Origin: Pyropia yezoensis
Taxonomy: Eukaryota > Rhodophyta > Bangiophyceae > Bangiales > Bangiaceae
Length of the DNA stretch: 64,000 nt
Direction: 5' to 3'
Assembly (NCBI GenBank): GCA_009829735.1
Contig: CM020618.1
Span: forward strand, 17,407,346 to 17,471,345
The notes under the pieces are model-generated. The model ran no database searches, was not told where the DNA came from, and worked only from the letters and a program-made list of their open reading frames with translations. Shown here one piece after another: positions 1 to 64,000 of this stretch. Positions within the stretch are counted from its first letter, which is position 1; each line of letters begins with the position of its first letter. Made by a program: the position numbers and the translations under genes.

Positions 1-217
1 CAGCATGACCGCCAGTGACCAGAGGGGGAATGCCAAACAAAACGTCAGCGAGGCGCACAAGAAGAGGCTCACCATGGCAGCATGGACAGACGCGTCAGCG
101 AGCTGCAATGCCAAGAGACACGACAAGCACAAGCACATGCGGCCAGGCATCAGCAGAGACTGGGGCCGGCATTCATCTCGCGGGAGCAGCAAGAATGTGA
201 GCACGCCACAAACGTAC

Positions 218-3200
218 CCACCCAAAAATGGCATTGGCGTTCCGGTGCTGCCGCGGCGTCTTGGCGAACATTTTCAGCCAGCCGCGGACAAACAGGCGCG
301 CCGGGTTCCACAGCAGAATGGAAAAGCCTGGGGGTGCAGCCGCCCGCAGAGGGAGCACAGGGGGCACAAGAACAGCGGTGGATCCCACGACCAGGCGACC
401 ACAGGCGACATCAAGAGGAGACAGAAATAGGGGAGGGAGTCAGCGTCATGTTCCAGGCGGACGGCAACAGATCATGGCGACAACGGGAGTACGGAGGGCA
501 CACCTGGACCGCCCCGCGAGCGCCTATCCCACGGCAATGGTAGGAAAGCACGCACCGCGGCGCCCCCCACCGCCCACTGAAAACCACGTCAACGTACCAA
601 GAAAGGCGTTGACCAGCACATAGTTGCTCAAAAACACCCCCTGCTGTGGCACCGTCTTGGCCAGGAGGGTAAGGACGTTGCTCGGGTTCTCGATAAATTC
701 CGGCAGCTGAGATACGATGGAGCCCGAGATGACGACGGTGAAGAAGGTGGCCACAATCAGGAAAATAGTGTAGTAGTTTTGAATCTTGGCCTCAACCAGG
801 TGCCGCGCGTGGATGCGCTCTTGAGCGACGAACAGACGGATAAATACTGCGGCCCAGCAGCCGGGGGGTCACACGCAGGCAGCGTGCGTGAGCGCGGTGG
901 TCATCACACCAGAAAAGGGGCAAGCACACGTCAGTTCCCCACACTCTCTGCACAGCGGCCCCCGCAACGGCCGGGACAACGAAAGCCCCGCAGCGCCCCG
1001 GTACAGTTAACAAAGCAGGGGCCAGCCCCGGCAAACCTGCACCCTCCCACCCCCGCCACACAGACGTACCTGGAATGAGCTTGAGGACAATAAAAAGCAG
1101 CAGCGGCGGGAGCGTGCCCTGCAACAGGGTGGTCAGCTTCTCGTTGGCATTCACAAGGTCCTCCAGCCACTCAAACGCCGAGTTCTTGGCCAATTGCTGC
1201 GCAATGGCCTGCAGGTCACTCAGACTGCGAATGGCCGCCACAATCAGCGCCCACACGCCGCAGAGAAAGGTGACGAACACCAGAGACAGGATCTTGCGAA
1301 TGGGGGACCGCCAAGCCACCCGTGCCAGCTTCGGCCAGTTCACCGCAGCCGGCTCGGGGGCGTGGGACACAACATGCTGCGACGCAACGTGGCCGAGGTA
1401 GGCCTGGGCAGCCAGGGCGGCGCTGCGGCGCTCGTGGAAGACCACAAAGGCGGCGCGGGTGGGCGGGGCCAGCGACGCTGCACCCACCGACCCTTGGAGC
1501 TCCACGAGGAGGGCGGCCAGGCGAGCCGCCTCGGCCCGCCAGTACGCAATGGCGTCCACCCGGGTGGCCACAGAGCCGCGGTACTTGTACTGGGGGCGCG
1601 CGTCTGGCGCCCGGTCGGCCTTGTGAACCCACCGCCATTCGGCCACCTCCCGCCGGGTGATCGCCGCCACATACCGCCGCTTGATGCTGGTGTACAGCGC
1701 ATCGTCGCGCACGATGATGACGGCGGCAACTGTGTCGGGAAAGAAGCGCTCCCAATAGGCCCGCACGGCAGTGGGCGACGACGCCATCTCCATTGGCATA
1801 TCCCGCACCAGCAGCGTATAGTTGGCCGGCATACTCTGTGCCCGGTACACGCGTCGCTTGGCCACAAAGGTGGACATATCCCGGTACATGAATAACAGGA
1901 GCATGCCAAGAATCAGCATGTCGGCGACGAGGGTAAACCACAGCCGGAAGTCATCGTCTGCCAGGTTGGACAGGGACACTACCAGAATGCCCACCACCTG
2001 CTTAGGGTCATCGTCGGGCAGCCGCCGGTTGGGGCCCTGCGCATAGATGGGGAAGAGAACAATGGAGGTAAAGAAGAAGAGAATGCAAAAGATGCGGCAG
2101 CGGTTGCGGAGGAAGCGGAGGTGCATCACCGCGTCCAGACCGAATTTCTGCAAGGCCATGAGTGAATAATGGAGGGGGGGGGGGTGGAGGGGTGGAGGGG
2201 TCCGCACGCGAGTATGCAAACAAAGAATGTCCCCAGAGTCAGCGCCGGCAGGGGAAACCACATTCAGGGGGCCGCGAAGAAGAGCCAAAACACCAGGTCA
2301 CAACCAGTAAGTGCCAGCCCCCTCTCACCCGGGCCCATCGTGCCAAGCAAAGGCCGCCGCAGCTGCCACCCATCACAACCGAGCCCGAGCGCCGCGCACC
2401 GGCATATCGCCGTCGGCCGCAGCGGCAGCAGCAAACTCCCAGCGAGCCCCCCTCGCCCAGCCACCGCACATGTGCCTCACCGCAAACATCCGCCCTGGAA
2501 GCCCCGCCCCCACCCCCCCCACCCTCTCACAGTGGCGCGACACCGCGAAGGGGGCACCAGGTGGGGCCGGCGAGGAGCCCCCCGCGAGCAGAGGGTCATC
2601 TCCCCTCCGCTTTTCACCGTCCACCCCCCACCAACCAAGCGCACTCGCTGACGGGGGCAGGGCACCAGTCCCTCCCCTCTCCCCAACCTGCTCCCTGACC
2701 CGCCCGCCACTCAAAAAGGGAGGCGCGACAGCCCCGGCACTGCGTCCGCCCGCATACCAACCCCCAAGGCAGCACCGCCCGCACTGCCATCCCACCCCCC
2801 TTCCGACGGCTCCACCACTCCGCGACCCCCGGGGCGGCAACATGCCCCCTGCCCCCCCCCTCCCCCTCTCCTCCTCCTTCCCCTCCTCGGGCAACGTACC
2901 TCCTGTATCTCAGAGCTCGACATGTGCATGGCGCGCCATATGGGCGACAGGGGCCACCGCGGGGGCATGGGCTCTGACGGCAGTGGCCGCCCCTCATCGT
3001 CGGCAGCCACCTCAGTGTAGCCTGCATAAACGTTGCGCCAATAGTAGACGGCGGGGAGGAGGCGGCGGAGGACGTCATAGAGGACTAAAGACAGGGCGAG
3101 GACGACAAAGCCGATAATCAAAGAGATCAGAAGCCCACTCTGGTTGCGGTTGTTCAGGGTCTCACTCACCGACACCCCCTCGCCGGGGAGGGGGGTGGGG

Positions 3201-3232
3201 GTGACGAGGGGGGTGGCCGTTGGCGACTCCAT
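218..3232 (-). CDS. OSCA/TMEM63 (CSC1-like) cation channel, 3' end missing
   Basis: Likely an osmo/mechanosensitive cation channel of the plasma membrane. I place exons at 3232-2900, 2147-1070, 846-598 and 327-218, joined by GT-AG introns whose phases match (0, 1, 1). Exon 1 starts at the ATG at 3232 and holds an N-terminal membrane segment (GLLISLIIGFVVLALSLVL). Exon 2 opens with KFGLDAVMHLRFLRN, the family's typical GLDA-FLRF block, then two membrane segments, the cytosolic RNA-recognition-like loop, and more helices. Exon 3 gives ISGSIVSQLPEFIENPSNVL, like the conserved pore-region block, and exon 4 ends NAIFGW before a GTACGT donor. The C-terminal helices must lie in 1-217 or beyond the edge; a weak acceptor near 80-105 is possible but not convincing. 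Family assignment comes from motif order; ion selectivity cannot be seen. Confidence 0.85.
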
Positions 3233-4600
3233 CGCAAGGCCACAACGAAGAGGGGGAGGGGGGAGGGGGGGAGTGGGGGAAGGGAGTGGGGCGGGTGGGG
3301 GGGGGAGGGGGGTGGGGGAATGGCCAAGCGACGAGGCTCGGGGCTGGACAGCACGCAGGGTGAGCAAGGTGGGGAGTGGTCACGTTGGGGAGGTGCGGTG
3401 GGTTGGTAGCAACACCCCCATATCCCAGTGGCCCCCTCACGAGTGGCACAGTGGCCCCTCCCGCAGGCCTCCGTGGCGGCCAGCCAAGCGGCCGACGGCC
3501 GACGAAATCCCCCCCCGACGCGCAACAGATCCTGCTCAAGTGTACAGTACCTTGTACAAAATGCGCAGACCATCCATTAGACTGTAGTCGTGTCCCATTT
3601 TGCACAGCAGGTCATGACGACCAGGCCCTACCATAAGTACTTTGAGTGAGTATTCCCATGGGTGTGAGTACGGGTGTACCCGTACTCGTCGTTTTTCCGA
3701 GAGCTACATTCGGTACTTGATCTGGTCAGAGAGTCACATACCATACTCGCAGATACTGCCGAGTAAGTACTGGTCATGGTCACAGCTGACAGCCCTTGTC
3801 TGCCCCAGTTCTACAGTCATCTGGAATGACAGCCCTTCCATTCACTACATGGGTAGTTTTTGGCTCGCGTGAGAGCGTACCGATGGTGCGACGAGCGCGC
3901 CATCATGGGGACTCATCCGCAGAACATCGGCCCAGCTTTTAGGCACAAGCGCCAAGACAGTTCATGGCTATCTGTGGCGAGGAGTGGCGCAAGACTGCGG
4001 TTTGTGGAACGCGAGTGGCAGGATACATACACTCCGCAGAGCACCGACACAGGAGCCCCTGCAATTCACGGGGAGCAGGAACAGAGCGAGCCGAGCAAAG
4101 TTTGAAAACCATTGCGCAAGCCCTCAGGCTCACTCGGCTGGGCCTGTGGGCAGGGATGTGGGCCAGAGAGAAGCGCTCAAGTTCAAGATACCCTGCCTCT
4201 GCATCAAAGGCCTTTTGGGCAAGCATCGATGCACCTCGGCGACAGGAGTTGCTCCCGCACCACGTGGGATCCCCCCTGCTGCACACCATGTGGACTACCA
4301 CGACAGAGTCCGACGCTCCGGATGTGCGCCGCCCTCGTCACTCTCCGACCACTCGCCCCCTGCCGCCCCCGACGCTGCCGTCATCCCAGATCACCGACGA
4401 TGAGGAGGCCCCAGCGCCGGCGACAAGCCAACTTAGGAAGCGGTCGCAACCTGAAACGGATTCTACCTCGTCAAAGGACGACGATTTTTTAACTTCCTTT
4501 GCACCGAGGTCGGCATCACGCGGTCTGTATCTATCGGCGACCCTCCCCCAACCGTCACGCATGACGGAGAGAGTTGGGCTCACTCTGATGACAGCCCTGG
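3233..4600. other. Intergenic, GC-poor, with a perfect hairpin
   Basis: Upstream region of the channel gene. 3240-3400 is G-rich low complexity. From 3540 the base composition drops sharply, and AGTAC/GTACT words recur. A perfect hairpin (arm GAGTACGGGT at 3666-3675, two-base loop, complementary arm 3678-3687) lies here. Open frames at 3964-4600 show no recognisable domain and may be decayed 5' sequence of the hAT element that follows. Confidence 0.5.
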
Positions 4601-4628
4601 ATCCGCTTCGAAGCGCTCACATTTTTAG

Positions 4629-5671
4629 GTCCTCGTGGATTCGTACAAGCGATCAGGAACGTCGGACATCTGCGCTGTTTGCCGCATTTGCGCTGCCGTG
4701 GGCAAGAAAACGACCCTATCGAGGCATACCACAAGGGCTTCCCAGAAGAAGACGTTGTGGAGTTGGACAACCGGCTGTACGGCAGCGAGCTGATCTACGT
4801 CGAGGCAACAGAAGGGTCCGACAATCTATGTACGTAGGATCGGTTGGCGGTCTACCAACTGCGCACTGAAATGGACCGCCTGGTTTTCAGCCGCACAGAC
4901 ACCGCCAAGAACTGGCTCAAAAACCCGGCCGTGTTAACGGCTCTACTTCTTACTCCTGGGGGCGGCAAGATCCTGGACGAAGTCGCTGCCTGGCTGAATT
5001 TAGAGAACCCAACGGCGGACGCAGTGGCAGCCGTTGGGCGGGTGTGTGCCAAGCCATTGACCGGTCTCGAGAGCCCAACTGGCATAACCGCGGTGGAGCA
5101 GCCGGCTGGGGCGACTGCTGGGCGCCAATTCTTGGAGAGACGTCGCGCAGCTCGCTCATTTCTTGCACAGTGCGGAGGAGGCGAGCACCTGACAGGCCCT
5201 GCCCCTGCCGTGCTGGACAAGAGTGAGGTGGTGCAAGCGGAGTTGGCTCATCGCGCCCGCTTGTCCGCCGGTTTCGCCCGCCGCGACGCCCATCAGTTCT
5301 GGTGGGCCCATCGTGAGCACTTTCCTATGCATTTTATGGTGGCTGCGTCTGGGCTTGGTGCAGCGGGATCGTCTGCCGCCTGAGAGCGGGGCTTCTTCGT
5401 CGCTGGTCGCTTGGTCCGAGCGAAGATGTCCACGTTGTCGTCGGCCAGCGTTCAGCTGCACTCTTTCGTCTCCGCTCAAGCTGACCTCGTTCCGAGTGAC
5501 ACGAAGGCCGTCGGCGTCCTGACCCATGCTGACGCAACTCTGTTTCGTGCACGCATGAACACGTTTGTTCCCGACACGTTTATTGATGTCGTCAATGAGG
5601 TCAGCGGCAGTTGGTCGGATGAGAGTGAGGGAGATTGTGATGAAAGGGAGTGGGGTGTCTCTTGCTGAGTC
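4629..5671 (+). pseudogene. hAT-superfamily transposase remnant
   Basis: Decayed transposase of a cut-and-paste DNA transposon. A BED-type zinc finger (CAVCRICAAVGKKTTLSRH) is read from about 4665 in one frame, then the frame shifts, and YHKGFPEEDVVELDNRL follows in the frame used by the rest. That frame carries a TAG at 4835-4837 and a TGA at 5381-5383. The C-terminus has the hAT dimerisation pattern: FWWAHREHFPMHF, then SSAA, stop, ERGFFVAGRLVRAKMSTLSS, ending at 5668. In active hAT proteins a serine normally sits where the TGA is. No terminal inverted repeats or 8-bp duplication could be fixed around it, so the element's ends are unknown. The family call rests on the spacing of W, FP, SSA-ER and R-LS blocks. 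Confidence 0.75.
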
Positions 5672-7589
5672 GCGCGGTGATGCATGCATTTGAGTCTTCT
5701 CTCGATGTTCTCGCGCTTTTATCAGGCGTCTCTAGTTCTTGTACGTATGGCTTGATTGAAGCCCTGGAAATTGCCATCTGTCGCGTCAGGAAAACATGGG
5801 CGTGCGGTCCTTCCCGACCCGCGAACGTGTTTTGGACGAGTCACAGCCGCGCGCTTTCGGCGAGGGCACTGGGAGGCCAGCAGAATAGGCTTCTCTTCCA
5901 GCCAAGAACCTCCAGCACCTCCCCCCCCCCCCGCAGACAAGCCATGGCCACCACGTCGGCAGCTAGGGGATGGATGGTGGGGGGTCGGTCCCAGACCATC
6001 AGCTTCTTCTTCCCGCCCCCGACAGGGGACACAACTACCGCGTCAGCAGCGAACGGGAAGGAGGTCAGGGGTCGGCCCCTCACATCCCACTTCTTCGCCC
6101 CCCCCAGCACATATGTGCGGTCCGTCGTGTCAGCGACGGGGGAGTGGGCAGCTGCGGTTGACCCAAAACCTCCCGCACTTCCGACCCCGTTGCCCCTGCA
6201 GCGCCCTGCGCTCCGCTGCGAGTGCCTCCCGTCCGGGTTCGCCGCCGACGCTGCCACGGACGGCCACAAGGACAACCTGTCCAAATTTGGCCGCCCCGGC
6301 CACGTGCTCATCGACTGGCCGTCGCCGGCGCCCGCGGCGCACGCCGATATGTTGCGGCGGTGGCGGCGGCGGCGGTGATGCTGGTCACCACCACTCACGC
6401 AGTCACAGCGGCAGCCGTGGTGCTGGCCACCGCCACAAACGCGGCCGCCCGGACCCTGACCATCCACCGGATGCCCGCACCCGCGCGAGTTGTGCATACG
6501 GCGCGTCAGGCGGCGGGCATCGCGGCTGCGGGCCGATGGTGGTGTGCCGGCGAGCGAGGCAGCTCCTGGTGGCTAGCTACATCAACGGCCGCCTCCCTCG
6601 ACGTCGAGGCGCGAAGGTCAAGCTAGCCTTGCAGCCGTCTTCAGAATCTCACAACCGATCCTGCAGAGCCCATGGCGTTGTGCCAAACGCCGCCCAGACG
6701 GGCAACACCATCAGAACAATGTCCAGCTTGCTGGACCTGGGTGTCGCAGCCGCCGCGGCGGCGGCTACCGACGCGTGGCCGCCCGTGCGGTCCGGCCTGC
6801 CGGCAAGGTGTGGCACGCCGCCTGGCGGGGGCGGCGGCGGCGGCGGCGGCGGTCGCCTGGAGGAAGGTGGTGGCGGTTGTGGTGTCGGTGGCGGGGGGAG
6901 GGGGGGGTGGCCCTCCATAGCGCACCGTCTCTGCGACGGCGGCGGCGGCGGCGGCGGCGGCAGCGGTGAGTGGGGGCGGCGCTGACGCCAGGAACCCCCT
7001 TCGCCAACGTTGACGACAACAGCAGCGACGGCGTCATCTGGAGCGGTGGCGGCTGCGGCGCCGGCGGCGAGCGCCGGCGGTAGCGATGATAAGTGAACGC
7101 CTTTGCTCGACCTCCTAGCGCGCAGGCCATGGATGCAGCGCACGACGCGCATGTCGATCCTCTCATACACGTGTCAATATTCCTCGGGGGAAAGGGACAG
7201 GTAACACAGAAAGGGGAACTACGAGAATGGTATGCCTGTTGCCTCACGTGCCTGCTCGCAGAGCAAACAGATACGCACGGTAGTGCACACGGGGAAGAGG
7301 AAAGCAAACGCGCAGTTGTCTTTTTCCCTGAGGGCGCGGGCCAAGGGCGCCTCGCTGTCCCTCTTAACGTGCATCTGGCGGAGCCTCGGCACGTTGGCCA
7401 GGTAGCCCCCCCCTAGCCCCGAGTGGCCCCGACCCGAGTCTAACCTCGTCAGGTCGGGGGCCACTATCACTACTAATTCTATTCTCCCTCATCAATCTCA
7501 CACTCAAATTCTCTCAAATGAAGTTCCTCACATATATGCAAGAACCCATCAGAAGTCCCTCTCTCATGTGTGGGTAGCGTAGTCCACCG
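5672..7589. other. No supported gene; low-complexity and repeat-derived
   Basis: Long open frames here (for example 5756-6985) are Gly/Pro/Arg/Ala-rich and have overlapping open frames on both strands, which is expected from composition. The only structure seen is the degenerate repeat annotated at 5896-6157 and GGC/CCG runs at 6350-6970. 7080-7590 is GC-poorer and shows nothing recognisable. Confidence 0.5.
5896..6157. repeat. Degenerate tandem repeat, about 87-bp period
   Basis: Two clear units begin GGTCGG at 5983 and 6070 (period 87). Each runs through a C/T-rich tract to a GTCAGC-GCGA-like block near its end. The tail of an earlier, poorer unit is visible at 5896-5982. Identity between the two clear units is roughly two thirds by eye. 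It could be an old minisatellite or the coding trace of a repeat protein; either strand stays open through it. Confidence 0.5.
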
Positions 7590-7711
7590 CATCCCAGTGC
7601 CGGGCACGGGCCACGGCCGCCAACCATCCCCACACGGCGGGCGTGTCCTGGCACCTGGTGCCCCCTGGTCGCCATCCCAGGTCGGCGCCAAGTCAGGGCC
7701 AGGGATGCTAC
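7590..7711 (-). repeat. 3' LTR, 122 bp
   Basis: Aligns without gaps to 15737-15858, with 8 differences in 122 positions (about 93% identical). On the minus strand it begins GTAGCATCCC directly after a purine tract (AGGGAGGGAG at about 7716-7726) and ends CACTGGGATG. The ends CATCCC/GGGATG on the plus strand form a short inverted repeat. Confidence 0.8.
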
Positions 7712-7892
7712 ATAGCTCCCTCCCTAGTCCGGCACGTCCTCGGGCCGTACCAGGTGCCACCGTGCACAGCCTCGAGCACGCCCACACCGGGGCCGAGGTC
7801 GAGCATCTTCACCCCGAGCGTGATCACCTTCCCCAGCCCTGCCCCCCCCCTCCTTCACCTTGGCTTTCCCGTTCCCCTCGGTTCCGGACGGT

Positions 7893-8476
7893 ATGTCCAG
7901 CTCCGAGATCCTGGTCGGGCCCGTAGCTCCGGTGGCGAGTGTCGCGGAGGGGAAATCGGGTGGCCGTGCCCCTCTCCTGCCTACGGTTCCTCGGGTGTCG
8001 GTGCGGACGCCGGTCGTCACGGGGGAGGAGACGGATCAAGTGCCCCCGGCTGCAGCGTCGCGCCCGGTCGAGACCCCCCCGGCGGGTCTCCCGGAGATGC
8101 ATCTGGGTCAGGATCCCCTGGCGGCCCGGCATGCGACCAGTACGACTTGGGCATGATCGAGGACCAGCTGGGCCGACTTCCGGTGCAGGTCGAGGGCGTC
8201 GGGTCTTCCTTGGTGCTGGGAACGTATGCCAGCGTCTTGAAAGACGTAGTCGACCAGGTGTTTGCTTGCGCGGACAGCGGCCAGATGTCGGACGGTCCGG
8301 TGGTTGGTGAGCTCCTTGCAACCTTGACCCGGCATGGCTTGGCCCAGCGCTGGTCAGGGACCTTCACGAGTTTCCAGGAGCGTCGGCGGGTGTACTTGGA
8401 GGAGCGGGAGCGTCCGGCGATCGCTAGTGCTGTTCCGTTGGCGGAGTACGTCGAGGCGTCTCGGCCGCCTCACTAA
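7893..8476 (+). CDS. Two overlapping unknown ORFs antisense to the retrotransposon 3' end
   Basis: An 87-codon frame starts at ATG 7893 (MSSSEILVGPVAP) and stops at 8154-8156. A second frame starts at ATG 8153, overlapping that stop as ATGA, and runs 107 codons to 8476 (MIEDQLGRLPVQVEG to EYVEASRPPH). The second product looks like a real globular protein: mixed composition, and a helical stretch including YASVLKDVVDQVF and LLATLTRHGLAQRW. Both lie between the chromodomain and the 3' LTR, on the opposite strand to gag-pol. I do not recognise either. They could equally be one gene broken by a one-base shift near 8100. Confidence 0.35.
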
Positions 8477-8708
8477 GTCATCCAGTCATCCTCTGGGTCC
8501 CGTTGTGCTGCTGACGCGGCGCTGGAGGACGCTCTTGCGGCGCAGCGTGCGCGCCGGGAGTAACACTTGAGGGCAGGGAGGGTAAGAGTCCAGGGAGAAG
8601 GGAGGAGGGAAGAGGCGGAGAGAAGGGTTGCTCGAGCGGGTGCTTTCTGTCTTCTAGTAGTTCCATGCTTGTATTTCTTGTCTTCCGTGATACACCCGTT
8701 CCCTTTTC

Positions 8709-10657
8709 TCAATCTTCTTGTTCCGCGTCCGTTGCGGCCGAGCTCGACTCGTCCTGCAAACCCTGATCAGCTCCTTCCTTCTCGTTATCCTCCGAGTCCG
8801 ACTCCAGGATCTTACCAGCTCTGGCTACTGGAGTGCCTTCAATCCCGTTCCGCCGTGTGTAGGCGCAGACATCAGCAATGGGCAACCAGTTGGAGGGTTC
8901 CCAGGTATCATCAGCCGGGTTGAAACCGAACCAGCGTAGTCGCAGGTACAGGCGTCCCTCCCTCCAGGCATGGTCTACAAACTTGACGTAGACGTACTCT
9001 CGGCCTTCTTCTTGAGATAACCAGGTTACTGCGGCACGCTTACGCCGGGTCAGGTCCCGCTTGCTTGGCGGTGGAGCTCGAGTGACGTGGTCGCTGCTCA
9101 CCCGGTACGGGGAGACATCCACGTCTAGAAGGAACGCCCAGCCGTCCGTACTCAGGATTTCATAGGGCCCGTCCGTCTTGGAGTCCAGCTTTCCCCGGGT
9201 CTTGCTATGATTGTCCACAAAGACCCAGTCGCCACCACCCAGTTCCTTTTTCTTTTCCCGAACATTCTTGTCGTAGTCCCGCTTGTATCGCTCCTGGGTC
9301 TTTGCGATTGACTCCTTGACTCGTGGGAGAAGGAGCTTCAGTTGTTCCAGGAATTCGTCTTTTGCCTTGGGGCCCGACTTCAGGGCAGGCTGGAGACCGT
9401 CCGGTATTCTTTCCAGGAAGAAGTTGGTCAGCCGCCTTGGGGTGACAAAGTCTAGTGGAGCTACCCCTGTTGTCCGGTGAACACGAGAGTTTTAGGATAG
9501 AGTGAGGACGGCAAGGAGCTCGTCCCAGTCTTCTTGATGCTCTTCAACGTAGTGCGGAAGCATGTCCACGAGGGTCCGGTTGAATCGTTCCACCTAGCCG
9601 TTCGTTTGTGGGTGATATGTCGTAGTAAACAAGTTCTTGATACCTATCAGGTCACAGACTCCTTGGAAGAACAGGGATGCAAACTGGGGACCGTTGTCGG
9701 TCAAGACGGAGTCCGAAGGGCCATAGGCAGTTATCCAGTACTCGCAGAAGGCCGACGTAACGTCCAGGGCCGTGATGGTCCTTAGCGAGATTGCTCGGGT
9801 GAACTTGGAGAACCGGTCACAGATAATGAGCAGGTAAATGTTGCCACTGGATGTCTCAGGTAGGGGTCCCAGGATGTCCATACTCAAACTTGCAAAGGGC
9901 TCCGCCGCCGGGAACAGGCGAAGTGTAGCGTAATGGAACCCAGGTTCCCGGAACCACAAACCACAAACACACACACAGAGACCACAGTCCGGAGTCCAGG
10001 AAGGAACAGGTAAGAGCCCTTGCTGATCCACTCGCCCGCCACGATACGAGGCAAAGGTAAACAGGACAAAAGCCCGAGGGAGAAGGAACCCAAAGCACTG
10101 TTGATTTTTCAAGATGGCCCCGGGGAGAACCCTGGAACACCCCTCAAGAACCTCCCCCCCTGGCCCCTCCAGGGGCCCAGAGCGAGGCCCCCAGAGGGCG
10201 CCCCCAGCGGGCCAAGTGCCAGCAAGGCACCGGCCGCTCACCGGGCCAACACACGAAAAGCAAGCGAAATCCCCCCACACACAAATGTCAATCCCCAAAA
10301 AAAAACCCAGTGGGAAAAAGGGGAAAGACACGAAATCACGCAAGGAAAACAAATGCGAAAAATCAAACAAATAACCCGAAGGTCAGTATGCCCCAACCCG
10401 GCAAGTCCTCCGCTCCGGGGGACCAATCAGGGCACCGGGCGTGTCGCCACTGCCCCGGGCCACCGATGCAAGGATCCCAAGCCAGCGCGTGGTTCCACGT
10501 AACGCTGCCAGCCGGGTCCCAAGTCAGCCTCCCGGGTCCCAACGGTACCTGAGGGCCACAACGCCACACGTAGCTTAGAAGTCTTCTTCCTCTGGGTCAA
10601 CCGGTTCCTTGCACAAAAGACACAAGCCTCTAGATGCTTGCGGACGTCACTTGCCAT
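8709..10657 (-). pseudogene. Integrase and chromodomain of the Ty3/gypsy element
   Basis: After the inserted TIR element the zinc-binding region resumes (SDVRKHLEACVFCARNRL, giving the CxxC), continues to about 10574, and is broken again by the solo-LTR-like insertion at 9934-10568. The catalytic core follows: SMDILGPLPE (first Asp), LTDNGPQFASLFF (second Asp), then a TAG at 9594-9596 directly before VERFNRTL (the Glu). A TAA lies at 9492-9494. The frame then runs on through a basic linker (TQERYKRDYDKNVREKKKEL) to a chromodomain at about 8800-8990, with YVYVKFVDHA, LRLRWFGF, DDTWEP. Chromodomains steer such integrases to methylated histone tails. Confidence 0.85.
9934..10568. mobile_element. 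Solo-LTR-like insertion inside integrase
   Basis: A 635-bp segment beginning TGGAACCC and ending ACGCCACA (TG...CA on both strands). It interrupts the integrase between its zinc-binding region and catalytic core. It is flanked by cgtaa (9929-9933) and cgtag (10569-10573), a five-base target duplication with one change. It has no coding potential of its own. These are the marks of a lone LTR left after recombination of a different retrotransposon. Confidence 0.65.
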
Positions 10658-11269
10658 CGTCGGCGACCGGAACCACATGCGACTCAATCACACACACTGC
10701 ACGGCGTTGTATTTCACAATTTTCCACTGCAATGTACTGCAACATCACGCGAAGACCGTCCCCTGATGAAAAAAGAGCACAACTGCAATACATGTCATGA
10801 CTTGTGTATCGCCGCATCTTCTTGTATTTCCCTGCAACACAGATCCCTCATGAACCTCACCGCTCCTCACACACTGGCCAATGCGACTCCGACAGTCGCA
10901 TCGGACAAGCTGGTCGAGTCGCGGACGACGGAACATTGACCTTTCGTTCTCCACGCGTACGCTGCCGGCCGCCAGTGTCGTCGTCGTTTAAAATACATCG
11001 CTGAAGAGGCCACCAATTCTTCCGATCGCGCGGTCCGGACGTTTCACGACATCTGATTGACCACACAGCCTCGCCCGAGCCTCCATTCACGGAGGCTACT
11101 TTTTGACATCCCCAACTGAACATGCTCAGTTGCGCATCTACCGACGCCAGTGAGCTGATTCTTTTTCGATGCCTGAGTTGCAAGCATCTGCCTGTATTTA
11201 CTGCATTTCAAACAGGCGTTGAAATACAGGAAAACATGCACTGAAATATAGTGGTTCCGGTCGCCGACG
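10658..11269. mobile_element. 612-bp TIR element (MITE-like) inside the integrase zinc finger
   Basis: Ends in perfect 19-bp terminal inverted repeats, CGTCGGCGACCGGAACCAC at 10658-10676 and its complement at 11251-11269. It is flanked on both sides by the dinucleotide AT. It sits exactly where the retrotransposon frame breaks between RRQYSWET and MASDVRKHLEAC. The interior is GC-poor compared with the host element and rich in TGCA words, with no transposase. A diverged copy of one end is at 60377. Confidence 0.8.
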
Positions 11270-11274
11270 ATGGT

Positions 11275-14200
11275 TTCCCAAGAGTATTGCCGCCGCATCG
11301 AGGCATATATCCGGTTGATGCCAGGGTATCCGGCCTGGGGAGACGAGTGTTCCAGGCGGAGGATATCAGCTCGTAGGTTTCGGGGTACGTAGACTTCAGT
11401 TGCCCCGTCAAAGGGTGATACCCGTATTAAGAGTCCATCCGTGGACTCTGAGAAGCGACTATTCCGGTTCAGGTCCATCACGTGGCGGAGCTCTAAGCAG
11501 TGAGGATCCGTGAGCTGTGCCTCCAGCATCCAGTGAATAGTTACCGGTTGATGAGCTTCAGGTGTCTCATGCAAGGGAGCATGCCAGCCACGTCCGACAT
11601 TCGGGAGGAGGAAACAAGGTCTCTCCTCCGGGATAGGGCCCGTATCGGCTGCAGGAGTCTCCAACCGGGACATGGTGTCGGCACAGTGGTGCTTCCTCCC
11701 TGCTCTGGGGCAAACCTTATACTTTAATGCAGAGAGGCGTAGATGCCACCGGGCGACCCTTTCTTGGCTGCTGTCCATGCATAGCAGCCACCTTAGGCTG
11801 GCGTGGTCCGTCTGGATGAGAAACTCTTGTCCTTCTAGGTAGGGGCGTAACAGGAAACAAGCCCAGACGACCGCCAAGCACTCGCGTTCCGTCGTGTATA
11901 GTTCTTCTCTGCTGGAGTCAAGACGCGACTGTAGTAGCCAACCGGGAGGAAGTGCCTATCAGGTTGTTGCTGCAGTAGAGAGGACCCCACCTGGACGCCA
12001 CAGGCGTCAGTCTCTAGAACAAACTGGCCCTCCCGCTTGGGTAGCGCCAGTACTGGAGTCGTGGTCAGGTGCTTCTTGAGCTCCTCGAAGGCAGCTGTCT
12101 GCTTCTCGTCGAGCACCGGGAGTTGTGCGGGGAGCTTCTTGCTGGTGAGCTTGGTCAATGGCCTGGCAATCAGGGCATAGTCCCGTACAAACCGGCGGTA
12201 GACGTTGCACATACCCAGAAAGCTCTTGAGTTCCGTCTGGGTCTGAGGCTGCCGGGCTTGCCGAAGGGCCTTGATATTCTTCTCGTTGACCCGAAGCTCC
12301 TTCGGACTCAGCACGTGCCCCAGGTACTCCACTTCCGTCTCGAACAGGTGGCACTTGTCTGCCTGCAGGGTAACTCCAGCACTGGACAGGAGAGCCAGAA
12401 CCTCTCGGAGGTGCTCTAGGTGTTCCGCCGGGGTCTTGGAGAAGACGATAATGTCGTCCAAGTGAACCAGACATGTTCTCCATCTTAGTCCTGACAGGAT
12501 GATGTCAATGGCTCTCTGGAAGGTAGCCGGAGCATTGGTGAGGCCAAAAGGAAGACGCGTGCACCGGAATAACCCCATATGGCACGTGAAGGGGGTTTAG
12601 TCCTTGTTCTTGTCGGCCAGAGGGATCTGCCAGTACCCGGCATTACAACCCAGCGTTGAGAAGAGGGTGGCATCACCGAGAAAGTCGATGCAATCATCCA
12701 TCCGTGGTATTGGGTGTGCATCCTTGACCGTCATCTCGTTCAGGCGCCTGCAGTCGACGCAGAAACGCATCACCGCCAGGATTCAGGACGACTACCACCA
12801 GAAAGGCCCACTCGCCATCGGAGGGCTCGATAACATCCATCTTCAGCATCTTTTTAACCTGCCTCTCAATCTCATCCCGGCGATGTGGTCCAGCCCGATA
12901 CGGTTGCAGGTGCACTGGCTTGGCATCCGGCTTGAGTTGAATCCGGTGTAGGGTGGCGTCCATCTTGCCCAGCGCTCCAGGCCACAGGTGCCGATATTCC
13001 TGGAGAAGCTTCTCCAGTGCCCCTTTCAGGTCGGGAGGGACATTTTCTTGGTTGACTTTCGGCCTCCCGGGTGGTGCTTGATCGGGCTTCGGGGTACCGC
13101 TGCCAGCCTGCTCTTGTTCCGGAGGTACGTCTAGGGCCGTTAGGTTGGATGCCAATTCTTGTTGCAGGTTCAGGAGGTCCTCCTTGCTCATGGCACGGGC
13201 AGACCTCCGGTAAGGCTCTGCTGTTCGAACTCGAGTGCCCTTGGTGAGAGTTGTCGGCTTCCGGCTCACGTTGACGATTAGCACCGAGAATGGGGTGTGC
13301 CTCTCCACCTTCTTGTGATGTCCGTGGGCCAAGTATAACCAGTGTTTCGCCAGAAACTCCTTACGTCCGTAGATCAGGCATTGACCCGTAGTCCGGGTGG
13401 TCACTTGAACCTTGGTCTCCGAACGAGGAGGTAGGAGCACCGGTTTGAAGAGAGTCAAGGTAGAGGGTGGGATGCGTTCCTTCTTGTTCTTGACAACACG
13501 AACCTTGGCGTCCAAATGCTCCAGCACCGGTGACACAAACCCATGGTGAAACTGCACCTTTACTTCTCCGGGCAGAATACTCTTGACATGCTGCTTCTGG
13601 AAGTCCCAGCCTAGAATGAGGGGGACTGATAGAGTATTGACTACTAGAAAGGGAAGAAGCATTGGTTCGTTGTTGACATAGATGGCGACAGGAAGGCGGC
13701 CAAGCGGTCGTAGGGTTTGACCCGAAGCGTCTACAATCCGGGTCTTGGTAGGAGCTCTCCAGGCATGTCGACGCCAGCCCGGAGGTAGCAGGTTTTCAGA
13801 GATGACGCTTGGTCCGGCTCCCGTGTCAACCACCGGAGTAGCAGCTTGGGGGAGGCTATCCCCCACACGCATACGAGCATTGATCTTGAGGTTTTCCTTA
13901 CGCAGAACGAGCAAGGTCCCCTTGAACAAACAGGGTGTCCGGGCATCTACCAGTTGAGCAGGTATCTGCCGTCCTTTCTCCCGGTACGCAGGGGGAGAAC
14001 GGGTAGAAGTACCCTGCCGTCGGAGATTCGGGAAGACACTTGGGGAGAGCGCCTGCCCTACTCGTTTCCCGGGTCCGAGGATTCCTTGGAGGTCTCGGTC
14101 TCCAGGTCAAAGTCCGTAGGAGCTTCCTTTGCCAGAGCCTCCGTGATGCTCTGCGAGGTTGCCACCCGGATTGCGTGTACCTGTGCCTTGTCCATCTTGG

Positions 14201-14337
14201 AGGGTGCTCGCCGGTCAGCCCAGTTGCCTGCCTCCGCAAACACCAGTCCTTGACGCTTGAGCTTCTCCTGGAGGTCCTTGGGAATGGTCGGGCACTGGTA
14301 GGACATGTGGTCCTCCTTCTGGCACAGCTAACAAGAC
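11275..14337 (-). pseudogene. Zinc knuckle, protease, reverse transcriptase and RNase H remnants
   Basis: From the right: a CCHC knuckle (LCQKEDHMSYQCP; a TAG at 14328-14330 falls inside its first CxxC), an aspartic protease (VDTGAGPSVIS and LILGWDF), then the reverse transcriptase. RT blocks visible are DCRRLNEMTVKDAHPIPR, FSTLGCNAGYWQIPLAD, LPFGLTNAPATFQRAI and the active-site HLDD (LVHLDDIIVFSK). The catalytic Asp expected in the FSTLD-type block is Gly here. A TAA lies at 12597-12599 and a frameshift near 12790. RNase H (LETDACGVQVGSSLLQQQ, IQTDHASLRWLL) leads into the integrase HHCC region (LEHSSPQAGYPGINRIYASM), which ends at the inserted TIR element. Confidence 0.85.
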
Positions 14338-14546
14338 CGGAACTGCTGGTTCTTGACCTGCTTGGAGGCGACCAAGGAAGGTTGCTCCTTAGAGACACAG
14401 CCACCCCACTTGTCTTCTGACCCCACGGGTGAGGTCTCGCCAACTGCCAGTACCGGTGCAGGGCTACCACCTCCCTTTTACGTGTCGGGTCCGGGACGAA
14501 CTCGCGACAACGGCTTGGAAGTTGATATCATGGGAGCTTGGAGGGC

Positions 14547-15735
14547 CTAGGCTTGCTGGTACTTGCCCTGGGTGTAGGCCATCAGCTGCTGGAAGGTATG
14601 TTCTTGGTGTTCCTGGTTGTAGTTCTCAGCGTCTACTTGAAGGTATTCAGGAAGCCCTTCCGAGAAGATCATTTTGAGCCTGTCCTCAGGGTAAACGTTG
14701 CCACAAGCCTCGCTCATCTCCCGGACACGGCGGGCGAAGGCCTCCGGAGTCTCTTGTCGTCCCATGATAGCCCGGTTCAACTTGCCCACTGCCTTGCGCA
14801 GGGAGTCCGCGTCAGCGTAGTTGAACAGGAGCCAGTTGACCGCTTCCGGGTAGCTCCCAACGGTATGCCCGACAATGTGTCCGGCTGAGTCTGGTAGAAC
14901 CTGTGCGACCCGCTGTTCCGCTTCGTCGGTCATGAAGTAAACCAGGAGGTAGAGTGCCTTGCCCTCGGACACATCGTTGTCGTTGCATGCTTTGAAAAAT
15001 CGGCGCAGGAAGGCAAAGATAAGCGCCGGCCTCTTCCCGGAAAACGTAGGATGTCCCCCGAAACTCGGCTGCATGCGCCGGTTCAGGGATGCCATCTTCT
15101 TGGCCATCTTCCGGGTGTAACCTTGGTCTTGGTTCTCCAGCCGGTAGTTACCCCAATGCGTGACCTTGTTCAGGGCGGCATCCCCCACTTGGTGGGCAGG
15201 GAAGTAAAACTCGACTAGCCTGCGCCGGGTGGGACCAGGGGATGCGTCCCAGTCGTATCCCTCCTCAGAGCTGGAGGAACTGGTCTCGCTGGTGCTAGAA
15301 CGACGACGACCACGCCGCCGCCTCCGGCTGCTCCGGTTACCGGTCTTGGAGCTCCGCGCCCCATAGTACGCCAGGGGAGGAAGAGCTTGGCCGGTCCCAG
15401 GAGTCGAGGTCTCAGGGGGACCCGTAGAACCAGTCATGGCGGTGCCTCTGGCACTGCTAGCGCCCACAAGAAGCGGTGTATACACCCAGCTGCCATGTGT
15501 AGGTCCAGGAGTGAACACACTAGGGGCTATCCCTGGAAGGTCAGGAGTAAAACCGACAGGAGGGAGACGTCTGCTGCGAGCGGACTCAAACGCCGTTGAC
15601 CCCGGGGTGGCTCCCACAGGAGGGACAGCCGGAGGAACGGGAGCTGGAGGTACTTGGCCGCCTGTAGACTCCAGTCCGCTACCGGGTGTCACGCCCAGGT
15701 CTGCTTCGCCCGTAGGAAGAACGCCGTGTTGGGCA
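14547..15735 (-). pseudogene. Gag of the Ty3/gypsy element
   Basis: A single open frame of about 395 codons. The N-terminal third is Pro/Gly/Ser-rich. A basic Arg-Ser block (about 15290-15340) follows, then a capsid-like helical region, with HWGNYRLENQDQGYTRKMAK, LRRFFKACND, LYLLVYFMTDEAEQRVAQ and FARRVREMSEACGNVYPEDR. The frame is open back into the 5' LTR, so its start is uncertain; an in-frame ATG lies at 15437. Sequence between gag and the zinc knuckle is out of frame. Confidence 0.75.
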
Positions 15736-15738
15736 CCA
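15721..15738 (-). other. Candidate primer-binding site
   Basis: Directly after the 5' LTR the minus strand reads TGGTGCCCAACACGGCG. It starts with the TGG complementary to a tRNA CCA tail, as expected for priming. Which tRNA would match cannot be told from the window. Confidence 0.4.
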
Positions 15739-15858
15739 TCCCAGTGCCGGGCACGGGCCACGGCCGCCAACCATCACCACACGGCGGGCGTGTTCTGGAA
15801 CCTGGTGCCCTCTGGTCACCATCCCGGGTCGACGCCAAGTCGGGGCCAGGGATGCTAC
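15737..15858 (-). repeat. 5' LTR, 122 bp
   Basis: Partner of 7590-7711, same length, 8 substitutions. Its outer edge abuts a Harbinger transposase fragment at 15859 with no gap. Confidence 0.8.
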
Positions 15859-16241
15859 GATTCGCCCTCGAGACGTGGCTCCTGAAGCCCTACCCCGAGG
15901 AACAGCTGACGACACCCAAGAAGCGGATGTACAATCTTAGTGTCTGCTCACCGCGGGCTGTGGTCGAAAACGCTTTTGGTGTGCTGAATGGCCGATGGCG
16001 CTTGCTACACTCGGGGGTGTCATGCGAGACGGAGCTTGCATCTTACGTGGTCGGCGCGTGCGTGCGTCTGCACAATTTCTTGGAAGACCAAGGAGACGAG
16101 TGGAACGATGCCATCGACCCGTACCACGACGGTGCTCACGCTGCGGCAGGGGAAAAGGAGGACGACGATGCATACCTGGAGGCCGCGCTAATGCGAGACG
16201 ACTTAGCGAATGCTCTTTGGGAGGAGTATGGGGATGAGTAG
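15859..16241 (+). pseudogene. PIF/Harbinger transposase, C-terminal fragment
   Basis: C-terminal part of a HARBI1-like DDE nuclease. FALETWLLKPYPEEQLT matches the W-x-KPY block, KRMYNLSVCSPRAVVENAFG contains the third catalytic glutamate (VEnaFG), followed by RWRLLHSG and CVRLHNFLEDQGDEWND, the LHNfl helix. An acidic tail ends at the stop at 16241. Everything N-terminal of FALETW is missing; the retrotransposon LTR lies exactly at the break, and the left flank of the retrotransposon does not supply the missing part. Confidence 0.8.
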
Positions 16242-16615
16242 TTAGATTGTGGGCAACAAGACTTGTTTCGCAACCCGTCCCTGAATATCAGCAAAGGGCT
16301 CACCCCTCGCCTCATCGCCACTCCCTTCTGGGGGCACGAGCGGCGCCCCCGGATTCTCTGCGGGCTTGATTGATTTATCCTTTTGTAACGGGTCAGCAAT
16401 TGTTAGGACAAGCTCGCCCACTGCGGCTTCTTCGCCACTGCCTTGCACACATGGTAGATCAAGGCCGAGGCACCACCTCCGCTCATCCCCTGTCCATCCC
16501 GCATGCCTTCCCCAAATGTGCCGCCGTAGCACCCTCGGAGACGCCTTATGCACATGTATATTCATCAAGCCTGTCGCTAAAAGGGCACCCTGTTCTGCGA
16601 AGACGCGTCTATCAT

Positions 16616-18445
16616 CTAAACCCGCCGTTGCCCAGGGGCACAGCTTGCGCCCGCCCGGGCTCCCTCCAGCCCATCGGCCACACCGCAATCAACCTCTGCC
16701 TCCTCTCCATCCCCCCCGCCCGCCCCCCCTCCCGGCCCTCCCCCCCTATCCACCGGGCCTGCGGTGGCCGCCGGCCCGCCGCTGGCGAGACGACCGCGTC
16801 TCATCATGGTCTCGTATTCTTGACGCATCTGTTGCAGACGCGATCCTGAAAGGTTTGACTCAGATAGCCTGACCATTTGAGGGGTCATGCTTTCGTTGTG
16901 AAGGCGCTCTGTCTCAGCAGCCTTCGCCGCTTCCTCCAGCCGCACCTCTCGCTCGCGCACGGTCACCATGCGCGCCGCCAGCTCCAAGCGGTTCTTCTGG
17001 TACTGCTTGCTCCAGACTGCTTGGTCCTGCAGAGCTTCGTCCCGGTTTACGCGGTCTCCCTGGATCTGCTCCATGGTGTCCGCGAGGCGGTCAAGCGCGG
17101 CCTGCTTCATGCCGGTCGCGGGCTGCTTCCGCTTCAGGCCCCCTTGCGGCACAACATGGGAGGCCGCCGCGTTGGATATCCCCTCCCCCGCATTCCTGCC
17201 GTGCGCCGGCGAGGGCTGCCCGGAGCTCACGCGCGCGCTGTCCACATCTGCTTGGGCTCGACACACGGGCGCGTTGTGAGCGCCCGGGGCAGAAGCGGCC
17301 TGTGCACCCGGCTCCGAGGGCGCCTCCGTCACTAGCGCGGGAGCAGGAGGTGACTGGGGGGGGCGGGGGGGGGAAGAGGCGCTGCTACGGCTGCTGGCCG
17401 ATCTTGCGTCAGGTGACTCGTCGCGGGGCGACGGCGGACCTGAGCCTGACGCCTCGCCCCCGCTCGCGAGAAAGTCGTTGATGTCGGGCAGCCCAGGAGC
17501 TGACGAAGACGAAGATGCGAGTGTCGCCCGGCTCGGGGGGGCCCTAGACGCCAAGGTGATCCCCCGCTCCACTTCGGCCGTCGTTCCCCAAATGTCAAAG
17601 CCCTTGTCATAGTCAAAAAATTCGTCTGTTGAGAAACAAGTAAGACCAACCAAGACGAAACGACAGAACAGAAACAAAAAAAGACCAGCGGGACGCCATG
17701 GGCGCAGCAGCGTACGTGTAAGCCGATGATATCCGAGCATAAACAGAACAACGGGGCATCCACGAAGGGTTCAACCAATGGGCGAGCTAAAATACGAAGA
17801 AATACCAAAAGAGACACAAGCAAGCATATAGCGGCACCAGATCTGTGGAGCACAGTGCCTACCTTTCTTGTGCTCCACCGCCTTTGTCGATGCGCTTCGA
17901 TTGCGCAGCTTGGAGATCGCCTCGTCTACAGACCGCCACGCGCTGTTCAGGTTCTTGATCTTGGCCGCCACCTTCGTCCCGGTAAACGGCGTCGACAGAC
18001 CAGCCCGATTGAGCGTGTCCGCAAAGCGGGCGTAGAATTTTCCCAGCTTCTTATGCTGGTTGGTCTGCTTGAGCAACTGGCACTCGATGGATGCGCCCAG
18101 CAGGTCGAGCAGCGTACGCGTCGCCACGTCGGTTCACTTTACGTTTGGCTTCTTGCTCTTCTTCCCCGGCGTTGTCACAGTGCCGCGGCTCGTCGTGGCC
18201 GAGCGGCGGCGCTTCCGCTGACGATCGCCAGGCAGCAGCACGAGAGCGGGGGAGGGGCCGGCACTGGCAGAATGGGCGGAGGGATCAACAGTGCCACAAG
18301 AGGGGGGGGGAGGGGCAGAAGCAGGAGAGGGGGGAGGAGGGGCAGATATAGGATGAGCGGGGGGGTGGGCAGAGCCGCGGGCATGGCCAGCCCCTGCGCG
18401 GCTCGGTGTGTCGGGGGAGGTAGAAGAGACAGGAGGGCGAGGCAT
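16616..18445 (-). pseudogene. Harbinger-associated Myb/SANT-like protein, one nonsense codon
   Basis: Second protein of PIF/Harbinger elements, a DNA-binding partner of the transposase. It starts at the ATG at 18445 with a Pro/Ser-rich leader and a basic stretch (RQRKRRR, KKSKKPNVK). A TGA at 18134-18136 is followed in frame by TDVATRTLLDLLGASIE, a trihelix/SANT-like fold (FYARFADTLNRAG, AAKIKNLNSAWRSV). The stop falls where this fold normally has its first tryptophan. A 237-bp GT-AG intron (17626-17862) joins VEHKK to DEFFDYDKGFDIWG in phase. The second exon ends with a charged coiled coil (LADTMEQIQGDRVNRDEA through EYETMMRRG) and a Gly-rich tail. It is divergent to the transposase fragment at 15859, as usual for this superfamily. 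Confidence 0.65.
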
Positions 18446-18964
18446 GTTTACTCCTCAGCTCGCTAAAAAAAAAAACAGGTAAAGGGGGACCCGTGGATGA
18501 GATGCTCTCATGCGCGCCCGCATGGAAACACGCGAGTCCCGATAGTCGCGTCTCGGGGACAGGCATGCCGTCGCTCACACAAACACACGGCTGCCAACAG
18601 CTAGTGTGATTTCTCGGCGAAGTTTCAGTCGGCGCCGTTTGGTACTTGTTCTCACTTATTGCGGATGTGCTCGAGTTATGTGGTCCCAACGCCTCGGTTC
18701 TTGGCCACCCCCTCTCCATGGCCGATCATGGTGGTTCGATCGTCCCAGAGCGGCGTTCGCCTCCACATCCGCGCTTTCAAAAGGTATTACCGATTAGGGC
18801 ACAGGTCTCGCGACCGGGCATGACCGTCACTGCTTTGCCTCCCCCCTCTTCCTGCCTGAATTCTCTCGATGACTGTGTCCCGGCCATCTCTTTAATACCT
18901 CTTTTTGTGTTTTTTTTGGACCAGTTCGTATCCAGAGCGCTCCGTCACCCACCACATGGGGGGG

Positions 18965-19390
18965 GGCTGTGGGGAGCCAGCCATCGTCACCACACCCGCC
19001 CCTGTCGTGCCGAAGTAGGAGGGGGGAGCGGGGGCGCCGTCGGGCGCTCGACTGCAGTAACACACGGAGGGGAGGAGGGGGGGGATAGCCAGCCACCGTG
19101 AGCACTCCGGTCGCAGCCGTGACGAGGTATGATGGGGGTTGACGGCGGCTGCGGGGCGGGGTGCCAAAACAGGGGAGAGGCGGGAGGCAACCAGCCAGTC
19201 CCACGGCACATGGGTGTAGGTGGGAGGCAGCTTGTCGTCCGCACAGCACCTGCTACCGTGGTGATGCGATGGGGGGGGGTGTGCCGCCAGATTGCCAAAA
19301 CCGCGGGGCGGGGCAGCCGGCTCCCAGCCGTCAGATTTGTACCCGCCGCCGACGTCAAGGGGTAGCGGGGGGGGGTGCCGGTCACCAGGA
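18965..19390. repeat. Diverged tandem repeat, about 100-125 bp units
   Basis: Units share an AGCCAGCCA-like start (about 18974, 19088, then ACCAGCCAGT at 19190 and AGCCGGCTCC at 19316) and a GTGCCAAAACAGGGG / TTGCCAAAACCGCGGGG block. G runs separate the units. Read on the minus strand, each unit gives a Trp/Pro-rich peptide beginning GWxx; no known domain is recognised. Confidence 0.4.
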
Positions 19391-19626
19391 AGGTGGACGG
19401 CGTAGACTGACATGGATGCTCGCCCCCTCCAACGCGCGTTTCTGGTGACGTGGGGGCGTAGGAGAGATGCGCTTGCGATCCCTGTGTCAGATTTTCACGT
19501 CCCCGATTTCAACTCCTCCGGAAGAGTGGCTCCACAGCGCGCGTTCATACGAAAAATTGGTGGTCGCGGTTAGCCGACCCCCCCTCATCGGACCCACCTC
19601 CTCTTCGCTACAGTGTGTATTCGGTT

Positions 19627-19674
19627 ATGTGCGGCTCGGTTATGTGACCACTGTCACATAACCGAGCCGCACAT
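19627..19674. repeat. Perfect 22-bp palindrome with a 4-base loop
   Basis: Left arm 19627-19648, loop CACT 19649-19652, right arm 19653-19674; all 22 pairs match. The left arm contains GTGCGGCTCGGTTATGTGAC. A direct partial copy (CGGTTATGTGCGG) overlaps the left arm. It could form a cruciform or an RNA hairpin, or be the joined ends of a lost TIR element. Confidence 0.9.
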
Positions 19675-19703
19675 CGCACGAGAGGCGTTCTCAGCTCGAC
19701 CCA

Positions 19704-20312
19704 ATGCTCCGCATCAAACATGGCCTCGTCTTTCCCAGCCGACATAATTCGACTGACACAGCAGGACAGCTAAATATTTGGCTCTTGTCCGACGCACATG
19801 CGCGGCGGCCACCCGCATCGCACCTGCAACGCACAGTTCGCGGTACCCACCCTCGTTCTTTCTTAACGCTTCCCTTGCGCTTCACCTACAGCCACCATCC
19901 CGATTCGGCTACCACGGTTTTCACTGCAGCCGTTCCACCTTTTCCTGATTATCAGCCTATCGCTTCGGCGGGGATCGCGGCCGAACATGGCACTCGGCCG
20001 GGCGCGCGGCGGGGGGGAGGACCCATCGAGCGCACCGACGGAGCCGTCGGCGGGACACCTGCAGCACGCGCCAGGACCCCCCCCGCGCCGGTGCCCCCCC
20101 AGCGAGCACCCGTGGCGATCGCTTGTGCTGTCGACGCGGACGTGTCCGAGATCACCTCGCGGAATGCCAACACTGCTATCTCCGAAGAGTTTGAGGGGGT
20201 TGCGGTTGCCGGCCAGGCGAGGGCTGTGCGTCGGTGGCTCACCGCCGAGGACGATGTGGAGGCTATGGAGGAGACGGTGGATATGGTTCTGAGTGGAGTG
20301 CAGGGAGAGTGA
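19704..20312 (+). CDS. Hypothetical protein, 202 aa
   Basis: Starts at ATG 19704 just after the palindrome. The N-terminal half is basic and Pro/Thr-rich. The C-terminal 60 residues look more protein-like and acidic-helical (VDADVSEITSRNANTAISEE, LTAEDDVEAMEETVDMVL). No family is recognised. It may be a leftover of a transposon in this nest; the mixed codon use and lack of neighbours make the call weak. Confidence 0.3.
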   Translation: MLRIKHGLVFPSRHNSTDTAGQLNIWLLSDAHARRPPASHLQRTVRGTHPRSFLTLPLRFTYSHHPDSATTVFTAAVPPFPDYQPIASAGIAAEHGTRPGARRGGGPIERTDGAVGGTPAARARTPPAPVPPQRAPVAIACAVDADVSEITSRNANTAISEEFEGVAVAGQARAVRRWLTAEDDVEAMEETVDMVLSGVQGE

Positions 20313-21588
20313 GCCCAGCTGGTGTGCTGCTCAAAACTTCGACGAGTTCGTGTCTCATCCGTAGCAGGCGTAGCAGCACGCTGCCCCCGCTCCTCCGCCC
20401 CGCACGTACTGTAGCGACTGCTTGCTTTGAGTCCGTCGGAACACTCGGTCGTCTGCTTGCCATCCCCCTGTATTGCCAACGTTCAAATACTCTTGATTTA
20501 AACTAATTTTGTGTGCACACATGCGATACGGTGCCGTTCGGGAGGAACATGGGCTGGAACATCGGCGGGCTACTTCCTCGGACGACCCTGTAATAAAACC
20601 GCGTACGCACTGTATGAAGACGGGCGACCTACGAGAAAAAAAGAAGATACCCCTGAGCTTGGGACCTCTGACGAGCCCATTGGTGTGCGCCACTTGGAGA
20701 ACGGGCCGCTAGTTCTTGAGAAACAATTTTTGTGGTCGTAGATTTGAGTCGGACGGATATGAACTTCAACTGATGAGTCCGCTCAAAAATGTATCTCAGC
20801 CAATGGGTGGCACGGAAGCAGACTTCCGCCCAATCAGACACTGTCATTCATACACCATCGGTGAAGTTGTCATTTCAGCAAGAAGTCTCACAAATCAGAC
20901 TCGTGACACTTAGTGTCTCAGCAGAAGCTTGTTTCACGTGGCAGGTAAGTGCCAGTGGGCATATGGACTGACGCATGAACTGGCCAGGCTCCCTCCAGTT
21001 TGTATTGCTAATTCGCTGGTTCCGCGAGCAGCGGAAATCCAATTAAGCCGTGAGACGTGTTACCGAAGTAGAGTATTTCGTAGTACCACACCTAGAATTG
21101 AACCGCCACCGCCGCCGTTTCCCCCCGCCTCTCCACCGGTTTGTGGAGGCGTCGCCTGTTTGTGGCTGACCGCGGTCGCCGCCGGCCGCGCTCCGCCGCG
21201 CAATCTCCCCCGTCGGCGGTTTCAGCCCAGCGGCCGCCAAGGAGGGTCCCAGCCCTCACGGTAGTAGCCCTGCCGACGGCCCCGCCAGGATCTCGTCCGC
21301 CCTTGGTGTTCCAGCCACCAGCCCTGTCTGGCGTGGGTGGCCTCTTGAGCCTGTCCAACGACCATCCGCGTTCAGCCGGTCTGCTTTGCCAGCGCTCCGC
21401 GGACCCTCACATACTCCTGCACTCGGTCCAAATCCCGGCCGCGCGTTGCTGCCACGCACGACGTCCGTTGCCTGGCATCTGTTGCTGTGCGCCTGCCCAT
21501 TTCCTTGATTCCCCTCTGTTCGACCGGCGGGAAAGGGCTTACGTCGCGCTGCCTGCCCCCTCGTTGGTCCCACTACACGGTTGTGACG
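20313..21588. other. Intergenic; leader region of the EF-G gene
   Basis: GC-poor to about 21080, with several CCAAT/ATTGG words (near 20678, 20798, 20829), then GC-rich Pro/Arg-coding-like sequence up to the EF-G ATG. Overlapping open frames at 21141-21788 are compositional. No gene is supported. Confidence 0.5.
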
Positions 21589-24269
21589 ATGGCGTCGACA
21601 GGCTTTGTGACGCCCATCGCGGCTGCACCCGGCACCACCCGCGGCGCCACCCGCGCGGACGTGCGGGCACCGACATGGAGCGGCCTGCGGACGACGACGG
21701 CGGCACCACTGCCGCTGCGTGCCACCCGCGTCGCCCCGCCGGTTCTGCCGGCGGTCCCGTCGGCTGCGCCGCTTCGCATGGCAGCTGACGCTGCTGCGGC
21801 CGCGGCTGGGCGTGAGTTCCACCTGAAGGACTATCGCAACATTGGGATTATGGCTCACATTGATGTACGTTGGGGGAGTGGCTGTGTTGAATAGGTTAGG
21901 GAGGGGTGACGGGTGGAGGAGGTCGTGGAGGTGGAGGGAAGCGGTGTTGCCGTGGGGAGAGGTAGACGGACTGCTTTATGTACTGGGTTCAGGTGCCCGA
22001 CTGGGTTCAGATGCCCGAGAGCTGGCGACGTGGTCGTGAGTGGACCGGTGGACGCGATGCGTGTGGCTGTTCCCTGTCCAAGCGGGTCTGTGTCCGAGAG
22101 GGGTGCTGCGTCGGACGATGGCGTTCCTGACCTTGTGGCTTGCTTTAATCGACACCATGTCTGGCTCCCTCTCTCCTTGCATTCTGTTTTGTATCTACAC
22201 AGGCCGGCAAGACCACCACCACCGAGCGCATCCTCTACTACACCGGCAAGTCGTACAAGATTGGCGAGGTGCACGATGGCGCCGCTACCATGGACTGGAT
22301 GGCACAGGAGCAGGAGCGCGGGATCACCATCACGTCGGCTGCCACCACCACCTTCTGGAAGGACTGCCGGATCAACATTATTGACACTCCCGGTCACGTC
22401 GACTTTACGCTCGAGGTGGAGCGCTCCCTCCGTGTGCTGGACGGCGCCGTCGCGGTGTTTGACTCGGTGTCGGGTGTGGAGCCCCAGTCTGAGACGGTCT
22501 GGCGTCAGGCGAATAAGTATAAGGTTCCCCGCATGTGCTTTGCCAATAAGATGGACCGCATTGGTGCGGACTTCTACAACACGGTGGAGATGATGAAGAC
22601 CAACCTGGGCGCCGTCCCGGCTGTGCTTCAGCTCCCTGTCGGTGCCGAGTCTGACCTTGCGGGCATTGTCGACCTGCTGACGATGAAGGCTGTCATCTGG
22701 GACTCGGATACCCTTGGCGCCTCCTTCCACGAGGAGGAGATTCCGGAGGACCTCAGGGAGCGCGCTGAGCAGTACCGTGAGGAGCTGATTGAGCTTGCCG
22801 TGGAGCAGGACGATGACGTCATGGAGCGGTATTTGGAAGGGGAAGAGATTGACATCCCCACGATCAAGAAGTGCATCCGCAAGGGCACGATCAACCTGTC
22901 CATTGTGCCCGTTGTGTGCGGCTCGGCGTACAAGAACATTGGCGTGCAGCCGCTGCTGGACGCCGTCACTGACTACATGCCATCCCCCCTAGACGTGCCC
23001 CCGATTGCGGGCGTTTCGGTCGACGATGCTGAGATCAAGATGGAGCGTCTGTCGAGCGACGAGGAGCCCTTCTCGGCTTTGGCTTTCAAGATTGCCACTG
23101 ATCCGTTTGTGGGCACCCTGACCTTCTGCCGCATCTACTCTGGTGTGCTGAAGACGGGCACGTCGGTTCTCAACACGGTGAAGAACAAGAAGGAGCGTAT
23201 TGGGCGAATGCTGCTCATGCACGCGAACGATCGGGAGGACGTGAAGGAGGCGCGCGCCGGCGACATCATTGCGGTGGCGGGCCTCAAGGACACGATCACA
23301 GGTGAGACGCTGTGCGACCCAGGGGCGCCAGTCATCCTGGAGCGGATGGAGTTCCCCGAGCCGGTTATCAAGGTGTCGGTGGAGCCCAAGTCCAAGGCTG
23401 ACAATGAGAAGATGGGCCTGGCTCTGGTCAAGCTTGCTCAGGAGGACCCGTCCTTTCGCTTCTCTCGTGACGATGACTCGAACCAGACGGTCATTGAGGG
23501 GATGGGTGAGCTCCACCTGGACATTATTGTGGATCGGATGAAGCGGGAGTTCAATGTTGAGTGCGAGGTCGGCGCACCGCAGGTGGCGTACCGCGAGACC
23601 ATCACCAAGAAGGCGGTTATCGACTACACGCACAAGAAGCAGTCGGGCGGCAGCGGCCAGTACGCTCGTGTTGTGATGGAGTTCGAGCCGTTTGGCGAGG
23701 AGGAGTCTAAGGAGGACAAGGCCGGTGGGTCGACTGGGTTCGAGTTCACGTCAACCATCAAGGGTGGCTCCGTGCCTCGCGAGTACTGGACGGGTGTGCA
23801 GAAGGGCGTCGAGTCGGAGCTGATGAATGGTGTGATTGCCGGCTTCCCCCTCCTCAACCTTCGTGCGACTCTCACAGACGGTGCCTACCACAATGTCGAT
23901 TCTTCGGTGCTTGCGTTTGAGATTGCGGCGCGGGCGGCGTTCCGCGAGGGCATGCGCAAGGCGGGTCCAAAGCTGATGGAGCCCGTCATGAAGGTGGAGG
24001 TGGTGACCCCGGAGGAGTACATGGGCGACGTCCTGGGGGACATCAACAGCCGGCGGGGGCTGGTGCAGAACCTGGGCGACCGCGGCAACACCAAGGTCAT
24101 CACGGCGCTGGTGCCGCTCGCTCAGATGTTCTCGTACATCAGCAACTTGCGGTCCATGTCTAAGGGCCGTGCCTCCTACTCCATGCAGCTCGACTCATAC
24201 GACATCGTGCCGGCTGCCGTGTCGCTGGAGATTGCAAGCAAGTACGGCAAGCCGGTGGTTGCTGAGTAG
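21589..24269 (+). CDS. fusA: Elongation factor G, plastid-targeted
   Basis: GTPase that drives ribosome translocation; here of bacterial type and, by its leader, imported into the plastid. Exon 1 is 21589-21864, then a 338-bp GT-AG intron, then exon 2 22203-24269; 780 residues. The leader (about 80 residues, Ala/Thr/Arg-rich, no acidic residues early) ends before [16 protein letters not shown]. The intron splits the P-loop: AHID / [16 protein letters not shown]. Further G motifs: [13 protein letters not shown] (switch I), [35 protein letters not shown]. Domains II-V are complete ([32 protein letters not shown] near the end). A mitochondrial location is the main alternative; cyanobacterial/plastid EF-G is favoured by overall resemblance. 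Confidence 0.95.
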
Positions 24270-24486
24270 GGTTTTTCGTTTTTGGTCTTTTTTTGTGTTT
24301 TCTTTTTTTGTGGCAAAATCTGTAGATGCCTTGCATGTATGCACATGCGCACGCCTCGCCACCCCTCTCTCCTCACTGCACCAGTCAGCGGGGGGGTGCC
24401 AGGCATGGATGAACTGTTAGGACAGCATGTACCGGGGGGGCGCCACGCCTCACCCCCCCCCCGTTTTTGATTGGGTGCCGCCGCTC

Positions 24487-24928
24487 GCAGGCTCTTAGTG
24501 TCTAGTCTACCGACCGGCTCGTTTGAGCCGATTCGGCTGATTTGAGCCACTTTTTCGGGTCATTTTTTTTTCGTACTTCCCGTAGTCTCCTGCTCGGTTC
24601 GACCACAGAAACGGTCTCAGCGCAGGCTGTTTACTCTTGGGACATCTCTGGAGCATCCCAGCTGTGGGAAGTACGCGTATGGAACGGGAGAGGTGCAGTA
24701 TGGGGTGGAATGGGGTGGGCAGGGTCCGAGGCGGACGAGGATGTGCGACAACGGATGAAGGTGACAGGCGGCTCACCGGCGCAGCTGAAGTGTGACGGCG
24801 GCGACGCCAAGGCATGGGGTCGAACAGTGCCTCCAGGGGTCAGAATCGACTATTTTCGTGAGGCTCATTTGAGCCTCAGCACCGGCTCATTTGGCCTTCT
24901 TTCCGGTAGACTAGAAATTTGCAGGCTG
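24487..24928. mobile_element. hAT-type MITE with 8-bp target duplication
   Basis: A 426-bp element (24495-24920) flanked by GCAGGCTC (24487-24494) and GCAGGCTG (24921-24928). The ends are inverted: TTAGTGTCTAGTCTACCG against AAATTTCTAGTCTACCGG, sharing CTAGTCTACCG. Subterminal palindromes of the form GGCTCATTTGAGCC occur several times near both ends, as transposase-binding sites often do. It has no open frame. 8-bp duplications are the hallmark of hAT elements, and a hAT transposase relic lies in the same window. It lies 225 bp downstream of the EF-G stop. Confidence 0.8.
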
Positions 24929-25478
24929 CCGTTTGATGGAAAGTGAACTTGGCGCCAAGGCGCAACAGAAGCCGACCCCTGCGCAGCACTGCTTATCGCC
25001 TGTCAAACTTTTTTTGCTTTTTAGGGAAATTCTCGAGCAAGAACGTGCATACGTAGAACCTGCGTCGACCCCCCCTCAGAGCACGACTAACCACTTCCAT
25101 TCCAACGCCCCAAATATTCATTCTAGGATGCCACGTATGGCACGTGGCGGTCTGTGAGTGGAGTGCCCATTTACAAACCTGATGCCCCAACCGATTCGGA
25201 TGGACTTGAGTAGAACGGCGTCAACTGGCGTTACACGATTGGGCACCGACACAGGACAGAATTCATACATCAGCAATACATAGATAGAGGACTGGGTAGC
25301 GCGAGAATTCGTATTTGTCCCTGCTTGGGGATCCGGGCCGGCGGCCACGTGGCGACGGACCACCCGCAATGTCACCGCGACGCCGTCGTCTCCGCCACGT
25401 CCCTGCCCCCCCCTTCTCCTCACCCGTTTGGTACTTGAGAAGAACTATCCTCGAGCCGCTCTCTTTGCCCTGTGTATC
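24929..25478. other. Intergenic / promoter side of the TRMT2A-like gene
   Basis: GC-poor, no coding signal. Nothing specific is seen beyond a few pyrimidine runs. Confidence 0.4.
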
Positions 25479-28400
25479 ATGGATGCATCCCCTACCGACA
25501 CACCTGCGAAGGAGCGGACCTCCCCCCTGCCGCCAGCGCTGCCGCCTGCGCCGGCCGTGACCGCGGCGGCGCCCACCCCCGTGGTCGTTGACTTGAGCAC
25601 TGGGGCGGCCCCGTCTGAGGGGCCCCCCGCCGCTGGGTCTACCGTGGCAGCAACACCGTCGGCGTCCCAGGTGAGGGCGCCGGTGGTCGCGGCCCCCGAT
25701 GCGGCAGCCGGAGCGGCGGTGGCGCCAGCAGCCATGGCGCCGGCAGAGACGGAGGCAGCGGCGACGGTGACAGCAGCGGCAGCAGCAGCAGCGGCGGAAC
25801 CGACGGCGGCGGCCACCCCCCCTGCCCCCCTGAAAGTGTGCCTCCGCAACGTCCCCTACTTTTCCACCAAGAAGACATTTTCCAAGCTCCTCGCCACCGC
25901 CCTCGCCACTGCCGCCACCGCTACCGCGGGCGCCGCTGGTGCTTCCCCCCCGCCGCTGCCGCCGCACGCCCTCCTCAAGCTCGCGCGCCAGGACGTGGCG
26001 TTCCTCACCTTTGGGACCCCCACCGACGCGGCGGCGGCGGCCACCCGCCTCAACGGCCTGACGGTCAAGGGCGCCCGGCTGGACGCGGTGCTGCAGGCGG
26101 GGCACTCGGCCAAGCGGGTCGCCGCCGAGGCGGCCGCCGCGTCTGGCGGCGTGCGGGGGGCTGCGGGGGATGGGGGCGCCCGTCAGCCGGGGGCCAAACG
26201 GGGGCGGCTCGACGGCGACGGCCGCCGCGGCGGCGGCGGCGGCGGCGGTGGCCCAGACGTGGGCGGCGGCGACGCCCCCGCGCCGACGGCCGCGTCGGTG
26301 ACGGCGCCCTGGCGGGACACCCCCTATGCCAAGCAGGTGGCGGCAAAGGCGCGAACCGTCCGGCGGGCGCTGGCCAAGGTGACCGTTGCGGTCGCGGCAA
26401 CCTACGCGGGGGGCGGGGGGGCGGCGCCGCGGTCCCCCCCGCCGTGGCTCATTGCCGCCACCGCCGGGACAGCGGGGCGCGGGGAGGGGGGCGGCGGCCG
26501 GGGAGGCAAGGGGGGCGGGGGGGGGGGGGCGGTGGCGGCCGCCGCGCCGCACCCGCCTGTATGGTGGCGCCCGTGGTGCAGGCGCCGCCAGAGGAGCGGG
26601 CGCACTACCGCAACAAGAATGAATTCACCATTGGGTGGGCGGCGGCGGAGGAGGGGGAGCAGGCCGCCGCGGCGGTGCAGGGAGGGGGCTCGCCCGCCGT
26701 GGCGGCGGAGGGGGAGTGTGACTGGCGCAGCTCGGCCGACCCAGTGGCGGTGCCTACTGGGGAGTCACCCGCCGAAGCACCCTCTACGGACGGCGCCACT
26801 GAGGCGGGGGTGGGCGACATTCCTTCCCCCCCCGCCCCCCTCAACTACACTGGGGCGTCCCCCCCGCCCGGCCTCACACCGGCGGTGGGCTTCTCCCTCG
26901 GCCTTTACCGGCACGGCAACCACCTGGTCGGTTCCGCCTCGGGGGCTTGCGTCACCGCGTCGCACGCGGCTCTGGCCGTCGCAGCCGCCCTCTCCGCCAC
27001 CCTCCGTGCCTCTCCCCACCCGCCGTATGACCGGGCTGGTCACCGGGGCTTTTGGCGGGGCCTCACCGTCCGCCAGGGCTACGCCACCGGCGACGTGTTG
27101 GCGTTGGTGCAGGTGCAGACGGCGGGCGTGGGGGGGAGCGGGGTCGGGGGGGATGCCGCCACCACTTCCCCAGCGTCGACGCCGGCGTCGGCGGCGGCAA
27201 CGGTGGCGGCGGTTGCCGAGGCACAGGAAGCGTATGTTGCTGCCGTGGCCGCCGCGCGGGTGGCCTACCTTGCAGGTACGGCCCGAGACGGCCCGGGGGG
27301 GGAGGTGGCAGACCCCCTGTGGACCGCCGCGTGGCAGGTACACAATGGGCGGTCAACGGTGGCGGCGGCAGCGGCAGGGGAGGTGGGGCCCATTGAGGTG
27401 CTCGCGACGTGGGGGTGCGGTGCCACCGGGCAGGCCGCTGCGGCCGTCCTCAACGGTGCGGCGGTTGTCCCCAGTGGCGGCGCAGCGAACGGTGCTGCGG
27501 CTGCCCTTGCTGCCGGCGTCGCTGCCGCTGATAAGGCTGCGGTCGCGGAAAAGAGCCCCACCGCCGCCAGCGACGGCGCGGCGGCTGCCGTTCCCGGTGG
27601 CGTGGCAGCTGCCGTTCCCGACGGCGCTGCGGCCGCCGCCGACGGCGCCGCAGCCGTTACCGGCGTCGGCGCGACCGTTACCGACGTTGCCGCGACCGCC
27701 CCTGCGGCCGTCCCTGCGGCGGCCACGCCCACCCCCCCCGCCTCACCGCTGCCCGCGCCGCCCGCCGTCACCGAGGTGATTGGCGGCATTACGTACCGGG
27801 TCAGCGCGGGCGCCTTTTTCCAAGTCCACACCGCCATGGCCGCCCGCCTCTACGCCCTCATTGGCCGGTGGGTGGCGGGGGATACCGCCGCCGAGGCCGC
27901 CGCCGCCGCCACCGCTGTTGCCGACGCGGGCCGCCGTCGGGAGGAGGACGCGACCGCCGCCGCCGCTGCCGCTGCAGCCGCCGCCGTCGCCGCTGCTGCG
28001 ACCCCCACCGACACTGCCACTGCCCCCGCTGGCGCGGCCGATGCGGCCACCGCCGCCCCTGCTGTCGACGCTGCCGACGCCGACGCTGCCGCCGCCGCTA
28101 CCCCTACCGTCGGTGCTGCAGCCGCCAACGGGAGCGCCATGGATGGGGTGGTGGCCGCCAGCGCGGCGGCTCCGTCGCCCCCACCCACCGCGGCAGCCAC
28201 CCCCGCCGCGGCGTCGCTGGTGCCAGCGGCGGAGGGTGCCGTCAATAGGGCACCGCTATCCCCCACTGTCGCCGCCGCGGCCACGGCCGGGGCCCCTCCA
28301 CCGTCGGCCGCCGACGCCGCCACCGCCGCCACCGCCGCCGCCACCGCGTCCCATCCGCCCTCTACCGCCGCCGCCTCTGCCTCCGACGCGGACGCTGGCG

Positions 28401-28693
28401 CCGTCGCCCCCCCCCCCGCCCTCCCCAGCGGCGGCGAGCCCGTCAGCGCCCGCAGCGTCGGTGGCGGCGGCGGCGCCAAGGCGGGCCTCCTCGACGTTTG
28501 CTGCGGGACGGGCACGATTGGGCTGGCGCTCGCCCGCTCCGTCGCGCACGTGGTTGGCCAGGAGCTGTGCGCGGCGGCGCTGGCCGACGCGGCGGCCAAC
28601 GCGGCGGCCAACGGGGTGGCCAACGTGACGTGGCTGGGCGGACCCGCGCAGGCCACCACCCGCACCGCCGTCGCGACGGTGCGCGCCGCAGCG

Positions 28694-28724
<31 letters not shown>

Positions 28725-28996
28725 ACGACGCGACGCCAGGGGTGGTGGCGGTGGTGGACCCCCCGCGGTGTGGCGTCCACGCGGCGGTGCTGCGCGCGCT
28801 GCGCGCGGCGCCCGACGTGCGGCGGCTCGTCTACGTGGCGTGCGCGGTGGACAACCTGGGCGCAACGGGCCTGCCGCTGCTGCGGCCGCCGTCCAAGGCC
28901 TACCCGGGCGAGCCGTTTGTGCCCGTCCTAGCCGTGCCCGTGGACCTCTTTCCCCACACCCCGCACGTGGAGGCGGTCGTGCTGTTTGAGCGGTGA
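25479..28996 (+). CDS. TRMT2A-like tRNA (uracil-5)-methyltransferase, frame broken in a G run
   Basis: SAM-dependent enzyme making m5U54 in tRNA. ATG at 25479. The N-terminus has an RRM-like segment (LKVCLRNVPYFSTKKTFSKL, VAFLTFGTP, LNGLTVKGARLD) as in TRMT2A. The frame then changes between about 26490 and 26560, at a run of 13 G (26517-26529); the second frame resumes with HYRNKNEFTIGW, the family's HYRNK block. Next are GVGFS-like AVGFSLGLYRHGNHLVG, GGITYRVSAGAFFQVHTAMA, then SAM motif I (LLDVCCGTGTIGLALA), VVDPPRCGVHAAVL and the catalytic cysteine in YVACAVDN, and VPVDLFPHTPHVEAVVLFER at the end. Long Ala/Pro inserts (about 27430-27760 and 27880-28450) make it about 1170 residues, nearly twice the human protein. 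The frame break may be a real mutation, a sequencing error or a small intron. Confidence 0.85.
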
Positions 28997-29511
28997 GCAG
29001 GGGGAAGGCGGGGGGGGGGGGGGGGGGGGGGGGGGGGGAGGGGGGATGGGGGGGGAGTGTCTGGGGAGAGGGCGCTGTGTTGCCAACCCGCAGGCGTCAA
29101 CCGTCCCCAGCGTGATGGCGACACGGCTGCCAGCCGTTGCTGCCGCTGTCGCCGTCCCCATCGCGGCCGCCGCTGCCGCTCGTCAAGGCCGACGGAGCCG
29201 CGCGGTAGCGCGCCGCGTTTGCTGCAACCACCAAAGGAAACACAACAAGAGAAGAGACAGAAAAAAAAGGTTCCATTGACATTGACAGCCCAGCGCTACC
29301 CCCCCCCCGGATGCCCGCCCATCCACCCCCCCACCCCCCCCAACATACACGTCCGCGCCACCGTTGGCGAGAACAAAAAGAAGCGAACGACGCGCGAACA
29401 AACGAAAAAACGCCCGCACCCCCACCCCCCCCCCCCACCGCACCGCGCGCTGCCGCACGCGCTACCCCGCGCGCACGCAACGGGACAACAAGGCCATTGC
29501 ACGTGGCGGCG

Positions 29512-29542
<31 letters not shown>

Positions 29543-29561
29543 GCGGCGGCAGCGGGGGCGT
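28997..29561. other. Convergent intergenic space with a 29-base G run
   Basis: Separates the 3' ends of the TRMT2A-like gene and the methyltransferase-like gene. A G run of about 29 bases lies at 29010-29038, and C runs at 29299-29306 and 29426-29436. Confidence 0.6.
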
Positions 29562-30788
29562 TCAAAATAGCTCGCACGATCGCTGGGCGTTGAGCTTCAT
29601 GTACACATTGGCCCAGCTGTACGCCGCGTCGTCGACAAAGTGGGCGAGCCGCGCAAACGCCCACCCCAGGCCCAGCTCCCGCAGCCGCGCGTCAAAAACA
29701 ATCACCTTGGCGCCGTGGCGGAGCTCCTCCCCCAGCTTGTCCGACAGCTCCCGCAGCTGCAGGCCGTCGGCCGCAGCCGTCGACGAAATGTCATCGTCGG
29801 GGGGGCACTGGGCGGGGTGCGCCGCGTCTAGGGGGGGCACGGACGAGGGCAGGGCAGCGGAGAAGCGTGCGCCGCCGCCGCCGCCGCCGCCGCCGCTGCC
29901 GTCCAGGCTGCCGGCGACGCTGCTGCCGACGCGGCCGGCGGCGGCCGACGCGGCCGCCGGGGGTCCCCCCGCAGCAGAGGCGCTGGCGGCCGCTGGGCAA
30001 GGGGCGGCCGCCGCGGCAGCCGCCGCGGCTTGCCACGCGGGGGGCGCCCCAACGGCGGCAGCGGCGGCGGCCGCCGCCACCCCCGCCGCCGCCGCTGACG
30101 TTGGGGCGGTGGCCCGCGGGGGCGGCGCCCCCCCCCCCGGCGTCGGGAGGGGCAGCTCCACCCCCCCCCCGACAGCGGCGCCGCCGCCGCCGCCACCGCC
30201 GACGCCGCCACCGGCGGCGCCGCCGCCGCCGCCGCCACCGTCGGCGGCGGGCGCATCGTCGGGGACCCGCCACAGGGCGCCGTCACAGACGACCAGGTCC
30301 GCCCCCCCGTACGCGTAGGACCGGTAGTCCCCCTCAATGACCTCACACGCAACGGGCTCCAGGCGGGAGCGGGCGAGCAGCGCCTGCAGCCGCCCCACCT
30401 GCGACCGCACCCGCGCGACGCGGGCGGCGTCGGCCTCGAGGCCCACCACCCGCCCCCACCGGTGGACGAGCGCCGCCGCCAGCAGCGCCCGCCCGCAGCC
30501 GCAGCCGATAAAGACAAGCGTCTGGGACGCGTCGTCCCGGGCGGCGCCGGCCGCGTCAATGGCGCGGGCGAGCATGGCGGGGTCCACCTCGTCGTCGCCG
30601 TCGGCCCACGCCTCGTCCTCGTCGTCGTCGTCGTTGCCGGCCCAGCCGTCCGTGCCGGCGGCCGCCGCCGCCGCCCCGCCGGCCACGTCGTCCCCCACCG
30701 CGTAGGCCGCCGCGTCGGGCCAGGGGGCAACGCCCACGGGCTCCACCCGCCGGCCGAGGCCGGCGGCCGCGTCAACCGCCGCCGCCGC

Positions 30789-30819
<31 letters not shown>

Positions 30820-31129
30820 GCGGCCCGCCCTGTACTGCCGCCTGGCCAGTCGGCCGGTGGTGCTGCCGCCGCCGCCGCCGCCGCCGCGGACGCCGCGGCG
30901 GCCGCCCGCCGGGCGGCGGCGCGCTCCCGCCGCTCCGCGGCGTAGAGGGACTCGACGACGGCCAGCGCCGCCTCCTCCCGGCTCTCGGTAAAGAGGTGGA
31001 CGAGGGAGGCCAGCGGGTTGGGCAGGCCCCCGCCCCCCCCGCCGGGGGAGGGCGGCGGCGGCGGCGGCGGGGGGAGCGGCACCACCCGCGCCACGGGGGG
31101 GCGGGCGGCGCCGGCGGGCGCAGGGGCGG

Positions 31130-31179
<50 letters not shown>

Positions 31180-31325
31180 ACGCCTCCACCGCCGCCGCCG
31201 TCGCCGCGACCGCCAGCCGGTCGTCGTCGGCAGCAGCGGCCGGCGCTGCCACCGGCGGCGGCGTCGCGGGCGCCCCGTGGCGGCAGCGGCCGCGGGGGCA
31301 GAAAGGCGGCGGCGGCGGGCCCCAT
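29562..31325 (-). CDS. SAM methyltransferase-like protein with large Ala/Gly inserts
   Basis: 587 residues from the ATG at 31325 (MGPAAAAFLPP). The recognisable core is a Rossmann methyltransferase: TLVFIGCGCGRALLAAALVH (SAM motif I, GxGxGR), VVGLEADAARVARVRSQ (acidic residue for the ribose), VACEVIEGDYRSYAYGGADL (motif II region with DYR), VVCDGALWRV, and near the end LGEELRHGAKVIVFDARLREL. The arrangement resembles DOT1/protein-methyltransferase folds, but the substrate cannot be inferred. Poly-Ala and poly-Gly stretches (about 30030-30230, 30780-30900, 31100-31200) separate the core parts. A pre-core segment (NPLASLVHLFTESREEAALA) looks helical. The frame is open upstream of the ATG, so a longer start is possible. 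Confidence 0.65.
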
Positions 31326-32242
31326 CGTCGGCGGGGGTGTGTGGCGGAGGCAAGCGGCAAATGGTGGGGTGGGGGGGGGGGGGGCAGGGGAGGAGAGAGA
31401 CAGCGGGGCTGGTGAGGAGACGGGGGGAGGGGGAAGTGGCGGGTGGCTGGACAGCACAGCGTGGGGGACAGGAGGGGAGGGGATGGGGGGGGGGGTGGGC
31501 AGGGCGGCGAGACCGGCCAGGCGGGTGCGGCAGCGGGGCAAAGGTTGATGGGGGGGGGGGCGGGGGGGGGGACTATTGGGGCGGGAAGGGAGCGGTGCGG
31601 CGTTCAAGTGCGCGCCCGCCAGCGCCCGCCGCGGCCGTCGGCAATGGCGGGCGGGCGGCGGGTGGGCGCCCGCTGGCAGCGGCGGTGGCGGCGGCCGGGG
31701 CGGGACACCACCAGACGCAGGTGACCCGCGCAGGGGGGGGGGGTGGGGCGCCGTCACCGGCAGCGCCGCTGCGGGCGGCCGCCCACGCGCCTGGAGGGGG
31801 GGGGGGGGGTCTGACGGCCGGGGGGCCGCGACCGACGCGGCCGGCCGCCTGCTGCCACACCCCCCCCCCCGGCCCCCCCGTCACGTGCGCCCCCGCGGCG
31901 GCGGCGCCACCCCGCGCTATGGGCGTGGTATGAGGGGTGGCGGCGGACAAATGCGGGCGCGGGCCGGCGGGGGGGGGGGGGGGGGGGGGGCGGCTGCCTG
32001 GCCGCCGCTGCGCGCGCGGCACTGGCGCGGGGGGGGGAGGACGGGGGGGGGCGCGTGGGCGATGAAGCGGGAGGGGAGGGGAGCTCCCACCACTGGCGGT
32101 AAATAGGGTGCATGGGCGGTACTCTAATGGTCCATACCGCCGCCGTGGGTCGCACGCCCCGGTGTGTCGCGTCGGCAGCCGGGGATGGTGGGGTGGGGGG
32201 TTGGGCAAACCGCGCGCTCACCGTCAACGCCACGCCCACCCC

Positions 32243-32274
<32 letters not shown>

Positions 32275-33702
32275 AGTGTGTCGGCGGCCCCCCCCTTCCG
32301 CATCCGTCGAGGGCGGGGCCTCCCCGTAGCGGCAGCGTCAGAGCGGCGGCAAGCCGCCCCTGCCCACCTCCTCTGCCTGCCGTGGCCGTGCGCCAAGTGC
32401 ACACTATACCTAGCGGGGGGGGGGTGCGCCAGCCGCCAGTGGGGGTGTGGGGGGGGGTCCGTCCCTCCCGGGGTCGGCGGCGCCTGGAGCGGGGCGCCCC
32501 GCAGCCGTCGGTTCGGGGGGCGCCCGCGCCCCCCGTCGAACCGTCGTCGCGTCACGGTGCCGGGCACACAAGGGGTGTGGATACGGCGGCGGCTGCGAAG
32601 CGGCCAAAGGCGACAGCAGATTGCATCAACGGCCAGATTTTCGTCGTCATAGGAGACGCCTGTGAGAGGGGGGGGGGGGGTCAGGGTCAGGGTCAGGTGG
32701 GTGGCGGGGTCTGCGGCTGGTGGCGGGCTGCTCGCGGGGGGGCAGGGTGCGAGCGCTGTGCCGATTGGTCGAGGCTGGTGTGCATATTCGCACCCATTTC
32801 GACAATGGACCGCCGGGGTTGGGCGCGCGCGCGCACCGTCGCCTGCGGCTGGTGGCGGGCTGCTCGCGGGGGGGCAGGGTGCGAGCGCTGTGCCGATTGG
32901 TCGAGGCTGGTGTGCATACTCGCACCCATTTCGACAATGGACCGCCGGGGTCGGGCGCGCGCGCGCACCGTCGCCCGCGGGCCCCAGCTGGGTGTGGAAT
33001 ATCTCACCAGGCTGCCAAACAAACGCCAGGCGACACCCCGCCTCGCAGCACAGGAAATTGGTCTCGCTGGTTCCCTCGAGTGTACTTGACTGTGCATGAT
33101 CGACAAGTTGACAACAACATTTCTGTTCCGCCTTGAGGGACAGATTGGCAGGTAATTGAACACTTGAGATCCGTGAGTCACTGCTGGCCCGTGACGTCAT
33201 GCACAACGACCTCGTGACGTGGCCGGCACTCGACGTCCAGCTACTGTAATACGGGAACGTCCTACACACTGTACGTACTGTAGCCCTACGATGTGTGGCC
33301 CGCGTTCCCGCTCCCGAGAGCGCCAGGCCCACTGCCTGTGAGTCTGGTTGCAAACCCCTCCCGATGAGCAGTGGACACACGGCGGTACGACCTCTGTTTC
33401 TGTCAGTGCAAAGCCGGTCCACCACAACGGCAAACGGGCATTCCACCATGGACACGTACCTAGATATCCCCACGCGAGCGGGGCCGTGGGACGCACACGG
33501 CCCCCCGTTTTTTCCTCACGGGTGGTGCGGCAGGTTGGGGCCAGGCGGGGTATGTAGCCCTCATGAGAGTGGGCGGCTGGGCCTGGGGGGTGGATCATCC
33601 ACAGCCCACCCCCCCCCCCCCCCCCCCCTCCTCGCGGCTTGTGGTGTGCACCGCCGCTGCGTCCGCCGCGCACGGCTGCTGCGCCACTGGCGTCCGCGCG
33701 CC
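31326..33702. other. Divergent intergenic region with extreme G/C runs
   Basis: Long C or G homopolymers (31 C at 32244-32274; about 22 G near 31969-31991; shorter runs at 31370, 31548-31570, 31798-31810) and a two-copy 132-bp repeat (32711-32974). 33080-33300 is GC-poorer and may hold the start region of the acyltransferase gene. Open frames on both strands through 32.1-33.4 kb are mutually overlapping and have no recognisable domain. Confidence 0.5.
32711..32974. repeat. Two-copy tandem repeat, 132 bp
   Basis: Units 32711-32842 and 32843-32974 start CTGCGGCTGGTGGCGGGCTG and differ at only a few positions (for example catattcgc/catactcgc and ggggttgg/ggggtcgg). Each unit ends in a CGCGCGCGC tract. 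The near identity implies a recent duplication or ongoing homogenisation. Confidence 0.95.
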
Positions 33703-36342
33703 ATGGCGAGCCGTCAGCGCCAGTCAGGCGCTCGTGCCGCCGCGGCCGCCGGCTGGCCCCGCCGCCCCCCAGCCCCGCCGCCCCCACCGCTGTCACTGGG
33801 ACGGACGGCGCCCCGCGGGTCAGTCCCCCCAGCCTACCACCGCCTCCCTGTCGTCCCCCCAAACGCCATCGCCCCGGCCGCACCTCCTCCCCCGCCCCTC
33901 CCCGCCCTCCAGTTCTCCGCTGTAGCGCAGGTCCCCCGCCCCGTCAGCCCCCCCCCGTGTGCGACCGCCGTGGCCACCATGGAGGATGGGGCCCTTCCCG
34001 TGGCCCCCTCCTCCCCCCCCCCGCCCTCGTCCCCCGCCCCCCTCCCGTACCAACCCCACCTGGATGGTCTTAGGTGCGCCGCGCTGCTGCTGGTCCTCGC
34101 CTTTCACTTTAAGGTGCCCGCCGCAGAGGGCGGCTACGTGGGTGTCGACGTATTTCTGGTCCTCTCTGGCTACCTGATGACCCGCACCATCCGGGGCGCC
34201 CAGGCGGCGGGCACCTTTCACCTGCCCACCTGGTACGCCTCTCGCTTTTGGCGCCTCTACCCTGCCGCGCTGGCCACGTCGGCGGCCGCTGTGGCGGCCG
34301 CCGCCATCCTCTTTCCGCCCGCCCTGGCCGTGCGGGCGGGGGCGGCCGCCGCGGCCGCCGCGGGGCTGGTTGCCAACGTCTACTACTGGCGGCAGGATGG
34401 GTACTTTGACGTGGTGTCGGCGGCCAAGCCGCTCCTCCACATGTGGTCCCTGTCGCTGGAGGAACAGTTTTACGCCCTCTACCCCGCCGCGCTGGTGCTG
34501 CTATCCCGGCCGTGGCGGTCGCGTCGGACAGCAGATGGGCCCCGGGTGGGCGGGGGGGCGCCCGTGGGGGGGGGCGCCGCTTCTGCGGGCGGCAGGGGCG
34601 GCGGCGGCGGAGTGGGCGTCCCCAGCGGCCGCCCCGGCTCGCCAACCTCAACGGTGGTGGTGGTGGGGGTGGTATCGGCCGTGTCCCTCGTGCTGGCCCA
34701 CCTCCCCGTGCTGCGGCCGACGGCTGCCGGCCTGGTGGGGTCGTCGGCCGCCTTTTTCCTCCTCCCCGCGCGGGTGTGGGAGTTTGGGGCGGGCGCGGTG
34801 GTGGCGGTGCTGCTCCCGACGGGCCTGCCCCCTGGCTGGCTGTCGGACGCGGCTGCCGCCGCTGGGGTGGCGGCGGTGGCGGGCACCGCCGCGGCACTCC
34901 GCGGTGGCGGCGGCCCCCACCCCGTGTCGGCGGCGGCGCCGGCTGTGGCTGGCGCGGCCGCCCTCATCGCGTCGCCCGCGTCGGTGGTGGCGCGGCGGGT
35001 GCTGGGCAGCCCGGTCGCCCGCGCGGTAGGCCGCCTCTCCTACGCCGCCTACCTCGTCCACTGGCCCGTCTACGTATTTGGCTCGTACGTGGCGACGGCC
35101 ACACGGGCGGCGTGGGTGGTCCACCCGGCGACCATGGCCGCCGCCACCGCCGCTGGCGCCGCCGCCCTGCACTGGGGGGTGGAGGCGCCGGCGCGGCGGG
35201 TGCCCAAGGGCGACGCCCCCGCCGCGCGGCGGCGGCGGCTGTGGATGGCCGCGGGCGCCGCCGTGACGGCCAGCCTGGTGGGCGGCTGCCTGTCCACCGA
35301 CGGGTGGGCGGCGGCCAAGGCGGCGGGGAAGGGGCTCACGATGCAGCAGGGGCGCGCCGCGATGCGGGCGGGGTGTGTGGACCTGCCGTATGGGCCGGGG
35401 GAGGCGGGCAAGCTGTCGGGCTGGTACACCGTTGGGTGCATCGTGTCCCCCGGGGAGGGGGTGGCGGCGGCGATTGCCGCCAACGCCACCCTCTCCCGGC
35501 TGCCCCCAGTGGACGCGGCGGTGGTGGGGAACAGCTTTGCGCGGCACCTGCTGGGCGGCCTGGCCGCCGCCGCCGCCCCCGGCCAGGTGGTGCTCGTGTC
35601 CTACCGCGGCGGCTGCACCTTTTCCACCCTCCGCCGCTTTGACCGGGTGGCCGCCAAGCAGGCCCCCGGCTGCCGCCCGTTTGTCGCGTCCCAGTGGGCG
35701 CTGCTGCGCCGCCTGCCGGCCCGCACCACCGTCCTGGTCGTCAATGATTGGACAACGTCCCGGGGGTTTCTCCACTCGGTGGCGGCGGCGGCCGAGATCG
35801 TCGCCGCCCTCCGGTCCATGCGCCTGACCCCGGTGGTGGTGGGCGCGCCGCCCGCCATGGCGCACCCAGACAAGGACTACCTGTTCCCCTGCTACAACTT
35901 TGGCCGGTACGTCCTGTGGCCGTCGTGGCTACGCTGGCCAGGGGGGGCGGCGGCGGCCGGCACGACCGGCGGCGCCGCGTCCAGCCTGTGCCCCCGCACC
36001 TACCACCCCCGCCCCGAGGCGCTGGCCGCCCACACCCACCTTGTCGCGGCGGCGGCGGCTCCCCGCAACGCCACCACCGCCCCGGGCTTTCCGTACGTTG
36101 ACCTGGTCGGCGCCGCGTGTGACCGCAGCGCGGCGGCGGCGGCGGCGGCGGTGCCGTCCCCCCCCGCGTCGGCCGACCTGACCTGCCCGGTTGGGGAGGT
36201 GGACCCGGCTAGCGGCGCGTACGTCCTCTACTATGAGCCGGATGGGTACCACATGACCGCGTACGGCTCGGCCGTGACGGCGGCGCCGCTGCGGCAGGTG
36301 CTGGCGGCCGCCACCCGCCAGCCGGCGGCTGCGGGGGGGTAG
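33703..36342 (+). CDS. OafA/YrhL-type membrane acyltransferase with SGNH domain
   Basis: Predicted membrane O-acyltransferase acting on glycans, of a family common in bacteria. 879 residues from ATG 33703; ATG 33979, with a strong gccaccATGG context, lies right before the domain and is a real alternative. Core motifs: LDGLRCAALLLVLAFHF (catalytic His), GGYVGVDVFLVLSGYLMTRT, RFWRLYPAAL, HMWSLSLEEQFYALYPAAL, and about ten Ala/Val-rich membrane helices to about 35250. The C-terminal SGNH hydrolase-like domain starts at VDAAVVGNSFARHLLGG (Ser block), and has VNDWTTSRGF, the Cys-containing FPCYNFGRYVLWPSW, and DGYHMTAYGSA (His block). It is intronless and fully open. In red algae it could acylate sulfated cell-wall galactans, but that is a guess. 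Confidence 0.85.
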   Translation: MASRQRQSGARAAAAAGWPRRPPAPPPPPLSLGRTAPRGSVPPAYHRLPVVPPNAIAPAAPPPPPLPALQFSAVAQVPRPVSPPPCATAVATMEDGALPVAPSSPPPPSSPAPLPYQPHLDGLRCAALLLVLAFHFKVPAAEGGYVGVDVFLVLSGYLMTRTIRGAQAAGTFHLPTWYASRFWRLYPAALATSAAAVAAAAILFPPALAVRAGAAAAAAAGLVANVYYWRQDGYFDVVSAAKPLLHMWSLSLEEQFYALYPAALVLLSRPWRSRRTADGPRVGGGAPVGGGAASAGGRGGGGGVGVPSGRPGSPTSTVVVVGVVSAVSLVLAHLPVLRPTAAGLVGSSAAFFLLPARVWEFGAGAVVAVLLPTGLPPGWLSDAAAAAGVAAVAGTAAALRGGGGPHPVSAAAPAVAGAAALIASPASVVARRVLGSPVARAVGRLSYAAYLVHWPVYVFGSYVATATRAAWVVHPATMAAATAAGAAALHWGVEAPARRVPKGDAPAARRRRLWMAAGAAVTASLVGGCLSTDGWAAAKAAGKGLTMQQGRAAMRAGCVDLPYGPGEAGKLSGWYTVGCIVSPGEGVAAAIAANATLSRLPPVDAAVVGNSFARHLLGGLAAAAAPGQVVLVSYRGGCTFSTLRRFDRVAAKQAPGCRPFVASQWALLRRLPARTTVLVVNDWTTSRGFLHSVAAAAEIVAALRSMRLTPVVVGAPPAMAHPDKDYLFPCYNFGRYVLWPSWLRWPGGAAAAGTTGGAASSLCPRTYHPRPEALAAHTHLVAAAAAPRNATTAPGFPYVDLVGAACDRSAAAAAAAVPSPPASADLTCPVGEVDPASGAYVLYYEPDGYHMTAYGSAVTAAPLRQVLAAATRQPAAAGG

Positions 36343-37668
36343 GGATGCGGGTAGGGTGGAAAACTGGGAGGGGAAGGGTGGGGTCGGGCGGGCGGGCGGG
36401 CGGTCGGTCTACCCGGTGACGTGGAGGGGCGTGGCGTGGGGGGGGGCAGGGCGGGAAGGGATCCATACGCTGCACGCGCTGGGGCGCCTAGGGACACGCC
36501 CAGTAGCGCTTGGGGACACAGCCAGTTGGCGCCGTACGGCGCTGGCGCTGCCAGGTCCGGGTGATCCCGGCCGACGGACGCAACCCGCGCACAAGCCCCG
36601 CCGGTGGAGTGAATGGGCGGCGGGCGGGGCGTGGCGGCCGTCGACACCGCGGCGGCAGTGGCGGCGGCGGCGGCAGCGGTGGGGTCGGCGGCCGCGAAAC
36701 GGGTGCGGCACGCCTCGCCGCCGCCACTGCCGCCGCCACGCCCAGCGGAGAGGCCCCGTCGTTGACGCGACAACAGCAGCGTTGGCGTCCGTAGCCGCTG
36801 AGACTGCCGCCGCCACCGCCGCGGTCGCCGCCGCGGCCGCCGCCGCGGCGCTCGCGGCGGTTCACGGTGGGTGCCGCCACCACCAGCACGGTGCCGCCGT
36901 GGCTCGCCGCCTCCGCCTCTGTTGCCGCCACTACCGCCGGCTAGTCGCCACCACCGCCGGCTAGTCGCCACCACCGCTCGACCGCTGTCGCTCGCGAGAG
37001 CGAGTCATCCACACGGGGGGGGCGGTGGGGCAGTTTGGCAGGCCGCTTTTTTGTGCCACCCTCGCCACTGCCGCGGGAGGCGGCGGTGGGGGCCGCACGA
37101 GAAGCAGCAGCGACCAAGACGACGGCCAAGACGACAGCGGGAACTACTTGGGTGATTTTAATTCGGTTCGCTACCCGAATTTTCCTCCGGTCCTTGACGA
37201 TCAGCTGTTCGAGTTTGAATATTTGAACAGGGGTCGTTGTCCACGGGCCCACGTTGCGACTCCACCCTCACCTACCCTCTCCCGGGAAGGCGCGGGCGCA
37301 GACTCGATGGCACGACGGGTCGGTGGGGGAGCGTGCGACGCGTGTGGGACGCGGGGAACGGTCCCACCGCCCCTTAGGCCTGTCGGCTCGTCTGCTTCCT
37401 CTCCTCTCAGGTTGTGGTGTCGTACCCTTTCCCTTCGTCGCACTTTGAATCATCCGTCCTGTTAACGGGGCCAACTTTTTTGCCCACCCCGGCCCGTCCC
37501 CCTCCCCGCTGCTGATTGCCGCCGCCTTCCACTGTCGCCTCTTTCTCACCCTCTTCCTTTCCCTCTCTCCACCCCTCTTTGTTTCCACCTTCGTACCCTT
37601 GCCCCCCCCCTCTACCCTTCACTCCTCCGGACCTTTCGCCCGTTGCCTTCACCCCCCCCCCCACCACC
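36343..37668. other. Intergenic, GC-rich then mixed; short tandem repeat at 36936-36972
   Basis: No coding frame with recognisable content. ACCGCCGGCTAGTCGCCACC-like units repeat two to three times around 36936-36980. 37450-37668 is a pyrimidine-rich leader directly before the NUF2 ATG. Confidence 0.5.
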
Positions 37669-39078
37669 ATGAGCTACGCCTCTGGCGGCGGAGGCCGCGG
37701 CGGGGAGCCCCCTCCCACGCCCGCTACCCCCGGGACGACCAAGTTCTCCTGCCCCTCCTTGTCAGCCGCGGAAATCGAGGAGGGCATCAAGAACATGGGC
37801 TTCCACTTTGCCATTGCAGACCTCAAAAAGCCCACCGCCGCCGCCGTTCGCCCCGCCCTGGCCAAGATTGTCGACTACTTCCTCCACCTGGGCCCCGCTG
37901 AGCTGGCCACACCCGCCTTTGGCACGACCGACCACATGGCCGCCCCGTCGCTGCACGAAGAGTCGGTGGGGCTCATCAACCTGGCGTCGGCAACGGGCAA
38001 GGTGGCCAAGGCGTCGGGTATCGACGACTTTCTCCTCACCGACATCCTCGAGCCCGACGTGCGGCGGCTGCGGGCCATCTTCTCGGCGGTCATCAACTAC
38101 GCGCGCTTCCACCGGACACGGATGGAAAAGTGTGACGAGGTCGCTGCCGCGTCAGCTGTCCTGCGCGGCCGCCGTGCAGACGTGGCCGCCCGCCTCGACG
38201 CGGACCGCGCGCGCCTGGCCGCCGCCGTGGCTGCCCGCGATGCCGAGGCGCCCGAGCTCGCCGCCCTTCAACCGCAGCTCGAATCTACCCTCTCAGCCCT
38301 GGCAGCGGCTAAGGCAGAGCAGGCGCGCCTGCAAGACGCCAAGGTGGCGGCTAAGCAACGGCACCTCGATACCAATGCCGCGACGGCGCGCCTGGAGATG
38401 CTAACCTCTGACCGAGCGGCGACCGTCGCTGCCCTGTCGGCGCAAGTGGTGGGGAGCCCCGCCCGGGCGCTGGCCGAACTCGACGCCATGGCCGCTGAGC
38501 TGGCTTCCCGCCGCTCCGCCGCGGCCGTCACCGAGAGCACCGTCCGGGGGTTGGAGGCGACGGCGTCGGCGCTCACTGCTGCCGCCGAATCGGTGCGGCC
38601 GCTGCTGCCCGCCGCTGCCGCCGCGGCCGACAGGAAGGCCCGCGCGGAGCGTGTCGAGGCGGACGAGGTGGCCGCGTCGGCCAAGGTGGAGGCGGGCAAC
38701 GCGGCGGCCGCGCAGGCAGCCGAGGAGCTGGCCGACGCGCGCAACGCGGCGGCGCGCCTCCGCGAGCGCCTCGGCCGCATCCGTGGGGACGCTGCCGCAC
38801 ACGCGGCGGCGACGGCAGAGGAGGTGGCGGCCGCCACCGCGGCGGTGGCCGACGCGGACCGCGCCCGCGATGAAGCGGTGGCGCAGGCAGCCGCAACGGA
38901 CGCGGCGACAGCCGTGGCCGTGGAGGCGAGCGCTGAGCGGCTGCAAGTGATCCACGCCGCGCTCGTGGCAGTGGCCGACGCCCTCGAGGCGGCGGGGGGG
39001 GCGGCTGGGCGGTACCGAGAAGGGCTGGCGGCGGTCATGACAGTGCCGTCCATGGCCGACGAGGCACACGCAGTGTGA
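37669..39078 (+). CDS. NUF2: Kinetochore protein NUF2
   Basis: Subunit of the NDC80 complex that couples kinetochores to spindle microtubules. 469 residues from ATG 37669 (caccaccATGAGC). The N-terminal calponin-homology-like domain is clear: FSCPSLSAAEIEEGIKNMGF, ADLKKPTAAAVRPALAKIVD, GIDDFLLTDILEPDVRRLRA, IFSAVINYARFHRTRMEK; the LxP-xxRR-xxxSaxINfxRF order is diagnostic of NUF2. From about residue 155 to the end it is a long heptad-rich, Ala/Glu/Arg coiled coil, the partner surface for NDC80. Length matches NUF2 of other eukaryotes (about 440-480). Intronless. The high Ala content of the coil reflects the GC bias. Confidence 0.88.
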   Translation: MSYASGGGGRGGEPPPTPATPGTTKFSCPSLSAAEIEEGIKNMGFHFAIADLKKPTAAAVRPALAKIVDYFLHLGPAELATPAFGTTDHMAAPSLHEESVGLINLASATGKVAKASGIDDFLLTDILEPDVRRLRAIFSAVINYARFHRTRMEKCDEVAAASAVLRGRRADVAARLDADRARLAAAVAARDAEAPELAALQPQLESTLSALAAAKAEQARLQDAKVAAKQRHLDTNAATARLEMLTSDRAATVAALSAQVVGSPARALAELDAMAAELASRRSAAAVTESTVRGLEATASALTAAAESVRPLLPAAAAAADRKARAERVEADEVAASAKVEAGNAAAAQAAEELADARNAAARLRERLGRIRGDAAAHAAATAEEVAAATAAVADADRARDEAVAQAAATDAATAVAVEASAERLQVIHAALVAVADALEAAGGAAGRYREGLAAVMTVPSMADEAHAV

Positions 39079-39478
39079 ATGAGGAGATGGGGCTCACGGC
39101 CGGGAAGGAACTATCTGCCTGAGCCCTACAGAATGGTGGGGACGGACGGCAGCGATGGACTCATGGCCTTCTGCTCTTTGCCGCCCGCCACCGCATCCAT
39201 AGTTTTTTTGTACATACAGACAAAACGAGCGCGAAACAGATGCGGGGTATCTATATATATCTCGCTTCCTATTTGTGTATGGGATGAGATTCGAATTGGG
39301 TATGGACGCGCAGATCTCGGCTCGAGGTCAACGAGTCTACGTCCACGCCCGAAACACCGCGCCATCGCCTTAGCCGTCGCGGGCAGCGTCTTCCCACCCG
39401 GCGCGCTCCCCCACGCTCAGCGGACCTGCATTTCTCTCGCTCTTCCCCCCCACCGCTGGCCGCTCTTTGCCACTCGCC
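39079..39478. other. Intergenic, GC-poorer
   Basis: Contains a small TATATATATC tract at about 39252-39262 that could serve as a TATA-like element for the downstream gene; otherwise nothing. Confidence 0.4.
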
Positions 39479-40231
39479 ATGGAGCTGTCGATGGCCTTCC
39501 TAGCCGCCGCCCCCGTCGCCACAAGCGCAGCCGGCCGCCCACGGGCGGCTTGCCGGTCGACCTTCACCCCTCCCCCTCCTGCTGCCATGCCAGCCGCCCT
39601 TCCCTCGAGCCGCCGGGCCGCGCCCCCCGCCATGGCCGCTGACGCGCCGTCCCCCGCGCTGGCCTCCCTCCCCCTCTATCCGTTCATTGATCCCGACACG
39701 GGGATGATCCCCTACCCTGACCCGTCCGCCAAGACGGGCGTGTACGCCATCTACGGCCCCGATGGCATCGTCCTCTACCTGGGCAAGTCCCGCGACATCC
39801 ACAACTCCCTCCGCATGCACCTGGGCCGCCGCCCCGCCGACTGCTGTGCCTACCGCTCCCTCCCGCTACCGCGGCCGTCGCGCACAGCTTTTGACACCAT
39901 CCTCGCCGCGTGGGCGGCGGAGGTGGGGGGTAATCCCCCCGGGAATGACGGCGGGGACGAGCAGGCCCGGTGGGAAAAGCCCATTGACGTGCGATGGGCA
40001 GGCAGTGGGGTGTCCCTGACCGCCGCCGAGCAGGAGGCACTGGACGACTGTGTGCTGGCGGCGGACGCGGCCAAGGTTTTGAAGAAGGTTTGCCGCCGCG
40101 TGCAGGGAGAGGTTGAGGCGGTTCTCAAGGCGCGGGGCTCCAAGGAGCCCATGAAGTGGGCTCCCAAGCTCAAGGAAAAGGGGCTGCTGGATGTGGGGAG
40201 CCTCAAGCTCGCGATTCCAGAGACGCTTTAA
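39479..40231 (+). CDS. GIY-YIG domain protein, probably plastid-targeted
   Basis: 250 residues from ATG 39479. The first 55 residues are an Ala/Pro/Arg/Ser leader with no acidic residue before position 56, typical of plastid import. The GIY-YIG core follows: TGVYAIYGPDGIVLYLGKSR, with GVY replacing GIY and YLG replacing YIG, then DIHNSLRMHLGRRP containing the expected arginine. FDTILAAWAAEVGGN and a helical C-terminus (EQEALDDCVLAADAAKVLKK, VEAVLKARGSKEP) complete it. Bacterial and eukaryotic relatives are nucleases, but stand-alone plastid versions are poorly characterised, so activity is not assumed. Convergent with the IF-1 gene. Confidence 0.75.
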   Translation: MELSMAFLAAAPVATSAAGRPRAACRSTFTPPPPAAMPAALPSSRRAAPPAMAADAPSPALASLPLYPFIDPDTGMIPYPDPSAKTGVYAIYGPDGIVLYLGKSRDIHNSLRMHLGRRPADCCAYRSLPLPRPSRTAFDTILAAWAAEVGGNPPGNDGGDEQARWEKPIDVRWAGSGVSLTAAEQEALDDCVLAADAAKVLKKVCRRVQGEVEAVLKARGSKEPMKWAPKLKEKGLLDVGSLKLAIPETL

Positions 40232-40729
40232 AAGGGGACCGGGGGGGGGGGGGGGGACGCTGGCGGGGGCGGGGGGACACATTGGATAGCGGCAGGCATT
40301 GTTGTCGTGGTGTAAACTTTGAGTAGGTCATTGCACATGCCTTCGTGGCCGACACGACTGCACCGGCTCAGAGTGGCGTTCGAGCTGTCAATGTTCATCA
40401 AGGAGGAGGGTACGTCACCCCGCACGAGTCGGCGAGCGCCCATCGTCGCCCGCATGTGCAACGCGATTGTATACTGTACGAGCAAGACGGGGTCTGAACG
40501 ACCGCTCTGACGTTCGCCACGCGCATGACGGACTGGCCGCCCAGGCCCTGATTGACATCAAACGCAATATGAACTGCAAACACGTCATGAAGGCGCAGCC
40601 CCATCGCCCCCCAACAGCCTACAACCACGCCCCGCCCCCCCAACAGCCCATCCCCACGCCAAAACCAAGCCTCGCCCCACCAACAGCCCACATTCACGCC
40701 CCGCCCTCCCCCCCCCACCCCCCCGTCGC
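40232..40729. other. Convergent intergenic space
   Basis: G run at 40239-40256; 40600-40725 is C-rich and repeats CCAACAGCCCAC-like words. No gene. Confidence 0.5.
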
Positions 40730-41227
40730 TCACTTGTACCGGAAGACGATGCGCCCCTTGCTCAGGTCATACGGGGAAATCTCCACCCGCACAGTGTCCC
40801 CCACCAGGATACGGATGTAGTTCTTGCGGATCTTGCCGCTAATATGCGCGAGCAGCAACGCATCATTGTCCACCAGCTTGACACGGAACGTCGCATTGGG
40901 TAGCGACTCTTGGACTACCCCGTCCAGTTCAATGCAGGTCGCGTCAGAGGTGGCCGTGTTGCCGCCGGCCGTCGAGTTGGCCGCGCCGCCGCCACCGCGC
41001 TTCTTCTTCCCACCGCCCCCCTTTTTGCCCTTAGCCCGCCCAGGGCCCGCCATGGCTCGCGGGGACAGTGGGGGGGTGAAAACGCCGTAGGTGGCCGGGG
41101 GGGGGGGGGGGGGGGGGGCGACCGCCACGCCGGTGAAGGCGCTACGGCACCTGCAGGTAGTGGCTGAGGCGGGGGCAGTCGCCGCCGCAGCCGCGACGCC
41201 CGCGGGGAAGCCGCCAACAAACGCCAT
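40730..41227 (-). CDS. infA: Translation initiation factor IF-1, nuclear-encoded, plastid type
   Basis: Small OB-fold factor that occupies the ribosomal A site during bacterial-type initiation. 165 residues from ATG 41227; an upstream in-frame ATG near 41286 would add about 20 residues. The mature domain is the last 68 residues: [66 protein letters not shown], which follows the canonical IF-1 sequence closely. Before it come a transit-like leader ([20 protein letters not shown]), a proline run coded by a G run (41097-41118 on the plus strand), and a Lys/Gly-rich linker ([16 protein letters not shown]). A bacterial-type IF-1 with a leader implies import into plastid rather than cytosolic eIF1A. 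Confidence 0.9.
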
Positions 41228-42172
41228 GGTGGGCCCTCGCCTCAGACCGGCGGGGATGGTGGGTTGTCCGGCACGAGCGCCGGCCATGAAGTGGAGGGAG
41301 GCAGGGAGACGAGGGGACAACAGCAACCAGCGAAGGCGGCACAGCAGCTGACAGGGGCGGCCGCAGACGGCGGTGGCGGAGGCGATGACGTGGGGGCGGG
41401 GGGGGGGGTGCGCGGGAGGGCGGGAGCAGCGAGTGTGGCGAGGTCGCGGGCGTTTGGTGGTAGAGGTGTTGGATGTGAACCGCCGGCGCCCCACGGAGAT
41501 TGGCAAGAGGTGAGGAGGGTTGCTTGCCACGTGATGGGTCGGACAGACGACGGAGGCGTCTCTCCGTAAGTACATGTGGGAGTTCTAAGAGTTGTTGAAA
41601 ATCTTTATACCAAGTCAAAATATTTAAAAATTATTTCAACTTGTATGTTTTGCCGAGCCTGAGGTGCGTGTGCCGTGGTCACTCGTGCATGCTGTGCACT
41701 GCCAGGACGATGCGGACGACTGGTCAGGCAACGGATGGGTGCGGTGCTCTTTCGCGGGTGGTTGCGCAAACCTCTCCACGTTGAGACAGATTCGCGCTGA
41801 AACGTCAGTGGCCCCCTGGCGAGTGATGCATGTACGGGGGGGGGCCAGATCACGCCCCCGCGCGCTCCTCCCGTCCCGCGCCATCGCCTCGACGGGCCTG
41901 CTCGCTTTGTCGCGCTCAAGGCGGGCCGCTCTGTCCACTTCGGCCGGCTGGGACCTGGGGCATCGGTACTCTCTGCACTCACGGGCTGAACTTTGGAGTG
42001 TGCCATTCATACAGCACCGCCAGCCCGTTTTGCGTCCAGGTAGTGTCTTCGCCGCCGTGTACCTCATTTGCTTTCTCCCCTGCCCCTTCCGTCCTCTCTC
42101 CGTTCCCCTTCCTCTCCCCCAAGCTCACCCTCTGTCTTCTTCCTTGCCCCGTCCCCCCTCATCCACCCCACT
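41228..42172. other. Divergent promoter region between IF-1 and MDHAR
   Basis: An A/T-rich pocket at 41590-41660 lies mid-way and a pyrimidine-rich leader (42060-42170) precedes the MDHAR ATG. No gene. Confidence 0.5.
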
Positions 42173-43618
42173 ATGGCCGCCGCCGCCTTTCTGCTGCCCG
42201 CGGGCGGCCTTGGCGCAGCGTCCCGCGGTCTGGCGGCGGCGCGTCCCCAGACTGCGATTCGCTCCGCCTTCACCCCCGGCCTTTTTGCGGCCGCACGCCC
42301 TATGCGGGCGGCGTCGTCGGCGCTCATGATGGCCACGTCCACGTACAAGGTCGTTGTGCTGGGCGGGGGCAACGCGGCGGGCTACGTGGCCAAGTCGTTG
42401 GTGGAGGCGTCGCCCGACACCAGTCTCTGCATTGTCGGTCGGGAGGAGGTCCTCCCGTATGAACGGCCGGCCCTGTCCAAGGCCTTCCTGTTTGCAGACC
42501 CACCGGCGCGGCTGCCTGGCTTCCACACCTCTGTGGGTGGGGGCGGCGTGCGGCAGGACGCGGCATGGTACGCCGATGCGGGCGTTGACGTGAAGCTGTC
42601 CACCGAGGTGACGGGCGTGGACGTGACGACCAAGACGCTCACTACCGCGGCGGGTGACACAGTGGTGGCAGAGGATGCGCTGATTATTGCAACAGGCGCG
42701 GCACCTATCGCGCTGACCAAGACCCCTGGTTGGGGGTTGGACGGCGTCTACACGCTTCGGGAGAATGCCGAGGGCCTCCGCCTGTATGACGCGCTGCAGG
42801 CGGCCAAGGGGGAGCCGGTGGTGGTGGTCGGTGGTGGCTACATTGGCATGGAGGTGGCTGCAGCCGCGGCTACGGTGGGCTGCCAGGTCAAGATGATTTA
42901 CCCAGACAAGCACATGATGCCGCGCCTGTTTACCCCGGAGATCGCGTCGCACTATGAGAAGTACTATACGGACAAGGGCATCGAGCTTCTCTACGACGGC
43001 CGCCTTTGCGAGGAGATTCTGGGTGACGACGAGGGTAAGGTGCGAGGCGTCGTCATGTGCAAGGATGGGGAGAAGACAGAAGTGGCTGCCAAGGTGGTGG
43101 TTGTGGGCGTGGGGGCGCGGGCCAACACCCAGCTCTTCGACGGGGCGGTGGAGATGGAAGCAGGGGGCATCAAGGTGAATGGGTCGCTCGAATCCTCGGC
43201 GGCGGGCGTCTACGCCATCGGCGACGTGGCGACCTTCCCGCTGGCCATGACGGGCGGCATGACGCGGATGGAGCACGTCCAAAATGCGCGGGAGACGGCC
43301 GCGCACGCGGTGGCGTCGATCCTGGGCAAGTCATCTGGTGATTACGATTACCTGCCCTATTTTTACTCGCGCGTCTTTGACCTGGGATGGAAGTTTTACG
43401 GCCGCAACGAGGGCACGTCCGTGACGGTGGGGAACCTCAAGGACGGGCTCGCGTCGGTGTGGGTGGACGACGGCAAGGCGGTTGGAGTGTTCATGGAGGG
43501 GGGCAGCGACGCGGACACGGCCGCGATGGTGGCGCTCGCCCGTAACTGCCCAGCAGTGGACGTGGGGGCGCTTAAGGCGGCGACGTCGGCTGCGGAGCTG
43601 CTGGCTGCCTGCGCTTGA
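42173..43618 (+). CDS. Monodehydroascorbate reductase, plastid-targeted
   Basis: FAD enzyme that regenerates ascorbate from its radical with NAD(P)H, part of the ascorbate-glutathione cycle. 481 residues, intronless, ATG 42173. The leader (about 50 residues, Ala/Arg-rich, RSAFTPGLFAAARPMRAASS) suggests plastid import. Motifs: VVVLGGGNAAGYVAKSLVEA (FAD-binding GxGxxA), LPYERPALSKAFLFADPPAR, ALIIATGAAPIAL, VVVVGGGYIGMEVAAAAATV (NAD(P)H site), GVYAIGDVATFPL, MEHVQNARETAAHAV. These are the MDHAR signatures, including the HVxxAR segment. C-terminal YFYSRVFDLGWKFYG also matches. It could act in more than one compartment, as plant MDHARs do. Confidence 0.93.
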   Translation: MAAAAFLLPAGGLGAASRGLAAARPQTAIRSAFTPGLFAAARPMRAASSALMMATSTYKVVVLGGGNAAGYVAKSLVEASPDTSLCIVGREEVLPYERPALSKAFLFADPPARLPGFHTSVGGGGVRQDAAWYADAGVDVKLSTEVTGVDVTTKTLTTAAGDTVVAEDALIIATGAAPIALTKTPGWGLDGVYTLRENAEGLRLYDALQAAKGEPVVVVGGGYIGMEVAAAAATVGCQVKMIYPDKHMMPRLFTPEIASHYEKYYTDKGIELLYDGRLCEEILGDDEGKVRGVVMCKDGEKTEVAAKVVVVGVGARANTQLFDGAVEMEAGGIKVNGSLESSAAGVYAIGDVATFPLAMTGGMTRMEHVQNARETAAHAVASILGKSSGDYDYLPYFYSRVFDLGWKFYGRNEGTSVTVGNLKDGLASVWVDDGKAVGVFMEGGSDADTAAMVALARNCPAVDVGALKAATSAAELLAACA

Positions 43619-44845
43619 GCGTGTTTTTTTACTTGCGGGGTAGGGGGTTGGGGAGGAGGGGGAGCTAGGGATGACAGGGCGGGCGTGGCTCGCGAAAACG
43701 GGAGGGGTGTGTTGGTTGGTCGCCTGATGTTTCTTGTACCTTGTTTCCCAGCGGGCTGCCGCCCCTGCCGGTGGGCCGTCTATCGTGGCACCCCTTGTCG
43801 GAGCGGCGAGGCGGGCCACCTGAGGCTGGTGGACGCTGTGCGCCACGGCCGCGGTGCCACGAGTCGCGCCCGCCTTGACCAAGACGCCTTGACCAAGACG
43901 AGGGAAGACGCTAAAGGCACATGCAGACCACCCGTGACCGCGCAGACGACAGTGCATTGGCGGCACGCGGCTGCCAAGCTGCCGCCGCTACCGACACCGC
44001 TAATGATGAAAAACCGTCGCCTCGACCGGGAATCGCCGCTGGAGACGCGCCACTGCCATCGTTGGCGCGTGACGTGCCCAGGCTGTGCGAGTTGTGCGGC
44101 GTGGCCATCGCCGTGGCTGGACTGACGGTCGGCATGAGAAGCGAAGGCGACCAATGCTTGTAGCGCTTGTGCGACTTCTCCATCTCTGCCCTGACTGTTG
44201 AAATCAGAGTCTCCGTGGATCGGTAGCCACAGGCTGCATCGCCGCCGCGCCATGCACGCCCTTGTTGGCTGCCGAGCGGGAGGGGAGGGGGGATTGGCGG
44301 CTGCGCATCGTTACAGGCCAATGGGCGTACTATGGGCGGATGCAAGATGTGGGGACAGTCTGGGGCACCTCATGACTGACCGCAGGGCCTTGACCACCAG
44401 CTGCCAGTCCGGATCCTGTAGGAGGGGTGCGCAGTGGGGGAGACAGGAGCCGTACACTTCTGTTCGTTCGTTGCAAAGACTGTACAACGAGACGAAAGAA
44501 CATACCGCAGCGGCCGCCGCCACGGCCGCTGCCGTCACTGCCTCTGTCACTACCTCCGACGACAACCGCGGGGTTGTCGGCCGCGACGCTGGCGATTGGG
44601 GCTTTTCGTCTCCGGTGGTGTCCGCGGAGGCGTCGGCCCCCACCCTCGCCTCCCCCAGCTCCCCTGCTCCGCTCGCCCCTCTGCTAGTAGCCCCCCTTCC
44701 CCTAGCGGATCCGGTAGGGCTGGTTGTCGGGATGGGCGCGGGGCTGGGGTCAAACCTCCCCGAGTGAGGCGGCCGCGCCGGCTGCTTCGGTTGGACCGAC
44801 GACGGTGCCGGTACCGTCGCTAGCGCCGACGCCAGCAGCGCGCCG
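43619..44845. other. Intergenic; no convincing gene
   Basis: Short frames at 43921-44163 (80 codons) and 44198-44767 show no domain. 44490-44560 is GCCGC-rich. Nothing else noted. Confidence 0.4.
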
Positions 44846-45856
44846 ATGGAGGTGGGCCAGTCGGGGGCGTTGGATTACGTGGCGGGCGCGGACCAGGCGG
44901 CAGTGGTGGCTGGCGGCGCGACAGGAACGGCGCACGTGCTTGGCACCGACTCAGCGGCGGCGGCGGTGATGGTCGCGTGTGGCGTGGCTGTGCTGGCGGC
45001 GGGTGGCGCGCCAGCGGCGACGGGTGGTCTGGCGGCGGCGGGCGTAGGCGATGTGGGCAGTAGCGGTGGCGGCGGGGGGGTTGCTGAGCGGGGCGGTACA
45101 GTCCTCCCCCGTCGGCCCTCTCGCTGTTACCAGGATTACCACGGCCACGGCCGACGGCGAACCGGCTGCCGCGGGAGGTCTGGTGGTAGCGGGAAGCAGT
45201 CTTCGTTGCTGTCGGTTCCGTTTGTTTTGCTTTTTCTGGGAGTGACTTGCCGAACGGTTCACTCGCCGGTGATCTACGCCCTGGGCCACCCGTGCGGTGT
45301 CGAGTTGCGTGGGGACCACCCACGCGATAAGCGCGGCCGCTTCCAGCGCGAGGCCATTTCCATGAAGCATGGCGGCTCGTACAGCTCTCCATCGCAAACA
45401 GGGGGGTACAGAACCCCACGTCGGTGCCACCCCCGCCCCCGTATCGACGGCGGAGGGGGCCGCGCCATCTGCACCCGTTTGGGGCACAGGCGCAGCGCGG
45501 CTGGCATGACCAATGATCCCGCGGGTGGTCCTCGGCCTACGAGGCCGCGACGGCGGTCGCCTGGCGATCGTGACGGGCCTCGCGCGTTGGCCGAGCGCGC
45601 CCCTTCAATCCATCAAATTGTTATGTACTTGGTGGCCCCGCCAATGGCCGGCGATGACGGGGCCGCGGCCGCCTCCCGCCTGCCACGCCGCGTCGACTGC
45701 CGCTTCGTGGGTGGCGAGCGCATGTCTGCCGCTCGCTGCCCTTGGTGCCGGCAGATGGCCTGGCGGCGCTCCCCGCCGCCGCCCACGCCGTCGACCCGCG
45801 CCCCGCTTGCATCGACCAGGTCTTTTTCACGTTGTTCGCGGGCGGCGGCCGTTTGA
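44846..45856 (+). CDS. Hypothetical protein, 336 aa, doubtful
   Basis: ATG 44846. The first 90 residues are Ala/Gly/Val-rich and could form membrane helices (DSAAAAVMVACGVAVLAAGG); the rest is Arg/Pro-rich with one hydrophobic stretch (SLLSVPFVLLFLGVTCR). No domain is recognised and the opposite strand is also open, so this may be composition alone. It ends 96 bp before the next gene. Confidence 0.2.
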   Translation: MEVGQSGALDYVAGADQAAVVAGGATGTAHVLGTDSAAAAVMVACGVAVLAAGGAPAATGGLAAAGVGDVGSSGGGGGVAERGGTVLPRRPSRCYQDYHGHGRRRTGCRGRSGGSGKQSSLLSVPFVLLFLGVTCRTVHSPVIYALGHPCGVELRGDHPRDKRGRFQREAISMKHGGSYSSPSQTGGYRTPRRCHPRPRIDGGGGRAICTRLGHRRSAAGMTNDPAGGPRPTRPRRRSPGDRDGPRALAERAPSIHQIVMYLVAPPMAGDDGAAAASRLPRRVDCRFVGGERMSAARCPWCRQMAWRRSPPPPTPSTRAPLASTRSFSRCSRAAAV

Positions 45857-45951
45857 GACCACCCCACCAACGGTGCACGCTGGTCGGTCGCCATCGCCCC
45901 CCCCCGTCGCCCCCTGCGGTGGGAGACCGCGCCCCCCCTCCTTACCCTCTC

Positions 45952-47358
45952 ATGGGGTGGCTGGCCTGGTTCCTTGCGCTGCTGGGGGTGCTGCTGCTGC
46001 TCGCCGCCGCCATCTTTGCGGCCCTCCTCTCTGCCCTTGCGGTCGACGGCGCTACCGCCGCGGAGCGGGCGGCCGCCACCGCCGCCGCCACTGCCACCAC
46101 CGCGCGGGCGGCGGCGTCGGCTGCTGCTGCCGCCGCCGCCGCCGCCGCCGCCGACCGTGACGCGGCGGCCGCGCGGGCGGCGGCCGCGCTGCAGCGGGAG
46201 GCCGCCGCCGAGGCGGCGCTGGCCGCCGCGGCCGGCGCGCGGCGGGCGGCCGAGGCGTCGACGCGGGCTGCGCGGGAGGATGCAGACGTCCTGCGGCTGG
46301 TAAGTGGTGGCCTTGTGTTTTTTTCTTTTAACTTGTTTGTTGGTGTTTGATAGGGGGAGGGGGTGGGGGGGAGAAGGGGTTGTGTCGGAGCAGAGGGGGC
46401 TGTGCCTATGCCCGCAGGTGGTGTCTGGGTGGCAACCAAAGGTGGCGGGGCTGAGGGTTGGCGTCCTCGCTGGCTGGTCCGCTGTCAGCGCCTCGTGTGT
46501 TTTGGTCCCCTCGAGCTTGATTCTGTTTGAGGAAGCAAGTCACCATGCCTGGCTCTTGCCGTCGGAAGTGCATTCTCACTCCCTCCCTCCCTCTTTGATG
46601 CCCCCCTCTGCTTTCGTCGTACCCTTTCTTTTTTTGCCAACCTCCTGCAGAAGCTGTCCGAATCTGGCGCTCGCGTTCAAGCCCTCGCTGCCTGCCTCGA
46701 CGCCCAGTCCCAGGCGGCCCTGTCTGCTGCCTCCCGCTCCCACGCCGACGAGGCGGCCCGGCTGTTGGCGCTCACCACCCTGCCCCGGCCGCCGTTGCGG
46801 CCGCGGTCCCGCGGCTCTGCGTCGGTGGGGGGGTCCCCGGCGGCGGGGTCGCCGCCCCTCGGTGGCGGCGGGGGGGTCCCCCTCCGCCACCACCGGCTGG
46901 GCATTGGTGGCGGTGGCGACGGCGGCAGCGGCGACGGCAGCGGCGGCGACGACAGTAGTCGGGGCCATGGCGGCGGCGGCGGCGGCGGCAGCAGCAGCAG
47001 TGGTCGGCGGCAGCATCTGCTGCCCCCGGCGGCGTCCCCCCTGTCCTCCTCATCGCGCTCCAGCGGTGGCGAGCGGCGGCTCGTGCTCAATGGCGCACGC
47101 GTGGGTTCGCCCCCGCCCGCGTCGCCGCCCTCGTCGCCCTCGTCTGACTGGGGCGTTGCGGCGGCGGAGCGCGCCGTGGCGGGGCCGCTGCTACCGACGC
47201 TGCCGCCTCGGGTGGACCGCGACACCGGCGGGGGTTGGGCGGGGGGGGGGGACATGGCATCGGCGCTGCTGTGGGGCGACTCGCCACCACCAGGGGTGGC
47301 CAGACGGCGGCTGTCTACCGGGCCGGGCCGGCCGGGGGGGCTGCTCCGCGGGAGGTGA
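45952..47358 (+). CDS. Single-pass membrane protein with Ala-rich coiled coil, unknown function
   Basis: Two exons, 45952-46299 and 46651-47358, joined by a 351-bp GT-AG intron (donor GTAAGT, acceptor after a pyrimidine tract, phase 0); 351 residues. Residues 1-25 (MGWLAWFLALLGVLLLLAAA) form an N-terminal membrane anchor or signal. Residues about 40-140 are an Ala/Arg/Glu coiled coil that continues across the splice (VLRL / KLSESGARVQALAACLDAQS), which supports the intron. The remainder is Gly/Ser/Pro-rich and disordered, ending STGPGRPGGLLRGR. No homologue is recognised. Confidence 0.6.
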
Positions 47359-47932
47359 CGTCCGGGTGGTCGGGGGGGGAGATCGGACGGGGGCGGGGTC
47401 GCACCGCTGCCAATCTTCATGCGGTGGCGCTTGCTGTTGTGGCCGTACCGCTTTGGTTGCCTCTCGCAGCTTCGTGGGTGCGCCAGTCTGCCTCTGCGGC
47501 AATGCGACACTCATTGGCTCCAGGAATGTGCTTGCTTCACACGGGGTGGAGCAGACCGCCCTTGGCCACCAAACGGCGTTGCACCAACGAGTTACGGACC
47601 GGGTACATAGGTGAATGAAAGAAAAATGTTGGGAGATATCCTCAAGCACACATCATACCGCTGCGCTCGCCCCCACGCCCGCTCGGTCGCCCAGCAAAGT
47701 GATTCGCACCCGTGACCAGCAGGCAGGACACCGCCCCCCGGTGGTCTCGCATCGCCTGGTGCAGTCGCTTGGCCACCGCGCGTGTCGACCGCGCGGCACC
47801 CTACGACAGCCGCACGGCTGCGGCCACGCAGCTCCTCTCCATCGTCCAGCCCAGGCGCCTCTCCCCAACCCCGACAACCTCCCCTGAGACTGACGAAGTA
47901 ATCGTGCGCACTCCACGTCCACCCAATCCCCT
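47359..47932. other. Convergent intergenic space
   Basis: No coding signal of note between the membrane protein and the FAS1 gene. Confidence 0.4.
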
Positions 47933-48943
47933 CTAGTTGTCCAGCTTGCTGTACTCGCTGATACCCGCGCCCTCCACGTTCCGCTTTGTCTTGCCAATGT
48001 ACTTGGAGTAGCCCGACACTGGGTTGAGCTCCCCGGAATTGACCGAGTCTGGAACCACCACAACCGACCCCGGCGGGAAGACCTGGTAGTCAATAGCCGC
48101 GACATCAGGCGCGGCAATCGAAATGGGCTCGTAGTCCTCCTGGTAGCACGCGTTGTAAGGCGGGCCGTACGCCCAGAATGGAAGCTGCTTGACGAGGCCC
48201 ATGGCCTTGCGGCCGCTGGTGGTACCGGGCGCCGTTGACGCGCCGCGAGCACGGGCTGAGCCGAGGGCCATGGTCGTGGCCGGCTGAGCATAGTACGTCT
48301 CCGCGACAGAGTCGGACAGCGCGGGCTTGGCCGGCTGGTAGCCCGCAAAGACACCCGCGGGTGTGACGCCCGGCGGTACCAGGACGCTGTCAATCACATG
48401 GATGATTCCGTTGGAGCACTCAATGTTCGAGCGGTTCTGCTCGACCAGCGCGTTGCCGACGCGGATCACACCGCCCAGCGCCTCGTACGACAGCGGCCCG
48501 CCCTCGACACCCTCCAAGTACCCAACCCCCTTCATCTTTTGAAGGGTCAGCACGTTGCCAGGCACCACATGGCGCTTGACAATGGCACGGAGGGTGGCCT
48601 CCTTACCCGGCGCCAGGAGCGCCTCGAGCGTGCCCGGCCGCAGGCGCGCAAACGCCGCGTCCGACGGCGCAAAGACCATAAATTCACCCTTAGTGCCGGC
48701 GCCATAGGCATCCGACGCAGCGGCAGCGGCAATGAGGGTCTTAAAGGCACCAGCGGCCTTGAGGTTCTCGTGGATGGTGTTGCCATAGCCCATCCGGGGG
48801 GTGGCGGCCGCCGCCACGACCGGGGCGGATGTGGCGCGAGCCACAATGGGGGCGCCCACAAACGCACTCCGGGAGACGCATGTCACCGGCGCCTGCCGGT
48901 GCACCCGTGACGCCGCCGGTGCGGCGGGCACAAAGGCGGCCAT
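47933..48943 (-). CDS. FAS1 (fasciclin) domain protein with an unrecognised C-terminal domain
   Basis: 336 residues from ATG 48943; stop TAG at 47933-47935. The leader (about 45 residues: AAFVPAAPAASRVHRQAPVT, CVSRSAFVGAPIVARATSAP) is plastid-transit-like, ending near PRMGYGNTIHENL. The FAS1 domain follows: FMVFAPSDAAFARLRPGTLE (H1 box), IVKRHVVPGNVLTLQKMKG, and GIIHVIDSVLVPPGV (H2 box). The last 130 residues are a separate conserved-looking region: LPFWAYGPPYNACYQEDYEP, ISIAAPDVAAIDYQVFPPGS, SGELNPVSGYSKYIGKTKRN. FAS1 domains occur in some red-algal phycobilisome rod linkers, as I recall; a thylakoid or phycobilisome-linked role is therefore possible but unproven. Confidence 0.8.
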   Translation of the reverse strand: MAAFVPAAPAASRVHRQAPVTCVSRSAFVGAPIVARATSAPVVAAAATPRMGYGNTIHENLKAAGAFKTLIAAAAASDAYGAGTKGEFMVFAPSDAAFARLRPGTLEALLAPGKEATLRAIVKRHVVPGNVLTLQKMKGVGYLEGVEGGPLSYEALGGVIRVGNALVEQNRSNIECSNGIIHVIDSVLVPPGVTPAGVFAGYQPAKPALSDSVAETYYAQPATTMALGSARARGASTAPGTTSGRKAMGLVKQLPFWAYGPPYNACYQEDYEPISIAAPDVAAIDYQVFPPGSVVVVPDSVNSGELNPVSGYSKYIGKTKRNVEGAGISEYSKLDN

Positions 48944-50190
48944 GGTGCGCGGGGGTATCGCCGCGAGGAATCCGCTGACAGCAGTGGCGAAAACGAGAGG
49001 ATGGGGGGAGGGAGGAAGGCGAGAGCGGGGGTAGGGGCAAGAACGGGCAAGAACGGGAAAACGGCGGCTGACGTAGGAGCGGGGCGCGGACAAGGGTCGG
49101 AAGCGGCCGGGCTAGGGGACGGAAGGGGGGGCGGCGGAAGGGGAAGCGACAGGGCTCGCGGTCGCGGGTCGGGGGCGGCGGATCCTCCCGGCAGAGCGCC
49201 ACACGCGACGCGACGGGGCCCGTCAGACCAAGGCAGGGCAGGGGACCGGGGGCGGCCAATCGGCGTCGCCCGCCGGCCCCTGATTGGCGGTCCCGGTGGC
49301 GAGCTTGTGTGGATGGGCGGCGGCGGGGGTTGGCTCGGGAGGTGCCCGCGCTCGCACCGCCACCCCCAGCGAGATCTCCTGGTGTGGTACGCCTCGCGGC
49401 GAACAGGGTTTCCTGGGGTCTCCAGGTGGCTTCAAGTGGCACCCATAAAACAGGGTTTTAGGAAAGCGTCTGCAACCCCATCAGTGCAATTCCACCGACA
49501 GGTCAGGCAGATTAAGGGACTAAGTCTCCATCGTCGGCATCCCCACAGCAGGCGGTCGCCAGCACGCCCACCCCCACCGCCCGCACGCCCCCACCCCCAC
49601 CGCCCGCACGCGCGCGCCACAGGCGGCCGGTGGGTGGCCCGTTGCGGTGGCACACCCGGCAACCCTGGGCCTCGTGGGGGGGTGGAGGGGACGACTCGGG
49701 GCCGCGTGGGCCGCCGCGCGACACCTCCACCGCCTCCGCGCCGTCTTTTCCCCCGCCGACCGTCGTGGCCCTCCTCGCGGTGGTCGCCCTCCCCGCCGCC
49801 GCCTGACCTTTGGTCTCTACCGTCGAGCTTCCCCGGGGCTTGCTGCTCTGCTTTCTCGTTGCCGCTGTGTGGCCCCCGGTTTGGGGGTGGTGCACGTCGG
49901 TCCTGGGGCCCCCCCTGCACCAGCCCCTCCGCCCACCCGTAGCCCCCGCTCGGCGGCGTCTCCCACTCCGCAGAATCTTGGGCACCTGTCTTGGCTGCGC
50001 AACCTCTCCCCCCCGCCGCCATCTGCGCCGCCGCCTCTGCCGCCGCCTCTGCTGCCGCCTCTGTCGCCGCCTCTGCTGCGGCCCGTCGCTGCAGTCGTAG
50101 CAGTCGCCGCCGCCGCCGCCGCCGCTGCCCCTGCCACGTCGGCTGCCCCCACCACCGCCTCCCGTCCCCGCTTTGGGCAGGCGAGAGAAG
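48944..50190. other. Divergent intergenic region
   Basis: Separates FAS1 and the ApaG gene. GC-rich, with a moderate dip around 49430-49530. Open frames on both strands overlap each other and lack domains; the minus frame 49432-50436 is Arg/Gly-rich composition. Confidence 0.4.
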
Positions 50191-51583
50191 ATGGTCACCC
50201 GCGCGGTGGCGGGCGCCGTCGCCCGCGCGTCCCGGTTGGCGCTCGCCCGCCGCCCCGGCGTGACGGCGGGCCTGACCACCACCCCGCCCACCACCAGCAC
50301 CGCCACGACGGGGGTGCCACGTGGGGGGGGAGGGGCGCGTCGCGGGGGGAGCGCGCCCTCTGCGGGGGGGGGGGCACCGCCGCCGGGGGGGTAGGGGGTG
50401 GAGGGGGGGGGGGGGGGGTAGCGCCAAGTCGCCCACAGTTCCCCCCCCCCCTCCGGGGGTGTCTCCCCATGGGGGTGCCGCCGCCGCCCCCCCGCCAGAG
50501 GCCGCACCGCCCGTGGCCGCGCCAGGCCTCTGTGCCGCCTCCGCCTCCGCCGCCTCCGCTGCGCCGCTGCGCCGCGCCGCGCCAGGCGGCCGGCGGCTGG
50601 AGCCTGGCCACCGGGTGCTCTACACTGCCGTGCTGCGCTCCGCGGCGGGGGTGGACGCGGCGGTGGGGCGGGAGGGCTTTGAGGCACTGCCGCCGCGGGA
50701 GCACGCGCGGCTGCTCGCCGTCCTTTTGCAGTCCCCCCTGCCGCTGGGCGCGCTGGCGGTGCCCCCGACCGTGGGTGGCGGCGCAGACGCAGTCCCCCCG
50801 CTGACCGTTCACTCGAAAGGTGTCGGCGGCGGCGGCGGCGCGGCCGTCGCCCCTTGGTCGGCGGTGGCAACAGTACGCGCCGTGGCGCGGGCCATTCCCC
50901 CTGACACCCCCCCCGAGGTGGTCACCGACGCGGCGTGCCTCGGCCTGCGGCACCTGTCGGCGCGCGGGCGCATCCTGGCCTCCCTCGTGCCCTCCACGTC
51001 AGTTGTTACCGAGGCGGCGGGCGTCCGCGTCACGGTCGTGTCGTCGCTTGTGGGCGGCCGCCGGGGCAATTTCCTCCACAAGTACGACGTCAAGGTGGAG
51101 AACCGACGCCCAGAGGCTGTGCTCCTCCTCAGCCGCCGGTGGCTGTCGGTCGACCTCGACGGCCGGGCTGTGGCGGTGGACGGGCGGGGGGTGGTGGGGC
51201 TGACGCCTCTCATCCAGCCGGGCGAGTCGTTTGGCTATGGCAGCGGCGTGGCGGTCCAAGCAGACTGGGCGGTCATGCGGGGCTCGTACCAGGTGCTGGT
51301 GATGGGTGGTGACGGCGGTAGTGGTGGCGGTGGGGAGGGAGCAGAGTGGGGGGAAGGTCCCGCTGGAAGAGAAGGGGGGTCGGCCCTCGTTGAGGTGCCG
51401 GTGGGGCCCTTCCTGCTCGCGGGCACCCCCCCAGGGGTGGCTGCCGAGGCGGCCCGCGGCCACCCCATCCCCGTGTACGAACCGCCTGTGGCGGCGCGTG
51501 CTGCGGTGACCGAGGGGGGAGGGGGGCGCGACCGCATCGGCGCGCCTCCCTCCGCGCCGGCCAAGGCGGACGTAGACAAGTAA
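50191..51583 (+). CDS. ApaG-domain protein, frame disturbed in a G-rich stretch
   Basis: ATG 50191 begins an organelle-type leader (MVTRAVAGAVARASRLALAR). That frame stops at 50392-50394; the body continues in another frame that is open from 50321, so a one-base difference, or a small unrecognised intron, lies in the G runs at 50330-50420. Body: LEPGHRVLYTAVLRSAAGVD, a helical segment around EGFEALPPREHARLLAVLLQ, then the ApaG domain: VRVTVVSSLVGGRRGNFLHK, YDVKVENRRPEAVLLLSRRW, DGRGVVGLTPLIQPGESFGY, GSGVAVQADWAVMRGSYQV, which keeps every conserved block of the family (RxW, GxGVVG, PGxxFxYxSG, GxMxGxY). ApaG is an Ig-like protein-interaction domain found alone in bacteria and fused in F-box and plastid proteins. 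The C-terminal 90 residues are Gly/Pro-rich. Convergent with PurM, 51 bp apart. Confidence 0.8.
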
Positions 51584-51634
51584 ATTTGCGAATGTCGGTA
51601 GCAGGCACAGCTTTGAATGCACCCAGTTCACACC

Positions 51635-53155
51635 TCAGTACTCATCGAACGTCACCCCATCCACTGCGTGGGTGACCACGCCGCTCTCATTGACGGTACC
51701 AACAACCTTGCACCCTGGCAGACGCTCGTTGAGCCACTCCACCACTGCTGGTGCCACGGTCGCATCGACGACCAGCGCCATGCCCATCCCCATGTTGAAC
51801 GTCCGATACATCTCCCGGTCGGCCACCCCCCCGACGGCCTGGAGCCACTTGAACTCTGGGAGCACCGGCAGCGGGTCGGCGAGCTCGTAGCCGGCACCAT
51901 CCTTCAGGCGCAGCAGGTTGGACAGGCCACCGCCCGTGATGTTGGCCACACCGTGCAGGTCCGAGTAGGCGCACGGCGGCGGGCCGACAGCGGCGTCGGC
52001 GGCGGTGGCGTCCGCGGCAGCGCCCGTCGGGCGCACGCCAAAGGGCTCAGCCTTGCCACCCTTGGCGGCGGCAAACAGGTCCACCAGCGGGTCCACGTAG
52101 ATGTACGTTGGGTGGAGAAGCACCTCGCCCAGGGTGACCGGCGTGGCGTCCGTCGCACCCCCAATGCGGGCAATCCCGTCACCGCCCGCGCGCGGCACCC
52201 CCGGTGCGGTCACGCAAAACGGGGCGGGGTCGGTGAGGCCCAAGCCGCTGGCGTCGACGCACTTGCGGGCGAGCGAAAAGCCGTTGGAGTGGACGCCGCT
52301 GGCCGGCAGCCCAATGACCGCGTCGCCCGGCGCAACGCGGCCGCCGTCGAGCTCGTCCCCCACCGGCAGCCAGCCGAGGGCGGTGCCCGCCATGTCCACC
52401 TCCCGCACCATCTCTGGGAGGCTGGCCGACTCGCCCCCCGCGAGGCTCACCCGCGCCGCCCGGCACGCCGCGCCCAGCCCCCGGCCCATGGCCGCCCACG
52501 CGGCATCGTCGGGGGCGGGAGCGGCAATGTAGTCGACAAAAGCCAGTGGCTCGGCGCCGATACATAGCAGGTCATTGACGTTCATGGCCATGCAGTCAAT
52601 CGGGACGGTCTCGTAGTGGCCCAGCGCCGAGGCCAGCAGCAGCTTGGTGCCCACCCCGTCGGTGGCCAGCGCCAGGTAGGTGGAGGGGCCAAACGCAATG
52701 AGGCCCGAAAAGTTGGACGCCGTCTCTGCCAGCGCCCCGCGGGCGCCCGCCGGCCGCGGCGGAGGCCCCGAACCCGCAAACGCCCGCAACAACGACTTGA
52801 CCGCCGACGCCTCGGCGGTAATGTTGACGCCCGCGGCGGCGTAGGTGAGGCCAATGCCCCTGGGCGGCGGAGGCGCAGACGCGGAGGACGGTGCAGAAGG
52901 GGGTGTGGCGGCCATGGCTGGCGGCCGCCTGCGGGGGTGCGCGGACGCGGGCGCCCCACCGCCGCAGCTGGGGTGGATGCCCGCCGCCGGTACAGTCGTC
53001 GGCACCGAGCGGCGGCCACCCGCCCAGGGCGACCGGCACGCGGCCAGCGGGCCCACCGTCCGGGTGGCGGTGGCGGAGGCGGTGGCGGGCGAGGGGGGGG
53101 AGGGGGTCACCGCAAACGCAACGGCCCCCGGCGGGCAGGCCGGCGGAGTGACCAT
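51635..53155 (-). CDS. purM: Phosphoribosylformylglycinamidine cyclo-ligase (AIR synthase)
   Basis: Fifth step of purine synthesis: ATP-dependent ring closure of FGAM to AIR. 506 residues from ATG 53155, the stop codon occupying 51635-51637. The first 85 residues are an Ala/Pro/Arg leader, likely organellar. Motifs in order: GIGLTYAAAGVNITAEASAV, LALATDGVGTKLLLASALGH, DCMAMNVNDLLCIGAEPLAF, SLAGGESASLPEMV, GLPASGVHSNGFSLARKCVD, LLHPTYIYVDPLVDLF, VANITGGGLSNLLRLKDG, REMYRTFNMGMGMALVVDA. All canonical glycine-rich and catalytic blocks are present. Monofunctional, as in bacteria and plants, not fused to GARS/GART as in animals and fungi. A short Ala-rich insert (AADATAADAAVGPPP) precedes the ITGGG block. 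Confidence 0.95.
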   Translation of the reverse strand: MVTPPACPPGAVAFAVTPSPPSPATASATATRTVGPLAACRSPWAGGRRSVPTTVPAAGIHPSCGGGAPASAHPRRRPPAMAATPPSAPSSASAPPPPRGIGLTYAAAGVNITAEASAVKSLLRAFAGSGPPPRPAGARGALAETASNFSGLIAFGPSTYLALATDGVGTKLLLASALGHYETVPIDCMAMNVNDLLCIGAEPLAFVDYIAAPAPDDAAWAAMGRGLGAACRAARVSLAGGESASLPEMVREVDMAGTALGWLPVGDELDGGRVAPGDAVIGLPASGVHSNGFSLARKCVDASGLGLTDPAPFCVTAPGVPRAGGDGIARIGGATDATPVTLGEVLLHPTYIYVDPLVDLFAAAKGGKAEPFGVRPTGAAADATAADAAVGPPPCAYSDLHGVANITGGGLSNLLRLKDGAGYELADPLPVLPEFKWLQAVGGVADREMYRTFNMGMGMALVVDATVAPAVVEWLNERLPGCKVVGTVNESGVVTHAVDGVTFDEY

Positions 53156-53765
53156 AACGCGCGCACGCACAGGAAGGGGGGGGGGAGGGGGGGGAGGAGG
53201 GCAGAGAGAACGTGGAGGGAGTCTGGCAGCGGCGAGGAGGCGGCCAAGCAGGTTCAGCGGGGAGGGCGGGGGTGGGCGGGGGTGGGTAGGGGCGGGCGGG
53301 CCGGCGGGGGCGGGCGGTGGAGGGCGAGGGTGGGCGGGCGGGGGTGGGCGGGCGGGGGTGGGCGGGCGGGAGTGGGCGGGCGGGAGGGGGCGGCCGGGGG
53401 AGGGCGGGAGCGCGTTGGGGAGAGCGTAGCGCCGGCCGTCGCCGATCGCCGTTGGCGTTCTGCCCTGGCCTTTTGATCTCTGCAGCGCCGGCACCGTGAC
53501 ACGTCACATTTCCAGCACATTGGCCGGGCGGGTCGAGTACCGGTATGTACAGTATGTACGGGCTCAGGATTAACAGGGATCTGACCCGCTTTTCTGCCTG
53601 GCGCAACCTCCCCCCACCAGCGGACATTCAAACCGAAGCTACAGACACAGCTACATATCGACGGACCTCGATGACGATGACCCACCCCCCTGGCTGCCCA
53701 CCTCAAAGAGGGAAAGGGGGAGAAAAGGGGTGGGGAGGGTGCCCCTCCTGTTGCCACCTTCGGCG
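53156..53765. other. Intergenic, tandem GGGCGGGCGG-type repeat
   Basis: 53258-53400 is an imperfect GGTGGGCGGGCGGGG-like microsatellite just upstream of the purM ATG. 53490-53620 is GC-poorer. No gene. Confidence 0.6.
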
Positions 53766-54884
53766 TCAACGCAGGTGACGCGTCAGCACCTTGCGCACCG
53801 CGTCAGCGTCGGGACCGTCGAGAAAAAAGCTCGTGTGCGTCACCCGCGGAAGATCGGCGTACGTGACCCGCGCCGCCCCTCGAAGCAGCCGCCGCACAAT
53901 TGCGGCCGACGCAGCAACGAGCACCGGCGGCACGGCCACGTCGCGCCCCCCCGACACGAGCTCCAGCTCCACGGGGTACCCGCGGTCGCCGGCGACGACC
54001 AGGCCGGGCACGCGGTCCAGCCGGCGGGCGTCGGCGACAAAGCCCTGCAGCGCCACCACCGCCGCGAGGGGCGCGCGCGAGTGCAGCGCCACGTGCGTGG
54101 CCATCACGGCGCCAAGGCTGTGGCCTGCCAGAACCACCCGCCCGGCGGGCCGGCCATGGCGGCTGTGACGGCCGCGGTCGAGCACCCGGTGCTCGGCGGC
54201 GACGATCGCTTCCACTCGGCGGGTGGAGAAGAAGAGGCCCAGCTGATCTACCTCCTCTGTGGCGCTGAGGAGGCGGCGCTCCACGGCGGTAACGTCCGTC
54301 ATGTTGCTCTGCACCACATCGTTGAGGGTGGTGCCGAGTGTCGGGCTCACATCGTACCACGCGTAGGCATTGGTGACAGGCGCATCCACCAGCTGCACGG
54401 GCACCCGTGGGGCAAAGGGGAAGACCAGCCGCACCGAGGACCACACCTCGGGTGCCGACTTCAGCAGCACTTTGAGAAGGGAGAGATAGATGTAAGGGAC
54501 GTCTGTGTACCCGTGCAGAAACACCAACGACGCGGTGGCCCGCCGCGGGGGCACCAACACAAAGCCGCCCAGCGGAGGCGCCGCGTCGCACCGCACCGTG
54601 TGGGCGGTGCCCGCCAGTCGGCGGCCACACGTGGCCGGCGTCGGGGGCGGGATTTCCTCGGGCGGCAAAGCGCCCGTTGGGTCCACCAGCGGGGTGTCAT
54701 TGGCGAGCAGCGCCACCAGCTGTCTACGTGACAGGAAGGGGTGGCGGCCGATCGAAGGCGGCGTGTGGGGCGTGTGCGCGTAGGATACCATCTCGGGGGA
54801 GGCTGCCGCGGGGTGCGCCCCGCCGACAAAGGTGGCCACCAGGAGGAGCAGCGCCAGCGCCAGCGCCAGCGCCGTGGACGCCAT
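53766..54884 (-). CDS. Secreted alpha/beta hydrolase of the phospholipase/carboxylesterase (acyl-protein thioesterase) family
   Basis: 372 residues from ATG 54884. A clear signal peptide opens the protein (MASTALALALALLLLVATFV, cleavage probably near AAAS). The hydrolase fold starts at TASLVFLHGYTDVPYIYLSL (oxyanion HG), with VRLVFPFAPRVPVQL, AYAWYDVSP (the WYD typical of this family), the nucleophile elbow VVLAGHSLGAVMATHVALHS (GHSLG), LAAVVALQGFV, and the histidine in VTHTSFFLDG. The WYD segment points to the acyl-protein thioesterase/carboxylesterase branch, though a signal peptide is unusual for it. Substrate unknown; a secreted or vacuolar esterase is the cautious reading. A 35-residue insert with DRGRHSRHGRPAG precedes the nucleophile strand. 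Confidence 0.75.
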   Translation of the reverse strand: MASTALALALALLLLVATFVGGAHPAAASPEMVSYAHTPHTPPSIGRHPFLSRRQLVALLANDTPLVDPTGALPPEEIPPPTPATCGRRLAGTAHTVRCDAAPPLGGFVLVPPRRATASLVFLHGYTDVPYIYLSLLKVLLKSAPEVWSSVRLVFPFAPRVPVQLVDAPVTNAYAWYDVSPTLGTTLNDVVQSNMTDVTAVERRLLSATEEVDQLGLFFSTRRVEAIVAAEHRVLDRGRHSRHGRPAGRVVLAGHSLGAVMATHVALHSRAPLAAVVALQGFVADARRLDRVPGLVVAGDRGYPVELELVSGGRDVAVPPVLVAASAAIVRRLLRGAARVTYADLPRVTHTSFFLDGPDADAVRKVLTRHLR

Positions 54885-55469
54885 TGTGGCAGGACGCCTG
54901 CCGACGAGCAGGGCGGGCCGCGGCGGTTGCGAGGGTAGCGGATGTCGTGGAGAGGTGGGGGGGGGGGAAGTGGTGAATATGCCTTTGTGCTTGCTGTGCG
55001 TGCCCAGCTTGCACCGTGCTCGATGCCTGGGACACGGCTGCGATGACGAGCTCCTGGGCGATGGGTCCGTCCTTCAGCTCGCACACCCCCCTCAGCTTGT
55101 ATAGCGTGGGATGGGGAAATCTCAGGTCGCCATCCCAACCATGCTGTCCACTTGGCCCACGGCGGCGAGCGCACATGGATTTTGCATCAGCAGGCCCGGG
55201 AGAAAGCACGAAGCGAGCCGCCCCCGCCTCGAAGAGTCACCAACCTGATGTTCACGCTCTGATTGAGCCCCGTTGAGGCACGCGTGACACGGTGAGCCGA
55301 CAAAGGGGCTGGCGAGCTCGCCGTCGGCAAGCCAGGGTAGAAGAGTATGGCGCCATGGAAATCTCGATCTGTATTGCATCAACGTAAATTAAATACAAAG
55401 AATTTAGTATTGACCAACAACCCCATTGGCATTGATGTTGACGTACTAAATGTCTATCTCATCTGTTTA
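54885..55469. other. Intergenic; transition to GC-poor transposon nest
   Basis: GC-rich to about 55350, then abruptly A/T-rich (55380-55470). No gene seen. Confidence 0.5.
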
Positions 55470-56541
55470 TTGCTGTTCTCCCAATTTTGGCCGATCCGGA
55501 CAAGAACAACACAGCATGAACAACTGTGTGAGCCAATCGCGTGCTGGCATGTGAGAGCGAGCCAATCGCGTGCTCTAAGGGCCCGATCGCCCGGAGCAGA
55601 TGATTGGCTGCAGCCACAGTGGGCCTCTTACCAATCGCTGATTGGTCGAAACACTGTTGTTCTCTCGGCTGAGATCGCCGAAGATTCCCCCCACATCGGC
55701 TCGTTCCTCTCCGGAACAGTTGTCCAGCTTGTCTTGGTGTCTGTTCCACGCAGGTTCTCCCCTCCATGTGCTCGGAGTCCCGGGAAAGTCGCAGATCTTA
55801 CTGTTTGCACAACAATGGAGGCTGATTCGGAGCTCTCATTGGTCAGAGAGGCATCCTGTGAGGCATGTCGTCGGTCAGTGGACTGTTGTTCTTGTTCTTG
55901 TCCGGATCGGCCAAAATTGGGAGAACTGCAATATGAAGGCACACTCGTTGGAAGCCAGTCCATCGTTCTCCCACTTACGCTGCGGATATGAGAAGAATGA
56001 GAAAGAGTCTCTGGAAACCCCCGTGCGAGAGTGAAGAGAGCTCGAAAGAAACGCACGCCATTTACATAGACGGGTGAGTGCATGGTATTGCAGTACACCA
56101 AATTTTTTCTCATGGCGACAATAATGGCAACAGACCCACATCAGGCCAATCGCATGCCTCAGATGGCGCACCACTGGCCAATGAGTGCTCCGCGTTAGTG
56201 TGGAAACAGTGCGATCTGAGACTTTCTCGGGATTTCTGCCCACATCGAAGATGAAACAGGCATCCCAGGAACCAGCAATGACCTCATCCAGTGCTCTTGA
56301 CAGGATCCGGCCGAGATAGAGTGAAGTCCGCCGAGATCGTGAGAGAAAACAACAGCTATCTGACCAACCAGCGTTCGGTGCCAGATCCGCCGCGACTGCA
56401 GCCAATCATCGCCTGATCAAAAGGCAAGCCCCACAGCACGCCATCGATCCGCTGCGAGCTCCTGGCACGCGGTTGGCTCATGGCCTTGTTGTCACGCTGT
56501 TGCTCACTTGTCTCCATGAGGCAAAATTAGGGGAACAGCAA
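55470..56541. mobile_element. Tc1/mariner-type TIR elements, nested or truncated ends
   Basis: Three related ends. Left end TTGCTGTTCTCCCAATTTTG at 55470 after TA; an inverted copy ending at 55931 before TA, matching over about 40 bases with one mismatch and a 6-base repeat difference; and a further inverted end at 56522-56541 before TA, matching 18 of 20. So a 462-bp element (55470-55931) lies in, or shares its left end with, a 1072-bp one (55470-56541). The interior carries many CCAAT/ATTGG words and no intact transposase. Confidence 0.7.
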
Positions 56542-56557
56542 TATACGTATGTATGTA

Positions 56558-58249
56558 CAGTCAGTGAGCAAATTTATCCGTACGGTAAGACTCGAGATTC
56601 GTGCGGATCTTACTGCTACTATCCAATCATCTATTCTACGCCATGGGCTGGCCGGTACTTGGTGCTGGCACCCCTCACGTCGGTAACGTTCTGCACCCGT
56701 CGAGGCATCGACTCCACGAGCGCCTTGAAAAAGACGTGAGGACTCCATTGTCCACCCGCGCCGCCCACAGCACAATACAAGGCGCTTGGCCTCGTTCTGA
56801 TCCGACAGATAGGGTGTGTTATCGGCCACCCGGGACGCAAGCCCCATGGCCTTGACGGCCCACCGGATCGTCTGGGTTGACACAAAACCCTTCTCGGAGC
56901 ACCCATGTGAGGACCCACCCAAAACCGGGGAGCCCTCAACGTACTCGTGGGGGTGTCAGCGGGCCCTGCGAGCCAATGGGGCGGCGGGGTACGGGGAAGA
57001 GGACGGTAGTCTCGACGGGGGTGGGTCTGGGGAAGAAGATGGGCGCGACGTCGGTGGGGATTGAGGGTACAAAAGGTAAATAGTGTCTTTGGTCTGTGTC
57101 TGTGGTTGCCCCTCTCGTCTCCCCCGGTGGCGCCGACACCCACGCACTATATACTCGCGTCGGGGCACCCGAGGTGCCCCAAAGCATGCGCGGGCGTGCG
57201 CACTAAAGGAGTGCAGCCCCAGTTTGCCCGAAACGAAGGGGGTCCCGTGGATGGCGCCCAGCGCGCCCCACCAGCCGGCTCCACACGCCGATCGGCCAGA
57301 AGGTCCGACTGGCTGTAAGGGCCAGCAAGGCCAAATTCAATCAATCCAAAAGCCGGCGAGCCAGTCATATCGCACTCAGCCGCCAGCGAGGATGTGCGGT
57401 GTCCTCAGTGTCGGTGAATCATGTGACTCGTCCTTGATACCAGCTTTCAAGCAGCGCAGAGAATAAAATTCAGGCAGCACAGACGGGGATGTCCGCCCGT
57501 GGTTGGTCGACGATGTCACTCGCTCCTCGTTGTCGAGTTTCGACGTCCATGACAGGGTTCCGACAGTGCGTTGACGGCGGCTTTCGTGCGGTCTGCCGAC
57601 GTCCGCAAAATGTCAGGGATACAGCGTGGTGTCGCCCAGGGTAGTGGGGAATTGATGTGTCTTGGGGGGAGTTATCGGGGCCGGACATGTAAGGAGAGGT
57701 CCCAATCCATATCCCCTGGGTTCCGGGTGGCGATTTAAGGGGCAAATCCTTACAACCCACCCCCCTGAGTGCGCATCTGGTAGACTTTCTTCGTCTAAGA
57801 ACCGATGGAGGTAAAGCCGTTATGATCCAACTGTCGGCGCAGGGAGCTCAGAAAGGGCCCTGTCATGGCATTCAGCCGGCCCCGCATTTCCGCCTTAACA
57901 GCGCTTTCCTTCGTCCGCACCACTCAAGCCGTGCAAGTGATGTTGCTTTTCGTCAGCCCGAGCGCCGTACCAATGGCTCCCAGTGACTATCCCTGACGGA
58001 GCAGCGTCGCGATCGTGTCTCGCTGGCCGGAGGACAGGGGACGACGTGAGCGTATCCCCATGGTTTTTGGTAGGCGCCCCACGCTCCAGGGTAGTTCGCT
58101 ATCGGAGGGCGAATACGCGCGCTGCTGGTGCGTGTGGAGGCGAAGTCGAGAAATGTGGCGCGCACTGTTGCAAGGAGGCTGGTGGAACGACTTGATGCGG
58201 TGTGGAAAAAATGTTGCAAAATCGTACGGATCATTTTGCTCACTGACTG
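56558..58249 (-). mobile_element. Tc1/mariner transposon with decayed transposase
   Basis: Flanked by TA (56556-56557 and 58250-58251). TIRs start CAGTCAGTGAGCAAA and continue to ATCCGTACG on both ends (25 of 27 match). The minus strand holds transposase traces: a helix-turn-helix part at about 57900-58060 (RSRRPLSSGQRDTIATLLRQ, a stop, SLGAIGTALGLTKSNI, another stop) and the C-terminal part at 56640-56790 (WSPHVFFKALVESMPRRVQN and GASTKY). The middle is replaced by an inserted LTR-like repeat (56905-57363). Stops and frameshifts make it dead. Confidence 0.8.
56905..57363 (+). repeat. LTR-like repeat, copy 1 (shorter)
   Basis: Begins TGTGAGGACC and ends GAGCCA. Inverted relative to 59051-59622 and mostly well conserved with it. 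It lacks about 110 bases present in the other copy; the gap lies between two GCATGCTTTG-like direct repeats, suggesting a slippage or recombination deletion. It sits inside the Tc1/mariner element. Confidence 0.7.
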
Positions 58250-58251
58250 TA

Positions 58252-59002
58252 CATATTTACCCGGGCCGGCGTGGTTCAGGGGGGGAGACTCTGTCTCCGA
58301 TTCCAGTGCTAGATTCAGGTTCGGGTGAGGATGGGAGTGCAAGGGTGGGGTTAGGGTCGGTTGCACGCGATTGGTCGAGACAGAAATTGCCATGGCCAGT
58401 CAGAAAAGAAGACGTTGCGAGGTTCGACGGTATAGATGGCAGGAAGTGGTGGGGCTAGGATCGCGGCCGGCAGAAAATCTCCCGCTCACTGTACTGTATG
58501 TGAAGTCGGAAAGAGCGCCCTTGCGGCACGACCAAACAGAAGCACTCGCACGTGCGTTCTTTTTACGAGCCGCGTTCTCTCCCGCCCCTACCTTGTGGTC
58601 GCCGCACTCCACTCCGCGCACAGGTCCTCTTCTCCACCCTTTACCCAAAAGCAGACCGGATAGATTGGGAGTCGGGGACCATGGCGGCTACGGTGGGGGC
58701 GGCGAGGGAGGAGGGGTAGGTCAGTGATGGCCGTCGCGGCGGTGGGAACACGTATTTCAAGAGAGGAGCGGGACGGTCGGGGAGGGAGTGGCGACACAGC
58801 GGCGGCGGAAAGCGGGGGGATGGGGTAATTAACAGACACGGCGGGCGAGCAGACATGGGAGGGGGGGCCGCGGCTGTGGCAGAGAGTTTGGAGGTCGTGA
58901 CGTGGGGTTGGGGAGGGCAGTAACCACTATAGTTGTGGCGTTGTGAGGGGTTGCGCGCGACTGCTTCCACGGAGATGAAGGGATGTGCTCACGCAGCCGC
59001 TA
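58252..59002. other. Intergenic between elements
   Basis: No recognised element ends or genes; 58640-58900 is G-rich. Confidence 0.4.
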
Positions 59003-59050
59003 GTGTCTATTCTACTGACCGCCTCATTTGAGGAGATTCGCCTCATTTTG
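59003..59050. mobile_element. Partial hAT-MITE end
   Basis: TAGTGTCTATTCTACTGACC followed by CCTCATTTGAGG matches the left end of the MITE at 24495 including its subterminal palindrome. No matching right end is found in the window; the LTR-like repeat copy 2 starts right after it. Confidence 0.55.
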
Positions 59051-59622
59051 CTCGCCGGCTTTTGGATTGACTGAATTCGGCCAGCTGGCTGGCGACTGGC
59101 TGGCCGGCCAAGGGATTGATTGAGTTTGGCCCTGCTGGCCCTTACAGCCGGTCGGACCTCCCGGCCGACCGGCGTTTGGAGCCGGCTGGTGGGGCGTGCT
59201 GGGCGCCATCCACGAGATCCCCATGGCTTCGGGCGAACTGGGGCTGAACTCCTTCAGTGCGCACGCCCGCCCATGCTTTGTTCTGAGAGCCGTTTTTTGG
59301 CCGTTCTGTGCCTACCGGCGGCGCGATGGGGAAACGCATGCTTTGGGGCACCTCGGGTCCCCCGACGCGAGTATAGAGTATGTGGGTGTCGGCGCCGCCG
59401 GTGGAGACCGGGGGGGCAACCACAGACAGACGAAAGACTCCGTTTACCCTTTGTACACTCGATCCCCACCGACGTCGCGACCGTCTTCCTCCCCAGACCC
59501 ACCCCCGTCGAGACTACCGTCCTCTTCCCCGTACCCTGCCGCCCCATTGGTTGGCAGGGCCCGCTGACACCCCCACGAGTACGTTTTGGGCTCCCCGGGT
59601 GTCAATGGGTCCTCACAGGGTG
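59051..59622 (-). repeat. LTR-like repeat, copy 2 (longer, inverted)
   Basis: Inverted partner of 56905-57363. On the minus strand it runs TGTGAGGACC to GCGAGCA, so both copies have TG...CA-type ends. No five-base target duplication is visible at either copy. Candidate solo LTRs of one retrotransposon family. Confidence 0.65.
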
Positions 59623-61461
59623 TACGGGGAGAGCTCTAGGCGGCCTCAGGGCACGGCAGCTGGGGTAAAGTAACTGTTCTACATGGCGTGGGGTGGGCGA
59701 CGGCGTCGATGGTTGCGGCGGTACTTGCGCCGCCGGCGCTGATTTTTTTGTTGTAGGGGGGGCAGGCCTGCCCCGGACGAGCTCAGGGTGGCTGCGAGGC
59801 GGACGCGGAGGCTTTCCTGGGCAAGCGGGAGCTATTTTTTTTTTTTTTTTTTTGGCTTGGCTGAGCACTTGGCTTGGTACTGGGGTTCAGGTGTGATGTG
59901 AGGTAAAGCGGGAGCAGGGCGTTGCTGGAGCTGTTTTTTGGGTGGTCTCGGGAGAGACACAGTCTGCTTTACGGAAAAAAAAGCAGCGAGGGCCTTAGTG
60001 CTGCCCACTTCTCCTCTAAGACGAGGCATCACCACCCCCATGGCACAAATGCTAGGGGCGCGGTCCCCATGGCCCCCACTGGTCGCGCACGGCGCTTACG
60101 GACAAATATCCCTCTGGGCGCGGCTTCCTGTTCGGCCGCCCTCTGTGCACGGAAGGTGCCCCGCCAAAGTCCCGGCATCGGGGACCGCCGCGGCGGGCGT
60201 GGGGCAGGCGGATTTTTGTCTCCCCAAGGCGTCCAGTCCAGGACAGGGGTCCAGGAGGGGACGGGGGAGGAGAGGCTCCTTCATCAAAAGGCGGGGAGGG
60301 CCCTGCCAGAGATGCCTGAACAGGCAAGGGGCACATAAGCACCTGGCTTCTCCGTGGACCAATCAAACGAGCCCATCGTCGGTGACCGGAACTACGCGCG
60401 ATGCGTTGCATCTCCAATTTTTGCCTCTGCATCTGGTTGCAATCGTTGCTATCTCCTGCAGCACGAAGTTGTGTACTATGTACTGCTCACCAGATTCCAG
60501 TGCTGCAATGCATGCCTTCCATTGAGCTGCATTGTCGTTGTCTGCATGTCAGTGCAATGCAAAATTCACAGGTTGTCTCGTCGCCACGCATCTCAACGAC
60601 TTGCGGATGACTAGAGATGGACAGGCTGCGGCCTCCGACTCTGTTCAAGCGATCTGTCCCACAACGAGCATTGAGCGGCGCCATCGTAGAATTCACACGC
60701 CCAACCCGTCCGATAATGTGCTCCGGCGCTGCCAGATCTCGTCGCCGGGGCGATTCGCGCTTGAGCGACGTCCCCATACCTCGTCGAAGGCTCAATAGGC
60801 AAGGGCTACCTCGAGGTACCCGGTCAAGGCCACGCAGTTCCCCACGCCCACGCTCACCACTGAGCTCATTCACGACAGAGGGCCTCTCCGACGGCTACGA
60901 TTCTCTCCACTTGCCATAAGAACACCGGATCCTGCCACAAGATCGCACTCGACCCACCCTGAGAATCATCGAACCCCCCTCAGAGCTCTCATACTATCTG
61001 GTCTGGACGATTGTGCGACCAAGTCAGAGCATAATCGACTTGGTACCGCCAACACAAAACAACAGTCCACTCGGTGACTGGACAAAGGTTTGTGCTTTCC
61101 TTTCACCGTCCCGCCTCCAGGTACCATGAGCCGTTCCCACCGCACATTCCTGAAATCGCTCCCCGTCTCTGTTCAATCACGGCCTTAACAGGGCATCAAC
61201 ACTGCCTTTGACCGCAAGGTACGCTTTCCGTCGCGCTGGGGCAGGCACGATACCAAATCACAGCTGAGCAACGCTCTAGACGGAGAGAAAAAGACGGGAA
61301 GAAGAGATGCGTATAATGCAGTCTGACAAGAGCTACATCACCCATGTTCATAGCTGCAAGCGCCAGTACTTCCTGTTTCCGCGAAGTGCCCTGTTCGACG
61401 GCCGTGGTGCACGTGCATGACCAAATCATGTCTGTGGCAAAAACCACTTGCACACACGACA
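59623..61461. other. GC-poorer spacer with a diverged TIR end at 60377
   Basis: A run of about 17 T at 59835-59851 and short A/T runs at 59930-59985. At 60377 the sequence CGTCGGTGACCGGAACTAC, preceded by AT, matches 17 of 19 bases of the TIR of the 10658-11269 element, followed by similarly TGCA-rich DNA; its other end is not found. No gene. Confidence 0.5.
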
Positions 61462-63832
61462 CCCAAGTTGGGGCGGTGTACAAGGTCTGCCTCCCGTGTC
61501 GGGGAAACCGGAAGAAGTGCAAGTCGCACACACTCTGTCCCTGTTGTGGGGCAAACCCCCCACTGACAAACAAGAGGATGGTGTGTGGTCCAACAGTTTC
61601 TTGGTCGGGACGGGGAAGCAGGGCCAAGCCCCGCTGTCCCTCCCCTTATCCCCCCAGGGTCCACTCAGAATCTCGCCACTCAGAATCTCCCACCCCAGCA
61701 CCTGCCCACCGGGCCACACGAAAATTCAAGACGATAAATGCAGAAAACCCTCAAATCCAAGTTGGATGTACTACGAAGCTAACTATCCCAAACTTAGGGA
61801 ATATGGACCCAAATGCAGGGGGAGGAACGGGTCAGGCTAGTGGCCTGCCGCCCCTTGCATGGCACGTGTTGCCCCCCTACCTGGGGGTCAATACTGCCAC
61901 ACTCCCCTCTCCTCAGTTCCGACCGACCCGGTCGGCCCTGTGAGGGGGTGCGTAAACGCACGTCTCGGCGTTGGGGGCGCGACTTGCTGTCCCCCCTTGA
62001 GTACGTAACGCGGATGTGGAGGCGGTCACGTTGACCGCCCCTCTCCTCAAGCTTGCCCGCTCGACAGCTTGCTCTCCCCGGTTCTCACTTCACCATCCCA
62101 CCACCTCCCCTTCACCTTCCACTGGGCCACCCCACGCTGGGGAGGCCACCCGTCTACCCACGATCCGAGTCCCCCTCAACTCGAGGCGGGTCTCGTGCCG
62201 CTGTAGCCAGGGCGTCTCTCCCCAACTTGGGGAGAGCCATGGCGACCCCGAGGGTGGAGACGGACTCTCTCGACGAACGTATGGAGGACACCTCCTACGG
62301 TGCAGCGCCCGCCGGGACTTCCGGCGGGGGCTCCGCGATCGCTCCGGGGGATGGGACTCCCGCGTCACCCGGCTTTCGGTTGACGGCAGGATCTCCCCCG
62401 GAGGCGGGACAAGTTGTCCCGCGTGAGGCCTTGGGGCGGTGGTTTTACCCCGCTTGGCCTCTATATGAGAAGGGGTTGTCTGTTCGTCGTTGTGGCCGAC
62501 TTGGCGCAGCGATGGGTCGGGTATGGGACCGCCTACGGGAGAAGTATCCCCGTAGGGTCGGGTTCCCTGCCGGCTTCAGCACGGACCAGTTTGCCTTCCT
62601 GGACGACGAGAGGGTCGAAGTCGTACAGCGGGCCAAGGCCATGGTGGACCGCGGGGGAACTATCCCGCGTCCCGGCGACTTGCCGACCTTTACTTGGGAC
62701 GCGGTGGAAACTCGCCCCCCGTACCTTCATGAGGCCGATCCGCACACTCATCACTTTGATGTGCGGATGGAGAAGGACTTCCGGCGAGGTCCCTACTTGG
62801 TGACCTCGGCTCAACTTGAGTTTCCTCAGCAGTCTGCTGCCAGTAAGGAGCAGTACTATCCGAAGAAGCCCGAGTGGTGGCCTCAAGTAGAGGTCCCCTA
62901 CGGGTTCCCGGCGTTGCTGCCACGGTTGCTTGACCACTTCGGCTCCGTCATGTTGACGGCTGGCCCTGATCACCTGGTGTGGGCCATGTTGGCCACCCAG
63001 TGGCTCCTCGAGGTCATGTCGACCTGGGTGTCTTGTGTTCAGCGGCGGGGGATGCTCTGGCATCTCCCCCTCCGGCTTATCCAAGGTTTGGAAAAGCTCA
63101 CCCCTCAGCTAGTTGCTGAGGGGTGCTCATCAGGACAACTCACTCTACTTGAGGAGATGCTCCGCCTCCACAAGTTTATCGAGTCGGAGAGCATTGAGCA
63201 CAAGTTGCGCCGCTCCGCCCGCGGGCCCAAGGACGATGGCGCACTTCGCCTGTTCGTGTGGGTCGCTCGTGAACTTCACGACGGCCGTGTGGTCCTACGA
63301 GAGGAGTTGGGCATCGGGGACTACCCGTATGCCCCGGGGGTGGAACGCCACACTGCGCCACCCCCGGACAAGCCCAAAGTTATGGCCGTGCCCTCATATG
63401 ATGACCATATGACTCAACCCACTGCGGGGGCCCCAAGTCGGGGTCGCAGTTACACCCGGGTCCCGCCACCCCGGCGTGCCCCTCCGCTTCCTCCTGTCCC
63501 CTACCAACCGCACGGGGACATCCCGATTAGCGTGGCCGTTGAGTCGTCCACCCCGGTGTCCCCAAACTTGGGGGCCACCCTCCTGACGGTATACCCCAAG
63601 TTGGTGTTACCGCCCACGCCTCTAACCTCAGAGATGATGATCACCACGCTGGTGCGCACCATTTCCTGGTTGGCCGCGTCGACCGCAACCCTTCAAAGTT
63701 CCGAGACTCCTCAACTTGAAGAGCGCGTTCGTACTGCAGTGGCGACCGCGAGTTGCGAGTCGGTGGCGGAGTTTATGACGGCCGAGTTGGCTCGCATTGG
63801 GGCTATTATGCCCCAGCCAGCCCCACTTGGGC
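61462..63832. repeat. Dense array of perfect short hairpins, loop consensus N-A-(C/G)-T-T
   Basis: At least 20 perfect hairpins with stems of 3-11 bp. Examples (stem, loop): 62021-62039 GGCGGTC, acgtt; 62216-62236 CTCTCCCC, aactt; 62308-62328 CCCGCCGG, gactt; 62404-62422 GCGGGAC, aagtt; 62673-62685 CGGC, gactt; 62810-62820 CTC, aactt; 63099-63125 CACCCCTCAGC, tagtt; 63143-63153 CTC, tactt; 63268-63280 CGTG, aactt; 63820-63832 GCCC, cactt. Longer-loop ones: 62532-62556 (CCTACGGG), 63334-63367 (CCGGGGGTGG), 63495-63520 (TGTCCCC). Stems differ in sequence yet always pair. Confidence 0.85.
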
Positions 63833-64000
63833 GTGGCAAACGTCGCGTGAGCCGGGCATACTCGCCTCCTTGCCATCGTCGCCGACACTCGCGGCGCTCA
63901 CCCTCCGTGTCGGAAGACGATTTGTCTTACTCCGTCTCGGAGTCCTCGACTCCGTCAGAGTCGGAGTCGGTCAGGCGTCTGCGTCGACAACTTGCGCGCA
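62239..64000 (+). CDS. Unrecognised long ORF overlapping the hairpin array, open at right edge
   Basis: An uninterrupted frame of 587 codons from ATG 62239, preceded by an in-frame stop at 62032-62034, and still open at 64000. The start lies three bases after a perfect hairpin. N-terminal 60 residues: Gly/Ser/Thr-rich. Middle (about 62430-63340): mixed, well-folded-looking, with RWFYPAWPLYEKGLSVRRCG, MGRVWDRLREKYPRRVGFPA, FSTDQFAFLDDERVEVVQRA, HHFDVRMEKDFRRGPYLVTS, LVWAMLATQWLLEVMSTWVS, FVWVARELHDGRVVLREELG. Then a Pro-rich linker, a helical segment (MITTLVRTISWLAASTATLQ) and a basic-then-Ser/Glu tail (CHRRRHSRRSPSVSEDDLSY, ESESVRRLRRQLAR). Its position in a transposon nest suggests a gag-like or other element protein, but no domain is recognised. 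Confidence 0.6.
   Translation, partial: MATPRVETDSLDERMEDTSYGAAPAGTSGGGSAIAPGDGTPASPGFRLTAGSPPEAGQVVPREALGRWFYPAWPLYEKGLSVRRCGRLGAAMGRVWDRLREKYPRRVGFPAGFSTDQFAFLDDERVEVVQRAKAMVDRGGTIPRPGDLPTFTWDAVETRPPYLHEADPHTHHFDVRMEKDFRRGPYLVTSAQLEFPQQSAASKEQYYPKKPEWWPQVEVPYGFPALLPRLLDHFGSVMLTAGPDHLVWAMLATQWLLEVMSTWVSCVQRRGMLWHLPLRLIQGLEKLTPQLVAEGCSSGQLTLLEEMLRLHKFIESESIEHKLRRSARGPKDDGALRLFVWVARELHDGRVVLREELGIGDYPYAPGVERHTAPPPDKPKVMAVPSYDDHMTQPTAGAPSRGRSYTRVPPPRRAPPLPPVPYQPHGDIPISVAVESSTPVSPNLGATLLTVYPKLVLPPTPLTSEMMITTLVRTISWLAASTATLQSSETPQLEERVRTAVATASCESVAEFMTAELARIGAIMPQPAPLGRGKRRVSRAYSPPCHRRRHSRRSPSVSEDDLSYSVSESSTPSESESVRRLRRQLAR

Follow-up and report, generated by a model that had tools for sequence, protein, structure and literature searches.

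Dispersed packaging signals have been proposed for single-stranded RNA viruses and for the pregenomic RNA of hepatitis B virus; they comprise many stem-loops distributed genome-wide and through coding sequence, with stems of free sequence and a common loop motif (PMC6281560), and belonging to this class requires that the capsid or Gag protein binds them and that assembly depends on it. The LTR retrotransposons Ty1 and Ty3 also have a Gag that must select its own RNA, and Gag binds the genomic RNA in elements of this type (PMC4974528). Their packaging and dimerisation signals are placed mainly near the 5' end of the RNA, no element-wide loop code being described in the accessible parts of two sources (PMC4974528, PMC11381356), and their packaging sequences and Gag sites are given there as not precisely defined (PMC4974528). 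In plant Retand elements, antisense ORFs lie between pol and the 3' LTR, and that paper (PMC11963269) does not contain the words hairpin or stem-loop.

The window analysed here, a 64,000-nt stretch of the Pyropia yezoensis genome (G000:C1:17407346-17471345), was found to carry at its 3' end part of an LTR retrotransposon, designated L032, filled with hairpins that follow one loop rule. With 61 sites of a common loop motif in 9378 nt, and selection on that motif supported for the L032 family, the closest parallel to the probable working of this array is the set of dispersed packaging signals described for RNA viruses (PMC6281560), for which it is a candidate. It differs from these in that its loop rule is tens of fold above chance, occurs in an LTR retrotransposon and changes between related families. 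The sequence-only reading of this DNA had known of no described element family of this kind, and indeed no element-wide, loop-coded hairpin array was found for any retrotransposon in searches of open-licence literature, which is not proof of absence.

The retrotransposon L032 and its antisense gene

The L032 element spans 9378 nt (9.38 kb, 61433-70810, minus strand), as deduced by self-BLAST, with the 3' end of the window reached at 64000. Its LTR pair (61433-61901 and 70341-70810, 469-470 bp) is 97.7% identical, the second LTR being located beyond the window end. A neighbouring copy at 72418-80672 is 93.5% identical by self-BLAST, and a further copy, copy2, is situated on contig C1 near 35.94 Mb; as the LTRs of copy2 are 99.8% identical, the family was active recently. 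The larger features are as follows.

61433-64000, minus strand: 3' part of LTR retrotransposon L032 (LTR pair and second copy by self-BLAST; RT, RNase H and integrase on the minus strand)
61433-61901, minus strand: 3' LTR in the element sense (97.7% identity to 70341-70810)
62239-64000 in the window, plus strand: antisense gene, 622 codons from the ATG to 64104 (open frame 62035-64104; codon positions of shared variants, homologue in L054)

On the minus strand, RT (PF00078) is encoded in the upstream frame and RNase H (PF17917), the integrase zinc finger (PF17921) and the integrase core (PF00665) in the downstream frame. The LTR pair and this domain order on one strand identify L032 as a Ty3/gypsy LTR retrotransposon, which is present in its red-algal host in high copy number. 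Matches to a protease, to a Gag zinc knuckle (E 0.0038) and to a chromodomain at the C-terminal end of the integrase (E 0.042; 14.2 bits with a Pfam cut-off of 25.1) were weak. Chromodomain Ty3/gypsy elements (chromoviruses) have the same domain order, and the chromodomain matches of the related families L054 (E 0.0003) and L055 (E 0.011) are likewise below the Pfam cut-off. To our knowledge, hairpin arrays are no feature of chromoviruses.

The genome searched comprised 107.5 Mb in 11 contigs, of which C1, C2 and C3 account for 43.6, 34.3 and 29.4 Mb. At least 130 copies were scored among 4475 candidates with the RNase H-integrase region, at 97–100% identity, and at least 68 among 3417 candidates with the antisense ORF, both numbers being lower bounds. 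Among the 120 matches listed for pol, the relatives with names were from Chondrus crispus and Agarophyton, and the listed matches include relatives with 46–65% identity. No relative was found in viral contigs, and four distant matches in prokaryote genomes were left unused. An Rfam covariance-model scan of 61400-64000 gave no match at E <= 1.

The antisense frame is located between integrase and 3' LTR, opposite to gag-pol, an arrangement that recalls the antisense ORFs of Retand. For the analysis of variants, the neighbour copy and 30 further loci, each represented by its longest BLAST piece, were aligned over about 4 kb to give a set of 31 copies, and a variant was termed shared when present in at least three copies and rare when present in one or two. 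Within the antisense frame, shared variants were distributed 93/20/16 over codon positions 3/1/2 and 94 of 129 were silent, against 28% expected; rare variants were distributed 157/124/104, with 140 of 385 silent. The antisense frame is a real gene, held by purifying selection during the spread of the family and freed from it after insertion.

A homologue of its product is encoded in L054 (31% identity over 218 aa, E 3e-20; L054:5978-7501, minus strand) and another in L037 (26%, E 9e-11; a 533-codon antisense frame at L037:215-1813, plus strand), while none was found in L055. Pfam contained no matching family, either for the part encoded in the window (E <= 1) or for the whole protein (E <= 0.05); if TRP28, the domain of Retand (PMC11963269), is among the Pfam families, the protein has no match to it. 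The protein represents a conserved family of red-algal Ty3/gypsy elements that lacks a Pfam match. Databases returned a single near-identical protein, and structure prediction from the single sequence was poor (mean pLDDT 41). From the translation, the C-terminal part in the window copy is rich in Arg and Ser.

Hairpins with a common pentaloop

In the segment 61462-63832, 19 perfect hairpins with a stem of at least 3 bp and a NASTT or AASTN loop were located. All are listed on the minus strand, with the loop given in the plus-strand reading.

61462-61472, minus strand: hairpin, loop AAGTT, 3 bp, in the LTR
61517-61529, minus strand: hairpin, loop AAGTC, 4 bp, in the LTR
61755-61767, minus strand: hairpin, loop AAGTT, 4 bp, in the LTR
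62174-62186, minus strand: hairpin, loop AACTC, 4 bp
62216-62236, minus strand: hairpin, loop AACTT, 8 bp
62308-62328, minus strand: hairpin, loop GACTT, 8 bp
62404-62422, minus strand: hairpin, loop AAGTT, 7 bp
62495-62505, minus strand: hairpin, loop GACTT, 3 bp
62673-62685, minus strand: hairpin, loop GACTT, 4 bp
62810-62820, minus strand: hairpin, loop AACTT, 3 bp
62881-62893, minus strand: hairpin, loop AAGTA, 4 bp
63099-63125, minus strand: hairpin, loop TAGTT, 11 bp
63143-63153, minus strand: hairpin, loop TACTT, 3 bp
63238-63250, minus strand: hairpin, loop CACTT, 4 bp
63267-63281, minus strand: hairpin, loop AACTT, 5 bp
63431-63443, minus strand: hairpin, loop AAGTC, 4 bp
63747-63757, minus strand: hairpin, loop GAGTT, 3 bp
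63781-63791, minus strand: hairpin, loop GAGTT, 3 bp
63820-63832, minus strand: hairpin, loop CACTT, 4 bp

The hairpin at 62216-62236, which is among the longer ones, stops 2 nt upstream of the antisense ATG.

The excess of such hairpins reported by the sequence-only reading was confirmed, 200 dinucleotide shuffles of the segment giving a mean of 0.4 and a maximum of 3; at stems of at least 4 and 5 bp the counts were 12 against 0.12 and 5 against 0.06. Their density had been put at one per 100 bases, and the array is indeed dense, though the figure is one per 125 in this segment (19 in 2371 nt) and about one per 154 over the element. Similarly, the enrichment of CAACTTG and CAAGTTG is strong (3 + 5 = 8 against 0.29 expected), the count of about nine being slightly too high. 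That each site has a stem sequence of its own while the loop rule stays the same is a direct observation. The 16 loops within the span of the frame fall 9/4/3 over the three codon phases, as had been noticed, and a peptide repeat is therefore ruled out as the cause. The hairpins had been taken for a feature of an open reading frame; that frame is the antisense gene, and the array fills the whole 9378-nt element, LTRs as well as internal region, with gaps of 28–696 nt between hairpins in the window copy.

Over the entire element, at least three perfect pairs were formed at 61 sites in L032, where about two are expected, at 62 in copy2 and at 41 in the decayed neighbour copy. Against 20 shuffles, AASTN loops numbered 50 versus 0.55 and NASTT loops 27 versus 1.30, with 16 AASTT loops belonging to both sets. 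In another copy, four reading frames were each shuffled 200 times with synonymous codons; the means were 1.45, 1.26, 0.83 and 1.0, with a highest single value of 5, where 13, 11, 10 and 21 hairpins were observed. Loop length 5 was the most raised (129 versus 46.5 at stems of at least 4 bp); other odd lengths were raised less and even lengths little.

The five-base loop given as NASTT stands, yet the rule reads better on the element sense strand, where the loops are 5'-AASTN/NASTT pentaloops with a C-G closing pair at 46 of 61 sites, AASTV exceeding BASTT by 34 to 11. AGT and ACT were the top-ranked central triads in both copies examined. Of all occurrences of each loop word, those found in hairpins were 34/79 for AASTV, 16/41 for AASTT, 11/48 for BASTT and 13/153 for BASTV. 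The word GASTC (G-AST-C), which can be closed to a triloop, was in a hairpin at none of 30 occurrences in each of two copies, and therefore the loops need to stay open. Pairing is raised across stem pairs 1–4 and fades beyond.

In lowest-energy folds of 61-nt windows the loop was formed at 37 of the 61 sites, many of which extend past a bulge into a lower stem. The mean predicted pairing was 0.66, as compared with 0.50 after shuffling of the flanks (p 0.007), and for the 24 sites with exactly three perfect pairs predicted formation was 0.56 versus 0.305; the flanks are thus predicted to help, an effect that was not found for hairpins with other loops. Some results count against reading at the RNA level. 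Predicted pairing did not differ between strands (0.674 sense, 0.684 antisense), and the strand bias of the loops relative to word counts is modest (Fisher p 0.023 in the window copy, 0.18 in copy2 and 1.0 in the neighbour copy). Stem mismatches displayed no preference for G-U over A-C, with ratios of 7:6 and 4:4 for L032, 8:6 for L054 and 11:19 for L055; the sum over the three (30:35) is unexpected for RNA.

Conservation of the hairpins among copies

In the alignment of 31 copies, 38 consensus-loop hairpin sites were defined, each of them present in at least one copy, such that variants breaking a hairpin were still counted. Shared variants occupied none of 228 inner-stem columns and 2 of 190 loop columns, as against 204 of 3445 outside (2/418 combined; Fisher p 2e-8), and 9 of 556 columns when full stems and loops were taken (p 3e-6). 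Rare variants were equally frequent inside hairpins (79/418) and outside (652/3445). Shared variants are depleted and rare ones occur at the outside rate; selection therefore acted while the lineage spread, followed by decay after insertion. Purifying selection on the inner stem pairs and loops of L032 during spread, released after insertion, is thus well supported. This agrees with the proposal of the sequence-only reading that selection acts on nucleic-acid structure, for which the codon-synonymous shuffles, far below the observed counts, also speak.

At 82 sites where a stem of at least 4 bp encloses some other loop, shared variants occurred at the background rate, 53/809 versus 151/2636 in the rest, and consensus loop words outside hairpins had 22/272. 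For the other half of the element, covered by 11 copies, some of them partial, shared variants were again fewer within hairpins (7/429 versus 195/4378, p 0.003), while singletons amounted to 54/429 and 461/4378. A paired stem change, of the kind that covarying stems within the family would produce, was seen once, in one copy; the copies differ by only a few percent, a divergence too low to reveal covariation.

Related families and the reading of the loops

Related families were listed by the protein query P0010, and one locus each was fetched for L054 and L055; the query P0006 returned only the family of L032. Identity to L032 in the aligned RT is 62% for L054, 60% for L055, 55% for L037 and 52% for L038, and in Gag 41% for L054 and 35% for L055. 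Neither L054 nor L055 displayed an excess of AASTT-type loops; both are nonetheless rich in hairpins, each with an array comparable in strength to that of L032. In the single copy of L054, 4-nt loops on stems of at least 6 bp numbered 29 versus 1.8, and a stem of at least 4 bp was present for 33 of the 336 loops centred on UA, as against 0–3% of those with another centre; this class is an N-UA-N tetraloop, with no strand bias (GA 10, TC 12). In the single copy of L055, 3-nt loops on such stems numbered 24 versus 2.7, and the class is an N-W-N triloop closed by C-G, with A or U at its centre (stem of at least 4 bp for C.A.G in 36/172 and for C.T.G in 16/134). In 100 codon-preserving pol shuffles the means were 3.9 for L054 (highest 11), where 29 were observed, and 4.6 for L055 (highest 10), where 24 were observed.

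Since the loops differ and the sites in pol are not homologous, no coincidence of hairpin positions beyond chance being detected across the three families, the arrays of L032, L054 and L055 look separately acquired or rewritten. In the RT tree the three families group together with a local support of 1.00 (FastTree) and an ultrafast bootstrap of 66 (IQ-TREE); their exclusive common descent is likely on these trees but not certain, as it is not secure in every one. Six other LTR loci (L037 to L041 and the element at 7600-15900) were without loop-specific excess at loop lengths 3–10. They represent about four families, because the RTs of L038 and the 7.6-15.9 kb element are 92% identical and those of L039 and L040 91%. 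As L037 has the antisense gene and no array, the arrays follow gag-pol kinship and not the antisense gene; the antisense protein as reader of the loops is disfavoured by this homologue and by the lack of a detected one in L055.

A single loop type on stems whose sequence is free, selected across coding sequence, non-coding sequence and LTRs, looks like many weak sites for one reader, which would be family-specific because related families use other loops. Gag seems a natural candidate, as it binds the genomic RNA (PMC4974528) and differs between families. We therefore propose tentatively, at a confidence slightly below even, that the hairpins are dispersed over the genomic RNA of L032 and that Gag of the same family reads their loop as a signal for packaging or self-recognition. 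In the sense genomic RNA they would serve as recognition sites, the nucleocapsid side of Gag reading the loop presented on a short helix whose sequence is free; a large number of weak sites would jointly let Gag select, condense and package its own RNA in preference to RNA from the host or from related families, and the loop would be a family badge co-evolving with Gag. A wider formulation, possible though held a little more cautiously, is that dozens of hairpins bear a per-family loop (AASUN pentaloop, N-UA-N tetraloop, N-W-N triloop) as an RNA identity badge, read by Gag or by the loops themselves, so that each of several related families in a common nucleus would package its own RNA alone. 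This self/non-self code would evolve by wholesale rewriting, loop length and sequence changing from family to family under a constant principle. Among the mechanisms offered by the sequence-only reading, packaging or protein-binding hairpins probably fit best. A mobile hairpin spread by targeted insertion is improbable, as the stems have no sequence in common, and DNA cruciforms with stems of 3–4 bp are implausible.

A rival possibility is base pairing among the loops themselves, inside one genomic RNA or from one to another; compaction or self-specific dimerisation would then need no protein that reads sequence. The AGU and ACU cores are complementary and both frequent (46 and 34 hairpins in copy2, stem of at least 3 bp), the UA core of L054 is self-complementary and the A and U centres of L055 can pair, and short palindromes are used in Ty3 and retroviral RNA dimers (PMC11381356). 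Loop sets nearly closed under reverse complement are also accounted for. However, the cores of L054 and L055, two bases or one in length, are very short for such contacts and the preference for A at the first loop position is not demanded by pairing, such that we regard loop-loop pairing as unlikely.

Near closure under reverse complement is likewise expected from a process at the level of DNA or of copying, in which snap-back template switching, or an event at near-symmetric cores, makes and repairs inverted repeats with no RNA reader. Cores of this kind occur in all three families, stem mismatches lack a G-U preference, and 12 of 14 L054 tetraloop hairpins that reach 8 bp stop there, as a process of fixed length might give. 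Arm correction does not explain the conservation of the loops (2/190 versus 204/3445), these copies show no conservation of hairpins with other loops, and the process would have to be restricted to particular families, since arrays are missing from other elements in this genome. A purely mutational origin is disfavoured by the conserved loops and by the contrast with hairpins of other loop types, and the probability of this explanation is accordingly low. As for the L054 stems themselves, 14 of 19 extend from 7 to 8 bp, in small numbers and with a UA centre in only 5 of the 12 that stop; the stop at exactly 8 bp suggests a module of fixed length.

A host RNA-binding protein or nuclease that reads the loops, with the element exploiting it or being marked by it, is quite improbable. 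Yeast Rnt1p is said to read short terminal loops, and AAGU tetraloops reportedly feature in papers on it, but a single reader leaves unexplained why three families have three different loops while others have no array, and the conservation implies that the element itself keeps the sites. Chance, base composition or codon usage, in favour of which GC-rich stretches of the window are richer in hairpins (about two-fold at 30–36 kb) though at all loop lengths alike, is of negligible probability, being ruled out by the dinucleotide and codon-synonymous shuffles and contradicted by the loop-length specificity and the conservation.

Returning to packaging by Gag, L032 offers a candidate signal tens of fold above chance, selected in loops and inner stems, with three natural loop variants in one genome. 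Three Gags and three loop classes in that genome make a direct test of cross-recognition possible, and the arrays may let the rewriting of a self-recognition code be followed from one element to its relatives.

A genome-wide hairpin habit was not seen, arrays being absent from the six other LTR loci and from the rest of the window, where positions 1–60000 contain three hairpin entries with a stem of at least 3 bp, all at 10–14 kb. The LTR-type element at 7600-15900, said by the sequence-only reading to lack the pattern, indeed has about as many such hairpins as its shuffled sequence (AASTN 2 versus 1.15, NASTT 1 versus 1.00). L037 has fewer long perfect hairpins than expected (6 versus about 23; summed over loops 3–10, stem of at least 6 bp), as if they were avoided. 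Other repeats in the window comprise a 132-bp unit in two tandem copies, 97% matching, at 32711-32980, an inverted repeat pair at 56900-57366 and 59094-59622 (about 88–89% identical), and a 426-bp segment at 56103-56528 that recurs at 71121-71546 (97.7%), just outside L032, and is possibly a solo LTR of another family.
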